From Cohnella sp. OV330 (GTDB taxonomy: Bacteria > Bacillota > Bacilli > Paenibacillales > Paenibacillaceae), in assembly GCF_900112065.1 (NCBI RefSeq), contig NZ_FOKE01000014.1, positions 186,001-250,000 of the forward strand: a stretch of 64,000 bases of DNA, written 5' to 3'. The number at the start of each line of letters is the position of its first letter. Position 1 is the first letter of the stretch. Both the position numbers and the translations under genes were made by a program. Shown here in pieces: positions 1-64,000 of this stretch. The notes beneath the pieces were generated by a model. That model was not told the DNA's origin and made no database searches. It saw only the letters and a list, made by a program, of their open reading frames with translations.

Positions 1-396
1 CTGGCGGTCGAGCGCGAACAAATCCGGGAAATTACCGGATGCCATCCGGACGTTCAGCTGGTTTTTGTAGTCGTCGCCGGAGGCGTATACGGTCAGGTTA
101 AAGTCGACGTTCAGCGCTTTGTCCAGTTCCTTCTTGATGATGTCCTGGTCCGGAGCGGGCAGATTGTTGCCGGTCTCGATGACCTCCAGCTTGATCTTTT
201 TTCCGGAATCGGCGGTGGCTTGGGGCGTTGCGGCATCCGTGCTTGCCGGATTCGATGCGGACGACGAGCTTGAAGGCGAGTTTGAAGGCGACGATGAAGC
301 CTCGCTGTCGCCTCCGTTGCCGCACCCGGAGACGACGGCGCCGAGCAAAGCGATTGACGACAAGAGCGCAGTCCGTTTGATCGATTTCGAGGACAT
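1..396 (-). CDS. Extracellular solute-binding lipoprotein, carbohydrate ABC transporter (partial, 3' end outside window)
   Basis: The first 132 codons are visible; the gene runs off the left edge. The protein begins MSSKSIKRTALL, followed by a hydrophobic stretch and a lipobox VVSGC with the lipidated Cys at residue 25. A Ser/Asn/Ala-rich linker leads into an LplA-like opening (KIKLEVIETGNN). The ATG at 396 is preceded by AAAGGGG at a good distance. It lies 70 bp downstream of two LplB/LplC-like permease genes and is presumably their binding protein. This was read directly from the minus strand. Oligosaccharide specificity cannot be told from this part. Confidence 0.88.
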   Translation of the reverse strand, partial: MSSKSIKRTALLSSIALLGAVVSGCGNGGDSEASSSPSNSPSSSSSASNPASTDAATPQATADSGKKIKLEVIETGNNLPAPDQDIIKKELDKALNVDFNLTVYASGDDYKNQLNVRMASGNFPDLFALDRQ

Positions 397-436
397 GACG
401 AACCCCTTTCATACGCTATATTGGAGCGGCCGCCTT

Positions 437-457
437 CGTCCGGCTGAGGGCCGGACG
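437..457 (-). other. Intergenic hairpin between permease and binding-protein genes
   Basis: An 8-bp perfect inverted repeat (CGTCCGGC and GCCGGACG, 5-base loop) lies between the permease stop and the binding-protein start. There is no U-tract, so it looks like an mRNA-processing or stability element rather than a full terminator. Confidence 0.35.
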
Positions 458-466
458 GCGACCGGG

Positions 467-1327
467 TCACCCTTTGATCGAGCCGAGCAGCATGCCTTTG
501 GTAAAGTATTTTTGAATAAACGGATAGACGACGAGCACCGGCAAGCTGGCGATCATGACGGAGGCCATCTGCAGGGTTTGCGTTGGCGTGATGTTGTCGG
601 CATTCTCGAGCGTCTGCTGGCTCTGCATGAGAATCTCGCGGACGATCACCTGCAGCGGGAACAGCGTCCGGTCGGTCACGTAGAAGATCGCCTGGAAAAA
701 CTCGTTCCAGTGGCCGACGAGATAGAACAAACCGATCGTCATGATCACGGGAACCGACAGCGGGGTTACGATTTGAAACAGGATGCGAAACTCCTTCGCC
801 CCGTCGATGCGGGCCGATTCGAACAGCTCCTCGGGCAAGCCCTCGAAAAAGCTTTTCATGATCAGGACATTGAAGCTCCAGATGGCATTCGGCAAGATCA
901 TCGCCCAGATCGAGTCGATCAACCCGACGGACTTGACGATCAGGTAGGTCGGAATGAGGCCGCCGCTGAAAATAAGCGTGAAGACGATCATGAGCAGAAA
1001 GATTCGGCGTCCGGGCAGGTTTTTACGGCTGAGCGGGTATGCCATCAGTCCAGTCAAAATGAGGTTGACCGCGGTGCCTACGACGGTGATCAGCACGGTG
1101 ACTTTAAACGCCTGCGGCAAATTCGATTGCGTCAGCAGCGTCTTGTAAGCCGAAAACGTCACGTCCCTTGGGATGAGAATAAACCCGCCGTTGCGAAGCA
1201 CTTCTCCGAAGGGCGTGATCGATACGGAGATGACGTAGAGGATCGGGAAGATGGCCAGGAGGGCGCAAAAGACGAGAACGGCATAAACGAGGACGTTGAA
1301 CAGCCGGTCTTCCAGGCCTTTTACCAT
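467..1327 (-). CDS. Carbohydrate ABC transporter permease, LplC/MalG-like (CUT1)
   Basis: A polytopic inner-membrane subunit of about 286 aa that forms the translocation channel with the permease encoded just upstream. About six hydrophobic segments are visible. A cytoplasmic EAA-type loop (ELFESARIDGAKEF) lies near residues 166-178, where the ATPase docks. I chose the ATG at 1327 rather than an earlier start at 1342 because GGGGGAAGG sits right before it. It overlaps the preceding gene by 7 bp, indicating translational coupling. No ATPase gene is present in the locus; in Bacillus-type CUT1 systems a shared MsmX-like ATPase encoded elsewhere usually energises such importers. Confidence 0.93.
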   Translation of the reverse strand: MVKGLEDRLFNVLVYAVLVFCALLAIFPILYVISVSITPFGEVLRNGGFILIPRDVTFSAYKTLLTQSNLPQAFKVTVLITVVGTAVNLILTGLMAYPLSRKNLPGRRIFLLMIVFTLIFSGGLIPTYLIVKSVGLIDSIWAMILPNAIWSFNVLIMKSFFEGLPEELFESARIDGAKEFRILFQIVTPLSVPVIMTIGLFYLVGHWNEFFQAIFYVTDRTLFPLQVIVREILMQSQQTLENADNITPTQTLQMASVMIASLPVLVVYPFIQKYFTKGMLLGSIKG

Positions 1328-2223
1328 ATCCCTTCCCCCCATCTCTTGGCCACGTTGTTGGCAAACAGGACGAGCGCCATGCCGATCAGCGACTTAAACA
1401 GCCCGACGGCTGAGGCAAGGCTGAAATTCAGTTGCTGCAAACCCGTTCGGTACACCCAGGTGTCCAATATGTCGGCGACCGGGTAAACCTGAATGTTGTA
1501 CAGAATATAGATCTGGTCGAAGCCGGCGTCGAGCAGATGCCCGAGCTTTAAAATAAAGAGCAGGACGATGACGCTGCGGATGCCGGGGATCGTAATGTGC
1601 CAGATCATCCGAAGCCGGCTGGCGCCGTCCACCCTCGCCGCTTCGTATAACGTCGGATCGATGCCCGCGATCGCGGCCAGATAGATGATGGCGCCCCAGC
1701 CGAGATTTTGCCAAACCTCCGAGCCGACGAGCACGCTGCGAAACGTTTCGGTGGACGTCAGAAACGGATAGGAGCTGCCGCCGGCCTCGACGAGCCAGCG
1801 GTTCACGATTCCGCCGTTTTGAGAGAACAGCGCGATCAGAATGCCGAAAATGATCACCCAGGACAAAAAGTGAGGCATATAAGTCAGCGTCTGCACGATG
1901 GAGCGCAGCCAACGGATCCGGCATTCGTTCAGCAGCAGCGCGAGCAAGATCGGCGGGATGGTGCCCCAAACGAGCTTGTATAGGCTGATCAGCAGCGTAT
2001 TCCTCAGCAGCTCCCCGAAATAGGGCGACTGGTAGAACGTTTCGAAATGTTTGTACCAGGGATTCGCCCAAGGGCTGTGCAGGATGCCGTCCATCATCGA
2101 AAAATCCTTGAACGCGATGACCATGCCGTACATCGGAAAGTACCGGAAAACGAGATAAAAGACGACGCCGGGCAGCAGCATGACATAAAAGGGCCAAAAT
2201 TTACGCAAGGCGGCGAGAGCCAT
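1321..2223 (-). CDS. Carbohydrate ABC transporter permease, LplB-like (CUT1)
   Basis: A 300-aa membrane protein opening MALAALRKFWPFYVMLLPG, with six predicted membrane segments and the EAA loop LYEAARVDG near residues 192-200. The family segment FPMYGMVIAFKDF near residue 29 is typical of LplB/YtcP-type permeases for oligosaccharides. It is the first gene of the permease-permease-binding protein unit. A cre-like box lies 32 bp upstream, suggesting catabolite repression by CcpA. The kinase gene upstream ends 118 bp away, so this unit probably has its own promoter. Confidence 0.93.
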   Translation of the reverse strand: MALAALRKFWPFYVMLLPGVVFYLVFRYFPMYGMVIAFKDFSMMDGILHSPWANPWYKHFETFYQSPYFGELLRNTLLISLYKLVWGTIPPILLALLLNECRIRWLRSIVQTLTYMPHFLSWVIIFGILIALFSQNGGIVNRWLVEAGGSSYPFLTSTETFRSVLVGSEVWQNLGWGAIIYLAAIAGIDPTLYEAARVDGASRLRMIWHITIPGIRSVIVLLFILKLGHLLDAGFDQIYILYNIQVYPVADILDTWVYRTGLQQLNFSLASAVGLFKSLIGMALVLFANNVAKRWGEGIW

Positions 2224-2254
2224 ACTTTCCTCCTTTCAGATGATTCGGCTTGGA

Positions 2255-2268
2255 TGTAAGCGTTATCT
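2255..2268 (-). promoter_or_regulatory. Candidate CcpA catabolite-responsive element (cre)
   Basis: TGTAAGCGTTATCT fits the cre consensus TGWAARCGYTWNCW at every position. It lies 32 bp before the start of the LplB-like permease gene, in a spacer of only 117 bp, a position suited to carbon catabolite repression of the transporter genes. Confidence 0.6.
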
Positions 2269-2340
2269 GCAATTAGTGTATGACGGACTCGGCCTCCTCC
2301 GTTATGCGCAATTTCCGTAAAAGTGTTCGATTTTCCAACC

Positions 2341-4086
2341 CTACACGGGCTGGGAGAGCGGCAGCTCGACGCGCACGACGGTGCCCACGCCCTTCCGTCC
2401 GCCGATGCGCAAGCCGTACGGCTCGCCGAAATGGATGCGAATGCGTTCGTGGACGTTCGCGAAGCCGATGCCGGTAAAGGAGTGCCGGGAGGGCTCGGCC
2501 GCCTGCTTGCGATAGGCATCCCGAATGTCGCCTCGGCTCATGCCCACGCCGTCGTCGCGGACGTATAGGCGCAGCCTTCCGTCATGAACGGTCCCCGTCA
2601 CGACGACGCTCCCTCCGCCCTTCGGCGCGAGACCGTGGAACAACGCGTTTTCGACGAGGGGCTGCAGCGTCAGCTTCAATACGCGCAGCTGCAGCAGCTC
2701 GGGCCCGATCTCGATCCGGCAGCCGTATTTGGCGCCGTAGCGGACTTGCTGGATATGCATGTACATCCTAAGGCCTTCAAGCTCTTCCTCCAGGGCGACG
2801 AACTCGCCCTGCCTGTCGAAGCTGAAGGTGAGCAGGCCGACCAGCGACCGGATCGTCTTCCGGACGTCGTCGATCTTCTGCTGCTTGGCCATGCTGCTGA
2901 TGCAAGCGAGCGTATTGTACAAAAAGTGCGGCGCGATTTGGCTGCGCAGCATCTTCAGCTCGTATTCCTTCTTTTTTTCCTCCGCGCGCTTCGTCTCGTG
3001 AAGCAAATGCTGGATTCGAGCCAGCATTGCGTTGAAACTTCTCGCGAGCCTTCCGATCTCGTCGCGGCGATTTTCGGGCAGCTTGGAGACGACCTGGAAG
3101 TCATGCAGCCGATCCATCTTGTTCACAAGTCCGCGGATCGGCCGCGTCAGCGTCCGCGACAGCATATAGGCGCTGAACAGCAAAATAACGATCCAAAGCA
3201 TGGTCGCATTGCGGTAATTGCCGTAGAGCGGCTGCAAATCCTTATAAAAGCTGTCCTCGGGGATAAACGCGATGAGCGACCAGCCCAGCCGGTTTTTCGC
3301 CGATTTCACGGCGATGAGCCGTTCTCCTTTTACGGTCATGCTGTCCGCTCCGGTTTTCAATCCGGGCAGCTTGGCCGTAAATTCGGGGAGCAGCTCCGGC
3401 GGATAGGTTCCCGGCATGACGGGGAGCAACCGTTCGCCCGCTTCCATGCGGTTGATGACGTTCCCGTTCGCGGTAACGAGCGTGAAGGCTTGATAGATGA
3501 GCGGAGAAATGCGCGATACGAGGAGATCGAGGCCCAGCTCGGCGATGATGACCCCTTGGACCTCGTTGTTCCGGTCTTTGACAGGCATCATATAAGCGAG
3601 CGTGCGGCCGGACAACGGGGAAATGTACGGCTCGCTCACCTGGATCGAGCCGTAGTTGCCCAGCGCCTGGGCGTACAGCTCTTCCAGGTGGGGATTGCCG
3701 ATAATGTCGTAATTGACTTGCGTATTGGAGAAAACGGTGCCGTCGCTCCTCACGAAGTACAGCGTCCTGACGACGGAGCTGTTGTAATCGGCAAAGCTCT
3801 GCAGCGTACGAACCACCTCTGTCTGGCTGCCGCTCTCCAGCAGGTCCTGTCTCGTCGAGAGAAGCAACAAAATGTTCTCGACGTTGTCCAGCGTCGCGTC
3901 GATGTATTGATTCGTCCTCGCCACGAGCAGCTCCGCATCCTTCGTGACCTGATCCTTGAGCAGCGTCTCCGCTTCGCTAAGGTTGCTCCACGCCAGCAGA
4001 AGAAAGAGAAGCAGCGTGACCAGAAACAAATAAAAAAACTGCTTCGTGGCGATCCCCATATGGCCAAGCCGTCCGATGAGCTTCAT
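2341..4086 (-). CDS. Sensor histidine kinase, YesM family
   Basis: A 581-aa membrane kinase. It has an N-terminal membrane segment (about residues 13-33), an extracytoplasmic sensor region of about 260 residues (Cache-like by position), a second membrane segment (about 295-310), a HAMP linker, and a His_kinase domain with the phospho-acceptor motif SQIAPHFLYNTL (His387). The N-box is LQPLVENALFHG (Asn480), with glycine-rich ATP-lid motifs following. The start overlaps the stop of the response regulator by ATGA, so the two are coupled. It probably senses an extracellular sugar or the loaded binding protein and phosphorylates the adjacent regulator to induce the transporter genes. Confidence 0.95.
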   Translation of the reverse strand: MKLIGRLGHMGIATKQFFYLFLVTLLLFLLLAWSNLSEAETLLKDQVTKDAELLVARTNQYIDATLDNVENILLLLSTRQDLLESGSQTEVVRTLQSFADYNSSVVRTLYFVRSDGTVFSNTQVNYDIIGNPHLEELYAQALGNYGSIQVSEPYISPLSGRTLAYMMPVKDRNNEVQGVIIAELGLDLLVSRISPLIYQAFTLVTANGNVINRMEAGERLLPVMPGTYPPELLPEFTAKLPGLKTGADSMTVKGERLIAVKSAKNRLGWSLIAFIPEDSFYKDLQPLYGNYRNATMLWIVILLFSAYMLSRTLTRPIRGLVNKMDRLHDFQVVSKLPENRRDEIGRLARSFNAMLARIQHLLHETKRAEEKKKEYELKMLRSQIAPHFLYNTLACISSMAKQQKIDDVRKTIRSLVGLLTFSFDRQGEFVALEEELEGLRMYMHIQQVRYGAKYGCRIEIGPELLQLRVLKLTLQPLVENALFHGLAPKGGGSVVVTGTVHDGRLRLYVRDDGVGMSRGDIRDAYRKQAAEPSRHSFTGIGFANVHERIRIHFGEPYGLRIGGRKGVGTVVRVELPLSQPV

Positions 4087-5702
4087 GTTCGGTTCTCCCT
4101 CCCGTCTCCGCTTCGTTCAGCTTGATAGCCGAGCCGCTTCACGTCGGTCGGCGCGGCTCCCGCCCAGTTGCGGAACGTGGACGTAAAGTAGCGGTAATTC
4201 GGAATGCCCACCGCCTCCGCGACTTCATAAACCTTCATGTCGGTCTCGCGCAGCAGCTTCAGCGCCTTCTCCATTCGAAGCCGAAGCACGAGCTGATGCA
4301 CCGACTCCCCGGTCTCTTCCTTGAACAGCCTGCCGAAATACTCGGGACCGAGGCCGATGCGCTGGGCGACGATCGGCAGCGACAGCGGTTCCTGCAGATG
4401 CGCCTGAATCCAGCTCCGCGCTTCGACGATCTCGCGGCGCGGTCCGGCTTCGGGAGCCGTGCGCACCAGGCCGGCCCAACGCGTCTCCAGCTCGCCCCAG
4501 TCCGAAGCGCCGCTGAGCTCGATTTGCGGATCGGGATGGCCCGGACGCGAACGCGACAGCCACTCGGAGGTCCAACCGGCGAGCCAACGCTTGATGGCGG
4601 CGGGACGAAAACGGCGCTCCGCGCACCACGGCGCGACGTCGCCCTGCATCGTCCGCAAGAGCCGGTCGGCGTTCATCCCGGCTTGGCCGAACAAGCCGGA
4701 CAGATGACGCCGGTGCGCGGGCTCCAGCTCGGAGAGCGGCTTAGGCGAGCCGATTTTGATGCTCGGAGACGGCGCGGCGTCGTAAAAGCCCGCTTCCCTC
4801 CACCAGGACGCAGCCTCGAGAAGCGCCCATACGTCCGCCCGGCTTCGGGCCAAGCCCCCCACCGTCGCGGACAGCGCGATTCCTTGCTCTTCGATCAGCG
4901 GCGTCTCCCCGCTCTCGGCCTCGGCCAGCAGCGCGCCGAGCAGTCGTTCCAGGCGCAGCCGAACCTCCTCCGGCTCCTCGGCTTCCGAAAACCAAACGGC
5001 GTATTCGCCGCCCCTCAGCGGAAACCACGCCTTGCAGGTCGGCGTACGCCGTTCGTACTCGAGCAGACTCTCCTGAACGGCATCCTGCGCGATAAGGAGC
5101 TCGTCCTCCGGAGCCGTCAGGCGAAGGAGGACGAATCGCAAGGGCAGCCGGTCCTCAGCGAAGCCCAGAAGCGCCCAATCGTCGTCGGAAATGTCCCCCG
5201 GCGCCGGCGCGCGCCCTCGGCCGGTTTCGGCGCGATGATCCTTGAGCCGCGTCTCCAATCTTCTTGCCGCCTTCAGCCTGCGAAGCATGATCTCCCTGCC
5301 AAAATGCCCCCGGTCGCGCAGCAGGGTCTCCCCGGCTTTTCGCAGCGCCCGCTTCAGCTCCTCTTCGTCCAGCGAAACCTTCAGGATGTAATCGGACGCG
5401 CCGAGCGCGATCGCTCTCCTCGCATACTCGAAATCGCTATGGCAGGTCAGCAGAATAATCTGCGTGACAGGATGGTTTTTGCGCAGCTCGCGGATGAACG
5501 TCAAGCCGTCCATAATCGGCATCGTAATGTCGGTCACGACGATGTCCGGCGAATATTTTTCGCACAGGGCCAGCGCCTCCTCGCCATTTTCCGCCTCGCC
5601 GATCAGCACCGCGTCGCAGGCTTCCCAAGGGAACGCGCGCAGCTCCTCGCGGATCGGATATTCGTCGTCCACGATGACAACGCCAATCGGTTTCTTCGTC
5701 AT
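4083..5702 (-). CDS. Response regulator, YesN type (receiver plus AraC HTH)
   Basis: About 539 aa. The N-terminal receiver has the VDDE acidic pocket, phospho-acceptor Asp58 (VVTDITMP) and a conserved Lys near residue 108. A long central region is followed by a C-terminal AraC-type double HTH (ARSWIQAHLQEPLSLPIVAQ onward). I chose the ATG at 5702 over an upstream one at 5774 because GGGAGG precedes it and MTKKPIGVVIVDDE is the natural receiver start. The upstream ATG would also lie inside the 24-bp hairpin. It is coupled to the kinase gene and is the likely activator of the adjacent permease and binding-protein genes. Confidence 0.94.
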   Translation of the reverse strand: MTKKPIGVVIVDDEYPIREELRAFPWEACDAVLIGEAENGEEALALCEKYSPDIVVTDITMPIMDGLTFIRELRKNHPVTQIILLTCHSDFEYARRAIALGASDYILKVSLDEEELKRALRKAGETLLRDRGHFGREIMLRRLKAARRLETRLKDHRAETGRGRAPAPGDISDDDWALLGFAEDRLPLRFVLLRLTAPEDELLIAQDAVQESLLEYERRTPTCKAWFPLRGGEYAVWFSEAEEPEEVRLRLERLLGALLAEAESGETPLIEEQGIALSATVGGLARSRADVWALLEAASWWREAGFYDAAPSPSIKIGSPKPLSELEPAHRRHLSGLFGQAGMNADRLLRTMQGDVAPWCAERRFRPAAIKRWLAGWTSEWLSRSRPGHPDPQIELSGASDWGELETRWAGLVRTAPEAGPRREIVEARSWIQAHLQEPLSLPIVAQRIGLGPEYFGRLFKEETGESVHQLVLRLRMEKALKLLRETDMKVYEVAEAVGIPNYRYFTSTFRNWAGAAPTDVKRLGYQAERSGDGRENRT

Positions 5703-5764
5703 TTCGCGCGAAGCCTCCCGTCCTCTCTTCTGTTTTATTTTTATGCGCCGATTCGCGCGAAATG

Positions 5765-5820
5765 GCAAACGCAAACAGGACGAAGCGGTTTTTTGTCCGC
5801 TTCGTCCTGTTTGCGTTTGC
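5765..5820 (-). terminator. Perfect 24-bp hairpin between epimerase and response-regulator genes
   Basis: The arms 5765-5788 and 5797-5820 are perfect inverted repeats around an 8-base T-rich loop. The hairpin lies 30 bp past the stop of the epimerase-like gene and 63 bp before the regulator start. No U-run follows on the minus strand, so termination is uncertain; it may instead protect or separate transcripts. Confidence 0.55.
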
Positions 5821-5849
5821 GATTCGATCCGAATATTAAGCGGCGACGG

Positions 5850-6782
5850 TCATGCCGCGTCCCAGCCAAGGCGAACCGTCATCGTCCACTCGTATGCTTG
5901 TCCGGGCGGTATCGTCTGGGCGGTACCGTTCGCCCTCGCCCGGTCCAGCGAATCGAAGTAGCCGATCGACGGCTCCAGCGCGACGGCGTTTTGGCGATTG
6001 AACATGCCTTCGTCGATCCAGACGCCGATATAAGGAACCCGCTGCGGGTCGAAGTCCATCCGCAGCCAATCCCCGCTTCGCTCGCAGGAGAGGCCGCACC
6101 AGCCCTCGGACACCTTGCCCGGCGCGTAGAACTTCCGTCCGTCGCCCTTCGGGCTGGCGTCGACGCCCGCCTCCTCCGCCGTCCAAGCATACCGCTCGCC
6201 CTCCTGCCGGGCGGCGCCGCCGAATACGCACAGCATCTCCTGCGCCGACGGCGGCAGCTCAATGCGCGTCGGCTCCGACACGACGAACTGCGGATGCGGC
6301 ACCCAGAGGAAGGGCAGCGGCGATTCCCCCAGGTTTTCGGCGCGATAATCCATCCGAAGCGTATCGGCAGCCGTGAAAGAGAGGCTCCTGCTCAGCCTGT
6401 AAGGCAGCGCCACGCCGTCGACCGAGCAGTCGATTCGGCCTTCTCGTACGACGGCATCCCAGGCAAGCGCCCATACTTCGCCGTGATCGGGAAGCATTCG
6501 CTCCCCTCCGGCCTCGGCTGCGCAGGGCTCGATCGTCGGGAAGCATTCGTCCCAGCCGCTCATGTCCGCATCCCCGAAGGCGGAGCCGTAAGCAGGCTGC
6601 CCCATCGTCAGAAGGTCCGACTGTACGAGCCATTCCTTGCTTGTCGGCTTGTACAGCAAAGAGACGATCTTGCCGCCGAGCCCCGGGATCAGCTCGACGC
6701 GGGTCTCATCCGTCTCCATAACGATCGATTCGCGATTTTTATAGACGTCGGACCGGATTGGAACGTCTGCCAATGAAGCCAT
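5850..6782 (-). CDS. Aldose 1-epimerase-like protein (galactose-mutarotase fold)
   Basis: About 310 aa, with the pattern of the galactose-mutarotase superfamily: an early VELIPGLGGKIVSL strand, then WDECFPTIEP, DHGEVWALAW (the catalytic-His region of mutarotases) and FLWVPHPQF. No signal peptide, so cytoplasmic. It probably interconverts anomers or acts on a sugar released by the neighbouring DUF1680 enzyme. The start is uncertain. AGGAGG directly abuts the ATG at 6782, too close for normal use, and stands 9 bases before an in-frame TTG at 6773, which may be the true start. It is probably co-transcribed with the DUF1680 gene upstream. Confidence 0.82.
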   Translation of the reverse strand: MASLADVPIRSDVYKNRESIVMETDETRVELIPGLGGKIVSLLYKPTSKEWLVQSDLLTMGQPAYGSAFGDADMSGWDECFPTIEPCAAEAGGERMLPDHGEVWALAWDAVVREGRIDCSVDGVALPYRLSRSLSFTAADTLRMDYRAENLGESPLPFLWVPHPQFVVSEPTRIELPPSAQEMLCVFGGAARQEGERYAWTAEEAGVDASPKGDGRKFYAPGKVSEGWCGLSCERSGDWLRMDFDPQRVPYIGVWIDEGMFNRQNAVALEPSIGYFDSLDRARANGTAQTIPPGQAYEWTMTVRLGWDAA

Positions 6783-6933
6783 CCTCCTCATTCACGTGGC
6801 CGGCGGCCTCCGCAGCCGGCACGGCGATACGACGAACTTTATCTTTTCACTTTACGATGGGTCGTCTCCCGCGCCAATTCACGATAATCGGCTTTTGATG
6901 GAGGATTTTCGGATTTTGATCCTGCGTTTTCCC

Positions 6934-8835
<1,902 letters not shown>

Positions 8836-9029
8836 CTTCTCGCACCTCGCGTGTTCGGAATATCAACGAATATAGCACGGGACTTCCATGCCCGCCGATA
8901 GCCTAACGCACACAAAAATGGTCCGATCACAACCTCCTTTTGTACCCTTACAGACTTGCCGCATCTTTTTCTTTATACTATGTAAAAGGCAAAATAGAAG
9001 GGAATATGACCTTTACTGGAGGGTGCCGA

Positions 9030-9887
9030 ATGTTCCAATTCATCTCTCCGCCCTTGCCGCACTTCATCTACTGCGGAGAAGACACGTATCCTGCAGGGGG
9101 GCGGCATTCCGATCGTTCCGGCATCGGCGTATTCGATCTGCTGATCGTGACGCGCGGCTGTCTCTACATGGCCGAGGAGTCGATATCGCTCGAAATTCCG
9201 GCGGGCTCGTTCGCCCTTCTCCGGCCGGACCGCGCGCATCGGTCTACGGCGCCCTGCCGGGAGGAAACGCATTTCTACTGGGCTCACTTCCAGACGCTCG
9301 GCAGCTGGCACGAGACGGACCAAGAGCTGGCTCCTGCCGAGCTTCGTCCGGACGACGTTCTTCACGAGATCCATCGCTTCGCGTTTTATTTGCCGCGGTC
9401 CGGTAAGCTCTCGTCGCCGGATGCCGCATACGACTGGCTGCGGCAACTGTCGTCCTTGCAAGCGGACACCGTTTCGTCCTCGCAATGGCGCCAGCAGCTC
9501 GTCTTCCAGGAGCTTCTGCTCCGCCTGCAAGCGGACGCGACGATGCCCGAGCGCGATTCTTACTTGACCATCGCCGAGGAGGCTGCGGCTTTCCTGCGCA
9601 AGAATTACCGGGATGCGCTGAACTACAAATCGATGTCGGAGACGCTTCATTTCCATTCCAACTATGTGTCCCTCTGCATGAAGCGCGCCTTCGGCTATAC
9701 GCCGCTCCAGTATTTGACCCGTTATCGCGTCGAACAAGCCAAGCGGCTGCTCATCGATACGAACGAACCCGTCGGCCGCATCGCCGAGGAGACCGGCTTC
9801 GGCTCGTTTCCGTATTTCGTCCGCTGCTTCGGCAGGCAGGTCGGCACGACGCCCAAGTCCTTCCGGATGCGATTCCGGCAAGGCTAA
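9030..9887 (+). CDS. AraC family transcriptional regulator
   Basis: About 285 aa: an N-terminal cupin-like sugar-sensing half (FIYCGEDTYPAGGRHSDR, ending in a PDRAHRS strand) and a C-terminal AraC double HTH (about residues 185-283; MSETLHFHSNYVSLCMKRAF and the second helix IAEETGFGSFPYF). I placed the start at ATG 9030, behind GGAGG with 8-base spacing; earlier in-frame ATGs at 8940 and 9006 lack a good site. It is transcribed divergently from the DUF1680 gene over a 194-bp spacer, a usual arrangement for a local activator. Confidence 0.92.
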   Translation: MFQFISPPLPHFIYCGEDTYPAGGRHSDRSGIGVFDLLIVTRGCLYMAEESISLEIPAGSFALLRPDRAHRSTAPCREETHFYWAHFQTLGSWHETDQELAPAELRPDDVLHEIHRFAFYLPRSGKLSSPDAAYDWLRQLSSLQADTVSSSQWRQQLVFQELLLRLQADATMPERDSYLTIAEEAAAFLRKNYRDALNYKSMSETLHFHSNYVSLCMKRAFGYTPLQYLTRYRVEQAKRLLIDTNEPVGRIAEETGFGSFPYFVRCFGRQVGTTPKSFRMRFRQG

Positions 9888-9937
9888 AAGGTTAGCGTCG
9901 TTATTCCCGCTTACAAGTGAATGAATCTCGTAATTGC

Positions 9938-9960
9938 AAGCCGATCGATCCGATCGGCTT
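9938..9960 (+). terminator. Hairpin after the AraC gene
   Basis: A 10-bp perfect stem AAGCCGATCG / CGATCGGCTT with a 3-base loop, 51 bp past the AraC stop. The T content after it is weak, so it may be an inefficient terminator. Confidence 0.45.
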
Positions 9961-9976
9961 GGTTCTCGTTCATGCC

Positions 9977-10003
9977 ATCCGTTTAATAGTCTACTAAACG
10001 GAT
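9977..10003 (+). promoter_or_regulatory. Inverted repeat in the leader of the SRAP gene
   Basis: The 9-bp arms ATCCGTTTA and TAAACGGAT flank a 9-base spacer. The repeat ends just before the Shine-Dalgarno GGAAAGG. It could be an operator or an mRNA hairpin; it does not match the Bacillus LexA box. Confidence 0.35.
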
Positions 10004-10025
10004 TTCTCGGAAAGGATGACCGGCC

Positions 10026-10706
10026 ATGTGCGGACGCTACACAATACAAACGACGCTCGAGGAGCTGATGGCGATGTTCGCGCTGGATCGCATCGGCGAT
10101 GTCCATTTGACGCCGAATTATAACGTGGCTCCTTCCCATGCCGTCCCCGCCATTATCGAAGAAGGAGGCGAACGGCTGCTGGCCGAATTCCACTGGGGCT
10201 TGATCCCTTTTTGGGCCAAGGATACGAAGATCGGCTTTAAAATGATCAACGCGCGCGCCGAATCTGTATTTACCAAGCCCGCGTATAAAGGGCTCGCGAA
10301 ACGCAGGAGAGCGATCATACCGGCGGACGGATTTTACGAGTGGCAAAAATCAGAGAACGGAAAACAGCCTTATCGTTTCGTCTTAAAAAACGGAGATCCG
10401 TTCGGATTCGCGGGACTATGGGACGAATGGGACGGCCCCGACGGGCCTTTGCGGAGCTGCACCATTATTACGACGAAACCGAACAAGCTCGTGAAAGAGA
10501 TTCACGACCGCATGCCGGTCATGCTGTCGCCGGACGCCTTGGATGCGTGGCTGGATCCGCATGAGGAGGATCCGGATCGTCTCGCGAAGCTTCTCGTTCC
10601 GTACGATGCGGACCAGATGAAGCGGTACCCGGTAAGCAAGGAAGTCGGCTCCGTCAAGAACACGGGTGCCGCACTGATTGAAGAGATTCCGCTTAACAGC
10701 AAGTAA
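10026..10706 (+). CDS. yedK: SOS response-associated peptidase (SRAP), abasic-site DNA-protein crosslink protein
   Basis: 226 aa. This family (HMCES/YedK) covalently caps abasic sites in single-stranded DNA through its N-terminal cysteine. All key residues are present and carry the same numbers as in E. coli YedK: Cys2 (MCGRYT), Asn75 (INARAES), Glu105 (GFYEW) and His160 (IHDRMP). Length is normal. A standalone gene between an AraC regulator and a convergent two-component system. The start is behind GGAAAGG, and Cys2 must follow the initiator Met directly, which fixes the start. Confidence 0.97.
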   Translation: MCGRYTIQTTLEELMAMFALDRIGDVHLTPNYNVAPSHAVPAIIEEGGERLLAEFHWGLIPFWAKDTKIGFKMINARAESVFTKPAYKGLAKRRRAIIPADGFYEWQKSENGKQPYRFVLKNGDPFGFAGLWDEWDGPDGPLRSCTIITTKPNKLVKEIHDRMPVMLSPDALDAWLDPHEEDPDRLAKLLVPYDADQMKRYPVSKEVGSVKNTGAALIEEIPLNSK

Positions 10707-10748
10707 CGCAAGATCGGTTCCAGACGTTAACGCGACGGAGCCGCTCGT

Positions 10749-11444
10749 TCATAGGCGGAACCTGTACCCCGCTCCCCACACCGTCTCGATATACACGGGC
10801 GCCGAGGCGTCCTTCTCGATTTTTTCCCGCAGCTTGCGGATGTGGACGGTCACCGTCTGGGTGTCCCCTATGGCATAGATGCCCCAAAGACGGTCGAACA
10901 GATGATCCTTGCTGAACACCTGATTCGGATGCTGCGCGAGGAAGTAAAGCAGGTCGAACTCCTTGGCGGTAAGCGAGACCTCTTCCTCCCGGACAAAGGC
11001 CTGCCTGGTGTTCGCATTGATCCGCAGCTCGCCGATCTCCATATCGCCGGTCCTCGCATTGCGCCCGGTCAGCCTGTCATATCGGGCCAGATGCGACTTG
11101 ACGCGCGCCACCAGCTCGGCCGGCTTGAAGGGCTTGCCGATATAGTCGTCCGCTCCGAGGCCCAATCCCCGGATGACGTCGATATCTTCCCTTCGCGCGG
11201 TCACCATCAGAATCGGGACATCGGACGCCTCCCTGAGCGCCTTGCATACCTCGAAACCGCTTAGCTTCGGCAGCATGACGTCCAGCACGATCAGATCGAA
11301 TTGGCCCGTCATCCCCAGCTGCAGCCCTGCTTCGCCGTTATCGGCCAGAACCGTCTTGTATCCGCTCATCTCCAGATAATCTCTTTGCAGCTCGGCGATG
11401 CTCGGTTCGTCTTCCACGATAAGTATCGTCTTATTTAACGCCAT
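10749..11444 (-). CDS. Response regulator, OmpR/PhoB family
   Basis: 231 aa. The receiver domain has the VEDE acidic pair, phospho-acceptor Asp55 (IVLDVMLP) and conserved Lys (IGKPFKP). A winged-helix DNA-binding domain (about residues 128-229) ends in VWGAGYRF. The ATG at 11444 has GGAGGTG six bases upstream, preferred to 11453. Its start overlaps the end of the kinase gene by 14 bp, so the pair is coupled. The order regulator downstream of kinase is unusual for this class but clear here. It may control the BcrC gene across the divergent spacer (see 13027-13058). Confidence 0.96.
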   Translation of the reverse strand: MALNKTILIVEDEPSIAELQRDYLEMSGYKTVLADNGEAGLQLGMTGQFDLIVLDVMLPKLSGFEVCKALREASDVPILMVTARREDIDVIRGLGLGADDYIGKPFKPAELVARVKSHLARYDRLTGRNARTGDMEIGELRINANTRQAFVREEEVSLTAKEFDLLYFLAQHPNQVFSKDHLFDRLWGIYAIGDTQTVTVHIRKLREKIEKDASAPVYIETVWGAGYRFRL

Positions 11445-12903
11445 TCGTGCCACCTCCGTCGATCGGAATCGTCAGGATCACCCGCGTCCCTTCCCCTTCT
11501 ACGCTCTCCGCCCGTATATCGCCGTCATGCGCCAGCATGATCTGCTTGGCGATGGCCAGTCCCAATCCGCTGCCTCCCGTCCGCGAGTTCCGCGACCATT
11601 CGGCACGATAAAATCGGTCGAAAATGTGGGGCATCGCCTCTGCAGGAATGCCGCTGCCATTGTCTTCGATGGCGATCTCGACCCGACTATTTTCCCTGTG
11701 AGCGGACAGTCGAATCGCCGGGCTTTCTTTGTCCATGTACTTCAGGCTGTTTTGGATGACATTGCCGAGAACGCGCTTAAAGGAATCGGGATCGACCTGG
11801 ACGAGGACGGACGCCTGTACGTCGAACTCCGTCATGAGCGCCACGCCGTTTTTTTCGAGTTCGAACCGAAGGTCGTCCGACCAGTCGCCAAGCAAGCCGC
11901 GAACGGACATCGGCTGCATGCGGAAGGGCACATTCTGCATGTCCAGCTTGGAGTACAGGAACAGCTCGTCGATGAGTTTATCCAGCTCGTCCGCTTTGGA
12001 AGCGATGGTTTTCATGTATCTATCATGCTTGTCCCGGGTGTCGGCGATGCCTTCCATGATTCCGTCCACGTAGCCTTTAATCGCGGTAATCGGCGTTTTG
12101 AGATCATGCGAAATATTCGCGATGAGTTCTTTGCGATTTTTCTCGTACTGCAATTGCAGCAGGATCGACTCCTTCAACCGCACCCGCATTTGCTCGAAAG
12201 TGATCCCGAGCTGTCCGATCTCGTCTTTGCCTTTGACCGCGATCGGCACCTCGAGCTCTCCTTCCGAGAAACGGCCTGCGGCTTGTCGCAGCGCGAGGAG
12301 CGGCCGAATGATGCGGGTCGACATGTAATAGGTCAGGACGATATTCGTCAAGATCAAGGCGGCGATGGCGGCGGCCAAAAGAATCGGGAACCATCTTTTC
12401 GCAAAATGAACGAGCGGATCGATTTTCGTTAGCAGGAACAAGCTGACCGGCTTGTCGTCGGCCGTTCTCAAATCGTACTGAACGATCTGATACGAGTCAT
12501 TATTGTTTATTTTGACCGTCGACTGTTTGTGGAAATCAGGATGCTCGTATGGCGGCAAGCCCGATGTTAAGGCTGGATTGTCTTCTAATCCTTTTGAAAC
12601 GTAAACGGCCCGGTTTTCCGCGCGGACGAATATAGAAATTTGTCGCGAAGCAAGTTCGTCGGACAAGTCCTGCAAATAGGCGGTGTCCGTCAACAGCTCC
12701 GGGTCTTGCGCAAGCGTATGCTTGACCAGGCGGTGAAAATCGCTTTCCTCGATGCCCTCGATTTTCGATTCGTAAAAGGCCTTGATGCTTTGCGCGTCTC
12801 CCCGGAAAACGATAAGCAGCAGCGACGATATCAGCACGAGAAACAGGAGCGGAATAATCAGCATCGCCGCGTAGGACCAAAGCAGCTTCCAACGGATCGA
12901 CAT
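11431..12903 (-). CDS. Membrane sensor histidine kinase, two-component system
   Basis: About 490 aa. An N-terminal membrane helix (about 8-36), an extracellular sensor region of about 130 residues, a second helix (about 170-192), HAMP, and then HisKA with the acceptor motif ISHDLKTPITA (His266). HATPase_c has an N-box region (NVIQNSLKYMDK) and the G2 motif GGSGLGLAIAKQIM. The start at 12903 is behind GGAGGGAGGG; earlier in-frame ATGs were rejected. It is cotranscribed with the OmpR-type regulator. Context (BcrC-like phosphatase) hints at envelope or peptide stress, which is inference. Confidence 0.95.
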   Translation of the reverse strand: MSIRWKLLWSYAAMLIIPLLFLVLISSLLLIVFRGDAQSIKAFYESKIEGIEESDFHRLVKHTLAQDPELLTDTAYLQDLSDELASRQISIFVRAENRAVYVSKGLEDNPALTSGLPPYEHPDFHKQSTVKINNNDSYQIVQYDLRTADDKPVSLFLLTKIDPLVHFAKRWFPILLAAAIAALILTNIVLTYYMSTRIIRPLLALRQAAGRFSEGELEVPIAVKGKDEIGQLGITFEQMRVRLKESILLQLQYEKNRKELIANISHDLKTPITAIKGYVDGIMEGIADTRDKHDRYMKTIASKADELDKLIDELFLYSKLDMQNVPFRMQPMSVRGLLGDWSDDLRFELEKNGVALMTEFDVQASVLVQVDPDSFKRVLGNVIQNSLKYMDKESPAIRLSAHRENSRVEIAIEDNGSGIPAEAMPHIFDRFYRAEWSRNSRTGGSGLGLAIAKQIMLAHDGDIRAESVEGEGTRVILTIPIDGGGTNGVK

Positions 12904-13026
12904 GCGTTCCCTCCCTCCGTTCTCCATCAGATGATAAGCCATAAATCTAAAGCGGCGATTTCGCTTTTATTAACGAATGATTAAGCGATTTTCATCGCGG
13001 CCGAAGACCGATATGAATTCAACGGC

Positions 13027-13058
13027 TTAATAATTCTTTAATGTTCTTCCCCTATAGT
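13027..13058 (+). promoter_or_regulatory. Candidate response-regulator-dependent promoter
   Basis: Two direct TTAAT half-sites 11 bp apart (13027 and 13038), the spacing typical of OmpR-family dimers, occupy the place of a -35 box. They are followed by TATAGT at 13053-13058, a good -10. It would drive the phosphoesterase fragment and the BcrC-like gene. Confidence 0.45.
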
Positions 13059-13116
13059 GATAAAAATCCGATAGCGGACCGCTGCTCAAGCATGCCAAGG
13101 AAACGGAAAGAAAGGA

Positions 13117-13350
13117 ATGAGTCTCGTCAACCACTTCGCCACCCGTCATCCGAGCCAGCCGAATTATTTGGATCTATTCTCCGGCGGCAGCCAAGGCGTC
13201 AAAGGAGACGGCGTGCCGAAGACCAAATTCGCTACCGACAATTTAGCATCCGAGCTGTTTAAACACAACTATACGTTTGCCGGCTATTCCGAAGGGCTTC
13301 CCGCTCTAGGCCTCAGCAAGCAAGCGAAGGCTTTGCCCGTAATGAAATAA
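13117..13350 (+). pseudogene. Internal fragment of an alkaline-phosphatase-like phosphoesterase (PF04185 type)
   Basis: A 77-codon ORF whose core (HPSQPNYLDLFSGGSQGV, then TFAGYSEGLPALG) matches the pattern seen in the middle of PF04185 phosphoesterases, which normally span 280 residues or more. The upstream in-frame sequence does not continue the family, and the downstream part ends within 12 codons, so both termini are lost. The fragment keeps a plausible AAAGGA and ATG and might still be translated. It sits just before the BcrC-like gene. Confidence 0.7.
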
Positions 13351-13386
13351 TATTTTGCGGCGGCATGTCCGGAAAGGATGATAAAA

Positions 13387-13953
13387 GTGAACTACTGGCT
13401 CTTTCAACTCATCAATCAACTCGCGGATCGCTACGATTGGATCGACGATATCATGGAATTTTGCGCGCAGGACATCGTCTTCGCGATGATCGCCATTCTG
13501 GGCATCCAATGGTTCACGGAGAAAAAACAAAATCAAAAGGCGGTCTTTTTTGCGGTTCTCTCCGCCTGTGCCGCCATGCTGATCGGCTCGCTCGTCATTT
13601 CCCCCGCCGTCCGGCATCCAAGGCCGTTCGTCACGCACCAGGTTCATCAGCTGGTCGCGCACGCCGCGGACTACTCCTTCCCGAGCGATCACGCGATGCT
13701 CGCGTTTTCGATCGCGTTCAGCGTGCTCCTCGTTAAGCGCGGAACCGGGCTGTTTCTGCTCGTTCTAGCGTTTGTTACCGGCTTTAGCCGGGTGTACGTA
13801 GGGGTTCACTACCCGGCGGATATCGCGGGATCGGTCGTACTATCCGCTGTCGCCGCCATCGCGGTACATTTGCTTCGAGTCCGTCTGGACGCGATCCCCG
13901 AGCGTTTGATTCGGATCTACGGCAAGGTGCGCGGGCTTTCGGCGCGCCGATAA
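13387..13953 (+). CDS. bcrC: Undecaprenyl-diphosphatase, BcrC-like PAP2 family
   Basis: About 188 aa, an integral membrane phosphatase recycling undecaprenyl pyrophosphate; BcrC proteins give bacitracin resistance. The PAP2 motifs are all present: RHPRP (76-80), PSDHA with the catalytic His (99-103) and SRVYVGVHYP (134-143). Five to six membrane helices. I prefer the GTG at 13387 over the ATG at 13378: AAAGGA stands 8 bases before it, and the protein then begins MNYWLFQLIN, close to how I recall Bacillus BcrC beginning. Probably controlled by the OmpR-type system encoded divergently. Confidence 0.9.
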   Translation: MNYWLFQLINQLADRYDWIDDIMEFCAQDIVFAMIAILGIQWFTEKKQNQKAVFFAVLSACAAMLIGSLVISPAVRHPRPFVTHQVHQLVAHAADYSFPSDHAMLAFSIAFSVLLVKRGTGLFLLVLAFVTGFSRVYVGVHYPADIAGSVVLSAVAAIAVHLLRVRLDAIPERLIRIYGKVRGLSARR

Positions 13954-13982
13954 GCGGATGAACGAATGATAGGATGAGCTCC

Positions 13983-14807
13983 TTAGCTTCTCCGGCTTCG
14001 TTTAACGTACACGGCAGCGCCTGCCGCGACGAATACCAACCAAAGGCCTTTCTCAGCAGAGTATGGACTGTAAAAGATCGGTACCAGCTTACCACCAGGC
14101 TTGATAAGATCGAGAAGTTGCTCGCCATTCTCGCCGCCAACCGTATCGATCACCACATCAACTGGGGCATCGATATCAGTCAATCTGGATTGGGTATAAT
14201 CGATGAATTGATCCACTTCGAACTGTTTCACAAACAACTCATTTTTTCCCGAAGCCGTACCGATTACAGTAGCCCCTCTGATTTTAGCCAGCTGGATAGC
14301 CATGTGACCGACGCCTCCGGAAGCACCATTCACCAGTACCCGATGCCCAGCGTGAATATCTGCCTTATCAAGTGCCTGCCAGGCTGTTAAAACAGCCATT
14401 GGCAATGCGGCTGCATGCAGATAATCGATTGCATCCGGTTTTCGAGCCAGATGTTCCTCCGGGGCAACCATATATTCTGCATATGCGCCAGCTGGACCTT
14501 GTTGGGGAAAACTTACAAGCCCATACACGGCATCTCCCACCTTAAAGATACGGGTGCTCTCTCCAACTGCCGCGACAACCCCCGATACATCCCAACCCGG
14601 AATCATCGGCAGGGACGGCCGAATGCTTGGGCGTATTTTTGCCGGAACCGTCTCGTATCCCGACCGGGTAATGCCATCACTAGGATTTACACCTGCGGCA
14701 TATACGCGAATAAGAACCTCTCCCTTACCGGGTGCTGGCATAGGGGCATCTTCGTAAGTCATGACATCAGGGCCTCCAAACGAATGGACAACAATTGCTT
14801 TCATCAT
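13983..14807 (-). pseudogene. NADP-dependent alcohol dehydrogenase/quinone oxidoreductase, C-terminally truncated
   Basis: 274 codons of the zinc-independent MDR family: an N-terminal GroES-like domain (KAIVVHSFGGPDVMTYEDAP, PGWDVSGVVAAVG) and a Rossmann motif VLVNGASGGVGHMA. Family members usually run to about 305-330 aa. Here the sequence leaves the family after LIKPGGKLVPI and ends in an unrelated tail (VYVKRSRRS), lacking the last helix-strand region. The stop lies only 30 bp from the end of the BcrC-like gene, so the 3' part was probably lost by recombination. It is divergent from an HxlR regulator, a common pairing. Activity is doubtful. Confidence 0.72.
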
Positions 14808-14965
14808 GTTGCTCTCCTCCTTGCGGGATCTGGCGAACCGGCCGGTCTAACGCCTTATTGCCATATTATCGCAGGTTCATTACTCTAGATAAGGAGGCAC
14901 TTTCCATTAACAAAATTACCTTTTCCCTACATACTTTATTTTTGTTAGAGGAGGTTGGAAGGTTA

Positions 14966-15286
14966 GTGAGACCCGCCAATGAAGTTGACTGTACCCAGGC
15001 AATTGACGATGTTCTGCAGATTTTTGGCGGCAAGTGGCCTTTTTTAGTGGTCCAGCAATTATTTAAAGGTCCCCAGCGATTTAACCAACTGCGCAGGAAC
15101 TTAGACACAGTGAGTTCCAAAGCCTTATCGGAGGTTCTTCGGAATCTGGAACAGAATGACATCGTTCTGCGGACTGTCTATCCAACAAATCCCGTATCGG
15201 TAGAATATTCGCTGACGAATAAGGGCCAAGATTTTCAGTCAACCCTAGTTGAGATGGGGATGTGGCGCAAAAGATGGGCCCAGTAA
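14966..15286 (+). CDS. HxlR family transcriptional regulator
   Basis: A 106-aa winged-helix protein with the HxlR signature: CTQAIDDVLQIFGGKWPFLVV, then FNQLRRNLDTVSSKALSEVL (recognition helix) and a wing ending VSVEYSLTNKG. The start is most likely the GTG at 14966, giving VRPANEVDC; no ATG lies in frame nearby, and GGAGG and GGAAGG precede it. HxlR proteins often sense electrophiles or aldehydes through a Cys near the N-terminus; a Cys is present at residue 8. It probably regulates the divergent oxidoreductase. Confidence 0.88.
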   Translation: MRPANEVDCTQAIDDVLQIFGGKWPFLVVQQLFKGPQRFNQLRRNLDTVSSKALSEVLRNLEQNDIVLRTVYPTNPVSVEYSLTNKGQDFQSTLVEMGMWRKRWAQ

Positions 15287-15645
15287 ACGCTTCGTTTCGC
15301 TGAAGTAACCTTATTATTCTTAAGATGTAAGCTGGCATCAGACCCGACCGGTGCCAGCCTCTTTCTATTATAGTTGTCTCTCCGTGTAGGGCGATTGTCC
15401 AGTCCAAAGCGCTATTTAATCACTCCCAGGAGCCGTCTGTTGATTTCATGTTGACTCCAGAACATAAAAAAATACAGAGCAACGGCAATGATCTCACCGT
15501 ATTCTGTATTAAAGTTTACATACTGCAATTTGTTTGTTGATCCTTATTCCTCTCCCGTAGCCGCCGGATTCCCCTCATAACTGATCCAATCGCTCCAGCT
15601 GTCGGATTGGTCTCATATTCCTTGCCGGCCAACCCTAGTACCACT
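15287..15645. other. Spacer carrying a sulfurtransferase 3' remnant and terminator
   Basis: No intact gene. It contains the minus-strand remnant at 15544-15606 and a terminator-like hairpin near 15472-15513 (AATACAGA paired with TCTGTATT, followed on the minus strand by a T-run). A 5'-GTTGATTTC/GTTGACTCC motif recurs near 16916 and 17236. Confidence 0.6.
15544..15606 (-). pseudogene. 3'-terminal remnant of a second sulfurtransferase gene
   Basis: Twenty sense codons plus a stop read SDSWSDWISYEGNPAATGEE. The last codons of the intact sulfurtransferase at 17338 read SGSWSDWISYSNNPIATGDSE-like, so the two are clearly homologous. A terminator hairpin follows each of them at similar distance. 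The rest of this copy is missing. Confidence 0.75.
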
Positions 15646-16032
15646 TTAATGAATCTGATCCTTAAGAAGGTTTTTCTTGTTCGTCATTTTGTAATCAAGT
15701 ACGCTCACTATTTTTTGCAAATAATCAATCTGATCCTGGATTTTCTGTCTGTACGCCAGAACTTTCTCATGCACTTCGGGAACGGACACGATATCTTCAA
15801 CATAGGATAGCGCTGCGAACTCTTTAATATCTTTAAGCGGAACGCCCATCTTCTTCAAGCAAATAATGAGCTCCATCAACTGCGTGTCTTCCTTTCGGTA
15901 CATTCGTCGACCGTTCTCTCTCCTCTTGGCCCTAGGGAGCAGTCCGATCTTCTCGTAATAACGGAGAGCATCCTCAGTCAATCCGGTCATTATGGCAATT
16001 GCCTTAATTGAAAAAGTCTCGTCGCTGATCAT
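15646..16032 (-). CDS. MerR family transcriptional regulator
   Basis: A 128-aa protein with an N-terminal MerR HTH (FSIKAIAIMTGLTEDALRYY, then the wing GRRMYRKEDTQLMELI) and a C-terminal coiled-coil dimerisation helix (about 80-120). No Cys cluster for metal binding; it resembles the aldehyde/electrophile-sensing AdhR-like branch. It lies 31 bp downstream of the SDR gene in the same direction, so both probably form one operon. The promoter at 16868-16898 has the stretched 19-bp spacer typical of MerR activation, which suggests autoregulation. Confidence 0.92.
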   Translation of the reverse strand: MISDETFSIKAIAIMTGLTEDALRYYEKIGLLPRAKRRENGRRMYRKEDTQLMELIICLKKMGVPLKDIKEFAALSYVEDIVSVPEVHEKVLAYRQKIQDQIDYLQKIVSVLDYKMTNKKNLLKDQIH

Positions 16033-16063
16033 CCTAAGACCATCCTATCCTAATGAAATAACG

Positions 16064-16792
16064 TCACCAGGGAATAGCGCCTTGCTCATTGAAGAAGCCA
16101 CCCGTGGGGCCATCTTCCGCAAGCGTAGCATAACGAACAATGATTTGGGAACCTTGTTCCGGCGTTAGATCGCCGTAACCGTTGTTGAAATCGGTAGCGA
16201 CGAATCCGGGGCAGACTGAATTTACTTTGGCAGGAGTATGTCTCAATGTAAAAGCAAGATGGGTCGTCAGCTGGTTTAGCGCAGTTTTAGAGCTGCTGTA
16301 GGCCAATGCCTTCAAAGGGTAGACGCCGCTGGCTGGGTCGCTATGCAGCGTTATCGATCCGATGGCGCTGGATATATTGACAATTCGCGGGGCGTCTGAT
16401 AATTCGAGCAGTGGAAGCACGGCTTGGCTGACAGCGAATGCGCCAAAGAAGTTCGTATCGAACGACTCCTTCAAAGTAGTGACTGTCAGATCCGTGAAAG
16501 TATGACGATTGCCAATTCCTGCGTTGTTCACCAGAACATCCAGTTTCCCATATTCGGTAGTGATTTTCTGGACAGCTGTATCAATGGTGGCTTGAACGGT
16601 TACATCCAGTTCGATACAATGCGCATCAATTTCTTGGGCTTGTAGTTTTGCTGCCGCTTGTTCCCCTTTTTCCTTGTTTCTCGCTCCTAGCAGAACCGTG
16701 TACCCCAGACTCCCCAATTGGTGAGCCGTTTCAATGCCAAGCCCTCTGTTGCCTCCCGTAATTAAAGCTATTCTCTTCTTTGGTACGGACAT
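16064..16792 (-). CDS. Short-chain dehydrogenase/reductase (SDR)
   Basis: 242 aa, classical SDR. The cofactor motif is TGGNRGLG (residues 14-21), the structural motif NNAGIG follows, and the catalytic residues are Ser in VNISSAIGS and YSSSK with Tyr and Lys. Similar plant and bacterial enzymes reduce carbonyls with NADPH; the Arg after the second strand (GARNKEKG) favours NADP. First gene of the SDR-MerR operon under a MerR-type promoter, consistent with removal of a reactive aldehyde or quinone (inference). Lower GC than the flanking operons. Confidence 0.94.
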   Translation of the reverse strand: MSVPKKRIALITGGNRGLGIETAHQLGSLGYTVLLGARNKEKGEQAAAKLQAQEIDAHCIELDVTVQATIDTAVQKITTEYGKLDVLVNNAGIGNRHTFTDLTVTTLKESFDTNFFGAFAVSQAVLPLLELSDAPRIVNISSAIGSITLHSDPASGVYPLKALAYSSSKTALNQLTTHLAFTLRHTPAKVNSVCPGFVATDFNNGYGDLTPEQGSQIIVRYATLAEDGPTGGFFNEQGAIPW

Positions 16793-16867
16793 TTCTCCTC
16801 ACCTATCCTTCTCTTTTTTTGAGCGGTATGACGGGTATTAATCACACCCTCGAGTATCGTAAGGCCA

Positions 16868-16898
16868 ATGTTACAACTTGGTGTAAACACCAAGTCAA
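16868..16898 (-). promoter_or_regulatory. MerR-type promoter and palindromic operator of the SDR-merR operon
   Basis: On the minus strand: -35 TTGACT (16893-16898), a 19-bp spacer and -10 TAACAT (16868-16873). A perfect palindrome ACTTGGTG-TTTA-CACCAAGT (16876-16895) fills the spacer. A 19-bp spacer with a centred dyad is the hallmark of MerR-activated promoters. Confidence 0.85.
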
Positions 16899-17076
16899 GC
16901 GGGTTTTACACATTTGTTGACTCCGTATCGATTCCCGGAATAAAAAATACATCACCGTGGCATGTAAGCCGAATATTGAAATTTCTTATTTTGTTGGCTC
17001 TATGTTGAATCGAACTGCACAGAGTCCTGAATTGTTGACTCAGAGAGTTGAATAGATTTGCTGCTTTAAATTTATC

Positions 17077-17110
17077 AACTATAACTATAACTATAACTAT
17101 AACTATAACT
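17077..17110 (+). repeat. Hexanucleotide tandem repeat (AACTAT)n
   Basis: Thirty-four bases made of 5.7 perfect copies of AACTAT. It lies in non-coding DNA between the SDR promoter and the sulfurtransferase terminator. Such a run can vary in copy number by slippage. Confidence 0.9.
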
Positions 17111-17263
17111 AGGGCCTGGGTAGTCACCTTTAGATGTGGGCATTTCCGGCCCCTTTTCTGTATGTACAGCACATTATGAAGCATTAGAGCGTGTGTTCGA
17201 TTCGACCCGTTCTGTAAGTATTTTCACGAACCGCTTGTTGACTCCGTGTTGATTTCAAGGCAT

Positions 17264-17307
17264 TAAAATACATCGCCATGGCTCGAGGACCACATGGCGA
17301 TGTATTG
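17264..17307 (-). terminator. Terminator of the sulfurtransferase/SsuCAB-like operon
   Basis: Minus-strand hairpin with a 14-bp stem (AATACATCGCCATG with CATGGCGATGTATT) around a 12-base loop, followed by TTTTAAT, about 30 bp past the sulfurtransferase stop. The downstream T stretch is short. Confidence 0.7.
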
Positions 17308-17337
17308 AAATATCATAAACTGCTATATGTCTCTCGG

Positions 17338-18189
17338 TTATTCTGAATCTCCAGTGGCGATGGGGTTGTTGCTGTAAGAAATCCAATCGCTCCAGCTGCC
17401 CGAATACAGCTTCACGTTCGTGTACCCCGCTTCGCGAAGGGCGAGCACGTTCGGCGTCGCCGAGATGCCGGAGCCGCAGTACACGATGATCTCGCCGTCT
17501 TGCGGCAGATCGCCGAACCAGTCGCGAAGCCGCTCCGGCGACTTCCAGGACCCGCCCTCTTCGAGCGTGTCCTTCCAAAAGTAGTTCGCCGCTCCTGGGA
17601 TATGCCCCGCGACCGGATCGAACGGCGCCTCGCGCCCGGCGTACTGCGCCGCGTCGCGCGAGTCCACCAGCGCCGCGCCGCTCCCGGCGGACGCGGCGCG
17701 AACTTCTTCCACGCCGACGAGCCAATCGGCTCTAGGTGCGGGCACGAATTCGCGCGGCCCCACAGCCGCTGCTGGCTCCGCAGACACGGCACCGCCGGCG
17801 GCCGTCCAGGCCGCGTAGCCGCCGTCCAGCACTTGCGCGCGATCCGCGCCCAAGTAGCGGAGCAGCCACCACAGCCGCGAAGCGGCTGGTCCGTTGCCGT
17901 CTTCGTAAGCGATGACGGCGGTCTCGCGGTCGATGCCGAGAGACCCGAACAGCGAAGCGAGCCGTTCCGGAGACGGCAGCGGGCTGCGCCCGCCGTGCGC
18001 CTGGGCCGGATCGGTCAGATCGGCCTTAAAGTCGATGAACACGGCGCCCGGCAGGTGCCCCTTCGCATAAGCGTCCTTGCCGTACGCCGGATCCTTCGGG
18101 TTAAACCGAACGTCGAGCAGCACGATTCGCTCGCCGCCCGCCAGCCTTTCCTTTACTTCCGCCACGCTCGCCACATTGGACAATGACAT
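17338..18189 (-). CDS. Sulfurtransferase (rhodanese/3-mercaptopyruvate type)
   Basis: 283 aa with two rhodanese domains. The N-terminal, catalytically inactive one contains LLDVRF, GHLPGAVF and VLDGGYAAW. The C-terminal one has the active-site loop VYCGSGISATP with Cys238. A CG-S-G loop is the mercaptopyruvate-sulfurtransferase style rather than the CRxGxR loop of thiosulfate enzymes. I placed the start at ATG 18189, ten bases after GGAGGAG; the GTG at 18198 is too close to that site. Last gene of the sulfur operon, it may handle sulfane sulfur released downstream of the LLM oxygenase. Confidence 0.92.
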   Translation of the reverse strand: MSLSNVASVAEVKERLAGGERIVLLDVRFNPKDPAYGKDAYAKGHLPGAVFIDFKADLTDPAQAHGGRSPLPSPERLASLFGSLGIDRETAVIAYEDGNGPAASRLWWLLRYLGADRAQVLDGGYAAWTAAGGAVSAEPAAAVGPREFVPAPRADWLVGVEEVRAASAGSGAALVDSRDAAQYAGREAPFDPVAGHIPGAANYFWKDTLEEGGSWKSPERLRDWFGDLPQDGEIIVYCGSGISATPNVLALREAGYTNVKLYSGSWSDWISYSNNPIATGDSE

Positions 18190-18246
18190 TTTTTCCACGC
18201 TCCTCCGTTTATTTTCGCGATTGCCGCTTAGCCAAATATCAAACCT

Positions 18247-19020
18247 TCAAATTGTAAACTCCAGGCTCTCCGAAGACTTCACCTCGTGAATCGCCGCGTA
18301 AATATCGTTCTGAATCTTCAGCAGCCCGGCGTCGTCGCGCCTTCGCGGACGCGCCTGCGGCACCTGAAAGATCCGATTGATCCGCCCCGGCCTCGGGGAC
18401 AGCAGCACGACCCGGTCGCCCAGGAATACCGCCTCGGACACGTCATGCGTGACGAACACGACGGTCTTTTTCTCCGCCTCCCAGATTCTCAGCAGATCGT
18501 CCTGCAGCTGCAGCCGGGTCAGATGGTCGACCGCGCCGAACGGCTCGTCCATGAGCAGCACCTCCGGGCCGTTGGCGAGCGCCCGGGCAAGCCCCGCGCG
18601 CTGCTTCATGCCGCCGGACAGGTGATGTGGATACTTGTGCTCGAACCCCTTCAGCCCGACCAGGTCGAGATACCGCTGCGCGTCTTCCCTGCGCTCGCCC
18701 TTCGCGACGCCGCGCATCTCCAGTCCCAGCTGGACGTTTTTCGCCACCGATCTCCACGGATACAGCGAAGGATCCTGGAAAACGACGCCGCGCTCGATGC
18801 CCGGTCCCTTCAGCTTCGCTCCGCCGAACCACACCTCGCCCGACGTGGGCAGCTGCAGCCCGGCCAGTATCTCGAGCAAGGTGCTCTTGCCGCAGCCGCT
18901 CGGACCGAGAATGCTCAGAAACTCGCCGTCTTCGATGGTCAGATCGATATTCGAGAGCGTCTCCGTCGGCGTCGCTCCACCGTATACTTTGGACACGCCG
19001 CGGACCTCGAACCCCGCCAT
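18247..19020 (-). CDS. ABC transporter ATP-binding protein, SsuB/TauB-like
   Basis: 257 aa. Walker A GPSGCGKST (39-47), Q-loop VVFQDPSLYPW, signature LSGGMKQR (134-141), Walker B VLLMDEP (154-160), and the switch His in VFVTHDVSEA. The pattern and length match the nitrate/sulfonate/taurine import class. It is 19 bp downstream of the binding-protein gene and cotranscribed with the SsuC-like permease. Couples ATP hydrolysis on the cytoplasmic face to uptake of a sulfonate or similar organosulfur compound. Confidence 0.94.
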   Translation of the reverse strand: MAGFEVRGVSKVYGGATPTETLSNIDLTIEDGEFLSILGPSGCGKSTLLEILAGLQLPTSGEVWFGGAKLKGPGIERGVVFQDPSLYPWRSVAKNVQLGLEMRGVAKGERREDAQRYLDLVGLKGFEHKYPHHLSGGMKQRAGLARALANGPEVLLMDEPFGAVDHLTRLQLQDDLLRIWEAEKKTVVFVTHDVSEAVFLGDRVVLLSPRPGRINRIFQVPQARPRRRDDAGLLKIQNDIYAAIHEVKSSESLEFTI

Positions 19021-19039
19021 AAGATCGCCCCCGTCGCGT

Positions 19040-20098
19040 TTATTTTTTCGGAATGAACCGCAGATCCAGGATCTTGTCGACGTCGTAAATTATATCCTGG
19101 AAGCCCAGGTCGACTTGAACCTGCTGCGTATCCTTCAGCGCGTTCAGGTCTACGTCGGGATTGTTCTCCCACAGCACGTTTTCGCGTTCGAACGCTTTGT
19201 CCACCGCGGCCGGATCGATCTTCACGTTTTCGAGGAAGTACTTCTTGTACTCGTCCAGGTTGCTCTTGGCGTAGTCCTGCGACTTGAAGTACGCGCGCAG
19301 CAGCTTCTCGACGAGCTCCGGATGATTCTCGATAAAGTCGTTCCGGGAGGCCAGGACGCCGGTATGGAACGTCGGCAGGTAATCCCAGCCCTTGGCGAGA
19401 ATCTTGCCGGTGCCTTCAAGCTCCGCGAGAGAAGCGAACGGCTCGTGAATGATCGTCGCGTCGACTTGGCCGGACTTCAAGCTTGCGTAAGCCGCGTCGT
19501 TGACGCCGTCCGCGAGGTATGTAACATCGTCCTTGGTCAGGCCATGCGCCTTCAAGATCGTCTGGGTGTATACGTCTAATCCGCTGCCGAGAACGGCGGC
19601 GCCGACCTTCTTGCCCTTGAGGTCTTCGACGCTATCGATGCCCGTTCTGGCGACCAGGTAAAACGGCCCCTTCGTGCGGAACATCGAGGAGACGATCTTG
19701 ACCGGCGCTCCCTTGCCCGCGGCCACGATGACGTTCGTTGTCGCGACGTCCACGATGTCGACATCCTTGCTCGTCAGCGCTTCGATCGGTTTCTGGGTGG
19801 AGATCAGTTCGACGTCCAGCCCCTCTTCCTTGAAGAAGCCCTTCTCGATGCCGAAGCGCACGGCCAGTCCGCTTACGCCGTTAAACGGGGCGTACCGGAT
19901 CTTCTGCAGCTCCGCGGATGCGGGAGCCGATGCCGATGCCGACGCAGATGCTCTAGCGGAAGCCGTCGGCGCTACGCTTTCGGACGCCGTAGAGGAAGCC
20001 GCGCCTCCCGAATTATTGTTGTTGCCGCCGCAGCCGGCGAGCACGAGGGCAAGCGCCGCCGTTACGATTCCGGTTCCCATCCATCTTTTCTTCAACAT
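19040..20098 (-). CDS. ABC transporter substrate-binding lipoprotein, SsuA/NitT-like
   Basis: 352 aa. The signal peptide ends in lipobox VLAGC (lipidated Cys23). An Asn/Ser/Ala-rich linker follows, containing an SASASASA tract (about residues 48-60). The mature part is of NMT1/SsuA type (KIRYAPFNGVSGLAVRFGIEKG-like opening, KKVGAAVLGS, ATIIHEPFASL). It delivers substrate to the SsuC-like permease encoded 51 bp upstream. Sulfonates or aliphatic sulfates are likely in view of the LLM oxygenase and sulfurtransferase in the same operon; the pocket cannot be read from sequence. Confidence 0.93.
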   Translation of the reverse strand: MLKKRWMGTGIVTAALALVLAGCGGNNNNSGGAASSTASESVAPTASARASASASASAPASAELQKIRYAPFNGVSGLAVRFGIEKGFFKEEGLDVELISTQKPIEALTSKDVDIVDVATTNVIVAAGKGAPVKIVSSMFRTKGPFYLVARTGIDSVEDLKGKKVGAAVLGSGLDVYTQTILKAHGLTKDDVTYLADGVNDAAYASLKSGQVDATIIHEPFASLAELEGTGKILAKGWDYLPTFHTGVLASRNDFIENHPELVEKLLRAYFKSQDYAKSNLDEYKKYFLENVKIDPAAVDKAFERENVLWENNPDVDLNALKDTQQVQVDLGFQDIIYDVDKILDLRFIPKK

Positions 20099-20149
20099 GG
20101 TTTCTCTCTCCTCAAAAGTAACTGTTTATGTGTTAAACCGTGTAACTGA

Positions 20150-20929
20150 TTAAGATGACTTCCACTTCAGCACGACCCGCTTCTCCAGCAGATCGATAAC
20201 GCCGATAATAAGCACCGATACGACCGTCACGACCGTGATGATCCCGAACGCCTTCGCCGTGTCGTACAGGGATGTCGCTTGCACCAGCAGGTTGCCGAGC
20301 CCGTCCTTGGACGCGACCATCTCTCCGAACAGCGCGCCGACGAGTCCGGTTGCCGCCGATACTCTCAGCGAGACGAAGATCGTAGGCGCCGCCGAAGGCA
20401 GGATGACCTTGACGATCGTCTGCAGCTTGGAAGCCTCGAACACCCGTGCCACCTTGAGATGCGCTTCCGCCGTCTGCTTGATGCCGGTGATGGTATTGAA
20501 CGCGATCGTAAAAAAGCAAAACAGGAACACGATCGCGACCTTGTGCGACAGCCCGATACCGAGCCAGAGCATCAAGAGCGGTATGATCGTTACCTTCGGA
20601 ATCGCCAGGAGCGCCGAGAGGAACGGCCGGAAGAAATTTTCCGCATGCGGCACGAGCACGAGGAACATCCCGGTCGCGATGCCCGCGAACGCGCTCAGCA
20701 GGTACCCCGCCGCGAATTCCTTAAGCGTCACGAGCAAGTCGTGGAAAATCTCGCCGTCCGCGAACAGCTTGTAAATCTCCTCCGCGACCTGGGTCGGTTT
20801 CGACAGATACAAGCTGCCGACGATCTCCGCTCGTACGAGGTATTCGATCATGCCCAGGCAAGCGAGCAACAGCGCGACTTGCCCGATGAGAATGCGCCAC
20901 CGGTAGCGCTTTTTGCCGTCATAGCCCAT
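20150..20929 (-). CDS. ABC transporter permease, SsuC/TauC-like
   Basis: 259 aa with about six membrane helices and the cytoplasmic coupling region HLKVARVFEASKLQTIVKVI, followed by LPSAAPTIFVSLRVS, as in the SsuC/TauC family. The start ATG at 20929 lies 18 bp after the stop of the LLM oxygenase gene. It forms the membrane channel for the SsuA-like and SsuB-like proteins encoded next. Confidence 0.93.
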   Translation of the reverse strand: MGYDGKKRYRWRILIGQVALLLACLGMIEYLVRAEIVGSLYLSKPTQVAEEIYKLFADGEIFHDLLVTLKEFAAGYLLSAFAGIATGMFLVLVPHAENFFRPFLSALLAIPKVTIIPLLMLWLGIGLSHKVAIVFLFCFFTIAFNTITGIKQTAEAHLKVARVFEASKLQTIVKVILPSAAPTIFVSLRVSAATGLVGALFGEMVASKDGLGNLLVQATSLYDTAKAFGIITVVTVVSVLIIGVIDLLEKRVVLKWKSS

Positions 20930-20947
20930 GTGGCTCTGCTCCCTTCC

Positions 20948-22333
20948 TTACTCGCCCGCCCCTTGCAGGGCTGCCTTCTTGGCGAACCGATTCTCGGGAA
21001 CGGACAGGCCGAAGTGCCCGCGAAACGTATCCGCCTCGTACTCTGTCCTAAACAGGCCGCGGCGCTGGAGCACCGGAACGACCAGGTCGACGAACAGGTC
21101 GAGCCCGCCCGGCATGTACGGAGGGCAGATATTGAAGCCGTCGGCCGCGCCCCCTTCGAACCACTCCGCCATCTGATCCGCGATCTCCTCCGGATTGCCG
21201 ACGATGAGCAGATGGCCGCGCGACGTGGCTGCGAAGTAGTGGAACAGCTCGCGGACGGTGATATCTTCGCGGCCTTCCGCCTTCTGCGCCAGCGCGACGA
21301 GCCACCTCGCCTCGTCTCCCGGAAGCGACGAGAGCGACAGATCCGGAAGCGGACCGTCCAACGGATACGCGGCAAGGTCGATCCCGATCCTCGCGGACAA
21401 CGGCGCCACGTCGTAGTTGGTCATGAGCAGCGAATTCAGCTCCCGGTACTTCGCGCGCGCTTCCTCGGACGTGCGGCCGACGAGCGGCACGAGGCCCGGC
21501 AGAATGAACACTTCATCGGGGCTTCTGCCGTACTGCACGGCCTTCGTCTTGATCTCGGCGTAGAACGCCTTCGCGAGCTCGAGCAGAATCTGCCCGGTGA
21601 ATACGGCGCTCGACTGCTTCGCGCCCAGATCCCGGCTGCGCTCGGACGTGCCCGCGTTCAGCAGCGGAATCTGACCTTGCGGCGGCCTCGCCACGTTCAG
21701 CGGGCCCGCGACGGAGAAATGCTCGCCGACATGATCGATCCGGTGCACCTTACTGCCGTCGACGAACTGTCCGGTCTCCTTGTTCCTGACGAACGCTTCG
21801 TTTTCCCAAGAATCCCACAACTCCTGCACGATCTTCACGAACTCGTCCGCGTAGTCGTAGCGCTGGGAGTTGTCCCAGTGCTTCTCCCGGCTGTAGTTCT
21901 GAGCCGCCCGCACGTCCATGCCGGTCACGACGTTCCAGGCGAGACGGCCGCCGCTCAAGTAATCGAGCGAAGCCGTCTGGCGCGCGACCGTGTAAGGCTC
22001 GGAGTACGTCGTGTTCGCCGTTACGATCAACCCGATCTTCTCGGTGACCGCCGCGATGTTCGCGATCATCGTGAACGGCTCAAGACGCACCATCTGCGAC
22101 GGAAACGTGTGCTGCATGTCCGCGCTCGTCGCAAGCGCATCGCCGAGGAAGAAGAAGTCGAACTTCGCCTCCTCCAATCTCTGAGCTACGCGATGCAGAA
22201 ACTTCGGATCGAACGCGCCGTCGGTTGCCGCTTCCGGCAGCCGCCAGCCGGCCGGGTGATAGCCTGTCGAGAACAGGAACAACCCGAGATGGAGTTGGCG
22301 CTTGGACGGCTTGCCTTGATGGGATATCGTCAT
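20948..22333 (-). CDS. LLM-class flavin-dependent monooxygenase (NtaA/SnaA/DszA family)
   Basis: 461 aa with a bacterial luciferase-like TIM barrel. Family segments are easy to see: LGLFLFSTGYHPAGW at the start, FFLGDALATSADMQ, TANTTYSEPYTVARQ, LDYLSGGRLAWNVVTG and NYSREKHW. It needs FMNH2 from a separate reductase and typically desulfonates, desulfurises or hydroxylates small substrates (nitrilotriacetate, dibenzothiophene sulfone, dimethylsulfone types). Location between an aldo/keto reductase and an SsuCAB-like importer points to an organosulfur substrate. No flavin reductase gene is visible here. Confidence 0.92.
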   Translation of the reverse strand: MTISHQGKPSKRQLHLGLFLFSTGYHPAGWRLPEAATDGAFDPKFLHRVAQRLEEAKFDFFFLGDALATSADMQHTFPSQMVRLEPFTMIANIAAVTEKIGLIVTANTTYSEPYTVARQTASLDYLSGGRLAWNVVTGMDVRAAQNYSREKHWDNSQRYDYADEFVKIVQELWDSWENEAFVRNKETGQFVDGSKVHRIDHVGEHFSVAGPLNVARPPQGQIPLLNAGTSERSRDLGAKQSSAVFTGQILLELAKAFYAEIKTKAVQYGRSPDEVFILPGLVPLVGRTSEEARAKYRELNSLLMTNYDVAPLSARIGIDLAAYPLDGPLPDLSLSSLPGDEARWLVALAQKAEGREDITVRELFHYFAATSRGHLLIVGNPEEIADQMAEWFEGGAADGFNICPPYMPGGLDLFVDLVVPVLQRRGLFRTEYEADTFRGHFGLSVPENRFAKKAALQGAGE

Positions 22334-22380
22334 GATGGTTTTCCTCCCATTTTATAGTTTACCAATGCGATAACAAGGGT

Positions 22381-23370
22381 TTATAACGTAAAAAGACCGA
22401 TGCGGCGGGAGAGGTCGTCAATTTCCTTGATCTCCTCGGCCGACAATCTCTCGCTCGCGTGGGCGAGCGAATCGCGGATCTGCTGCGGCTTGGAGGCACC
22501 GAGAATCGCGGAGGTCACGAAGGAATGGCTGAGTACCCAGGAAAGCGCGTACTGCGCCAGCGTCCAGCCTCTCGCCTCGGCCAGCGGGCGAATCCCGTCG
22601 ACGAGCGCGTATGCCGGATTCGCGTCCAGCAGCAGCGCCAACCGCTTTTCACCATGAGCCAGCCTTGATTCCGACGGAGGCGCTTCTCCCTGGCGATACT
22701 TGCCGCTGAGGATTCCCCTGCCGAGCGGGCTGTAGCTAATGACGCCGACCTGCTCAGACTGGACGAACGGCGCGAGCTCCCGCTCGATGCCTCTCGTGAT
22801 GAGGCTGTACTCCGGCTGAACGCTCTCGAATCGATGAAGGCCGTGGAGCGCGCTTACCCCGTGCGCCTTCGCCAGCTGCCAAGCCGCATAGTTGGAACAG
22901 CCGAGGTAGCGGATTTTGCCCTGCTTCACCAGATCGTCCAGCGCCCGCAGCGTCTCCTCGATGGGCGTCTGTGGATCGAACGCGTGAATCTGGTACAGAT
23001 CGACGTGATCCGTCCGCAGCCGGCGGAGACTGTTCTCCAACGCCCGGTAGACGTGGTAGCGGCTTTGTCCTCCGTCGTTGACGCCCGATCCCACATGAGC
23101 GCTGAACTTCGTCGCCAGCAAAATGTCGTTGCGGCGCCCTTGCAGGAGCCGTCCGAGAATCTCCTCGGACTCGCCGAACCGCGAGCGGTCGCCGGTATCC
23201 ATGCCGCTGCCGTATACGTCCGCGGTGTCGATCAGGTTGATCCCCGCCTCCAGCGCCGTATCCAGCACCTCGCCGGACGCCTGCTCGTCGATCCATCGTC
23301 CGAACGCCATCGTTCCAAGGCTTACTTCGGACACTTTAAGTCCCGTTCTTCCCAACCTCCGGTATTGCAT
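22381..23370 (-). CDS. Aldo/keto reductase
   Basis: 329 aa TIM-barrel NADPH reductase. The catalytic tetrad is intact: Asp48 (NLIDTADVYG), Tyr53, Lys88 (LLATKFS) and His129 (LYQIHAFD). The C-terminal cofactor loop has SAILGASKPQQIRDS. I chose ATG 23370, six bases after GAGGAAG, rather than the adjoining TTG at 23373. First gene of the sulfur operon, it lies 47 bp before the LLM oxygenase gene and may reduce the aldehyde left after C-S cleavage (inference). Confidence 0.93.
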   Translation of the reverse strand: MQYRRLGRTGLKVSEVSLGTMAFGRWIDEQASGEVLDTALEAGINLIDTADVYGSGMDTGDRSRFGESEEILGRLLQGRRNDILLATKFSAHVGSGVNDGGQSRYHVYRALENSLRRLRTDHVDLYQIHAFDPQTPIEETLRALDDLVKQGKIRYLGCSNYAAWQLAKAHGVSALHGLHRFESVQPEYSLITRGIERELAPFVQSEQVGVISYSPLGRGILSGKYRQGEAPPSESRLAHGEKRLALLLDANPAYALVDGIRPLAEARGWTLAQYALSWVLSHSFVTSAILGASKPQQIRDSLAHASERLSAEEIKEIDDLSRRIGLFTL

Positions 23371-23395
23371 CAAACTCTTCCTCGCTTCCGTTACG

Positions 23396-23449
23396 ACAAA
23401 AAGGACAAACGTAGGTCGCTTCGCGAATTCAGCGACTCTCCGTCTGTCC
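23396..23449 (-). terminator. Intrinsic terminator or attenuator ahead of the aldo/keto reductase gene
   Basis: On the minus strand GGACAGACG (23441-23449) pairs with CGTTTGTCC (23403-23411) with one wobble. An inner stem GTCGCT/AGCGAC is followed by TTTTTG. It ends 25 bp before the reductase start, too close to leave room for a promoter after it. Confidence 0.6.
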
Positions 23450-23503
23450 GGTCGAGTTGTCGTATGTAATAGTAATAAAATAGATGCGGTTGTCGTCAGC
23501 CCG

Positions 23504-24364
23504 CTAGTTCAGGAGCAACGCCGCGGAAGCCGCGTGTCCGAGAGATACGGCCAATTCGTAGGGCGTCTCTCCGTTTGCGTTCTTCGCCGTCTTGTCGGCT
23601 CCGTATCCGAGAAACTTCTCGATCAGGCCCGCTTTGTCGAAATAAGCCGCCACGTGCAGCACGTTGAAGCCTTTTCGAAGCTCGCCCTCGCATAGGGCAT
23701 GGATGTCGGCTCCGTGCGCCATCAGCAAGTCTACGAGATGCCCATAGTCGCCGAAAACGGTCGCGTGGATCGCTTTGTTGTTCAAGCTGCCGTCTCGGCT
23801 TCGCGCATGAATGTCGACGCCCCGGTTCAGCAGCAGCTCCACCGTCTCGGTATTGCCGAAGTGCACGGCCAGCGATAGGAGCGGGAACCCGTCATGGCTG
23901 TAGGCGTTCAGCAGCTCCGGAGATTGGTCCAGCAGTTCCTCCACCCTGGCGTTGTAACCGACCGCGGCGGCCTCGAACACGTTCAGCCTGCCCGCCCCGT
24001 TCCGCAGCAGCAGCTCCTTGATGTCGTTCGCCCGAAGCAGCGCCGCCATCAGTACGGGCGTCTCCCCTTGCGGGTTGCTGGCGTTCACCAGGCTCGCGTC
24101 CCGGTGGATCAGCTCGGCGACCTTGTCGATGTCGCGGTGCTTCACCGCCTCGAACATCTCGTTCTTCAGCCGCTGAAGGTTATCTGCCTGCTCCCTTGCC
24201 CGTACCAGCAGATCGTGGGAAGCCCGCACGCCGACATTCACGAAATGGGCGACCGCCCTCGAGCGATTGGACTCGAGCCCGGACTCGACGAGCAAATCAA
24301 CGGCCTTGAGCACCTCATCGTCCAGTCGGATGGAAAGCACGGCAGTGCTTTTTTTCTTCGGCAT
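23504..24364 (-). CDS. Ribbon-helix-helix domain fused to ankyrin repeats
   Basis: 286 aa. Residues about 7-48 (TAVLSIRLDDEVLKAVDLLV, then ESNRSRAVAHFVNVG) have the strand-helix-helix pattern of a MetJ/Arc/CopG DNA-binding domain. A coiled linker (about 48-65) leads to about six ankyrin repeats from residue 67 to the end (GETPVLMAALLRANDIKELL, GFPLLSLAVHFGNTETVELL, GETPYELAVSLGHAASAALL). No signal peptide. Such a fusion suggests a repressor whose DNA binding is governed by a protein partner. A palindrome overlaps its own presumed transcription start. The start ATG is behind GAGGAG. Confidence 0.88.
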   Translation of the reverse strand: MPKKKSTAVLSIRLDDEVLKAVDLLVESGLESNRSRAVAHFVNVGVRASHDLLVRAREQADNLQRLKNEMFEAVKHRDIDKVAELIHRDASLVNASNPQGETPVLMAALLRANDIKELLLRNGAGRLNVFEAAAVGYNARVEELLDQSPELLNAYSHDGFPLLSLAVHFGNTETVELLLNRGVDIHARSRDGSLNNKAIHATVFGDYGHLVDLLMAHGADIHALCEGELRKGFNVLHVAAYFDKAGLIEKFLGYGADKTAKNANGETPYELAVSLGHAASAALLLN

Positions 24365-24384
24365 GGTTCTCCTCGTCGCTTACA

Positions 24385-24413
24385 TGTAATTAAAATTACA
24401 AAATTACTATAGC
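24385..24413 (-). promoter_or_regulatory. Promoter -10 and palindromic operator of the RHH-ankyrin gene
   Basis: TATAGT (minus strand, 24408-24413) is followed at start-site distance by the near-palindrome TGTAATT-TT-AATTACA (24385-24400). Ribbon-helix-helix repressors commonly bind such short AT-rich dyads, so autoregulation is plausible. Confidence 0.5.
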
Positions 24414-24477
24414 ACGGGTTGCGGCATTTGAATAGCCTTTTATTCCGACATTTTTAGATGGTTTTATAGTTAAAAAC

Positions 24478-24515
24478 AAAAATGCCCGCCATTGAAACGC
24501 ATGGCAAACATTTTT
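24478..24515 (-). terminator. Terminator-like hairpin, shares right arm with 28587-28620
   Basis: On the minus strand AATGTTTGCCAT pairs with ATGGCGGGCATT (three G-U wobbles) around a GCGTTTCA loop and is followed by TTTTTG. It lies just beyond the ABC-exporter remnant. The loop and one arm recur, with a single change, at 28599-28620. Confidence 0.55.
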
Positions 24516-24539
24516 CGGCCTCTTAAGAGAGATGACATG

Positions 24540-24865
24540 ATCCTGTAAGAATCCGCGGGGCGATCGCATTTGAGGCTCCTCCGCCTCCAGGACGGCGGGA
24601 CGCTTTTTCATAAACGCGTAGATTCGTCCCGCTTGATTCATCAGCATGCGCTGCTCCGTTACATTCGAGACGACCTGGGTCATTTGAAATGTCACTGTCG
24701 TGTAATAGAGGGCGAATGCGACAAACTCGCCGATAGAGACCGCTTGAGACCGCACAAGCGCAATACCGAACGCAAACACCAAGATTAATCCGATGTGAAC
24801 GGATAAATTACGGAAGCCTCCCCTTATATAGGCATATACATTTTGGCAACGAAGCGGACATTCGC
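24540..24865 (-). pseudogene. Remnant of an ABC exporter (transmembrane domain)
   Basis: In-frame sequence reads YAYIRGGFRNLSVHIGLILV, then FAFGIALVRSQAVSIGEFVA and VTEQRMLMNQAGRIYAFMKK. This is the last helices of a type I exporter membrane domain and its linker to the ATPase (VLEAEEPQ). The ATPase domain is absent: the frame runs into unrelated sequence and a terminator. The upstream membrane helices are missing too, and no start is visible. Bounds are approximate. It is a fragment of about 95 codons from a protein usually near 580 aa. Confidence 0.65.
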
Positions 24866-25153
24866 GAGCTCGGCGAGGTCATTAGGATCCTCGTCATTGG
24901 AACCCTCAAGCCGGTCGTGTATCGATCCCATCTATCAGTTTCGTTTCAATTGTTGTCAAATCCGCGAGGCAGATGAAAAACGGGAACCTCTTTTGTCCGC
25001 CCGGATTCCATGCTTTAGTCAATTGACGACTTTTTTGTGATAAAATAAAGAAAGTGATGCTCACAGGAAACGGAGAAGACGGGTTAATCCCGAACCGTAC
25101 GGGGTAATTATCCTATGCTTATTTTCCCTTGCAGGAGAGAGGAGGTGTTGGCC
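24866..25153. other. Non-coding spacer before the HTH gene
   Basis: No gene is supported. A TTGACG at 25023-25028 followed by AT-rich sequence (TAAAATAAAG, 25041-25050) may be the promoter of the HTH gene, though the spacing to a good -10 is not ideal. Confidence 0.4.
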
Positions 25154-25831
25154 GTGAAGCGCAACGAAGAAGACGTGCTTCTTCTTCAGGCGATGAAGGA
25201 TACGCAGGACAAACGAATGTTTCAACGGTATCAGGCCGTTTTTATGTACAAAAGCGGATATTCGGTCAAAGATATTCAAGGCGTTTCCCATCTTAGCGAA
25301 AAGACGATTTATACGTATATCCGCTCGTACGAACAATCCGGCCTGGAGGGACTGGCTATCGGAAGCTCGCCCGGGGCGCCTCGCAAACTCACGGCTGTGC
25401 AGGAGACCCGCTTGATTCAGCTGATCACGTCCAAGCGGCCCAGCGAACTCGCGCTTGCCGAGCAGTCCAGATGGACGCTCAAGCTCGTATCGACTTTGAT
25501 CGAGCGCGAGTTCAACCAAACCTATACGCCTAGAGGAACGTCAAGGCTGTTACAAGATTTAGGACTCGTATTTTCGGAGTCCAGACCAGCGCAGGCGCTC
25601 GGCGACAAGAAGAAAAGCCGCCCTCATCGCACGATTCGCATCCCCACGATTTTTCTCGTGCACAAGCCCCAAACGGACAGCGACTCGCATCTGCGGTTCA
25701 TCGAGAACACGCTGCAGTTGCATCCGACGGGACGAATCGCGCTTATGCTCGGTCCGGAAGAACGGACGGAGCCGATCGCGGAGGAAGATTTGTATGAACT
25801 TATGTACTATCATCCCGTAGGCAGACCTTGA
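25154..25831 (+). CDS. IS630-type transposase-derived helix-turn-helix protein, no DDE nuclease
   Basis: About 225 aa. The first 140 residues follow the IS630/Tc1-like double HTH: QRYQAVFMYKSGYSVKDIQG, then LSEKTIYTYIRSYEQSGLEG, a GAPRKLT linker, and WTLKLVSTLIEREF with SRLLQDLGLVFS. The DDE catalytic domain that should follow is replaced by a short unrelated tail (LMLGPEERTEPIAEEDLYEL). No inverted repeats were found around it. I placed the start at GTG 25154 because AGGAGG stands nine bases before; the ATG at 25115 has no site. A decayed element or a domesticated DNA-binding protein. Confidence 0.75.
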   Translation: MKRNEEDVLLLQAMKDTQDKRMFQRYQAVFMYKSGYSVKDIQGVSHLSEKTIYTYIRSYEQSGLEGLAIGSSPGAPRKLTAVQETRLIQLITSKRPSELALAEQSRWTLKLVSTLIEREFNQTYTPRGTSRLLQDLGLVFSESRPAQALGDKKKSRPHRTIRIPTIFLVHKPQTDSDSHLRFIENTLQLHPTGRIALMLGPEERTEPIAEEDLYELMYYHPVGRP

Positions 25832-25866
25832 ACCGGCCATTCCCCGGCGCACTGCTCTGATACCGA

Positions 25867-25912
25867 GAGGTTGCCCCCGGTCGGCTTCGCGACTGCGGGA
25901 CAGCCTCTTTTT
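25867..25912 (+). terminator. Terminator of the HTH gene
   Basis: An imperfect long stem (GAGG...GGTCG with CGACTG...CCTC, loop GCTTCG) is followed by TTTTT, 36 bp past the HTH stop. Confidence 0.7.
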
Positions 25913-25926
25913 GAATCGGCGGTCTA

Positions 25927-26262
25927 TCAGGTAAGCCGGCCCGCATCGAACAGAACTTCGAGCGACTGGACGCTATCCCACGTTTTCTGAAGCATCTCGA
26001 TCGATTCCGTATCGACGGGGATCGCGCTGCCGCGGTCCGTCGCTTCCTCTATCGCTTCGTCGGCAGGATTGCTCCTCGTATAGAAAATGATATGATCCGC
26101 TTCTTCGCCCTTCTCCAGGAAAATCGACTCGACCACAATATTTTCGCTTCTCATCGTCTCGTAGACGAAATCCATTTTGTTTACCTGCATATCTTTGACG
26201 AAATCTATAAATTCTTGGGTCATTCCCGGCTTGATTTTTACTTTCAGACATTGGACTTCCAC
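25927..26262 (-). CDS. DUF6176 family protein
   Basis: 111 aa, cytoplasmic, small alpha/beta protein reading VEVQCLKVKIKPGMTQEF, then MRSENIVVESIFLEKG and DHIIFYTRSNP. This resembles the dimeric ferredoxin-like DUF6176 proteins I know of; function unknown. I chose the GTG at 26262, eight bases after GAGGTGG, because the conserved part begins there. An earlier start at 26310 would add 16 unconserved residues. It is a single gene, convergent with the HTH gene. Confidence 0.75.
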   Translation of the reverse strand: MEVQCLKVKIKPGMTQEFIDFVKDMQVNKMDFVYETMRSENIVVESIFLEKGEEADHIIFYTRSNPADEAIEEATDRGSAIPVDTESIEMLQKTWDSVQSLEVLFDAGRLT

Positions 26263-26736
26263 GTGAATCCCACCTCTCTTTATGAATGGCGAGCGGTCGA
26301 ACGAGGTCAATCTGGTGTATTTATTTCTAGAATTAACCTTTCCCCTGCTGGATGAAACCGAGGTCCGGCGACCGGCGCCACGCGCCGATCGATCTCGTCA
26401 TTAACGATTCAATCGGAGCCCGCCGTTGTCTAATACGTATCGCTCGCTTATCTTTGAAGAAATGGTTTACTTATTCCCGCGTGCATTTTTTCTTATCGCG
26501 AAGCCGCTATTCAACCTTTTTGCGGTCGTCGTCTGCAAACCGATTAGTTCACCTGTCGAAGCTAAACGAAACGTCCGCCCCGTATCCTTGTCCCGGAGCG
26601 TACGCTCGGTCCGGGCATCGCGTTCTATCTGCAAGCGTCAGCCCGACGGAGGCTTGGCGGCCGTTCTATCAATCAGGAGCAAATGTGAGAGTGTCATTCC
26701 GACGCGGCACAACGACTCTCTCCGCGGCGGCGGTCT
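26263..26736. other. Intergenic region without recognisable gene
   Basis: Open frames on both strands here have Ser/Arg-rich, low-complexity translations and no Shine-Dalgarno sites. I see no motif beyond AT-rich promoter-like patches before the DUF6176 gene. Confidence 0.5.
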
Positions 26737-28287
26737 CTACGAGACCTTCGAATCGTGCTTGCCGAAGCGCACCGAAAAAACGAAAACCGTGCCGGGTTCG
26801 CCGGACGGTTCTACGCGGATGCTTCCTTCCATGAGCTCGCACAACGTTTTGCAGATCGACAGCCCTAATCCGCTGCCGCCGTACTTGCGGGGGGTTGAGA
26901 CGTTCGCTTGCGAGAACGGCAAAAACAGCCGATCGATCTCTCCTGCAGGAATGCCGATGCCGGTATCCTTCACGACGAACTCTAGCGCGATCCGGTCGTT
27001 GGTCTCTTCGAGCAGGCCCACCCGGATGCCGATACCGCCCTTCTCCGTGAATTTCACAGCATTGCCGATCAAATTGATGAGAACTTGCTGCAGACGATTC
27101 CGGTCCCCTCGAAGAAGTTTGGGAACGTCAGGCTCGAGGGCAACCGTATATGCGAGCCGTTTTTCTCGTATTTGGGCCGTGAACAGCTCCCCGACTTGAG
27201 CCAGACAGTCCCCCAGCAAAAAGAGCTCATGTTCCAGCTCCATTCGGCCGGCTTCGATGCGGGACAAATCCAGGACGTCGTTGACGATTTGCATAAGCGT
27301 ATTCCCGCTATTAACCATGACCTCGGCCAGCTCGGATTGTTCGGACGTCAGACCGGATTCCCGCAGCAGATCGAGCACGCCGATGACGCCGTTCAGCGGC
27401 GTGCGAACCTCGTGGCTCATATACGTTAAAAATTCCATTCTCGCCTGGGAAGTACGCTCGGCCGCTTCCTTCGCCTCGATCAACGACCGCTCCGCTTGTT
27501 TGCGGCTCGTTATATCCCGCACGGTGCAAGCTAGAAGGCCGGATTCGTCGGCGTCGCTGCCCCATTGTATCTCAGCCGGAAAGGATGTGCCGTTCTTGCG
27601 ACGCGTCTCTACCCCCAGCAGCTTGCCTAACGGAGGAGCCAAAGGTTCGTCGGCGCCAACGGCGGAGGGGAGGAGCAGCGATACGTTCAGGCCGTTCAGT
27701 TCCCCTTTGTCGTACCCGAACATGCGCGCGGAAGCGGGATTCGCTTCGAGAATGACGCCCGACGCATCAAGCACCAGCATGGCATCGATCGAGGTATCCG
27801 TCACGACGCGCGCCTGCGATTCTGGCTTCGCAGGCTGCTCGCCGGCACGCGCGATCTGCCGGTTCATGCGCTCAAGCTCCATCGCACTCCTTTTTTTTCG
27901 GGCATCGTGCAGACTTACCAAGCCCTGAATCTTGGCTTTGAGCTCATTCGGAATGATCGGCTTCATGAAAAAATCGATGGCGCCCAAGGAGCAGCCTGTC
28001 GCAAAACCGCCGGCATCCGCGGGTCCGGAGATGAAGACGACCGGAATATGTTCAAGGCTGCTATTGGACTTCATATTGTCGGCCGCCTCGCCGCCATTCA
28101 TCCCGGACATTTGAACGTCAATCAGGACGACGGCGATCTCCTCGCGCAGCAAACATCGCAACGCCTCGGTCCAGGAGCGTGCGCGGACGAAACGGTACGT
28201 TTCCCCGTCGAGAGCGGCTTCGATCGCATGCGAATGCTCCGATTGGCCGCCGACGACCAGAATGTTCGCGAAAGAATCCCTTTCCAC
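26737..28287 (-). CDS. Soluble hybrid kinase: degenerate receiver, PAS, histidine kinase
   Basis: About 516 aa without membrane segments. Domains: receiver-like (about 8-120), PAS (about 160-265; SIDAMLVLDASGVILEANPA), HisKA with LTYMSHEVRTPLNG (His292), and HATPase_c with N-box (LINLIGNAVKFTEKGG), DTGIGIP and GGSGLGLSICKTL. In the receiver the usual acidic pair is replaced by Gly-Gly (ILVVGGQSEH), although the acceptor Asp57 (VVLIDVQM) and Lys (FFMKPI) remain. Mg binding and phosphorylation there are doubtful. The GTG start at 28287 is behind GGAGGGG. No cognate regulator gene is adjacent (orphan). Confidence 0.9.
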   Translation of the reverse strand: MERDSFANILVVGGQSEHSHAIEAALDGETYRFVRARSWTEALRCLLREEIAVVLIDVQMSGMNGGEAADNMKSNSSLEHIPVVFISGPADAGGFATGCSLGAIDFFMKPIIPNELKAKIQGLVSLHDARKKRSAMELERMNRQIARAGEQPAKPESQARVVTDTSIDAMLVLDASGVILEANPASARMFGYDKGELNGLNVSLLLPSAVGADEPLAPPLGKLLGVETRRKNGTSFPAEIQWGSDADESGLLACTVRDITSRKQAERSLIEAKEAAERTSQARMEFLTYMSHEVRTPLNGVIGVLDLLRESGLTSEQSELAEVMVNSGNTLMQIVNDVLDLSRIEAGRMELEHELFLLGDCLAQVGELFTAQIREKRLAYTVALEPDVPKLLRGDRNRLQQVLINLIGNAVKFTEKGGIGIRVGLLEETNDRIALEFVVKDTGIGIPAGEIDRLFLPFSQANVSTPRKYGGSGLGLSICKTLCELMEGSIRVEPSGEPGTVFVFSVRFGKHDSKVS

Positions 28288-28738
28288 CTGTTCCCCTCCC
28301 CTGCTATGTATTGGATATTCCATTTGTACGAATGCCGCTCTCCTTCATCCTTGGGGCGATAGACGGCTCAAGTGCTTATTTTGAAGGTGCGTGTTAGCGC
28401 CTTTGTAGAATTAATTCCCATCTCCATATTATACGGGGTTAAGAATATAGGTTCAATGCGATATTTATTTAAGATCGAAAAGAATTGTGTAATTAATATT
28501 TACCTATCATTAAGGAGAACGAGTGTTATCCGGCAAAACGCCGCCCTCGTCGATATAACCCCTTTAACCTATAAAAATTCGTAAAAAAACGCTTCCCATG
28601 AAACGCATGGCAAGCATTTTATCGATTACCCATCTATAACCAGTTCAATACGACGACAGCGGGCAGTTGCTCGTACAGCGCCTTCGTTCATAATGCCGTT
28701 CTTGCGGAATGGCACGGCAGACAACATAAGGAGAGCGC
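28288..28738. other. AT-rich intergenic region with terminator
   Basis: No gene is supported; short frames lack start sites and composition typical of the neighbours. It contains the hairpin at 28587-28620. Confidence 0.5.
28587..28620 (-). terminator. Terminator downstream of the 28739 remnant
   Basis: On the minus strand a GCTTGCCAT/ATGGGAAGC stem around GCGTTTC is followed by TTTTTTT. The loop and right arm match the hairpin at 24478-24515 almost exactly. Confidence 0.65.
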
Positions 28739-29110
28739 TCATGGCAAAAACCGCGGCTGACGCTGCTTCGCGTCCCGGAAAGTCACCCGCCAGAACGGAC
28801 TCAGCAGCAGGAGCCAGCTGGCCGCAATCGTCGTCGGCACGCCGGTGTAGTAGGCATGCCGCCCGTCCCTGTCCCCGCGTATCACGAAGCGCTGCAGGTG
28901 GCGGACGAGCTGGTTAAATACGTCCGTATCCTGCTCTTCCAGCTCCAGCCTGCCGTGGCCTTGGGCGACAACCATAACCCTGTCGATGTCGAACGTGTCC
29001 TTCTCGGCCGTGATGACCGGCAAGTACGGGTCCTTGCCTTCCGCTCTCATCCTGCGATAAAAATCAAACCAATACGCCGGAACGATATAAGGAGAATCGG
29101 TTGTTATATA
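28739..29110 (-). pseudogene. Unrecognised coding remnant
   Basis: The minus strand has a protein-like stretch from about 29110 to 28770, reading IYITTDSPYIVPAYWFDFYR, then EGKDPYLPVITAEKDTFDID, VVAQGHGRLELEEQDTDVFN and YYTGVPTTIAASWLLLLSPF. Residue use looks like genuine protein, but there is no convincing start upstream and the last 15 codons look out of frame. I do not recognise the family. It is followed by a good terminator at 28587-28620, which supports a former gene end. Confidence 0.4.
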
Positions 29111-29407
29111 GATTCTATTATTTTCCGAAATTCACAACATCTCACCACATTACTTATGTCTCTTACGGGGTCTGCGCGATTTTACTTTTTCTATGAATGG
29201 CATCTCTTTTCCCCACCCTTTCGCGATTGCAAGCGCGATCCGCAAGTACGATAATAGAGACGATGTTTTCACCATGCCGCGGTTCTTCATCATGCGCCTT
29301 GATGCCAGCCCCCGCTCCATGCTTGCCCTCTTCCCTCGTTGACACGAATAACTGTATAGAAACTTTTTTCAAAAAACAACCCAATGTTTGGGAGAAGGTG
29401 TACAGGT
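29111..29407. other. Spacer before the AraC gene
   Basis: Nothing recognisable apart from the AraC Shine-Dalgarno at its right end and AT-rich promoter-like sequence near 29100-29140. Confidence 0.4.
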
Positions 29408-30232
29408 ATGACATTCTACGATGTACTGCTAGAGCACCAGTTCGTTTACGAGAGGAAGACGAATCAGGATTATCCGAAAGCATTCGACTCGCATCTGGGG
29501 TACGAGATCGTATGGGTGACGAGCGGCGTACTGGAAGTCGTTCTGAAGAACCATCTGTATCGCGTCGAACCCGGCCATATTCTTGTTTTCAACGCCTTGA
29601 CGATGCATAAGTTTCATGTGCTGGAGCCGCCGTACGAGCGTCATCTGATTCACTTTCTGCCCAGTATCGTTCCGGAAGGCGCGCACGCCTTGCTGGAACC
29701 GCTCGAGCGGCTGGCATATCCGAATCATTTGCTGGACTTGCCGGGCGAGCAGGAGCGGCTCGCGGGGTTGTTCGGCCGGATCGGCCGCGAGTACGGGGCC
29801 GACGAGTGGCAGCGAAAAGCCGCGCTGCAGCTTTATTTGCAGGAGCTGATCCTGCTGATTTCCCGGCAGCTTCGCAAGTCTCCCGGGCCGCGGCAGGCCG
29901 CCGCGCCGCAGACTGCACGCGATAAGCTGGTCGGTCAAATCCTGCAGCTGCTCCACGAGCGATACCGGGAACCGCTTTCCCTTGATCTCATGGCGGAGGC
30001 GCTGCACGTCAGCAAATATTATTTGTGCCACTTCTTCAAACGGGAGATGGGCACGACGGTGCAAGCGTACATGAAGCAAATACGCGTCAATGAAGCCAAG
30101 TCGCTGCTGCTGCACACGGCGTACCCGATTCACCTGATCAGCGATCAGGTCGGCTTCCAGACGTCGTCGCATTTCATCCGCAGCTTTAAGGAGCTGACCG
30201 GCTTTACGCCGGAGCAATTCCGGCGGCGGTAG
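29408..30232 (+). CDS. AraC family transcriptional regulator
   Basis: 274 aa. The cupin-like sensor half (SHLGYEIVWVTSGVLEVVL, YRVEPGHILVFNALTMHKF) is followed by an AraC double HTH from about residue 175 (LDLMAEALHVSKYYLCHFFK; second HTH IHLISDQVGFQTSSHFIRSF). I preferred the ATG at 29408, eight bases after GAAGGTG, to 29384. It is cotranscribed in direction with the GH88/105 remnant and the 612-aa protein and is probably their local activator. Confidence 0.92.
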   Translation: MTFYDVLLEHQFVYERKTNQDYPKAFDSHLGYEIVWVTSGVLEVVLKNHLYRVEPGHILVFNALTMHKFHVLEPPYERHLIHFLPSIVPEGAHALLEPLERLAYPNHLLDLPGEQERLAGLFGRIGREYGADEWQRKAALQLYLQELILLISRQLRKSPGPRQAAAPQTARDKLVGQILQLLHERYREPLSLDLMAEALHVSKYYLCHFFKREMGTTVQAYMKQIRVNEAKSLLLHTAYPIHLISDQVGFQTSSHFIRSFKELTGFTPEQFRRR

Positions 30233-30341
30233 ACGACACAGCAATCCTGGACGATGAACGCCGCAACGGCGGATGACCGTAAGCGCGCTTGCTCCGATAC
30301 AATGGAAGCGATATTACCGACGATCCGGAGGGCGCGCTGCT

Positions 30342-30655
30342 ATGACGTTATCTGATTCTACACTATCGATGTTGGCTAACCGCGTATTTACGTTTATGAT
30401 CGCCGATCAAAGCGAACAAGCCGACAAAGTCATCCGCAATGCAGCAAATTGCCATGCCGGCGATTGGGGCATGGATATTCATCATTGGGACTGGAACCCT
30501 GGCGTCGGTCTGATCGCCATGTCGGGCTATTACGACGCCAGTCGCGAAGAGAAAGCGCATGCTTACTTGCTGGAATGGGTGCGAAACAACCATGAGCTGT
30601 CTGCTATGCGCCCCTTTACGGTCAAGGGCTAACCCTTATGCTGCTTGCCGAATTG
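30342..30655 (+). pseudogene. 5' remnant of an unsaturated glucuronyl/galacturonyl hydrolase (GH88/GH105)
   Basis: The first 85 codons (LANRVFTFMIADQSEQADKV, HAGDWGMDIHHWDWNPGVGL, AYLLEWVRNN) carry the N-terminal pattern of GH88/105 enzymes, normally 350-380 aa. These remove unsaturated uronic acids left by pectin lyases. The frame stops at 30632; a +1 shift allows a family-like continuation (APLYGQGLTLMLLAELMQ) until 30655, then homology ends. So it is both frameshifted and truncated. ATG 30342 has GGAGG ten bases upstream. It lies between the AraC gene and the 612-aa gene. Confidence 0.75.
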
Positions 30656-30677
30656 ATGCAGGAAAGGAGTTAAAGCC

Positions 30678-32516
30678 ATGTCCACCGACGCCACGCTGCG
30701 CAAGCAAGCTTATCTGGCCGCTTCCGCCAAGGACGATCATGCCGATGACCGCTACAAGGTGGCGACTTCCGCCATTAGTCGGCTCGTCTTTGGACTCCCT
30801 GTGGACGAAGAGGCGTTCGTCCGTATGCTGGAGACGATCGATCGGCGCGAAGATTGCAGCGATTTTACCATGAATGTGATCTTGCGGATGCTGGTTTTAT
30901 ACGGCGACAGCCCGTTGCTCAGCGAGGCGCTGCTCCAGCGTATTCGGTCCACCGTTACCGGATTCGAATATTGGTACGACGCCAAGCGGAGCGAGTTTTC
31001 CGGATCGCAAGTTTTCGTAACGGAAAACCACGTCATGCTGTACCGAACATGTCAGCTGCTCGCAGCTCAGCTCTACCCGGACGTTTGGTTTGCGGCGCAT
31101 GATCGGTACGGACATGAATTGTTACAGCCGGCGGCCGCCTTTATTGCCGATTGGATTCGGGTGAAGGCGTTGGTTGGATTCAGTGAATGGGATTCACATT
31201 GCTACATGTCGGAAAACTATTTGTCCGTTCTGAATGTGTACGATTTGGCCAAAGATACCGGCTTGCGCCATTCGGCCCGTCAATTGCTGGACCTGATGTC
31301 GTTCGGGATGGCGGTCAACTCCTACAAGGGCGCTTATAGCTGCACGCAGGGTCGGACGTATTCGGAATTGATCCTGGAGCCCGCCAACCAATCGACGCAG
31401 CCGCTGCAATATTTGTTGTGGGGCACGGGCGAGCATGCCGGCCATCTTCTTCACTTAAGCGCCACCGCGCTCTCCACCAGTGATTACGAGGCGCCTGCTG
31501 CCGTCATTGCCGTTGCTTTGGACGCCGCCACGATGGAAAGCCGAGAACAGCAAAGCTTCGATGTCGAGGATGGCCCGAAGCTGGGAAAAGGCGTGGCGAC
31601 CGAGGAGGATACGGCCTTCTACTGGCAGAACATGGGCTATACGCACAAGGATTTAATCCGGACCAACATCGACATGGCGCTAAAATACGGCATTCACGTC
31701 AATCACCAGCTGGAGCAGGAGGCCGCCTATTTCGCAAAGTGCGCGGCGGCGGGCATCGAGCCGAAGCCTTGCCGGGGCAGCACGTACTTAAGCCGCGTCA
31801 ACAAAATCACCCGCCGCACAAGCGATTATATGCTTAGCTGCGCGCAAGATTTTCGAAAAGGAGAAAACGGGTTCCAGCAGCACATATGGCAAGCTTCGCT
31901 GGACGGAGGCGTGGTCGCGTTCACGAATCATCCTGGAACGGAAAGCGTTCGGACCGGCCGGCCCGACTTGTGGACGGGCAACGACGTGATGCCGCGTTCG
32001 ATCCAATATGGATCGACGGTCATCTCCATCTATCGGCTGCCTTCCGATGTGCGGTTGCCGTACACGCATGCCTTCTTCCCCAAGCGCCGGTTCGATGAAG
32101 TGCTGGAGCTCGGCGGTTGGCTGTTCGGCCGAAAAGGGGACGGTTATGTAGCGCTATACTCCCAACGCGGTTATTATTGGACGGAACGTTTGCCCGAAGA
32201 AGAGGCGCGGTGCGACGCGTTGGATAATGTATGGCTGTGCCGGGTGGGGCGCCTGGCGGAGGACGGCCCCTTTGAGAAGTTCATGGAACGGCTACAGCGG
32301 AGTCGGTTGATGGTGGATGCCCGGCCCGCCGTGACGTGGCAGGATCCGGCCTACGGAGAAATCGCTTTCGGTTGGGAAGGCCCACTGGAAGTGAACGGCA
32401 ACGCAATTCCGATCGACAATTATCCGCGGTTCGACAATCCGTATTGCCAAGCAGCGCGGTACAGCGGGACGTACGCGATCCGCGCGGACGGGCATGAGAC
32501 GACGTTGCGATTTTGA
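30678..32516 (+). CDS. Unrecognised 612-aa protein, probable carbohydrate-active enzyme
   Basis: A real gene: GGAAAGGAG before the ATG, long frame, normal composition. No signal peptide or membrane segment. The N-terminal 380 residues are helix-rich with many Trp/Tyr and a VTENHVMLYRTCQLLA helix, like an (alpha/alpha) toroid. The last 230 residues look like beta-sandwich (GSTVISIYRLPSDVRLPYTH, FGRKGDGYVALYSQRGYYW, then TWQDPAYGEIAFGWEGP). The two-part plan recalls polysaccharide lyases and heparinase-like proteins, but I cannot name a family. Neighbours (GH88/105 remnant, AraC, convergent GH127) support a role in pectic or arabinogalactan side-chain degradation. Confidence 0.85.
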   Translation: MSTDATLRKQAYLAASAKDDHADDRYKVATSAISRLVFGLPVDEEAFVRMLETIDRREDCSDFTMNVILRMLVLYGDSPLLSEALLQRIRSTVTGFEYWYDAKRSEFSGSQVFVTENHVMLYRTCQLLAAQLYPDVWFAAHDRYGHELLQPAAAFIADWIRVKALVGFSEWDSHCYMSENYLSVLNVYDLAKDTGLRHSARQLLDLMSFGMAVNSYKGAYSCTQGRTYSELILEPANQSTQPLQYLLWGTGEHAGHLLHLSATALSTSDYEAPAAVIAVALDAATMESREQQSFDVEDGPKLGKGVATEEDTAFYWQNMGYTHKDLIRTNIDMALKYGIHVNHQLEQEAAYFAKCAAAGIEPKPCRGSTYLSRVNKITRRTSDYMLSCAQDFRKGENGFQQHIWQASLDGGVVAFTNHPGTESVRTGRPDLWTGNDVMPRSIQYGSTVISIYRLPSDVRLPYTHAFFPKRRFDEVLELGGWLFGRKGDGYVALYSQRGYYWTERLPEEEARCDALDNVWLCRVGRLAEDGPFEKFMERLQRSRLMVDARPAVTWQDPAYGEIAFGWEGPLEVNGNAIPIDNYPRFDNPYCQAARYSGTYAIRADGHETTLRF

Positions 32517-32633
32517 ATCGAAGGTTCATGGCTAATCAATCCGAATATTTGGTCCATTTTGAAAGGTGAGCCTATGCATAATTATTCATTGCCTATTTTT
32601 GTTTCGACCAACCCAGGTTTTAGATGCAAAAAC

Positions 32634-32657
32634 GCCTCGATCAATGCTGATCGAGGC
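32634..32657 (-). terminator. Terminator after the GH127 gene
   Basis: A perfect 10-bp stem GCCTCGATCA/TGATCGAGGC with a 4-base loop, followed on the minus strand by GTTTTTG; 80 bp past the GH127 stop. It probably serves the convergent 612-aa gene as well. Confidence 0.75.
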
Positions 32658-32737
32658 TGAGTTACGACCTTAGTAGCCCTATGCTGCTTATTGACTCATA
32701 CTGCGCCGCGCTGCTCTCTCAGGTACGACTCATCCGG

Positions 32738-34555
32738 CTAATGGAAATAGAGACGCTGATTTCTCGCTTCGCGAATCCACACCTGCATAAATCCGCCCTC
32801 CCGATTATCCCAGGCGTAGTAAGGAATTAGCATGCACGGTCTCCCCGTCTCTTCATTGACGGTCAGAACGGTTACGCCGCCTAGCAGATCGGAACGATAA
32901 CTTGCATGAAACGGTTCATTGGCGGAGAGGGCGAAGGCGTCGTAGGTCAAATCCGGATTGTCGACTTGCTCCGCGCAATAAACGACGGGGCCGCGCTGAA
33001 CGGCGATTCGGCCACGATCGGCTTCGACCTCCGCCCTGGCGCGCACGATCGCCACAGGCATATCCAGTTCAAGCGCGACGGAATCCCCCGGCGACCATTC
33101 GCGGTCCAGCACAAGGTATCCCCGGTCCGACAGCGCTTCGGTACCCGAGAGGCTTCTGCCGCCTATCTTCAGCCTATAGCCACTGCACCAGCCCGGTACG
33201 CGCAATCGTATGACGAATGTGCCCGTCCGTTCGGGATTCACTTCAAGCTCGATCCTGCCGTCCCACGGGTACTTCGTCGTTTGCTTCAGCTTCACGGCAA
33301 GCCCGCCTGCGACCTCGAATTCCGCTTCGCCATTCATGTACTGATTGACGGCGAGCCCGTCCTCCGTCCTCGCGTACGCGTACTGGCCGATGGAAGGCAA
33401 ATACCGCACCAGATTGGTCGGGCAGCAGGACGTGCCGAACCATTCGACGCGATGATGGCCGCCATCCGACGCCAGCGGATTGACGTAGAAAAACTTGTCG
33501 CCGGACAGCGATATCCCCGCTAAAGCGCCGTTGTACATTTCCCGCTCCACCACGTCGGCATACTTGGCATCGCCGAACAGCAGGTTCATCCGATGGTTCC
33601 AGAATGCCATGGCGATCGCGGCGCAAGTCTCGCAATAGGCCGTCTCGTTCGGAAGATCGTAATCGCGGGTAAAGCCTTCATTATGCCGCGAAGGCCCGAT
33701 TCCTCCCGTCACGTACATATTGCGATCCACCGTATGCGCCCATACGCGATGCAGGGCATCGACGTAGGCGGAATCGCCGGAAGCCAGCACGACGTCCGCC
33801 ATTGCCGAATAGAGATACATGGCGCGTACGGCGTGCCCGGTCACCTTCTCGATGTCCCGAACCGGAACGTCGTCCTGGCAGTACGCCGGTCCCCATTCTT
33901 CTTTGTCCCAGATCTCGCCTTGGCCATGGCCGCGGCCGCGTTCCTCCAGCAGCCATAGGGCGAGCTTCCAATAACGCGCCTCTTGGGTGGCGCGGTACAG
34001 CTTGACGAGCGCCAGCTCGATCTCCTCATGCCCTTCCACCCAATGGCGCTTGCCGGGGCCGAATAGGCGATCGTAATGGTCGGCCAACCGGCAGGCGACA
34101 TCGAGCAGCTTGCGCTTGCCCGTCGCTTCGAAGTAAGCGACCGCCGCCTCGATCAGATGACCGCCGTTGTACATTTCGTGTTTTTCCATATCCGTCCACT
34201 TGCGCTCGGGCGCGACCAACGTAAAGTAGGTGCACAAATAGCCGTCCGGCTCCTGAGCGCCGGCGATGAGCTCGATGATTCGGTCGACTTCCGCCTCCAA
34301 CGCCGGATCCCGATCCGACATCAGCAGATAGGCTGCGCCCTCCAGCACCTTGTACACATCGGAGTCGTTAAAGTAGATGCCTTCGAATTCGCCCTCCGTC
34401 AGGCCGGCGGCCTTGGCGAAGTTGGCGATGCGCCCGGTTTTCTCGCATTGGTCGAGACAGGCTTTGATCGTGACTCGGCTCAGGGTGTCGAGACGCGGAC
34501 GCCAGAATGCATCGTCGATTTTTACCTTCGTAAAGGGAATGCTCTGCCAATTCAT
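32738..34555 (-). CDS. Beta-L-arabinofuranosidase, GH127
   Basis: 605 aa, cytoplasmic. GH127 enzymes release L-arabinofuranose from beta-linkages using a Zn-coordinated Cys nucleophile. All key positions are visible: acid/base Glu293 (RHNEGF), Zn ligands Glu309 and Cys311 (CETC), Cys377 nucleophile or ligand and Cys378 (TSCCPTN). The conserved TGGIG loop precedes them. The N-terminus has the family opening IDDAFWRPRL. ATG 34555 follows the permease stop closely and ends the operon. This is a closer match to characterised GH127 than the DUF1680 protein at 6934. Confidence 0.93.
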   Translation of the reverse strand: MNWQSIPFTKVKIDDAFWRPRLDTLSRVTIKACLDQCEKTGRIANFAKAAGLTEGEFEGIYFNDSDVYKVLEGAAYLLMSDRDPALEAEVDRIIELIAGAQEPDGYLCTYFTLVAPERKWTDMEKHEMYNGGHLIEAAVAYFEATGKRKLLDVACRLADHYDRLFGPGKRHWVEGHEEIELALVKLYRATQEARYWKLALWLLEERGRGHGQGEIWDKEEWGPAYCQDDVPVRDIEKVTGHAVRAMYLYSAMADVVLASGDSAYVDALHRVWAHTVDRNMYVTGGIGPSRHNEGFTRDYDLPNETAYCETCAAIAMAFWNHRMNLLFGDAKYADVVEREMYNGALAGISLSGDKFFYVNPLASDGGHHRVEWFGTSCCPTNLVRYLPSIGQYAYARTEDGLAVNQYMNGEAEFEVAGGLAVKLKQTTKYPWDGRIELEVNPERTGTFVIRLRVPGWCSGYRLKIGGRSLSGTEALSDRGYLVLDREWSPGDSVALELDMPVAIVRARAEVEADRGRIAVQRGPVVYCAEQVDNPDLTYDAFALSANEPFHASYRSDLLGGVTVLTVNEETGRPCMLIPYYAWDNREGGFMQVWIREARNQRLYFH

Positions 34556-34565
34556 CAACGGGGCT

Positions 34566-35396
34566 TCATCCTTTCAAACCAGTCAGCGTAATCCCTTCGA
34601 GGAAATAGCGCTGTCCCACCAGGAATACGACGACGCAGGGCAGCACGACGGCCGCCGAAGCCGCCATGAGCAGATCCCATTGCGCGTTATAGGTGCCTTG
34701 AAACATCTGCAGGCCAAGCGCCAGCGTAAAGAGCCGGTCGCTTTTTAAATAAATGAGCGGTCCCATGAAGTCGTTCCACGTGCCGAGGAAACTGAACAAG
34801 GAGACCACGATCAGCACGGAACGGCTAAGCGGCATGATAATCCTGGCATAGATTTGAAAATACGTAGCTCCGTCCACGAAAGCCGCCTCGTCGAAATCCT
34901 TCGGGATGGTGAGATAAAATTGACGAAGCAGGAAGATATTGAAGATGCCGCCGCCGAAAAAAGACGGCACGACGAGCGGGTAATACGTGTCGTAGAAGCC
35001 GATCGTCTTCCATCCGAGGAAGCTGGGAATCAGGGTGACGGCCGCCGGCAGCATCATGCTGGACATCAGGATGCCGAATACGGCGTCCCTTCCTTTCCAC
35101 CGGATCCGCGAAAATCCGAACGCCGCGATGCTGCTCGTCGCGACCGTGCCGACAAGCACGCCGACCACGATGATGAACGTATTGGCGAAGAACGTGCCGA
35201 ACGGCAAAACCGTCAGCGCCCGATGGAAATTGTCCCAGTGGAAGGGCTTAGGAATCCACTGCGGCGGCATGGTGAAGATTTGGGACAAATCCATGAGCGA
35301 GCTTCGCACCAGCCATACGAACGGGATGATAAACAGGGCGGAGATCGCGAAAAGGGCGATATAACCCCATGTCAGCGCAAGCTTCGATTGCCTCAC
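34566..35396 (-). CDS. Carbohydrate ABC transporter permease, MalG-like (CUT1)
   Basis: 276 aa with six membrane segments (WGYIALFAISALFIIPFVWL first). The EAA loop is FDEAAFVDGATYFQIYARII. The start is the GTG at 35396, overlapping the TGA of the preceding permease as GTGA, with GGGGGAG upstream. A longer frame to 35486 would overlap that gene by 94 bp without a ribosome site. Second permease of the UgpAE/MalFG-type importer. Confidence 0.93.
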   Translation of the reverse strand: MRQSKLALTWGYIALFAISALFIIPFVWLVRSSLMDLSQIFTMPPQWIPKPFHWDNFHRALTVLPFGTFFANTFIIVVGVLVGTVATSSIAAFGFSRIRWKGRDAVFGILMSSMMLPAAVTLIPSFLGWKTIGFYDTYYPLVVPSFFGGGIFNIFLLRQFYLTIPKDFDEAAFVDGATYFQIYARIIMPLSRSVLIVVSLFSFLGTWNDFMGPLIYLKSDRLFTLALGLQMFQGTYNAQWDLLMAASAAVVLPCVVVFLVGQRYFLEGITLTGLKG

Positions 35397-36280
35397 GCAC
35401 GCTCCCCCCCTTCGTAATACACCCAGGACTTCGAGGTCCTGAACACGATAAAGGTAAAAAACAGGATAATGAGGAACAACACCCAAGCCAGCGCGGACGC
35501 ATACCCCATCTCGGTATCCCGGAAAGCCGTTCTCCAGAGGTAGAACACGTAAAACAAGCTCCGGTTATTCGGTCCGCCCTGCGTCAAGATGTAAGCCTCG
35601 TTGAACACCTGGAAGGAGCCGATGATCGCCATAATAGTGTTGAAGAAGATGGTCGGCGTGACCATCGGCAGCGTAATATGGCGCAGCTTGCTGTACCAAC
35701 CGCCCCCGTCCACCTCGATCGCCTCGTAGTACTGCTTGGGAATGCCCGACAGCCCCGCGAGAAATATAATAACCGTGCCGCCTATCCCCCAGAGCGTGGT
35801 AAGCACGACGGACGGGATGACGCTGTTCTCCGAATACAGCCAATTGCTGGTCGGCAGATGCAGCCATCGGAGCGCGGAATTGATCAGGCCCAGATCGGGA
35901 TTGAGCAGCCACATCCAGATCATCGCCGAGGCGACCGCCGGCACGATGCTGGGCAGGTAGATGATCGTACGGAATACGGCTCTTCCTTTGACATTCATAT
36001 TTAGAAGCAGGGCGACGACGAAGGAAATGATAATGACGGCAGGAACCCGCAGAAGGACAAAGTAGAACGTAATGCCCAGCGACTTGTAGAAGAGGTCGTC
36101 TTCGCCCGAGAACAGCCGGGCATAATTATCGAATCCGACGAACGAGGCGTGCGCCTTGAAGACGTTATAATCCGTCAGGCTGAGCGCCAAGCTGGCGATC
36201 ATGGGACCTAACGTGAAGATGAGGAACCCCAGGATGGCCGGCGATGTGAACAGCAGCCCGTAGAACAGTCCTTTTCTCAT
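35393..36280 (-). CDS. Carbohydrate ABC transporter permease, MalF/UgpA-like (CUT1)
   Basis: 295 aa, six membrane segments. Opening MRKGLFYGLLFTSPAILGFL, with the typical loop YFVLLRVPAVIIISFVVAL and the coupling loop YYEAIEVDGGGWYSKLRHIT. ATG 36280 has GGAGGT ahead. It is 34 bp downstream of the binding-protein gene and overlaps the next permease by 4 bp. Confidence 0.94.
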   Translation of the reverse strand: MRKGLFYGLLFTSPAILGFLIFTLGPMIASLALSLTDYNVFKAHASFVGFDNYARLFSGEDDLFYKSLGITFYFVLLRVPAVIIISFVVALLLNMNVKGRAVFRTIIYLPSIVPAVASAMIWMWLLNPDLGLINSALRWLHLPTSNWLYSENSVIPSVVLTTLWGIGGTVIIFLAGLSGIPKQYYEAIEVDGGGWYSKLRHITLPMVTPTIFFNTIMAIIGSFQVFNEAYILTQGGPNNRSLFYVFYLWRTAFRDTEMGYASALAWVLFLIILFFTFIVFRTSKSWVYYEGGERA

Positions 36281-36314
36281 GCCTACCTCCGTTCTCCATA
36301 CTTTGCTTCAACCC

Positions 36315-37766
36315 TTATTCCTTCACGTCGCGGCGGCCCTGAACTTGGGCTTGCGCCTTGGCTTCGATGGAATCCAGCGCCTGCTGAGCGGTCTGTTGGC
36401 CGAGCCATACTTTATCCAGCGCGGGATTCACGATATCCATAATCTTGTTGAAGTTCTTCACGTAACCCGTCGGCGTTTGGTGGCTGCTGTTCAAGAGAAC
36501 GTCCACGACCGCGTCTTTATAGCCCGAAGGCCGGGAATCGAGGTTTTCCGTCCATTTGGCGAGCAGCGCCGGGTCCGTATACCAGCTCCGATAAGCAGGC
36601 ATCCAGGTTCCGGCCGTGATCAGGTCGATCGCCGCGTCCGGATCGAGCAGCGCCTTCATGAGCTCCCAGGCTTCTTTGGGATGTTTGGTCGATTTGAACA
36701 TGGAGAACATCCCGGAGACGACGGTCGTCATCGGCTGCTTCAACGTCGGAAGCACGCCTACGTTGAAGTGGAACTTCGATTGCGCCAATCCTGCCGTCGA
36801 CCATTGTCCGTCGATGGCCATGGCCACTTTTTTCGTCTGAAGCGCGATATTGGTGGCCGGAATGTTCTTCGCTTGAACCGGGGACGGCGCGACATGATAG
36901 ACATTGATCAAGTCCGCCAATTTCTGAATGGCCTCTACCGCGGCCGGCTGATTCAGCGCGAAGGTCTTCCCGTCTTCGGAGACGAAGTCCCCGCCGTTGG
37001 AGTAGATGAGGTTGCTGTAATTGCCCCACCACGTTCCGATGTTAACGCCATACTGCTTAATATTTTTGGGATCGAAGGCGGGGTCGGCGGCATTCCTTCC
37101 CTTGGCGTCGATCGTCAGCTTCTTGGCGACGTCGACGAATTCGTCCCATGTCCATGCTTCCGATGCTTTGGCCGGCGGAGGCGTTAAGCCTGCGTCTTTG
37201 AAAATATCTTCGTTATAGAAAAGGCCGAACGTCTCCGGTCCCGGGCCCAAGCCGATGACATTGCCCGGTTCGAGCGAATACGTAATATTCGGGACCAGTT
37301 CTTCTTCGTTGAAATCCGGATCGGACGAGAGGAAATCCTCCAGATTGTAGAACTTGCCTTGCTCGGCCAGCGGGTAGGCGATGCTGGCGGATTCCATCTG
37401 CGCGATATCCGGCTCGTCATTGCCCGCTACCATGGTCGTGAGTTTGGTGTCGTAGTCGGTGGGGATGTGCTGCAGTTTAACCGTGATATTCGGATATTTT
37501 TTCTCGAATTTGTCGATGGCGACCTTGTAGGCTGCCACTTCCTCGGGCGCTCCCCATACCGTCATGCGAAGCGTAACGGGTTCGTTCGATTGTTCTTCGC
37601 CGGCCGAAGCCGAACTTGCCGTATGGGCGGGAGAAGCGGAATTGCCGCTTCCGGAGCTTCCGGAGTTTCCGGAGCCGGAGTCGGACTTCGTACACGCGGA
37701 CAGAATCCCAACCAGTGCGATAAGCAGCGCGATCAGAATCGAGACGGATTTTCTTTGCCGTGACAT
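36315..37766 (-). CDS. Extracellular sugar-binding lipoprotein, UgpB/MalE family
   Basis: 483 aa. Signal peptide with lipobox ILSAC (lipidated Cys25), a Ser/Gly-rich linker, and then a family 1 binding-protein fold (VTLRMTVWGAPEEVAAYKVA, PDIAQMESASIAYPLAEQGK, KKVAMAIDGQWSTAGLAQ). Delivers a monosaccharide or short oligosaccharide to the MalFG-like permeases. A promoter with overlapping cre-like site lies 65-90 bp upstream; induction probably also needs the YesM/YesN-type pair encoded just before. Confidence 0.94.
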   Translation of the reverse strand: MSRQRKSVSILIALLIALVGILSACTKSDSGSGNSGSSGSGNSASPAHTASSASAGEEQSNEPVTLRMTVWGAPEEVAAYKVAIDKFEKKYPNITVKLQHIPTDYDTKLTTMVAGNDEPDIAQMESASIAYPLAEQGKFYNLEDFLSSDPDFNEEELVPNITYSLEPGNVIGLGPGPETFGLFYNEDIFKDAGLTPPPAKASEAWTWDEFVDVAKKLTIDAKGRNAADPAFDPKNIKQYGVNIGTWWGNYSNLIYSNGGDFVSEDGKTFALNQPAAVEAIQKLADLINVYHVAPSPVQAKNIPATNIALQTKKVAMAIDGQWSTAGLAQSKFHFNVGVLPTLKQPMTTVVSGMFSMFKSTKHPKEAWELMKALLDPDAAIDLITAGTWMPAYRSWYTDPALLAKWTENLDSRPSGYKDAVVDVLLNSSHQTPTGYVKNFNKIMDIVNPALDKVWLGQQTAQQALDSIEAKAQAQVQGRRDVKE

Positions 37767-37827
37767 CTACCGTTCCCCTTTCGATGACAACCCCATTGGA
37801 TTCATAGCTGCAGTCTATGATGTTCAC

Positions 37828-37854
37828 ATTATAAAACGGTGTATAGCGCTTACA
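37828..37854 (-). promoter_or_regulatory. Promoter -10 and cre-like site upstream of the binding-protein gene
   Basis: On the minus strand TATAAT (37828-37833) is preceded by TGTAAGCGCTATAC (37841-37854), matching cre at 13 of 14 positions, located where the -35 should be. The -35 itself is poor, as expected for an activated promoter. Confidence 0.6.
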
Positions 37855-37895
37855 TAACCCGAGCCAATTTGGAATGGTGGACTTCTATTGGCTGT

Positions 37896-39662
37896 TTACG
37901 CCGGAAGCGCGATCGTAACCTTCGTTCCGTCGCCTATCGCGGAGGAGATGACGACGCCGTACGCTTCGCCGTAGGTCATCCGGATGCGGGCGATCGTGTT
38001 CTTAATGCCTATCGACGAAGATTCCCGGTATAAAATCGCGTGAACCATGTCGGCGCTCATACCCTTCCCGTTGTCCTCGACTTCAAAAAACCGGGTCCCT
38101 TCCTCGATCCAGCCGCGTATGCGAATCAGACCTCCCGCTTCCGTCTGGTCGAACCCGTGCAGGATGGCATTTTCGACGAACGGCTGGAAAAGAAGCCTCG
38201 GCAGCTTGTAGTCGTAGAGCCTCGAATCGATCTCGTAGCTGACCGTAAATTTCTCTTCGAAGCGGACGGACATGATATAGAAGTAGTTTTTCATCCATTC
38301 CATTTCTTCGGATAAATGAACGGCGCCCCAGTCCTTCCGCGACGTATAGTGGAGCATGTTGGATAAGCAGACGAGCATTTTGCTTAATTCCTTCTGACCG
38401 TTCTCGATGGCCGTCCAGTTCATTACGTTTAACGTATTGTATAAAAAGTGCGGATTCATCTGCATGTTCAGCGCCTGGATCTCCGCTTCCTGCTCCTTTA
38501 ATTTGATCTCGTAATTTTCCGAGACCAGCAGCCGAATCCGGTCGTTCATCCGATTGAATCGCTGGAGCAGGATCCCGAATTCGTCGTTGGCGCTGACGAC
38601 CACCTGGGTCTGGAAGTCCCCCTCGCCCACCGACCTCATCGCGCCGAGCAGCTTCTTGATCGGGTTCGTAATTTTTCCCGAGATAAAATAAGCGAATATA
38701 AGCGCGACGATTCCCAGCATGACGGCCAAAAGCGTGGTAGAGCCGCGGATGAGCGGAACGAGATTGCCGGCGAGGGCTGATTCGGGCGTCATGACGATCG
38801 ACATCCATCCGGTCACTTGCGAACGGTCGAAGCAGACGATCGTATGGACGCCGTCGATCTTGATTCTTCGCGTGCCGCTGCCCGTCCGTTGAACCTGATC
38901 CACCCAATCGTCCGAATAGATTTGCGCGACTTTGCCTTTCTCGCTGCCGTCCACGATGCGATTATCGGGAGCCAGCACCAAGTAACGCGAACCTTCGGGA
39001 ATGCTTTTCTCGTACAGAGAGGTCAGCGTGTCCGCTTTGAAGCTGATCGTGAGCACGGGGCGCTCGATGCCCGGATTCAGCTTCTCCAGGGTCGTATTGT
39101 TTAAGTAGGAGAAATCGAGCAGTCGCGTCGCGGTGAATAAATAGCGGAAATCGATCGCCCCCTTCTCCAGATACGATTGATCGAACATCTCCGTGAAGTC
39201 GTAGGTGGGATACCACACCATCTTGCCCCCGGCCTTCTCCGCCGCGCGGTAAATCGCCGAACGCGTCGGGTCGCCTTGAGGCAGCGGCTGGCCGAACGTA
39301 AAATAAGACGTCCACAGCTGGTAGGCATACACGTCGTCGATCTGCGAGAAATATCTTCTTAAAGCGTCGGACACCTGGCGATCGGCGGAGAGCAGGTCCG
39401 CTTTGTTGTCCGGATTCAAGCGATCGAACACCCCGAACAAATCCTTGTCTACGAACAAGGCCGTGCTGTTCTGGTCGATAATCCGCAGCTTGTTGTCCAT
39501 GATCTCGTTATTTTTCTTCACGATCTCGTAAACGTTCTTCTGCGCTTGTTCGGTCACGACTTGCAGGCCGGTGCGATAAAAAAGCGTCCCCAGCACGATA
39601 AGCGGGACCGCGATCAGGAATATGTAGCTGGCCAACAGCCGAGAGCGGAATGTTCGCTTCAT
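37896..39662 (-). CDS. Sensor histidine kinase, YesM family
   Basis: 588 aa. A membrane helix (about 10-30), a sensor region of about 275 residues, a second helix (about 307-327), HAMP (ITNPIKKLLGAMRSVGEGDF), and His_kinase with LNMQMNPHFLYNTLN (His405). N-box LLFQPFVENAILHGF and ATP lid DNGKGMS follow. The start overlaps the regulator stop as ATGA. Its second half contains long insertions in the sensor part typical of sugar-responsive YesM kinases. Confidence 0.95.
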   Translation of the reverse strand: MKRTFRSRLLASYIFLIAVPLIVLGTLFYRTGLQVVTEQAQKNVYEIVKKNNEIMDNKLRIIDQNSTALFVDKDLFGVFDRLNPDNKADLLSADRQVSDALRRYFSQIDDVYAYQLWTSYFTFGQPLPQGDPTRSAIYRAAEKAGGKMVWYPTYDFTEMFDQSYLEKGAIDFRYLFTATRLLDFSYLNNTTLEKLNPGIERPVLTISFKADTLTSLYEKSIPEGSRYLVLAPDNRIVDGSEKGKVAQIYSDDWVDQVQRTGSGTRRIKIDGVHTIVCFDRSQVTGWMSIVMTPESALAGNLVPLIRGSTTLLAVMLGIVALIFAYFISGKITNPIKKLLGAMRSVGEGDFQTQVVVSANDEFGILLQRFNRMNDRIRLLVSENYEIKLKEQEAEIQALNMQMNPHFLYNTLNVMNWTAIENGQKELSKMLVCLSNMLHYTSRKDWGAVHLSEEMEWMKNYFYIMSVRFEEKFTVSYEIDSRLYDYKLPRLLFQPFVENAILHGFDQTEAGGLIRIRGWIEEGTRFFEVEDNGKGMSADMVHAILYRESSSIGIKNTIARIRMTYGEAYGVVISSAIGDGTKVTIALPA

Positions 39663-41254
39663 CCTTCTCTTCCCTTACGTGCATAAGCCGCGTGCTTATA
39701 AGCTTCCGGCGACATGCCGTTCCATTTCTTGAAGACTCGGCAGAAATACTTGGTATCCTGATAGCCGCATTCGGCGGCGATCTCGTAAATTCTCATCCCG
39801 TTTCGCGCGATCAATTCCTTGGCCCGCCGCATGCGGGCCTCCGTCACGTGATCGGAGAACGTTCTTCCCGTCCGGCTCTTGATCAGCGTGCTGAAGTACG
39901 ACGGGTTAAAGTAAAACTGCTCGGCCACCCTCTCCAGCGTCAGCTCTTCCTTGGCGTTCTCTTGAATCCATCTCAGGCACTCGTCGACGACCTTCTCGCT
40001 TTTATCGGACTGGGACTGCTTGATCGCATGGTGTACGTCCTGCAGCCGAACCTCCAGAACCGTCATGAGCTCCGTAAAGGTGCGGCAGGCCGGAACCTCG
40101 TTCAAAGCCGCCGATGTGATAACGCTTCCAACTTGTCGGTCGACATAATCGCGAATTCTGCTCTTGACCTTGATCAGGGTTAGCGCGGCGGATTCCTTGA
40201 TCCGCTTCGGGTCCGCATAACCGCCGGCGGCAAGCCGATCGAACGCCGACCGGCACATCTCGACGGCCTCCTCCGCATCCTTCCCTTGCAAAGCGGCGAA
40301 CAGCTTTTCTCCGTCCAGAACAAGAGGATCGTCGGCGGGAAGGAGTTCATCGTGGAATAGGATGCCGTTCCAACAAGGATGGAAATGATAACGGCCGACC
40401 GTTTGGGCTGCCCGGTAAGCCTCCGGCGCTTCCGTCCAGAAAGACGGGCATTCCGGGCCGATTCCATGGGCGAGACGTCCGCGCCCGGCCCACTCCGCTC
40501 CCAGTGCGGCTGCCATCAGGCGAATTTCAGTCTTCCTCTCCGGGGTAAGCCGCGGGGTTCGGACGAGGGTCACGGCTTGGCAGACGCCCTCCTGAAGCGC
40601 TTCGATCAAGATCGTATTCGCTTCGCCGAATTCCCCCCACGCCCGCTCCAGGCGTCGCAGCCAAGCCGCGGAATCGAATGGCGCCCCGCTGTCCGCATCG
40701 ATCCGGAATTCCGTGACCGCTACGATTCCGCCTCCCCGTATCCACGCGGACGACTCGATTTCCGTACGTTCCACGTCCGTTAAGCTTCCATTTAACCAAG
40801 ACAGCAGGAGATGGTTGCGGTAAGCGGAGGACGCGAGGCTCAGCCGCTGCTTTAACGCTTCCGTCTCCGAATGCTGCCTGGACTCCGCTGCAAGCTCCTC
40901 CTCGATGCGGCGAAGCACGTGCTCAACCTTCTCGGCCTCCACCGGCTTCAGAATATAATCGTAGGCCCCGTGACGAATCGCGGTCTGCGCGTATTCAAAC
41001 AGATTGTACGCCGAGATCATGACCACCTTGGTCCGAAGGCTTTCGTCCTGCAGGATCTTCAGAAAGGACAAACCGTCCAGATTCGGCATCCTGATATCGC
41101 TTAGCACGGCATCCGGCGATTCGGACCAGACGAGCTCCAGGGCGCTTGCCCCGTCTTTGGCGACGAGAACCTCATCTTCCGGCCGCAGGTTGCGGATCAA
41201 AGCTTCCATTCCTCTGCGATGTCTCGGCTCGTCGTCCACGACTAATATTTTCAT
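39659..41254 (-). CDS. Response regulator, YesN type (receiver plus AraC HTH)
   Basis: 531 aa. Receiver with VVDDEP, phospho-acceptor Asp53 (VLSDIRMP) and Lys in ILKPVEAEK. A long linker is followed by a C-terminal AraC HTH (LERVAEQFYFNPSYFSTLIK; MRIYEIAAECGYQDTKYFCR). First gene of a six-gene operon with kinase, binding protein, two permeases and GH127. Probably activates the cre-linked promoter at 37828-37854. Confidence 0.95.
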   Translation of the reverse strand: MKILVVDDEPRHRRGMEALIRNLRPEDEVLVAKDGASALELVWSESPDAVLSDIRMPNLDGLSFLKILQDESLRTKVVMISAYNLFEYAQTAIRHGAYDYILKPVEAEKVEHVLRRIEEELAAESRQHSETEALKQRLSLASSAYRNHLLLSWLNGSLTDVERTEIESSAWIRGGGIVAVTEFRIDADSGAPFDSAAWLRRLERAWGEFGEANTILIEALQEGVCQAVTLVRTPRLTPERKTEIRLMAAALGAEWAGRGRLAHGIGPECPSFWTEAPEAYRAAQTVGRYHFHPCWNGILFHDELLPADDPLVLDGEKLFAALQGKDAEEAVEMCRSAFDRLAAGGYADPKRIKESAALTLIKVKSRIRDYVDRQVGSVITSAALNEVPACRTFTELMTVLEVRLQDVHHAIKQSQSDKSEKVVDECLRWIQENAKEELTLERVAEQFYFNPSYFSTLIKSRTGRTFSDHVTEARMRRAKELIARNGMRIYEIAAECGYQDTKYFCRVFKKWNGMSPEAYKHAAYARKGREG

Positions 41255-41474
41255 CCCGCTCAGCTCCCCTGGTAGACGAATAGAAAAAAAGCCCCTTCTT
41301 TCGAACAGGCGTCCGGTTTACTTCATACGGTTAAAGGTCCTTGAAAGAGGTGCCCATACCTTTCTATTATAGTCGGGTCGCTGGCCTATCAAAAGCGGAT
41401 TATCATTAGAAAGGTGGACTTTGATCGGATAAGGTTCGTCGCCCCGATCCATGCTGATCGAGGCTACGTAAGAG

Positions 41475-44138
41475 CTAGCTCTGCAACGTAAACCGATAAT
41501 TCCCGGAGCCGATTACTAGAGACTGGCCCTTTTCTGAAGGTTCAAGGCGAATCAAACCGGATATTTGGTCGAGTTGCTTCCCGCTCTCCGCAATCCGGCT
41601 CCTGTCTCGTACAGGAATGACAACTTCGGCCGTCGTATTCGGAGGAATCGTCACGTTCAGCTCGAATGTATCGCCCTGTTCCCGCCTCCAAGATACCGCG
41701 ATATTTCCATATATCGATTTGTAGGATGCATCAGCCCAAGTCAAATGTTTGCCGAACTCCGGCTGAATCCGGATTTTCTTATAGCCCGGCTCCATCAGTT
41801 CGATCCCGCTCACGATCCGATACAGCCAATCCCCGATGGCGCCATAGGCATAATGGTTATAGGAGTTCATATCGTCGCTCCAGAATGTGCCATCCTGCTT
41901 GATCCCATCCCAATGCTCCCAGATCGTCGTAGCGCCCTGTACGACGGAGAACAGCCATGACGGGTATTCTTGCTGGAGCAGAAGACGATAAGCGAGATCC
42001 GTATAACCGAACCGGGACAGTACCAGATTCAAATAAGGCGTGCCTACGAACCCGGTCGTTAGATGCGTTCCATTTTCTTCGATGTGCTCCGCAAGCATGT
42101 TTGCCGTGCGTGGCCGATCCTTCTCCTCTAGCAGATCGAACATCAAGGCGAGGACATACGCGGTTTGCGTCGGGGAAGCGACCCGGCCGCTCGGCGTCAC
42201 GAACTCTGTTCGAAAAGCCAATACGATTCTCTCGTGCAAGAGGCGGTATTGTTCTGCGTCCCCTGTTCGGCCGATAACGGCGGCGGCCTTCGCCAGCAGT
42301 TCAGTCGAATAGGCGTAAAAGGCGGTGGCGATCAAATCCTTCGGCGTGGCGCCTGCGTAGCTGTTTTCCTTGGCGTCCAGACCGAGCCAGTCGCCGAAAT
42401 GAAAGCCGGTATTCCACAAATACTCGTTGTCCCCCTGTGCCCGGATATACTCCACCCAGGCCTTCATGCTCGGGTATTGGGTTTCCAGCACTCGGGTATC
42501 GCCATAGCATTCATACAGCGTCCAAGGGCAGATGACAGCTGCATCTCCCCAAGCAGAAGAGCCGTGGCCTGCGGCGGGAATATCGGGAATGACATGCGGC
42601 ACCCTGCCGTCTTGTTCTTGATCCGCAGCCAGATCCTTGAGCCACTTTTCAAAAAACGGGACAACGTTCATGTTGAAGGCCGCGGTACGGATGAACACTT
42701 GCGCGTCTCCCGTCCATCCTAATCGCTCGTCTCGCTGCGGACAGTCCGTCGGGATATCGAGGAAATTCCCCCTCTGTCCCCAAACGATATTGTTCTGTAG
42801 CTTGTTGACGAGCTCATCCGAACAAGAGAAGCTTCCGGTCGGCTCCAGATCCGTATGAATGACGCAGCCCACGAACCGTTCCATCAGTTGTTCCTTCGGA
42901 ACGCCGGTCACTTTGACATACCGGAAGCCCTGGAAAGAGAAATAAGGTTCGTACGTTTCCTCTTCGCCGCCCCGGCAAATATAGGTGACCGTCTGCTTCG
43001 CTGAGCGAAGGTTGCCAGTGTAAAAGTTCCCGTCGCGGTCCAGCACCTCGGCATGCTGAAGCGTGATGACCGTACCGGCTTCGGCATTTACTGCGAACCG
43101 GACCCACCCGACCATGTTTTGACCGAAGTCGAGTACCGTGTCCCCTTGCGGTGTCGTAATCACTGCCAAAGGCTTCAGCACCTCGGTCACTTTAGAAGGC
43201 TCATTCTCTTGAGCAACGAGCGTTGAGCCTGGATCGTGATGAATGACCGCATTCGGCCAATTGCGATCGTCGAAACCAGGCGAACACCAGCCGTCGATCG
43301 CAAGTCGGGCATCGTAGGTCTCGCCGTGATACAGCTCCGAGAAAAGCAGCGGTCCCGTCGACGCGCGCCAGCTTCCATCCGAGACGAAGATCCGCTCCGA
43401 CCCGTCGGACATCGTCACATGCAGTTGGATCAAGGCGGCGCGTTTCGCTCCAAAATGTTCTTTCTTCCCCTCCCACGCCAAGTATCCCTTGTACCATCCG
43501 TTCCCCAGCATGCAGCCGATCGTGTTGGCTCCTTGAGAGATCAACGCGGTTACGTCGTAGGTTTGATATTGAAGACGTTTCGTGTAGCTTGTAAATCCAG
43601 GGTTAAACAGCGTGTCATCGGCAGGCGCACCGTTCACGAACAGCCGGTACAACCCTAGCGAAGTGGCGTAAACCCGTGCGGACACGATCGGACCAGGTAC
43701 CGTAAAGTCCGAGCGCAAATAATCACAGGCATCTTGAGCCGCGTCTTCAGACGCCGAGGGTGCCGTAATCCAACCGGCCCGCCACTCCGCGGAAGTTAGA
43801 AGGGCAGTCTCCCAGTACGAAGGTTCGCTCCATGCCGATACCGTACCCTGCTCGTCCCATACGCGAACTCTGAAATAATACCGGGTGCGGGATTTCAGGC
43901 CGGGACCCGCGTATTCGACATGCACATTGCGGTCCGATTCGATTTTTCCGGAGTCCCATACCCGTGCCGACGAAAAGTCGACTTCGTAAGCCGCCTCGAT
44001 TTGATAGGCGGATTGGAAAAAGCCTCTTCTTTCCGACGTCAGCTCCCAGCTGAGCCGGGGTCGCGTATCGTCTATACCCAATGGTTTTTTTCTATAGTTC
44101 ACCCGAAGGTTCGTAACCGCAAAACCGTTCATCTTCAT
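41475..44138 (-). CDS. Alpha-L-rhamnosidase, GH78
   Basis: 887 aa, no signal peptide, so intracellular. GH78 layout: an N-terminal beta domain with family opening LRVNYRKKPLGID, a second beta domain (RVYATSLGLYRLFVNGAPAD), a catalytic (alpha/alpha)6 barrel, and a C-terminal beta domain (HLTWADASYKSIYGNIAVSW). The hallmark DCPQRDERLGWTGDAQVF, containing the catalytic Asp/Arg/Glu cluster, lies near residue 464. Removes terminal L-rhamnose from oligosaccharides or glycosides. Last gene of the large operon, 15 bp after the nucleoside-hydrolase-like gene. Confidence 0.95.
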   Translation of the reverse strand: MKMNGFAVTNLRVNYRKKPLGIDDTRPRLSWELTSERRGFFQSAYQIEAAYEVDFSSARVWDSGKIESDRNVHVEYAGPGLKSRTRYYFRVRVWDEQGTVSAWSEPSYWETALLTSAEWRAGWITAPSASEDAAQDACDYLRSDFTVPGPIVSARVYATSLGLYRLFVNGAPADDTLFNPGFTSYTKRLQYQTYDVTALISQGANTIGCMLGNGWYKGYLAWEGKKEHFGAKRAALIQLHVTMSDGSERIFVSDGSWRASTGPLLFSELYHGETYDARLAIDGWCSPGFDDRNWPNAVIHHDPGSTLVAQENEPSKVTEVLKPLAVITTPQGDTVLDFGQNMVGWVRFAVNAEAGTVITLQHAEVLDRDGNFYTGNLRSAKQTVTYICRGGEEETYEPYFSFQGFRYVKVTGVPKEQLMERFVGCVIHTDLEPTGSFSCSDELVNKLQNNIVWGQRGNFLDIPTDCPQRDERLGWTGDAQVFIRTAAFNMNVVPFFEKWLKDLAADQEQDGRVPHVIPDIPAAGHGSSAWGDAAVICPWTLYECYGDTRVLETQYPSMKAWVEYIRAQGDNEYLWNTGFHFGDWLGLDAKENSYAGATPKDLIATAFYAYSTELLAKAAAVIGRTGDAEQYRLLHERIVLAFRTEFVTPSGRVASPTQTAYVLALMFDLLEEKDRPRTANMLAEHIEENGTHLTTGFVGTPYLNLVLSRFGYTDLAYRLLLQQEYPSWLFSVVQGATTIWEHWDGIKQDGTFWSDDMNSYNHYAYGAIGDWLYRIVSGIELMEPGYKKIRIQPEFGKHLTWADASYKSIYGNIAVSWRREQGDTFELNVTIPPNTTAEVVIPVRDRSRIAESGKQLDQISGLIRLEPSEKGQSLVIGSGNYRFTLQS

Positions 44139-44153
44139 CGCCGCTCCTTCCGG

Positions 44154-45086
44154 TTATAGTGAGTTCTCGGTAAACATAGCCAGCTTGATGAAAAAGTCCT
44201 CCAGCGTAAACCGGCTGTTCACATCTTTGTAGACGCGAATCGGCCTGTTATTCCGTTCGTGAATATATCTCATGTCCGGCGAGAATGCCGGCGCCGGCAG
44301 CCAGTCATACAAGTATTCATGGTCGCAAAGCAACAGGCCGACGGCAGGGGAATCGCCCAAGCACCAGCATTCGCCGGTTCGGATCGCCGTCCGGAGGGCA
44401 GCTTCCGTATGTCCGAACGCCACCAGCTGTTCGAAGAGATACTTCCCAAGCTCTCCATGCGGCCTTACCCTGTACTCCAGCTCCGCCATCGAGACCATGA
44501 CGCGTTGATACACGTTCTTGGGAACTTGCCACACGGGGACTTGGGATTTAAATACGACATTTGCCGCGTGGATATCGTTCCAAAGGTTGTATTCCGGCTC
44601 GCCTGCCGGGTATGCGCCGCCTCCGATCCAGATCACGGTCAATCGGTCGGCAATGCGCGGTTCCATCAACAAAGCGGCAGCCATATCGGTAAGCGGACCT
44701 AAGAACGTGACGAACAGCGGCCGCGGATCATCGGACATCGCCTCTTTGATGATGAGTTCCGCGCCAGCGGAAGGGATCGGCGTCGATTCATCGGCCAGCG
44801 CACGCGGAGCGCCCTTGAATATCAGGTTGTCGTCCGGTATGTTCATGAGACCCAGAATCTTCGCAATCTCCTCATAGCTGTCTTCCATGCTGGTCTGCGA
44901 CAGCCAATCGCCGAAATGGGCAGCAATAAACCCGCGATTATCGAATTTCGGGCTCAGGAGGGCGTGAACGATCGCGTATTGATCGTCCGCCTCGTTTTTG
45001 GCATCCGTGTCCATGATGAGCCGAACCATTTTCTGGCTAGGTACGGTGAAGTTGTACTTGTCGTAGATCAAGGGGATCCTCTCCAT
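44154..45086 (-). CDS. Nucleoside-hydrolase-like protein, paralog 2
   Basis: 310 aa. The inosine/uridine-preferring nucleoside hydrolase fold: an N-terminal Ca-binding motif MDTDAKNEADDQ (Asp26, Asp28, Asp34, Asp35), middle TFLGPLTDMAAAL and IWIGGGAYPAGEPEYNLWND, where Asn and Asp bind ribose and Ca. The motif has an insertion compared with the DTDPGxDD of typical enzymes, closer to the NEPDDQ style of DUF1593. It starts directly after the stop of its paralog. A function on furanosides rather than nucleosides is possible given the operon. Confidence 0.83.
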   Translation of the reverse strand: MERIPLIYDKYNFTVPSQKMVRLIMDTDAKNEADDQYAIVHALLSPKFDNRGFIAAHFGDWLSQTSMEDSYEEIAKILGLMNIPDDNLIFKGAPRALADESTPIPSAGAELIIKEAMSDDPRPLFVTFLGPLTDMAAALLMEPRIADRLTVIWIGGGAYPAGEPEYNLWNDIHAANVVFKSQVPVWQVPKNVYQRVMVSMAELEYRVRPHGELGKYLFEQLVAFGHTEAALRTAIRTGECWCLGDSPAVGLLLCDHEYLYDWLPAPAFSPDMRYIHERNNRPIRVYKDVNSRFTLEDFFIKLAMFTENSL

Positions 45087-46013
45087 TCATGTTCCCGCTT
45101 GTTGGGTGGCGAACAACGTCAGCTTGGCGTACATATCCTCCAACGTAAACCGGACGTCTACTTGCTTATACACCCGTATCGTCCGTTCCGTTTGATGGTG
45201 GACATAATGCATGTCCGGGGTGATGCGCGGAGCGGGTATCGTCTCATAGCCGAACGTGAACGCAAGATCGTCGAGAATAAGGCTTACGGCCGGCGAATCT
45301 CCCAATCCCCAAACTTCTCCCCGCGGCCACGCGTTCGCCGGATCCTCGTTGAATCGAACGAGCTGTTCGAACAAATACTTGCCGATGGCGCCATAAGGCT
45401 TAACCCTGCACTCCAGCTCCGCCAGGCTGACCCGCATCGTGCCATAAACATCCTGCGGCACCTGCCAGAGCGGAATGCGGGAGCCCATGACGACATTAGC
45501 CGCATGGATATCGTTGCTCAGATTGAATTCATTTCTGCCGTGAGGGTAAGGCCCCCCGCCGATCCAAATCGCCGTCATCCGGTCCGCGATTCGCGGCTCC
45601 ATCAGATAGGCGGATGCCAGATCGGTCAAAGGTCCGAGAAATACGACGAATAGCGGATGCGAGTCGTCCGAGAGCGCTTCGCGAATAATCGCTTCGGCGC
45701 CTTCCGAGACAACCGGCGTTTGCTCGTCGGGCAAAGCCTTGGCAGCGCCTTTATAGACTGGGACATGTCCCGCACTTCCCATCAAACTTAATACATGCTT
45801 GATCTCGGCATAGCTTTCATCCATCGATTCCGTCGTCCGCCCTGTTCCGAAATGGGCCGCGATCATTCCCTTGTGAATCATTTGCGGCGTAAGCAGCGCG
45901 TGCACGATCGCGTATTGGTCGTCGGCTTCGTTCTTGGCGTCCGTATTCATAAGATACCTGACGCGCTTCGCGTCCGGCACTTGATAGGAAAAGAGGCTTG
46001 ATCTCTCTCTCAT
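45087..46013 (-). CDS. Nucleoside-hydrolase-like protein, paralog 1
   Basis: 308 aa, colinear with the downstream paralog. Same motif, but the first Asp is Asn23 (MNTDAKNEADDQ; Asp25, Asp31, Asp32 kept). VFLGPLTDLASAYLM and IWIGGGPYPHGRNEFNLSND follow, and both share a C-terminal IRVYK..RFTLEDM/F element. GGAGG precedes the ATG. The tandem arrangement and divergence suggest old duplication with possible division of labour or a heteromer. Confidence 0.83.
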   Translation of the reverse strand: MRERSSLFSYQVPDAKRVRYLMNTDAKNEADDQYAIVHALLTPQMIHKGMIAAHFGTGRTTESMDESYAEIKHVLSLMGSAGHVPVYKGAAKALPDEQTPVVSEGAEAIIREALSDDSHPLFVVFLGPLTDLASAYLMEPRIADRMTAIWIGGGPYPHGRNEFNLSNDIHAANVVMGSRIPLWQVPQDVYGTMRVSLAELECRVKPYGAIGKYLFEQLVRFNEDPANAWPRGEVWGLGDSPAVSLILDDLAFTFGYETIPAPRITPDMHYVHHQTERTIRVYKQVDVRFTLEDMYAKLTLFATQQAGT

Positions 46014-46042
46014 TCACTGGACCTCCTCATTTCCATTCCTCT

Positions 46043-48487
46043 TCATTGCCTCCCGCTTTGCGCTTCAACTTCCGCGTAGAAACCTCTCGTTTTTCCGTCA
46101 ACGAATCGGTCCGAACGGATGGCCAAGGTGCCGGCCGCGCGAATGTCGTTCGACGATGCGCCGACCAAGGCTTCCATTTTCCCCGCTTCGATCTTCCATC
46201 GCATGTCGGCATCGAGGAATGCGAATTGGCTCATTTCCATCGTGAAGATAATGGTTTTGGTCTCCCCGGGCTCCAAAGGAACTCTAGCGAACCCAGCCAA
46301 TTGTAGTACGGGGCGGACGATGCTGGCGTATGGATCGCGAATATAGAGCTGGACCACTTCTTCGCCGAACGAAGCGCCCGAATTGGTAATATCGACGGAC
46401 ACGGCGAGCGGCTCGTCCGGCTCGTACGCTTCTTGCCCGATCCGCAGATTCTCGTATTCGAACGTCGTATAAGAAAGACCGTGTCCGAAGTAGTATCTCG
46501 GTTCGCGAGGACAATCCACATAGCTCGTGAGTTCGTTGCCCGTACCGACATGGTAGCTCGCGCCGTTTTCATGGTTATAGAAAATCGGGATCTGACCGGC
46601 GTTATGCGCGATCGTCACCGGCAATCGGCCGGCTGGGTTCGTCTCGCCGAACAGCACGTCCGCGATCGCTCTGGATCCGTATTGTCCCGGATTCCAAGCT
46701 TCGAGTATCGCATCCGCGTGACGGTCGGCCGCATCGCTGGAGATCGGCCTTCCGTCGAAATGAATCGCGATCGACGGCTTGCCGAGTGCCGCCAACTTGC
46801 CGATGAAGCTCTCCTGACATGCCGGCAGCCCGATATCGGTCGCGTCGATGCCTTCCCCCGTCGAACAGGTCAAGCCCCATCCGTGCTTGCCGCCCAGCGT
46901 GAGGATGACCAGGTCGGCGTCCGCTGCCGCAGCGAGCGCTTCGTCATGCTTGGACGTATCGTTCCCCGCGTATGCATAACCGTAGGCGTACGTGAATTCC
47001 GATTCCGGACAAGCCTGCGCCAACTGATCGAACAAGCTGCGCGTATCCGGATAATACGTGCGGGTGACCTCCTCGATCTGGATCGGTTCAATCTGCACGA
47101 GACTGCCCGGGTACGTGAATCGGTCCCGCAGCGTGCCGAATTCCTCCGCGCTCAGATTCGAAATTTTCTCGAAGTCGACGCCCGCCATCGTATTGCCCGT
47201 ACCCAGCATGTTTTCCGCCAGCGTGGCATACGTGTACCCGCCGAACAGCGCCCGGACCGAAGCGGCGTGATGGCCGATGACGGCGATCTTCTGCCGTGTG
47301 CGCTTCAAGGGGAGCACCCCGTTATTTTTCAGTAGGATGAGCGACTGCCGGGCGGCTTCCAGCCCGACCTGTTCCTTGCGGGGATCGGCGAAGATCGTCT
47401 CCCGCTCTAGATGCGTCGAAGGGAAAGGATGTTCGAACAGGCCCAGCTCGAACTTGGCGATCAGCACGCGATCAACGGCACGGTCCAGCACGTCGATGCC
47501 GATCTTGCCGTCGCGAATCCGCTGCATCAACTGTTCGTTATAGCACGCTTTGGCAGGCAGCTCGATATCCATGCCGGCCCGCAGCGCCCGCTCGCCGGCG
47601 TCTGTCTCGGTTTCGTCCAGCTTGAGCCTCGTATGCAGCTCCGAGATCGACGTATAATCCGACACGGTCACCCCGTCGAAACCCATTTCCTCGCGCAAAA
47701 GTCCCGTCAGGATCGCTCTGGATCCCGCAACGGCCTCCCCGTCGATGGCGCTGTACGTGTTCATGACGGATCCCAAGCCCGCTCGCGTGATCGCGGCCTG
47801 GAACGGCTTGGCGTACACCTCGCGAAGCGATCGCGGCGGCACGGGCGTCGATGCCGCGTGAATGCCGCCTTGCGTCGCATGATAGCCGAGAAAGTGCTTC
47901 GCGCAAGCCAGCATGCCTTCCTTCAGATTGCCGGCGTTCTGCAATCCCGACACGTAAGCGACGCCCATCGCGGCCGCCAACGTCGGATCTTCCCCGTACG
48001 TTTCCCCTTGCCGCCCGAATCGGGAGTCGCGCGAGATATCGAGCACGGGCGCAAACGCATGCGAAGCGCCGACGGCACGGGCTTGCCTGCGGATCACCTC
48101 GGCCATCTCCCTTTGCAATGCCGGATTCCAAGTCGACGCTTGGCCGATCCCGGAAGGAAAGACGGTCGCATCGGGCATCAGTCCTCCCGTCAGCGTCTCC
48201 AGATGGAAGATCGCGGGAATCCGATGCTCGCTCAGCTCCATGATTTTCTGCTGAATCCGGGTGACCTGTTCGGCGACCGCCTCGCGATCGCGCAGCTGGC
48301 CGACGAACAGCATGGACACTTCGCCCGCTCCATGTGGATAGTCCTTTTCTAATTGGTCGATCGGGTCCTTCCCGGGCATGAAGCCGACGATCTGCCCCAT
48401 TTTTTCTTCCAGACTCATTCTACGAAGCAGGTCTGCCGCCCGCTCCTCGGCGGGACGCGAACAATCCAGATATAAGGCGTCCATCAT
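46043..48487 (-). CDS. Beta-glucosidase/beta-xylosidase-like, GH3
   Basis: About 814 aa, cytoplasmic. GH3 TIM-like barrel (LLRRMSLEEKMGQIVGFMPG, RDSRFGRQGETYGEDPTLAA, KHFLGYHATQGG) with the nucleophile Asp in GFDGVTVSDYTSI (about residue 275). Then comes the alpha/beta sandwich (GLEAARQSLILLKNNGVLPL) and a C-terminal fibronectin type III-like domain (VSVDITNSGASFGEEVVQLY). ATG 48487 overlaps the GH43 stop and has GGAGG seven bases ahead; 48562 lacks support. Specificity could be beta-xylose, beta-glucose or alpha-arabinose. Confidence 0.93.
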   Translation of the reverse strand: MMDALYLDCSRPAEERAADLLRRMSLEEKMGQIVGFMPGKDPIDQLEKDYPHGAGEVSMLFVGQLRDREAVAEQVTRIQQKIMELSEHRIPAIFHLETLTGGLMPDATVFPSGIGQASTWNPALQREMAEVIRRQARAVGASHAFAPVLDISRDSRFGRQGETYGEDPTLAAAMGVAYVSGLQNAGNLKEGMLACAKHFLGYHATQGGIHAASTPVPPRSLREVYAKPFQAAITRAGLGSVMNTYSAIDGEAVAGSRAILTGLLREEMGFDGVTVSDYTSISELHTRLKLDETETDAGERALRAGMDIELPAKACYNEQLMQRIRDGKIGIDVLDRAVDRVLIAKFELGLFEHPFPSTHLERETIFADPRKEQVGLEAARQSLILLKNNGVLPLKRTRQKIAVIGHHAASVRALFGGYTYATLAENMLGTGNTMAGVDFEKISNLSAEEFGTLRDRFTYPGSLVQIEPIQIEEVTRTYYPDTRSLFDQLAQACPESEFTYAYGYAYAGNDTSKHDEALAAAADADLVILTLGGKHGWGLTCSTGEGIDATDIGLPACQESFIGKLAALGKPSIAIHFDGRPISSDAADRHADAILEAWNPGQYGSRAIADVLFGETNPAGRLPVTIAHNAGQIPIFYNHENGASYHVGTGNELTSYVDCPREPRYYFGHGLSYTTFEYENLRIGQEAYEPDEPLAVSVDITNSGASFGEEVVQLYIRDPYASIVRPVLQLAGFARVPLEPGETKTIIFTMEMSQFAFLDADMRWKIEAGKMEALVGASSNDIRAAGTLAIRSDRFVDGKTRGFYAEVEAQSGRQ

Positions 48488-49563
48488 TCGTAATCCTCCA
48501 CTTTCCACTCGTCCTGCCAATCCAGGTACGCCATCTCTCCATCGAACCGTACGGGAAGCCATACGTAATCCGCCACCGACGTATCGACATCGAGCGTGAT
48601 GGCATAGCGGTCTTCTTCCTGAATTACATAATCGATGTCCGGATCGAAGTGCGACCTGTAGATGTCTCTCGCTTTCTCATAACCTTTGCCGTTCTCGTAC
48701 GACGCGCCCAGCATGTCCGGCAGATGGGGCATCCACCTGTCCGCCAGGGCGATGTACAAGTCCTTTTTGAAAGGATGTTTGAACACGGACGTGATCTGCG
48801 AGTTATACGAGGTGCGGGAAGCGTCCGCCGGATGCGGATTGCCCAGCGCCTGCCACGGACCGTGGAACGCGCTCGCGACGGCGACCTCCGATGGGTTCGG
48901 ATGATAGCCCGTCGTCCCGGAGGTGAACAAATAGTGGCGTCCTCTGCGATAGAAATAAGCCGGCGCTTCGCGCACAAAAGGCGGCTGGACGTTCGGAAAA
49001 TGCGTCGAATAGTACCCCGTGACGTCCGTGTAATCAGCCGTCAGGTCGGCACAGATCAATTCGCTGTGCACGCGTTCGAAATAATAGTAGGCTTTGCCGT
49101 CGGAGCTGACGACCAGATCGAAGTCGCCGGCGCTCATGTTAAGCGGGCGAAGTCCGCTTCTCGCGATCGTATAGGGTCCGAGAATATGGTCCGCGGTCAA
49201 TACCGTCGATTGCTGCGTTCCGTCCCGCATCATGATTTTTAACCAGCAGACGAACTTGCGCGTCGTTTGATTAAAAATAATGTGCGGCCTGTCCATATAC
49301 TGAGAAGGATGCAGCGGAGAAGACTCGTCCTCCGGATTCGGCGGGATGATGATTCCCTTGTCTTCCCAATTGTACAAGTCCTTCGAGGCGTAGCATCTTA
49401 CTCCCCAGTGCCAGATCCCGCTGCCCGGAGTCGTTTTCTCCTTGTTTTCGCCGTACCAATAAAAAGTATCGCCTACGGTAAGGATGGAGCCGCCGTGCGC
49501 CTGAATTCTCTTTCCTGCCGTATCCAGCCATGTTTGTCCCGGTCGAATCGCGTTATATGTCAT
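48484..49563 (-). CDS. GH43 enzyme of the exo-beta-1,3-galactanase type
   Basis: 359 aa, no signal peptide. A five-bladed propeller of GH43, but the normal N-terminal catalytic-base Asp is absent: the first blade reads IQAHGGSILTVGDTFYWYGE. This HGG start, the DRPHIIFN strand (91-98), the acidic REAPAYF (Glu199) and the SYNSQITSVF segment (Gln256) resemble exo-beta-1,3-galactanases (GH43_24), where a Gln has been proposed to take over the base role. That would fit removal of galactose from arabinogalactan backbones. First glycosidase of the operon after the permeases. Confidence 0.82.
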   Translation of the reverse strand: MTYNAIRPGQTWLDTAGKRIQAHGGSILTVGDTFYWYGENKEKTTPGSGIWHWGVRCYASKDLYNWEDKGIIIPPNPEDESSPLHPSQYMDRPHIIFNQTTRKFVCWLKIMMRDGTQQSTVLTADHILGPYTIARSGLRPLNMSAGDFDLVVSSDGKAYYYFERVHSELICADLTADYTDVTGYYSTHFPNVQPPFVREAPAYFYRRGRHYLFTSGTTGYHPNPSEVAVASAFHGPWQALGNPHPADASRTSYNSQITSVFKHPFKKDLYIALADRWMPHLPDMLGASYENGKGYEKARDIYRSHFDPDIDYVIQEEDRYAITLDVDTSVADYVWLPVRFDGEMAYLDWQDEWKVEDYE

Positions 49564-49601
49564 TTCGCCAACTCCTTGCGCATCATTATTCGTTTAAAAA
49601 T

Positions 49602-49628
49602 GAACCCCCTCCGTTTCCGGTAGGGGGA
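49602..49628 (-). terminator. Hairpin between permease and GH43 genes
   Basis: A six-bp G/C stem (CCCCCT/AGGGGG, 11-base loop) with TTCATTTTTAAA after it on the minus strand. It may terminate part of the transporter transcript and so set transporter above enzyme expression. Confidence 0.45.
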
Positions 49629-49633
49629 ACCGA

Positions 49634-50518
49634 TTATTCCTTCACGCTGCCGAGCACGATCCCTTTCATGAAAAACCGCTGCAGGAACGGATATACGAGC
49701 AGGATCGGAAGCGCGCCCAGGAAAATTTGGGCCGCTTTGAACGTGCGCTCATCGACCTCCTGAAGCATCTTCAGGTTGTTCAGGTTGGCGGCCGTGAAGT
49801 TTTTGACGATGACGATCGTCTGCAGGTAGCTCTGCAGCGGGTAATGGCTAGGGGAATTCATAAAGATCAGCCCGTCGAACCAGGAATTCCAATGACCGAC
49901 GGTCGCAAATAACGTAATGGTAGCCAAAGCGGGCAGCGATAACGGGACATACATTTTCCACAAGGTCGTCCAATGACCGGCGCCATCCATAAAGGCCGCT
50001 TCCTCCAGCTCCTTCGGCAAGCCGCGGAAGAAGTTCAGCAGCAGGATCATGTTGAAGATCGGCAGCGCCCCGGGCAGCACGAGCGCCCAGATGGAGTCGA
50101 GCACGCCCGTGTACTTGACGGTCATGTAGAGCGGGATGAGCCCTCCGTTAAACAGCATCGTGAACACGAATATCCAGGCGTACGCCGTACGCGCGCGGAA
50201 TTTGTTCACTTCCTTGGACAACGGATACGCAACCAATATCGTCAACGCCATGTTGACCGACAGGCCGATGGCCACGCGTTCCAAGGTGACGAGGATCGAA
50301 CGGAAGAACTCCTTTTTCATGAGAACGTATTTGTACGAAGAAAGGGTGAAATCGACCGGCCACAGCTTCACGTAGCCCGCAGACGCCGCTGCGCTAGAGC
50401 TGAAGGAAACCGATAGCACGTGAACGAGCGGAAGAATGCATAGGACGGATAAGATCGTCAGAAAAGTGTAGTTGGATCCGATAAACAGCCTGCGGCCGAC
50501 CGTATTGCGTTCGATCAT
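49634..50518 (-). CDS. Carbohydrate ABC transporter permease, LplC-like (CUT1)
   Basis: 294 aa with six membrane segments and family ending MKGIVLGSVKE. The EAA loop LEEAAFMDGAGHWTTLWKMY is present. The conserved TMLFNGGLIPLYMTVKYTG stretch is typical of the LplC/YtcP type. It lies 18 bp after the LplB-like permease. Confidence 0.94.
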   Translation of the reverse strand: MIERNTVGRRLFIGSNYTFLTILSVLCILPLVHVLSVSFSSSAAASAGYVKLWPVDFTLSSYKYVLMKKEFFRSILVTLERVAIGLSVNMALTILVAYPLSKEVNKFRARTAYAWIFVFTMLFNGGLIPLYMTVKYTGVLDSIWALVLPGALPIFNMILLLNFFRGLPKELEEAAFMDGAGHWTTLWKMYVPLSLPALATITLFATVGHWNSWFDGLIFMNSPSHYPLQSYLQTIVIVKNFTAANLNNLKMLQEVDERTFKAAQIFLGALPILLVYPFLQRFFMKGIVLGSVKE

Positions 50519-50536
50519 GTTGTAGACTCCTCTCCG

Positions 50537-51493
50537 TCAGAATATCCGGTAGTTCGCCAGGCGGTAAGCCAGGAAGTACGACACCGAGAGAAGCGTCAGC
50601 GATACGGCGGATTTGAACAGCCCGACCGCGGTTGCGACCCCGTATTGCGCATCCACCATCCCGATCCGGTAGACGAACGTATCGATGATGTCTCCCGTCT
50701 CGTACACTTGCGGGCTGTACAGATTGAACACCTGATCGAAACCGGCATTGAGCACTTGGCCCAAGGCCAGTGTAGCTGTCAAAATGATAATGGGAGCCAT
50801 GCCCGGCAAGGTGACGTTCAAGGTTTGTTTCCACTTGCCTGCTCCATCGATGACTGCCGCTTCGTAGAGCGCCGGATTGATGCTCGTCAGCGCAGCCAAA
50901 TAGACGATCGTGTTAAATCCGAATTCTTTCCAAACATCCGAGATGACGAGTACGTAGCGGAACCATTCATTGCTGCCCAGAAAATAGATCGGGTCGACGC
51001 CGAAAAGCTTCAGAACGTCGTTGACGATCCCGTTCGATGGGGACAAGATGTCGATCAGGATGCCCCCGAGAATGACCCAGGACAAAAAGTGAGGCAAATA
51101 AATCAATGTCTGCACGCCGCGTTTGAAAAACTCTTTGCGCACTTCGTTCAACAGAAGCGATACGGCGATCGGGACGATCAAACCGACCACGAGCTTCATG
51201 ACGGCGATGATTAGCGTATTCCAGACGACTTGCATCGAATCCGGCAAAGCCATGACATAACGGAAGTTCTCCAATCCCTGGAACGGCGAATGAAAAATAC
51301 CGCGCGCCGGATTAAAATCCTGGAAGGCGATGACCGAGCCTAACATGGGGCCATAGCTATAGACGATGATAAGCAGGAGCGCCGGCAAAATCATCAGGTG
51401 CAGCGGCCATTGAGGCAAACGGTTCGGCTTCGTCCGCACGCCCGCGGCAGGCTCCGGAACGCCCCGCTTCTCTTCGGTTATCGGTTTCAACAA
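50537..51493 (-). CDS. Carbohydrate ABC transporter permease, LplB-like (CUT1)
   Basis: About 318 aa. Family features: LPALLLIIVYSYGPMLGSVI, IAFQDFNPARGIFHSPFQGL and the coupling loop LYEAAVIDGAGKWKQTLNVT. I propose the TTG at 51493 (or the next TTG) as start because GGAAAGGAAG stands before it. The longer frame to 51538 begins with a GTG inside the loop of a 15-bp hairpin and is unlikely. Confidence 0.9.
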   Translation of the reverse strand: MLKPITEEKRGVPEPAAGVRTKPNRLPQWPLHLMILPALLLIIVYSYGPMLGSVIAFQDFNPARGIFHSPFQGLENFRYVMALPDSMQVVWNTLIIAVMKLVVGLIVPIAVSLLLNEVRKEFFKRGVQTLIYLPHFLSWVILGGILIDILSPSNGIVNDVLKLFGVDPIYFLGSNEWFRYVLVISDVWKEFGFNTIVYLAALTSINPALYEAAVIDGAGKWKQTLNVTLPGMAPIIILTATLALGQVLNAGFDQVFNLYSPQVYETGDIIDTFVYRIGMVDAQYGVATAVGLFKSAVSLTLLSVSYFLAYRLANYRIF

Positions 51494-51521
51494 GGCTGCT
51501 CTTCCTTTCCTGGTCAGTTGA

Positions 51522-51554
51522 CCGGAGTCTGCCCGCACAGCGGGCAGACTCCGG
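51522..51554 (-). terminator. Partial terminator or stabilising hairpin between binding protein and permeases
   Basis: A perfect 15-bp stem CCGGAGTCTGCCCGC / GCGGGCAGACTCCGG with a 3-base loop starts 12 bp past the binding-protein stop. There is no U-run. Such hairpins usually protect the 3' end of the binding-protein message, giving excess binding protein over permease. Confidence 0.75.
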
Positions 51555-51565
51555 CGGCAACCGAT

Positions 51566-53308
51566 TTATCGGGACTTCTTCCACTCGTTGACTTCTTTGG
51601 TCATCTCGTCTCCGCCAAGCTTCTTCCAATTGTCGACGAATTTATCGAAGTTATCGAGCGGATCGCCCATGATGATCTTGGAGAACGTCTCGAGCTCGAG
51701 CTTCTGCAGCGTCGCGTCGCGCTTGAGCATCGTGGACGTCGATACCGAGGTGTATGCGTTCGGCTGCAGCATGTTATCGTTCACGTATTGATCGACCACC
51801 TGGAATGCAGAGTTTTCGGGACCGAAGACACGGTCCAGCGCCCAATCGATCGGCTCCAGCTTCTCTCCATTGCGAGCCTTCATTACGCTTCGGTAAGCGC
51901 CCATCTGCTCGGAGCTTACATCGGATTCGCTCTTGGTCCCGGCGACGATCTCTTTGATCAAGCGATGCGTGGCCAGGTTTTTCTCCGGTTCGCCGGTGTA
52001 TATGGAATACATCCAGCGTTCGACTCCATCGGTAGGGCTTGTGCCCAGCTTGTCGTGCTCTTCCTGCGAATAGCTCTTTCCATAGGAGATCTCGAAGAAC
52101 AGGTTGATCAGCTTCATCAGCGCTTCCGGGTTTTTCGCATTTTTGGTCACCGCCAGATACTGCGGATTGCCGAGCGCGATGCCCACGACTTCCGGTTTGG
52201 CCGGTTGACCGTCCGCGGAAGCGAGCGGGAAGGCCTTCCAATCGGCATTCGGATCCGTCGTCTTGATCTCATTCATCACGATCGGAGCCGACATGGCGCC
52301 ATAGAACAGGCCGATTTTGCCGGAGACGATCAGTTCCTTCTCCTTGGCCCAATCTTTGACGCCGAATTCGCGGTCGATATATCCCTTCTTGTACAGCTCC
52401 TGCAGCTTGCCGAGCGCCGTCTTCACTTCCGGTTGAATGCTGCCGAAGGCGAGATTGCCGCTGCCGTCTTCGATCCAGTTGCCTGTGCCTCCGAAGCGCG
52501 GATACGCGTGATAGCTGTTGAAGAAGCCTTCCACGGCGCCGAAAAATCCGTACAAATCCTTGTTCAAAGCGATACCGTACGTATCCTTCTTGCCGTTGCC
52601 GTCCGGATCCTGGTTCACGAACGCATCCATGATCGCGTAGACGTCATCCATCGTCTTCGGCGCTTCGAGGTTCAGCTTCTTCATCCAGTCGGTGCGGATC
52701 CAGAGCAGCGGCGTTCCGTTATAGACGGAATTGACGGCCGGAATGGCCAGCAGCTTGCCGTCAAACTTGGCGGATTCAAGCGCGGTCGGTCCGGACGACG
52801 TCAGAATCTGCTTCGTCATTGGCGAAGCGTACTTTTCGTAAACTTCCGTCAGATCCGCCAGTTTGCCTGCATCGGCCAATTGCTTCAGCTGCGAAGCGTT
52901 GAGCGGCACGATGTCCGGCAAGCTCCCCGAAGCGATCGATACGTTCATCTTCTGTTCGCCTTGACCGCCGGGCTCGTCCCCCACGACGGACCATTCGTTC
53001 TTCAGCTTGATGCCCAGCTTCTTCTCGTATTCCTGGTACCAGACATTATTGTCAATCGTTTCTTCGCCTTTGAATTTGACCGAGTTGCTCAAAATGCGCA
53101 CGGTCGATACGTCGATCGGCGGATCATACTTCCCCAGCGGATCGACAGGGCCGGAAGAAGCCGACGCGGACGCCGTCGCCGTAGCGGATGGACTCTCCGG
53201 CGCATTGCTGGATGACGATTCGTTCTCGTTGTTCGAGCTGCAGGCGCTTGTGACGGCAGTTAGCAGCAGCATCGAGGATGCAAACAGGATCCCGGCGCGC
53301 TTTTTCAT
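51566..53308 (-). CDS. Extracellular sugar-binding lipoprotein, LplA-like
   Basis: About 580 aa. Signal peptide with lipobox VTSAC (lipidated Cys23), followed by a Ser/Asn/Ala linker, then the large LplA-type binding fold (VRILSNSVKFKGEETIDNNV, PDIVPLNASQLKQLADAGKL, ELIVSGKIGLFYGAMSAPIV). Large LplA proteins generally bind complex oligosaccharides. ATG 53308 has GGGGG upstream; the longer frame to 53392 is not signal-peptide-like. A dyad at 53334-53349 lies just before it. Confidence 0.94.
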   Translation of the reverse strand: MKKRAGILFASSMLLLTAVTSACSSNNENESSSSNAPESPSATATASASASSGPVDPLGKYDPPIDVSTVRILSNSVKFKGEETIDNNVWYQEYEKKLGIKLKNEWSVVGDEPGGQGEQKMNVSIASGSLPDIVPLNASQLKQLADAGKLADLTEVYEKYASPMTKQILTSSGPTALESAKFDGKLLAIPAVNSVYNGTPLLWIRTDWMKKLNLEAPKTMDDVYAIMDAFVNQDPDGNGKKDTYGIALNKDLYGFFGAVEGFFNSYHAYPRFGGTGNWIEDGSGNLAFGSIQPEVKTALGKLQELYKKGYIDREFGVKDWAKEKELIVSGKIGLFYGAMSAPIVMNEIKTTDPNADWKAFPLASADGQPAKPEVVGIALGNPQYLAVTKNAKNPEALMKLINLFFEISYGKSYSQEEHDKLGTSPTDGVERWMYSIYTGEPEKNLATHRLIKEIVAGTKSESDVSSEQMGAYRSVMKARNGEKLEPIDWALDRVFGPENSAFQVVDQYVNDNMLQPNAYTSVSTSTMLKRDATLQKLELETFSKIIMGDPLDNFDKFVDNWKKLGGDEMTKEVNEWKKSR

Positions 53309-53333
53309 GCGTATATTCCCCCTATGGATATGG

Positions 53334-53349
53334 TGAGAGCGTTCTCTCA
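53334..53349 (-). promoter_or_regulatory. Palindrome with cre-like core upstream of the binding-protein gene
   Basis: TGAGAG-CGTT-CTCTCA, perfect 6-bp arms, 25 bp before the ATG. It matches cre at 12 of 14 positions on one strand, so it could be a CcpA site or another operator. Confidence 0.5.
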
Positions 53350-53436
53350 AAATCGAGTATAAGATTAGGCGGCAGCACCGTATATGAGACAATGTTTGTA
53401 TCCTTTACTTTCGTTTGTGACTTGCTCGTCCCCCCG

Positions 53437-55050
53437 TCATTCCAATCTGCTGCGGTATTCCTGCGGCGTTACGCCGACATGTTTTTTGAAAAAGCGGGAG
53501 AAATATCCGGCCGTATCAAAGCCGACCGCCGCTGCGATGTCTTGCACTTTTGCTTGCGATTCCGATAACAGGCTCTTGGATTTATCAATCCGATTTTCCG
53601 TAATGTAATCCGAAATATTGCGACCGGTGCAAGTTTTGTAAAGGTTTGACAAGTAGGAGGGATTCAGATAGACGGCATCCGCCAACACGGCAAGCGACAG
53701 ATCCTTGTCCAGATGATCGACGATATAACGATTGAGCTTGTTGATGATGCGCTCCGTCCGCTCGTCCTGATCCTGCTTGCCGCGCTGAATGAGATCGAGC
53801 CCCAGCTCGGTCAGGAACTGCCTTGCCTCCTCCTTCGTCTTGTGTCCGTTGACATCGAGCAGCCTGCCGATCCTCGCTTCTCCGTTCGCGGGAGCCGCGT
53901 TGCCGCTGCGGTGAATTTTGTTCCATTGGCCAAGCAGGATGACGGCCACCGAATAGTAGGTTTGGGCATACACGCTATATCGGTTCGGCACATCCCGGAA
54001 CAGCTTTCGCAGCAGTTCGGCGAACGTTTGATCCTGGCCCGTCTCGATGGCGTTCTCGATCCTGTCCAGCATCAAGCCGGGCACCTCCGAGACGGGTGCC
54101 GACGGGTCTTCTCCGCGGGAGAGCAGAATCATCTCTTCCCCATTGCCGAGCCCCAGGACGAGCGTCTGCTTCAGAAGTTTAAACGTGACCGCCACATCCC
54201 TCCAGGCGACCGAATGGTCCAGGCAAATAAAGGAGACCGGCACCTTCAGCAGCTGTTTGCACGTTTGTTGAATGCTCTCCAGCGTTCCTTGAACGTAATT
54301 CGCCGTAACCAGTCCATCCTTTTCGTCCATATCCTTCGATTGGATCAGCCATACGAAATAAGAGCCTCCCAGCATAATCGGGAGCATGACGGCGCCTTCC
54401 AGATATTCTTCTGCGACATTCTGAACGGCGTACAACAGCAGCGCTTGGTCAGACGCGTTGAAATCGCCGCTCCAACGATCGACGCGGCCGCATACGAGCA
54501 AGACGTCCTCTTCGGGAATTAGGGGGGTATCCAGCTCGCGCAAACGGTGTACGAAGGGGGGGCCAATCGGTTCGTCTTGCGCTAGCAGCGTGTCGAACCA
54601 TTCCCTCCGCAGCAGCGGCAGCATTTCTTTCAACTGCTCTTTGGCGCGTTTGAGGGCGTTTTCGTTGCGGCGGTCTTCCTGGATGGCGCTTATCGCCCGT
54701 TCGATGCTGCTCAGAATGGCTTCGTCGCCCTCGGTTTTCAGAATATAGTCGACGCCGCCGCTCCGCTGCGCTTGCTGTGCGTGTTGAAGGTCGCTGACGC
54801 CCGTGAGAAAGATAACTTTGCATCGCGTCCAACGGGATTGAATCCATTGCTGGAGCTGCAAACCATCCATCTCCGGCATGCGCATGTCGCTCAGAACGAT
54901 ATCCATCTTCGTGCGGGACAGCAGCTCCATCGCTTCCTCCGCGGAATACGCGCGATACAGATCAAGGTCGAGATCCGGGACGTCGGATAGCATTTCAAAA
55001 AGTCCGTCGACCGTAAAAGGTTCGTCATCAACGACGAGCAATCGATACAT
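53437..55050 (-). CDS. Response regulator, YesN type (receiver plus AraC HTH)
   Basis: 537 aa. Receiver MYRLLVVDDEP, phospho-acceptor Asp55 (VLSDMRMP), conserved Thr/Lys (FLTGVSD, YILKTEGDE), a long middle region, and a C-terminal AraC HTH (LAVLADAVYLNPSYLSNLYK; VQDIAAAVGFDTAGYFSRFF). Overlaps the kinase end by 23 bp. Probably activates the downstream binding-protein promoter. Confidence 0.95.
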   Translation of the reverse strand: MYRLLVVDDEPFTVDGLFEMLSDVPDLDLDLYRAYSAEEAMELLSRTKMDIVLSDMRMPEMDGLQLQQWIQSRWTRCKVIFLTGVSDLQHAQQAQRSGGVDYILKTEGDEAILSSIERAISAIQEDRRNENALKRAKEQLKEMLPLLRREWFDTLLAQDEPIGPPFVHRLRELDTPLIPEEDVLLVCGRVDRWSGDFNASDQALLLYAVQNVAEEYLEGAVMLPIMLGGSYFVWLIQSKDMDEKDGLVTANYVQGTLESIQQTCKQLLKVPVSFICLDHSVAWRDVAVTFKLLKQTLVLGLGNGEEMILLSRGEDPSAPVSEVPGLMLDRIENAIETGQDQTFAELLRKLFRDVPNRYSVYAQTYYSVAVILLGQWNKIHRSGNAAPANGEARIGRLLDVNGHKTKEEARQFLTELGLDLIQRGKQDQDERTERIINKLNRYIVDHLDKDLSLAVLADAVYLNPSYLSNLYKTCTGRNISDYITENRIDKSKSLLSESQAKVQDIAAAVGFDTAGYFSRFFKKHVGVTPQEYRSRLE

Positions 55051-56779
55051 TTGGCGTAACCTCCTGAATGGGGATAACGAGCAGAACTTTGAGACCCCCG
55101 AGTTCTCCGCGGCTTAAGCGAAGGCCGGCCGCATTCCCGTATTTGATTTGCAGCCGCCTGTGCACATTAATCATGCCCGAGGTATCCGCCACATCCTGCA
55201 GCCCATTAAGCAATCCTTGCAAAAGCGTAACCTTCTCCTCGTCGATCCCGCCGGAGTCCTCCACGCGAATAAGCAGCTCGGATTCCGTCACGCGGAAATC
55301 GACCTCGAGCAGGCCGCCTTTCGCCCTCTTTTCCAGGGAATGCTCGAACGCATTTTCGATGATCGGCTGCAAAATCAGTCGTGGCACCCCCATCTGCCCC
55401 GCTTCTGCCGGTATCTCTCCGATCTGAACGGTAATGCGATTGGAAAACCGGATCGACTGGATCTCCGTGTAGGTCTTCGCATGGGCGGCTTCGCTCGCCA
55501 GCGTCACTTCTTCAGCGCCGTCCCTCGTAATGAATTGGAAATAATCGCCCAAATGCTTCGTCAACCGCTCAATGCTCTCATTCCCTTCTTGCCTGGCCAT
55601 GCGATACAAAATAAAAAACGTATTGTACAAAAAATGCGGATTGATCTGGGATTGAAGATGCCGAAGCTCGGCTAGACGGGCCCGATATTGCTGTTCGTAC
55701 ACTTCATGCACCAGACGTTTCAGCTCCCGTACCATCGCATTCAGCTGCTTGTACAAATAACCGAATTCGTCCGTGAACGGGTACTCGACGGATACGTCGA
55801 ACCGCCCCTGCTCGATTTTTCGGAAGGAGCGGACAAGCCGCATAAGCGGCCGGTGGATCAGGCGATACATGACAAACGCGAACGCGATAATGATCAATAC
55901 CGACACCCCGAACCATGCAAACGTCCAGTTCCGATACCGGTCCAGCGGTTTTTCGATCACTTTGATGGGTACCATCATAATCAACTTCGTATGGAGAACA
56001 TCCGACTTTTTGCCGGCAATCAAATAGTCGATGCCTTCGATCGAGATCGTTTGAGTCGGTCCCTCCATCATCGGGTTAAGCTGAGCAAGCTCGTCCTTTG
56101 TCGGTTTTAACGGCCCTTCACGAAAAGTCGTCCACACCGATTGGTTGCTCGCTAGCACCGCAGCACTGCCATCCGGGGTAAATTGCTTCAAAATGGACGT
56201 TATTTCATTGCTGGAAATCTCGACTGCCAGAAGAAATTGCGGAGCGCCGTCGAGGAGACCGAACGGTATGGTGACGAAAACCCGATTTTCCCAAAACGTA
56301 AAAGGGTAATCGAGCGGGTCGGGTTGTCCGGACAGCGCCTTAAACATACCCAAGTCCAAGTCCGTTATGGCATTTGCGTTGGAAGACACGATCCGGTCCA
56401 TCTTCGGTATAAATACCATTGCGTTTTCGATGAAAGCGCTGGAGCTTTTCATCAGGTCCATTTTCTGCTTGAGCCGAAGAATCGCTTCAGTCCGATCGAT
56501 GTCCGGCATGATCTCCGGGAACGTACTGAGCTTCATCAGGTCCTCATCGTTCACATACTCCCGCATCATCCGTATCACGCGGTCGAAGTCGCTGTTCAAA
56601 ATATCCATGTACAATTCAACCCGCGAATTGAGCGATGTTCCGATCTCCTGGCGAACGAGGCTGGCACCGGATTCGTTCATCTGCAGCCCCACATAGAAGA
56701 GCGGCGTCAAAACCAGCAAAAACGTCAGGGCGATTTTCGGCAAAATCGGCATGGACCCGATTTTTTTGATCCATTTCAT
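55028..56779 (-). CDS. Sensor histidine kinase, YesM family
   Basis: 583 aa. A membrane helix (about 13-33), a sensor region to about residue 283, a second helix (about 285-306), HAMP, then His_kinase with LQSQINPHFLYNTFF (His382), N-box LILQPIIENAFEHS and ATP-binding RVEDSGGIDEE. In this lid the usual GxG element is altered (DSGGIDEE), though neighbouring motifs look normal. First gene of the ten-gene glycan operon; a 256-bp divergent spacer separates it from the secreted hydrolase. Confidence 0.94.
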   Translation of the reverse strand: MKWIKKIGSMPILPKIALTFLLVLTPLFYVGLQMNESGASLVRQEIGTSLNSRVELYMDILNSDFDRVIRMMREYVNDEDLMKLSTFPEIMPDIDRTEAILRLKQKMDLMKSSSAFIENAMVFIPKMDRIVSSNANAITDLDLGMFKALSGQPDPLDYPFTFWENRVFVTIPFGLLDGAPQFLLAVEISSNEITSILKQFTPDGSAAVLASNQSVWTTFREGPLKPTKDELAQLNPMMEGPTQTISIEGIDYLIAGKKSDVLHTKLIMMVPIKVIEKPLDRYRNWTFAWFGVSVLIIIAFAFVMYRLIHRPLMRLVRSFRKIEQGRFDVSVEYPFTDEFGYLYKQLNAMVRELKRLVHEVYEQQYRARLAELRHLQSQINPHFLYNTFFILYRMARQEGNESIERLTKHLGDYFQFITRDGAEEVTLASEAAHAKTYTEIQSIRFSNRITVQIGEIPAEAGQMGVPRLILQPIIENAFEHSLEKRAKGGLLEVDFRVTESELLIRVEDSGGIDEEKVTLLQGLLNGLQDVADTSGMINVHRRLQIKYGNAAGLRLSRGELGGLKVLLVIPIQEVTPNVSIARR

Positions 56780-56821
56780 GTCGGTTCATCCTCTTGAATG
56801 AGATAGGAAAAGAATCCCTTG

Positions 56822-56839
56822 ACGATATTCCAATATCGT
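56822..56839 (-). promoter_or_regulatory. Palindromic operator candidate upstream of the kinase gene
   Basis: ACGATATT-CC-AATATCGT, perfect 8-bp arms, 43 bp before the kinase start in the divergent spacer. No known family site matches. Confidence 0.4.
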
Positions 56840-57035
56840 TGCCTGAGGCGCGCATATTTAAAAGGTCGGCTGTTACCCAGCGTAGCATGATTGCACGCGA
56901 ACGAGCAGCCGAACCTCGGAAACTCACAAAGGAATGTACAGAATACAAAAAGAGTCGCATATAACGTTTCGGCCGCTTCGTATATACTCGGTTCCGAATC
57001 AGGAAAACGCATTCATTTCAAAGGAGGCTTCGCAA

Positions 57036-59060
57036 TTGAAGAAATTCAAGAAAGGCTTTGTCGCCGCGGTCGTCGCCACGACCGTGCTCGGCTCGCTGTC
57101 GATGCCGAACATGGGCGCATCGGCCGAAACGGCTCCGCAGGCTTGCGGACCGCTGGAAACAGGCGGAGCCCTATGGGTTACGGCCCAATGTCTCGATCCC
57201 CAGTACAACCGTCCGGTGATCGACAGCCAGATCGATCTGACCGTCCCGGTGCCCATTCACAAGGTATCGGGCCACTTCGAGGGAACGGACAAGAAATTCA
57301 ACTTCTACTTCCCCGCGAAAAGCAAATGGAAAGGCCGTTTCTTCCAGCTGGTGTACCCGCTCCAGGACGAGAACGCCACCGAGGATACCATTAGCTTCGG
57401 CGCAGACAGCGGCGCTTACACGGTGCAAACGAACGGCGGGAGCGGCTATCGGGCCGATGCTGCCGCGGCGAAGTTTTCCAAGATCGTCGCAGCGGATTAT
57501 TATGGCTCATCCAAACGGATCTACGGGTATGTGTACGGCGGAAGCGGCGGCTCTTACATGACCATCGGGGCCATCGAGAATACATCCGGCGTATGGGACG
57601 GCGCAGTGCCGTTCATTCCCGGCGCGCCGACTTCCATTCCGAACAACTTTTTTGCCAGAGCCTTTGCCCGCTTCGTATTGGGAGACAAAGCGTCGCAAAT
57701 CGCCGATCAGGTCAGCCCGGGCGGGGGCGGCAATGCCTACGCGGGTCTCAATGAAGCAGAGCGCGCCGTGCTTGACGAAGTGACGAAGCTCGGCGTACCG
57801 CTGCGGGCGCTGGAGGATTACCCCTACGCGCTCGGCTTGACCTTTGACGACGGCCTCCTCGGCTTCGCAAGCGCGGTTAAAGGCATCGACCCGACTTATG
57901 TCGACGATTTCTGGAGCAAGCCGGGATATCTGGGCACTGAGCAGTCGGCGCTCGGCAAGCTGTTCCAAGACGCCAAAATCGACCAATACGCGGCCGTCGC
58001 CGGGGTGAGCCGGAACGCGCAGAACGAACCGATCAGCCTGACGCTGGGCAGCGCGCCTGCCAACCCTTCGAAGCTGCCGCTTGACTTCACGCTTTATGCA
58101 GCAGACGGCACGACGAAGCTCGGCGCATTGTCGGGTACGCTGGATCCGGCAGCCAAATTGTTCGCGCTCGGAAGCGGAAACGCCTCTGACGCGCTTAATG
58201 CGATTCATGCCGGGGCCAAGCTGCGAATCGACAACCGCTGGTCGCTTGCATTGCTCTCCTATCACCGCCATCAAATTCCGAAGCAAACCGGCTTCTACGC
58301 TTGGGACCCGTTCAAGGCTGCCGATGGATCGCCGCTTTACCCGCAGCGCCCGCTCGAGATCGGTCCGCTGATCACGGGCAGCGTAACCGGCGGCGCCAAA
58401 TTTGACGGCATGATTCACACGAAGGTCATCATGGTCGCCAACGTGCTCGACGCCGACGCTTACCCTTGGCAGGCCGATTGGTACAGCAAGCAGGTCAAAA
58501 ACTCGCTCGGCAAGAGCTACGATAACCATTTCCGTCTCTGGTACAACGACAATGCGGATCATATCGGTCCGCGCACGGCGCGTCTCATTGATTATAACGG
58601 CATCCTCCAACAAGCGCTGCGCGACGTGAGCGCCTGGGCGGAGAAAGGCGTCGCGCCGGCAGGTTCGACGCGTTACCAAGTGACGAACGGACAAGTTCTG
58701 TTGCCTGCGGGCGCGGCCGTCCGGCAAGGAATCCAGCCCGTGGTCGACCTAACGGTCGGCGGCGCTGCCCGAATCGATATCGCCGCGGGCAAGTCCGTCA
58801 CGTTCAAGGCGAAAATTCAGGTTCCGCCGGGATCCGGCAAGATCGTCCGTACCGACTGGGACTTCCTTGGCGACGGCCGCTTCTCGGCGAAGTCGTTCGG
58901 CGCTCCCAAACCGACGGTCGAAGTATCGGTGACGTACACCTTCACCAAGCCCGGCACCTACTTCCCGGCGCTGCGAGCGACGTCTCAGCGCGAAGGCAAC
59001 GCGAGCACGCCATTCGCGAACGTCCAGAACCTGGGTCGCGTTCGGGTCGTCGTGCATTAA
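57036..59060 (+). CDS. Secreted alpha/beta-hydrolase-like protein with C-terminal PKD-like domain
   Basis: 674 aa. The start is TTG 57036, eight bases after AGGAGG; translation gives a signal peptide (MKKFKKGFVAAVVATTVLGS, cleavage after ASA near residue 30). A long catalytic part holds YGYVYGGSGGSYMT, a G-x-S-x-G nucleophile elbow with Ser170, and NDNADHIGPRTAR with a possible catalytic His. The last 85 residues (VTFKAKIQVPPGSGKIVRTD, YTFTKPGTYFPALRA) resemble PKD. Probably an exported esterase or peptidase-like enzyme; substrate unknown. A monocistronic unit with a good terminator. Confidence 0.85.
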   Translation: MKKFKKGFVAAVVATTVLGSLSMPNMGASAETAPQACGPLETGGALWVTAQCLDPQYNRPVIDSQIDLTVPVPIHKVSGHFEGTDKKFNFYFPAKSKWKGRFFQLVYPLQDENATEDTISFGADSGAYTVQTNGGSGYRADAAAAKFSKIVAADYYGSSKRIYGYVYGGSGGSYMTIGAIENTSGVWDGAVPFIPGAPTSIPNNFFARAFARFVLGDKASQIADQVSPGGGGNAYAGLNEAERAVLDEVTKLGVPLRALEDYPYALGLTFDDGLLGFASAVKGIDPTYVDDFWSKPGYLGTEQSALGKLFQDAKIDQYAAVAGVSRNAQNEPISLTLGSAPANPSKLPLDFTLYAADGTTKLGALSGTLDPAAKLFALGSGNASDALNAIHAGAKLRIDNRWSLALLSYHRHQIPKQTGFYAWDPFKAADGSPLYPQRPLEIGPLITGSVTGGAKFDGMIHTKVIMVANVLDADAYPWQADWYSKQVKNSLGKSYDNHFRLWYNDNADHIGPRTARLIDYNGILQQALRDVSAWAEKGVAPAGSTRYQVTNGQVLLPAGAAVRQGIQPVVDLTVGGAARIDIAAGKSVTFKAKIQVPPGSGKIVRTDWDFLGDGRFSAKSFGAPKPTVEVSVTYTFTKPGTYFPALRATSQREGNASTPFANVQNLGRVRVVVH

Positions 59061-59067
59061 GAAGATC

Positions 59068-59108
59068 GCCTTCCTCCAGCCTGCTTAGCTGGAGGAAGGC
59101 GGTTTTTT
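59068..59108 (+). terminator. Terminator of the secreted hydrolase gene
   Basis: A perfect 13-bp stem GCCTTCCTCCAGC/GCTGGAGGAAGGC with a 7-base loop followed by GGTTTTTT, 8 bp past the stop. Confidence 0.95.
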
Positions 59109-59959
59109 CATTTCAACGAACGCCGTTTGTTCGTTTGCAGGCACGCTAGCTTGGGGGTTCTATAGCTTACTGTTGTTTCTGCGCTAATTTTGAAAATTTG
59201 TTTCAGCGATCCGAAAAGTTTCCCGCAAATGATGGAGGCGCACTGATAATTATCCTTCGATTGTGAGAGCGAATTATCATAAATACAAAGAATATGTGCT
59301 TTTTTGAATAAAAATACACGCGACTGCGACAATCCAAATGTAATTATGTCAAAAATTGGTAGGACGGCAGACATACCTTGGTACTGACTTTCACAAATTC
59401 ATCTAACTGCGAAGGGACGGTTAGGGAAACAGCTCCTTATCAGGGACCATTGGGTCATACCAGTGCTAGTTGGACCCGATCAGGATCTCAGGCCTCCGAG
59501 CGAATTGGAGGCCTAATTTATTTTGTAAGGTGAAAGGGCTTTTTATGGAGATGGCGGAGGTGGCGGAGACGGGGGCGATCAGCTTCGCGATTCTTTTTGA
59601 AATGATGGAGAGGAGGAGTGGTTAGTCATACAGTGTATTCCTCACGCTCCGAACAACAGTCGTGCATTTTGAGCTAAAGTTTCCCATGAGAGTATCCAAA
59701 TTCTGGATTACCTCCTTTTGAAATAGGAAAAAAATGAAGACCCAAAGAATACATCCGAGTAAAATTTGAACTCCATTTTCTTAAATGTGAATACCATTAG
59801 CAGTTTGTACTGCAATTAACCGCTCAGGAGTCGACGACAATCGTGGGGAGTCTCTTGCCGGTATTTCAACATACGATCGTGATGAAAGGCCAACGGCCAT
59901 ATTTGCTGAAGGTTGAGTGGTAGTCTCCTCATGCTGGAGGATGCCCCTGACGAACCTAA
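59109..59959. other. AT-rich region without a supported gene
   Basis: Contains a terminator-like hairpin at 59487-59515 (AGGCCTCC/GGAGGCCT, then AATTTATTTT) that may end a lost plus-strand gene; the 59362-59541 stretch before it is open but has no start. A minus-strand frame at 59781-59963 (MIRFVRGILQHEETT) is possible but has no support. A 26-codon plus-strand frame near 59545 (MEMAEVAETGAISFAILFEM) is likewise unproven. Confidence 0.5.
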
Positions 59960-60430
59960 TCATTTTGTTTCAGCAGGATGCAAATCGATCGTATCTGTTT
60001 TTCCATTCCACTGCAGCTGTACTTTCACAATAGAATTTGGAGAGGCAACAGAACCATTACTTTCAGTAGATCCTAAATTAAATATACCATCCACGGAATC
60101 GGTTGTGCGCAGCACGCCATTGCCATCTCCCCCGCCCAAGGTATTAAAAGAATATTTCAACTCTCCAGGTTTAATGGCTTCTTCTCCAATATATTTTATC
60201 TGTAATTTTGCTGTGTGATTGGCATTATCTTTGAGTTTAAACACGATATAAACAGCTGCCCAGTTATCATTGTATCCTCTATACTCATTTACAAATTCGA
60301 GATTGCTCGCGCTATTTACTTGGGCTATATCTTTCTTTTCAATCCCCTTATAAGGATTATCCTTACCCGCACAACCGCTTAGCAGTGCAATACAAAATAG
60401 GAAAACAAATAGGGTTCGTTTCAACTTCAC
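59960..60430 (-). CDS. Small lipoprotein of unknown function
   Basis: 156 aa. Signal peptide with lipobox LLSGC (lipidated Cys20), followed by a beta-rich domain (WAAVYIVFKLKDNANHTAKL, SIVKVQLQWNGKTDTIDLHP), an immunoglobulin-like fold by pattern. AT-rich compared with the flanking operons. Followed upstream by a hairpin and another exported protein gene; anchored outside the membrane. No family recognised. Confidence 0.8.
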   Translation of the reverse strand: MKLKRTLFVFLFCIALLSGCAGKDNPYKGIEKKDIAQVNSASNLEFVNEYRGYNDNWAAVYIVFKLKDNANHTAKLQIKYIGEEAIKPGELKYSFNTLGGGDGNGVLRTTDSVDGIFNLGSTESNGSVASPNSIVKVQLQWNGKTDTIDLHPAETK

Positions 60431-60477
60431 ACTCCCTTTCCCTTCTTCGATATGTCATTTTATAAATAAAAATGAAC

Positions 60478-60505
60478 ATGAAGCTCCTACTAGAAGGAGC
60501 TTCAT
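60478..60505 (-). terminator. Hairpin between the two small exported-protein genes
   Basis: An 11-bp perfect stem ATGAAGCTCCT/AGGAGCTTCAT, 34 bp past the stop of the 245-aa gene; the minus strand then runs TTCATTTTTATT, a usable U-tract. Confidence 0.75.
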
Positions 60506-60538
60506 TGTAACTAAGAGTGAACAGTCTTGTAAGAAACC

Positions 60539-61276
60539 TTAGGCAAAATAGTTTGTGAGTGTTAACGTCCATGTCGAGCCGTAGGCAGATATGGTTGCTG
60601 AAGTGGATGTTCCCACGTATGGTTTACCAATACTTGCACCTGTAGACAAAACAGCTGGCCACGAAGTGGGGGCTGTGTAACTAAATGTACTGGCGGTAGG
60701 ATTTTGCGTTATGCTGTTTTGGTACAAACCGCCACCTACGGGAATGCCAGATACACCATAAATCACCTGCTTGTTTGTCACGTTAACACCTGAAGCATAT
60801 ACGCCCCACCCACCTGTCACATCAAGGAGTTTCCAATATTTCAACCCATTCTGATCGTAGACGTAGCTCACGTAAATGGTTGCGTAAGCTTGAACTGAAG
60901 AAGTTTGAGAATCCCACTGAGTTTCAGTTCTAGAAGCGTCGTAAGCCGCAATTGTTGTAACAGCATATGTCGAGATGAGATCACCTGATGCCAGATCCTG
61001 CTTTTCGGACAGTAACTGTGCTGTCTTGTATTTGGTAACAAAAAGCGACTTATCACTATCATCAGATACTACTTGTTCTCTGATTACTGGATTATCAAAC
61101 GGTATGTCAGAGATTTTATTCACTGCTCTTCGAATTAACTCATTTTGATCCTTAATTTCATCATTGTGTTTTAATAATTTGTATGAAGCGTCTTGAAGCG
61201 GAGATGCGCTAGCGGGTAAAGCAAAGGTTAGGGCGAAAAACGCTGACAAAATAGTGACAAGAAACTTTTTCGACAT
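60539..61276 (-). CDS. Secreted protein of unknown function
   Basis: 245 aa. A signal peptide (KKFLVTILSAFFALTFALPA, cleavage near ASA-SP at residue 25), a helical segment (about 30-65), then a Ser/Thr/Tyr-rich, beta-dominated C-terminal half (AYATIYVSYVYDQNGLKYWK, GGWGVYASGVNVTNKQVIYG, TWTLTLTNYFA). No Cys, no sortase motif, no catalytic motif that I know. AT-rich and codon use unlike the glycan operons, suggesting acquired DNA. Shine-Dalgarno TAGGAGG precedes the ATG. Confidence 0.8.
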   Translation of the reverse strand: MSKKFLVTILSAFFALTFALPASASPLQDASYKLLKHNDEIKDQNELIRRAVNKISDIPFDNPVIREQVVSDDSDKSLFVTKYKTAQLLSEKQDLASGDLISTYAVTTIAAYDASRTETQWDSQTSSVQAYATIYVSYVYDQNGLKYWKLLDVTGGWGVYASGVNVTNKQVIYGVSGIPVGGGLYQNSITQNPTASTFSYTAPTSWPAVLSTGASIGKPYVGTSTSATISAYGSTWTLTLTNYFA

Positions 61277-61527
61277 CCATTCTACCTCCTAAATTGTATT
61301 TAATTTCCTCTAATCTATAATAAATTACTGTCGCTTCCATGTCTAATTAAATTTATCTATATACTTGGATTAAATCTCAGCATAACCTGATGATACTCCG
61401 TCGCTTCTGCCACTTTGTTGAAATGATCAACTTGCTAAGGTTAAGCGACCGTCGCGAGTTACCTCCGAACCGATCTTTTTGGTGTTCGAGTAAACGCTTG
61501 GAAATGTACACTGTCCTGTTGAAAAGT

Positions 61528-61800
61528 CTAATTACGATATCCCATTTCATCTCCTCCTGTTGTCAATTCAGCTGGTATTCCCACGATGGTTCCAAACCCA
61601 GCTTCACTGTAATCGTCGTAAACTTGAGTTTCTGGAACATGAAATGTCACAAACCTAGCGCTAAAGAATGCATAGGGATCTCAAACAACATGTTTATTGG
61701 CAAGAATAGTAATGTATATTCATGCATTTTGATAAATCGGGATTTCTCATCAATTATGACAAAATGCCTTTTCATACAGTCGCTCTACTTTTGTTATTCT
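61528..61800 (-). pseudogene. Decayed coding sequence, family unknown
   Basis: On the minus strand, DPYAFFSARFVTFHVPETQV, then YDDYSEAGFGTIVGIPAELT and a stop at 61528 read like a protein C-terminus. It is cut by a TGA at its upstream side; a preceding 42-codon frame in another phase (MKRHFVIIDEKSRFIKMHEY) looks like the earlier part after a frameshift. Both are AT-rich. I do not recognise the family. Confidence 0.4.
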
Positions 61801-62047
61801 CATTGATTTTGAAAGCGACCTTTTCAGATCGGGAAGGAATGCTAAGAACAACTTGGGCGGCGTCATCTTTCCTGAGAAAATAAAGATGAAAAAGCTTTTT
61901 TATCAAGAGGCACTTTCACTTTTTCAGATAACGATTAAAGCCATTGAGTCTTATTAAGTCGCAATGGTCACAAATTCTGATCATCCCCTCCAAAACCGTA
62001 TGCATAATTATGCAGCGCTATTTTTGTTCAGACTCATTAAGATTTAG

Positions 62048-62200
62048 AATCGAGTAGGAGAAGGCGGCTAGCCTCCGTCCCCTCACACCACCGTACGTGA
62101 GGGGACGCATACGGCGGTTCCTTCTTCGCCGCAGCCAGCCGGAAGCAGTCCAGGCATCCCATTGTATAGCGGTTTAGCCGGTTACGTTTCTCCATCGGCA
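62048..62200 (-). mobile_element. 3' tail of a group II intron (domains V-VI), truncated
   Basis: On the minus strand, the segment 62086-62120 forms the catalytic domain V hairpin (GCCGTATGCG paired with CACGTACGGTGG-type sequence). It is followed by GAGGGGACGGAGGCTAGCCG and CTCCTACTCGAT, the usual domain VI and 3' end of bacterial group II introns. No reverse transcriptase gene and no 5' intron end were found. The 61-aa frame over it (RYTMGCLDCFRLAAAKKEPP) is an RNA shadow, not a protein. Confidence 0.75.
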
Positions 62201-62341
62201 TGGATTTCGTGCGATTCGTCAAATACGGCGTTCAGAAAGCGCGAATCAGTTTCAAGACGCGCTTATCCGTTACTTTCCTCGCCACTCTTGCCATGAATTC
62301 GACGAAGACGCGATTCGGCTCCTGCAAGCTTTCCGGACACG

Positions 62342-62374
62342 AAAAAAGCGGGACAAGCCCGAGGCTTTCCCGCT
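62342..62374 (-). terminator. Terminator of the sulfatase gene
   Basis: On the minus strand AGCGGGA/TCCCGCT with an inner AAGCC/GGCTT stem, followed by TTTTTT; 78 bp past the sulfatase stop. Confidence 0.8.
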
Positions 62375-62451
62375 CCTCCTGTTAAAAAAACCGTCCTCAG
62401 CTTGCCGCGGACACCATCCGGTCCGAAACGGCTCCTGCCGGTTCCTATGCG

Positions 62452-64000
62452 TCAGAGCCGCCGAAGCAGCCCGGCGATTCGTCGATCGCCTCTATTGAGC
62501 GTGACGGCGAAGGCCGTGATAACCTCCCCGTCTATCTCCGCCGACTGCTGCGCCTGTAGGAACTCGGCCAGCCTGGCGTCGGCGTTCTCCCGCAGCGCTT
62601 CGGGCGACAGGCATTTCAGCAGGAAGTACAGGTTACGCCCCTCCGCCGTCCATTGCTCGTCGATCCCAAGATCCGCCTGGAACAGCGCCTGCCGCCGCTG
62701 TCTCTCCGCCAGCAGGCGCTCCTCCGTCACTATGCCGTCCTGCGGGATGCCGAGCCGCTCGAACTGCTCCGGCGGCGCTTCGGTATCCCGCATCAGCTGC
62801 GCCAACAGCCGGATCATCCGGGCTTCCGCCTTCGGATCCTCGACCGTCCCGTTCTGTTCGGGATCCTCGCGGAGATCGAACAGGAGATGACCGTACAGGT
62901 ACGGATTCAGGTGCGGACGGGCGCCGACCTTGATCGTACGAACCCCTTTCGTGAAGCCGAAGGGCTCCTGCAGCTCGATGTCCGCCAGTTCCCCGGCGCC
63001 AAAGGGCTGGTGCATGTGCGTCGGCATCAGCGTGTATTCGTACAGCGGCCCGTTGGCCGGATCGCCGGGTCCCCGCATGTAGATGTAGCGGCCGTCCGTC
63101 ACGTTCACGTGGCCGCCGTGGATGCCGAACAGCGCGGCCTCGCGGACCGGCCGACCATTATCGATGACGGCGTGGAGCGAGCGGCCCTGCATATCCTTCG
63201 GCTGCTCGGCGCCAAAGTAATGCAACAGTGTCGGCGCGAGATCGATCGTCTGCACCAGCGCGTCCGAACGCGTCGCCGCGCGGCCATAGCGGGGATCCCA
63301 AATGAACAGCGGGATATGCGAGATTTCATTATAGAGCGGCTGGATGTTCTTGCCCCACCAGCGGTGCTCGCCGAGCATGAACCCATGGTCGGTGTTCACG
63401 ATCAGCATCGTGTCCTTCCACAGGTCGAGCCTGTCGAAGGCATCCAGCACCTTCCCCAAGTACGCGTCGCACATGCTGACGAGCGCGGCGTATTCGAGGA
63501 CGGCGTGGCGGACCTCCTCCGGCGTCTCTTTTACTTTGCCGTAGTCGGGCCAGTCGAAGTGCTTGCCGTTATAGAGGTGCGGGTACAGGTCCTTGTACTT
63601 CTGCTGGGTGAAAAAAGGTTCGTGCGGATCGAACGCCTCGATCTGCAGAAACCAGTTGTCCTGCCCGCGGTTGGTCTCGATAAATTCGAGGCCGTTTGCT
63701 ATCGTAACCGCGAGCGGCTGCTTGTCCTCCGTATCCAGATACGGACGGTTTACCCAGTCCTGGCGCCACAGGTCGCCGATCTTCGGGCCCGACAGCGATT
63801 CGGGGATGTCCGGATCGGCCACATGGCCCTTCCAGGGGTCGCCTTCCTGGCCTCGGGCAAACTCCCAGGAGTTGTACTGCGTATGGTACGTCGCGCCCCC
63901 CGCTTCAAAGTAATGCCCATGGTCCGTACACAGATGCGTGTAGACGCCCTGCGCCCGCAGCAGTCCGATGACCGAGTCGTCGAACGGCTCCAGCGGCCCC
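62452..64000 (-). CDS. Sulfatase family protein (partial, 5' end outside window)
   Basis: About 516 codons are visible, and the frame is open to the right edge (TDHGHYFEAGGATYHTQYNS region). The alkaline-phosphatase-fold sulfatase pattern is clear: VNTDHGFMLGEHRWWGKN carries metal-binding Asp/His and the substrate Lys, then a PLFIWDP strand, DLAPTLLHYFG and the C-terminal subdomain (FDLREDPEQNGT). The formylglycine motif CxPSR should lie beyond the edge. An in-frame GTG at 63822 is not the start, since family sequence continues upstream. Such enzymes desulfate glycans or small esters; a glycan substrate fits the neighbouring loci. Confidence 0.92.
   Translation of the reverse strand, partial: GPLEPFDDSVIGLLRAQGVYTHLCTDHGHYFEAGGATYHTQYNSWEFARGQEGDPWKGHVADPDIPESLSGPKIGDLWRQDWVNRPYLDTEDKQPLAVTIANGLEFIETNRGQDNWFLQIEAFDPHEPFFTQQKYKDLYPHLYNGKHFDWPDYGKVKETPEEVRHAVLEYAALVSMCDAYLGKVLDAFDRLDLWKDTMLIVNTDHGFMLGEHRWWGKNIQPLYNEISHIPLFIWDPRYGRAATRSDALVQTIDLAPTLLHYFGAEQPKDMQGRSLHAVIDNGRPVREAALFGIHGGHVNVTDGRYIYMRGPGDPANGPLYEYTLMPTHMHQPFGAGELADIELQEPFGFTKGVRTIKVGARPHLNPYLYGHLLFDLREDPEQNGTVEDPKAEARMIRLLAQLMRDTEAPPEQFERLGIPQDGIVTEERLLAERQRRQALFQADLGIDEQWTAEGRNLYFLLKCLSPEALRENADARLAEFLQAQQSAEIDGEVITAFAVTLNRGDRRIAGLLRRL

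Follow-up and report, generated by a model that had tools for sequence, protein, structure and literature searches.

Which reaction is catalyzed by a 612-residue protein that Cohnella sp. OV330 encodes next to pectin-type genes, and does this protein belong to a known enzyme family? The gene lies in a 64,000-nucleotide stretch of genomic DNA (contig NZ_FOKE01000014.1, positions 186,001 to 250,000), referred to below as the window. A sequence-only reading had put the protein forward as a candidate for a new glycoside hydrolase or lyase family. Our analysis supports this proposal and favors its lyase branch, because Foldseek searches with two independent models, a set of Asn-His, Tyr, and His residues, and recurrent GH105/GH88-type neighbors all point toward a lyase. 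As judged from these lines of evidence, the protein is probably a β-eliminating polysaccharide or oligosaccharide lyase that would act in the cytoplasm.

An intact gene under purifying selection

An ORF check at exact coordinates showed that the reading frame at 30678-32516 on the forward strand runs from ATG to stop and is preceded by a Shine-Dalgarno-like sequence (Table 1), in keeping with the earlier description of a full-length, well-started gene. Matches to the protein at E ≤ 0.001 were found in 16 of the 100 relatives searched, its own genome counted, with counterparts of 88% identity in relative G013 and 55% in relative G061. Comparison with the G013 copy yielded a dN of 0.064, a dS of 0.414, and thus a dN/dS of 0.16, and the gene is under purifying selection; the neighboring AraC gene gave a dN/dS of 0.13 in the same comparison. 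Conservation and purifying selection together show that this is no chance ORF. The N-terminus is hydrophilic and, judged by eye, displays no signal peptide, as had been stated before.

Table 1. Features of the locus, in window coordinates
Feature	Position	Strand	Basis or remark
AraC-family regulator	29384..30232	+	HTH_18 5.7e-24, AraC_binding 3.7e-7; same place in L034
GH105/GH88-type remnant, 119-aa ORF	30273..30632	+	homologous 5' part to ~30590
Retained 3' tail of broken GH105 gene, other frame	30599..30673	+	blastn, tblastn vs L034
Shine-Dalgarno-like aggaaaggag	30660..30669	+	8 nt before ATG; inside retained 3' tail of broken GH105
612-aa protein, proposed uronate-oligosaccharide lyase	30678..32516	+	ORF, AF2 model, Foldseek, conserved residues
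N117 and H118 codons	31026..31031	+	proposed charge neutralizer, possible base
Y176 codon	31203..31205	+	proposed catalytic acid/base
R226 codon	31353..31355	+	invariant 51/51; possible carboxylate binder
H402 codon, β domain	31881..31883	+	proposed base or activator of Y176
Terminator-like 10-bp stem between convergent lyase and GH127 genes	32634..32657	-	weak
GH127 protein, convergent with lyase gene	32738..34558	-	Pfam 3.6e-107
Three ORFs, apparent sugar ABC transporter (two permeases, binding protein)	34566..37766	-	read by eye
GH78 α-L-rhamnosidase	41475..44138	-	family scan

Sequence searches

Pfam and NCBIfam contained no match to the 612-residue protein at E values up to 1, and none at E ≤ 0.01 to the 27 members of an alignment (A5) that includes it. 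When ten diverse members were scanned at E ≤ 1, only weak chance matches appeared, except for L047, whose matches (CARDB, F5/8 type C, dockerin, and others) fall outside the core. Among PDB sequences, the best matches of the single protein (E 0.017), of an 18-row profile (E 0.07), and of a 27-row profile (E 0.49) were all to unrelated proteins, whereas a control search with a heparinase III-like protein encoded by a genome of this kind retrieved chains of PL12 (1.7e-39) and of PL39 (2.4e-5). The 27 members did not match the Pfam Hepar_II_III profile (PF07940) at E ≤ 0.01, nor did they or the query match the Lyase_8 (PL8) or PF07470 (GH88/GH105) profiles. Profile-profile alignment with hhalign gave no link to heparinase II/III relatives (best P 0.051) or to PL8 relatives (P 0.28), and on these values sequence homology with either group was dropped. 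The earlier statement that no family can be assigned thus holds for Pfam, NCBIfam, and PDB sequences, none of which yielded a described CAZyme family as a strong match, and as measured against these collections the family is apparently undescribed.

Some PL families have no solved structure, and there is a real, if minor, chance that the protein is a lyase already filed in CAZy under a family that lacks representatives in Pfam, NCBIfam, and the PDB, in which case it only appears to be undescribed. This is countered by annotated plasmid records, which label family members "hypothetical protein", and by a keyword search of the open-access literature, which yielded no description of the family.

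Breadth and forms of the family

A pattern scan of genome contigs with the single protein as query returned 0 relatives among 14 matched stretches, and a scan with a four-sequence alignment returned 29 among 159. From these genome contigs (29 loci), the relatives, a phylum sample (a match in 6 of 398 genomes, its own counted), and plasmid records (199 at E ≤ 1e-5, in four of which a single place covers 80% or more of the query), we collected 56 homologous ORFs, the query and 55 others, from several bacterial phyla and haloarchaea. One relative from the four-sequence scan, L065, was not recovered at the ORF step and is absent from this set. Among the named sources are Paenibacillus, Eisenbergiella, other Lachnospiraceae, Clostridia, and Subdoligranulum, as well as Rhizobium, Neorhizobium, Opitutaceae, Acidobacteria, Chloroflexi (Thermoflexus among them), Latescibacterota, Haladaptatus, and Halogranum. 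The tree and the residue counts described below are based on 51 of the 56 rows, leaving out L072, L084, and L088 (truncated) and L092 and L093 (very distant).

Short forms comprise ~600-750 residues and carry an insertion of ~75 residues before the β domain, which is missing from long forms of ~840-900 residues; the latter possess an extra N-terminal domain of ~310 residues. L047 has 1780 residues and is built of several domains, among them cohesin- and dockerin-like ones. The Cohnella genome itself encodes a very distant relative of 1398 residues with Big_2 and fn3 domains (G000:C22:833279-834760, reverse strand; locus L093, 7886-12082), and L090 (6666-10820) holds two tandem lyase homologues followed by a 666-residue protein that has no Pfam match.

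Predicted fold

The AlphaFold (AF2) model calculated from alignment A5 (pLDDT 90.2, pTM 0.93) consists of a helical domain (residues ~1-360, with helices to 358) and a β domain (~374-612, with strands from 374), which matches the helix-rich N-terminus and β-rich C-terminus read from the sequence. In a Foldseek search of the PDB, eight chains reached E ≤ 0.001, and each of them is either a uronate lyase or dermatan-sulfate (DS) epimerase 1. Human DS-epimerase 1 comes first (6hzn, E 4.9e-6); the others are the PL15 alginate lyase Atu3025 (3a0o, three chains, 4e-5), chondroitin AC lyase (two chains), a chondroitinase, and a PL8 hyaluronate lyase. PL8 enzymes also occupy ranks 9 and 10, and the PL8 hyaluronate, chondroitin, and xanthan lyases as a group span E values of 2.6e-4 to 1e-2. 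A second model, of the divergent long-form member L086, is confident in its core only, the extra N-terminal domain (residues 1-309) having a pLDDT below 50. Its three matches at E ≤ 0.001 are DS-epimerase 1 (1.2e-5), a chondroitinase, and a hyaluronate lyase, and all of ranks 1-7, heparinase II being fifth, belong to the lyase/epimerase class.

Human DS-epimerase 1 is thus the best match of both models, each time with a Foldseek probability of 1.00, and shares with them the toroid and β sheets; a Tyr is present in its active site (PMC11848413). It differs in being an epimerase, in its identity of 10% and TM-scores of 0.21-0.34, and in having no sequence match to the family. Over all matches, TM-scores are low (0.20-0.37, or 0.20-0.35 when scaled by query length) and rmsd values are 10-22 Å, so that the placing of the fold rests on E-values and probabilities. 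For PL33, rotations of ~70 degrees between the two domains are described (PMC11848413), and a similar domain rotation could be the cause of the poor rigid superposition. With the same low TM-scores, both modeled members display the toroid and antiparallel β-sheet of the heparinase II/III-like fold. In a viral library, the best match was an uncharacterized Tomelloso virus protein (1.5e-5), with ODV-E66 at rank 4 (E 6.6e-3); these matches were kept out of the main evidence.

Conserved residues and a putative active site

E116, H118, G167, E170, S173, Y176, G218, R226, and G395 are invariant in all 51 full-length members, N117 is present in 50, and H402 in 46 (Gln in four, Asn in one); Y176 is conserved in all 53 alignment rows that have a letter at this position. 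In the AF2 model, N117 and H118 start one helix, Y176 immediately precedes another, and H402 lies within the β domain. Asn and Tyr are 58-59 positions apart in 48 rows; in three distant rows the spacing is 53, and a single doubtful row has 49. Between Tyr and His, most long forms have a spacing of 148-161, and the short forms, which carry the insertion, one of 219-237. L046, L047, and L049 constitute a distant clade with the Asn-to-Tyr spacing of 53 seen in known lyases and a Gln at the position of H402.

The sets published for lyases of this fold are N192/Y246/H401 in PL35, N240/Y294/H424 in PL12, N238/Y291/H444 in PL33, N336-H337/Y390/H555 in the PL15 exo-heparinase, and N186-H187/Y239/H405 in PL39 (PMC12088678, Table 4; PMC11848413), from which we compute spacings of 53-57 from Asn to Tyr and 130-166 from Tyr to His. 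The PL39 Tyr is numbered differently in the two papers (239 and 259). In these two sources, the adjacent Asn-His of the family is given for the PL15 exo-heparinase and PL39. In kind and order, the residues of the family appear to agree well with the Asn/His-Tyr-His set of PL12, PL15, PL33, PL35, and PL39; the catalytic roles given to N117, H118, Y176, R226, and H402 are putative.

There are nevertheless differences from each of these groups. PL12, PL33, PL35, and PL39 have the Asn-Tyr-His set at similar spacing, but 58-59 residues separate Asn and Tyr in most members here, the short forms carry their insertion before the β domain, and no sequence-profile match connects the family to PDB sequences. 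The PL15 exo-heparinase has the same Asn-His and Tyr-His order (PMC12088678, Table 4), and PL15 enzymes are exo-acting on oligosaccharides, which we count as a likeness to the proposed lyase; however, sequence similarity to PL15 is undetectable, and the Pfam Hepar_II_III domain is absent from the family. The PL8 enzymes are set apart by the hhalign result and by their catalytic His, which lies 9 residues before the Tyr (PMC12088678, Table 4), where the family has G167. GH105/GH88 hydrolases have a helical toroid in common with the family, but as usual neighbors that share no PF07470 match with it they are partners rather than relatives.

E116 and E170, both invariant, would also suit an (α/α)6-type glycoside hydrolase, and the GH127, GH78, GH3, and GH43 genes of the neighborhood, as well as the GH127 structure 6ex6 at E 2.4e-2 for the L086 model, could be read in the same way. 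We consider such an enzyme unlikely, since glycoside hydrolases occur only at E > 0.01 in both Foldseek lists, the conserved Asn-His and Tyr suit lyases better, and the partner gene is of the GH105/GH88 type; a glycoside hydrolase was dropped as first choice because none appeared at E ≤ 0.01 with either model. It is more doubtful still that the protein is non-catalytic, or otherwise different, and has only the lyase fold in common with these enzymes. The few members with Gln or Asn in place of H402 might suggest so, but Y176, H118, E116, E170, and R226 are strictly kept across several phyla, and a dN/dS of 0.16 likewise speaks against it.

A recurrent GH105/GH88-type partner

In 20 of the 56 rows, the window remnant counted, a GH105/GH88-type gene lies on the same strand within 400 bp; of the 41 rows in which each flank extends for 3.5 kb or more, 19 have such a neighbor. 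By our arithmetic, from a background of 134 PF07470 matches in 12 genomes (~80 Mb), a random gene would have a direct PF07470 neighbor in ~0.4% of cases. On the 51-row tree, the partner label (19 rows) requires at least 7 gains or losses, compared with a mean of 15.4 after shuffling, and 0 of 500 shuffles were as low; the pairing is clustered on the tree, yet in several separate groups. All four representative partners scanned match PF07470. Of three compared with PDB sequences, two are closest to GH105 proteins (2.8e-56 and 2.6e-87), and the third, from Lachnospiraceae, is closest to a putative glycosyl hydrolase, with YteR next. An adjacent GH105/GH88-type gene is lacking in 36 of the 56 rows, 15 of the 56 having short flanks; partnerless groups are the Opitutaceae, most Chloroflexota, the haloarchaea, and some Clostridia.

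The unsaturated products that lyases release are the substrates of GH105/GH88-type hydrolases, whose recurrence next to the family would imply 4,5-unsaturated products. This bears on whether the protein could be a uronyl C5-epimerase, which, with the fold and residues of human DS-epimerase 1, would invert C5 and leave the chain uncut. That enzyme is the best PDB match of both models, and lyases and epimerase share their apparatus (PMC11848413). An epimerase would, however, not account for the partner genes, and the bacterial proteins with this fold listed in PMC12088678 and PMC11848413 are lyases, which makes epimerization quite improbable and a lyase the preferred reading.

The locus and its possible substrate

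The neighbors named previously, an AraC regulator, a GH88/105 remnant, and a GH127 protein, are all backed by Pfam matches, that of the remnant (GH88, E 9.4e-4, 18.7 bits) being below the cut-off of 26.6 bits. The remnant shares 68% identity with the N-terminal ~127 residues of a 397-residue gene that is intact in locus L034 of G013. The AraC-GH105-lyase cassette of this locus is colinear with window positions 29289-32519 at 88-90% DNA identity. Relative to L034, the GH105 gene of the window lacks ~775 bp (net) of its middle part, the breaks lying at 30590/30602 in the window and 8363/9150 in L034. Since the Cohnella genome contains 13 PF07470 matches, at this locus or elsewhere, another copy may cover the function of the broken gene. 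With 27 PF07940 (heparinase II/III) and 3 PL8 matches in addition, and many ORFs of ~1700-2300 residues, the genome is unusually lyase-rich.

The terminator-like stem downstream of the lyase gene is weak, as four such sites were found versus 4.5 expected in shuffles. The GH127 protein scores 435 bits with the NCBIfam aceric acid hydrolase model, below its cut-off of 950, and the ABC transporter ORFs are a possible importer. Between the GH78 and GH3 genes, two tandem ORFs (44154-46013, reverse strand; the first one scanned) resemble inosine-uridine nucleoside hydrolases, and a related gene lies directly 3' of the lyase gene in L034 (11115-12092; 75% and 66% DNA identity). Taken together, the GH127, transporter, GH78, nucleoside-hydrolase-like, GH3, and GH43 genes suggest a plant glycan containing rhamnose and arabinose.

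In relatives, the setting differs. Rhizobium loci contain GH28 and Lachnospiraceae loci a rhamnosidase; in L035, GH52 accompanies the gene, and a heparinase-like protein and GH105 genes are encoded nearby. PL8 genes adjoin members in L060, which also has a sulfatase and GH66, and in L072, where the PL8 gene is xanthan-lyase-like. In L041 and L044, a long-form lyase and GH105/GH88 are found beside GH31 and an FGGY kinase, possibly a glycosyl-glycerol pathway; the L044 setting also includes an FAD-dependent oxidoreductase of the glycerol-phosphate type. The Chloroflexota long forms L085-L087 adjoin a glycerophosphodiester phosphodiesterase instead of GH105, and L087 also a family 5 solute-binding protein, which hints at a different substrate. 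Given these differences, a single substrate for the whole family is unlikely, and the contents of L060, L072, L041, and L044 do not support pectin as its general substrate. For the protein of the window, a pectic substrate is plausible: our guess, a tentative one, is a pectic fragment containing rhamnose and galacturonate, and the main alternative is a glucuronate-containing glycan.

Proposed mechanism and implications

In the mechanism we propose, an imported oligosaccharide with a 4-linked uronic acid would bind between the helical and β domains. Neutralizing the carboxylate of the uronate would fall to N117, with H118 and perhaps R226. The proton at C5 would go to H402 and/or Y176, and Y176 would protonate the leaving glycosidic oxygen. 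This β-elimination would produce a 4,5-unsaturated uronyl residue, which a GH105/GH88-type hydrolase, adjoining in many relatives and broken here, would then remove. On balance, we lean toward regarding the protein and its homologues as the founding set of a new family of intracellular lyases that would act on imported uronate oligosaccharides, be repeatedly paired with GH105/GH88-type enzymes, and have a fold nearest to that of human DS-epimerase 1.

If this is correct, dozens of "hypothetical" genes would turn out to provide soil, gut, root-nodule, and halophilic microbes with a lyase step for their uronate-glycan pathways, and the protein might be of use as a tool enzyme on acidic oligosaccharides, whether pectic or not. 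A sequence-unrelated branch would also join the fold class of the glycosaminoglycan and alginate lyases and the human epimerase, which would help to trace the origin of that fold class.
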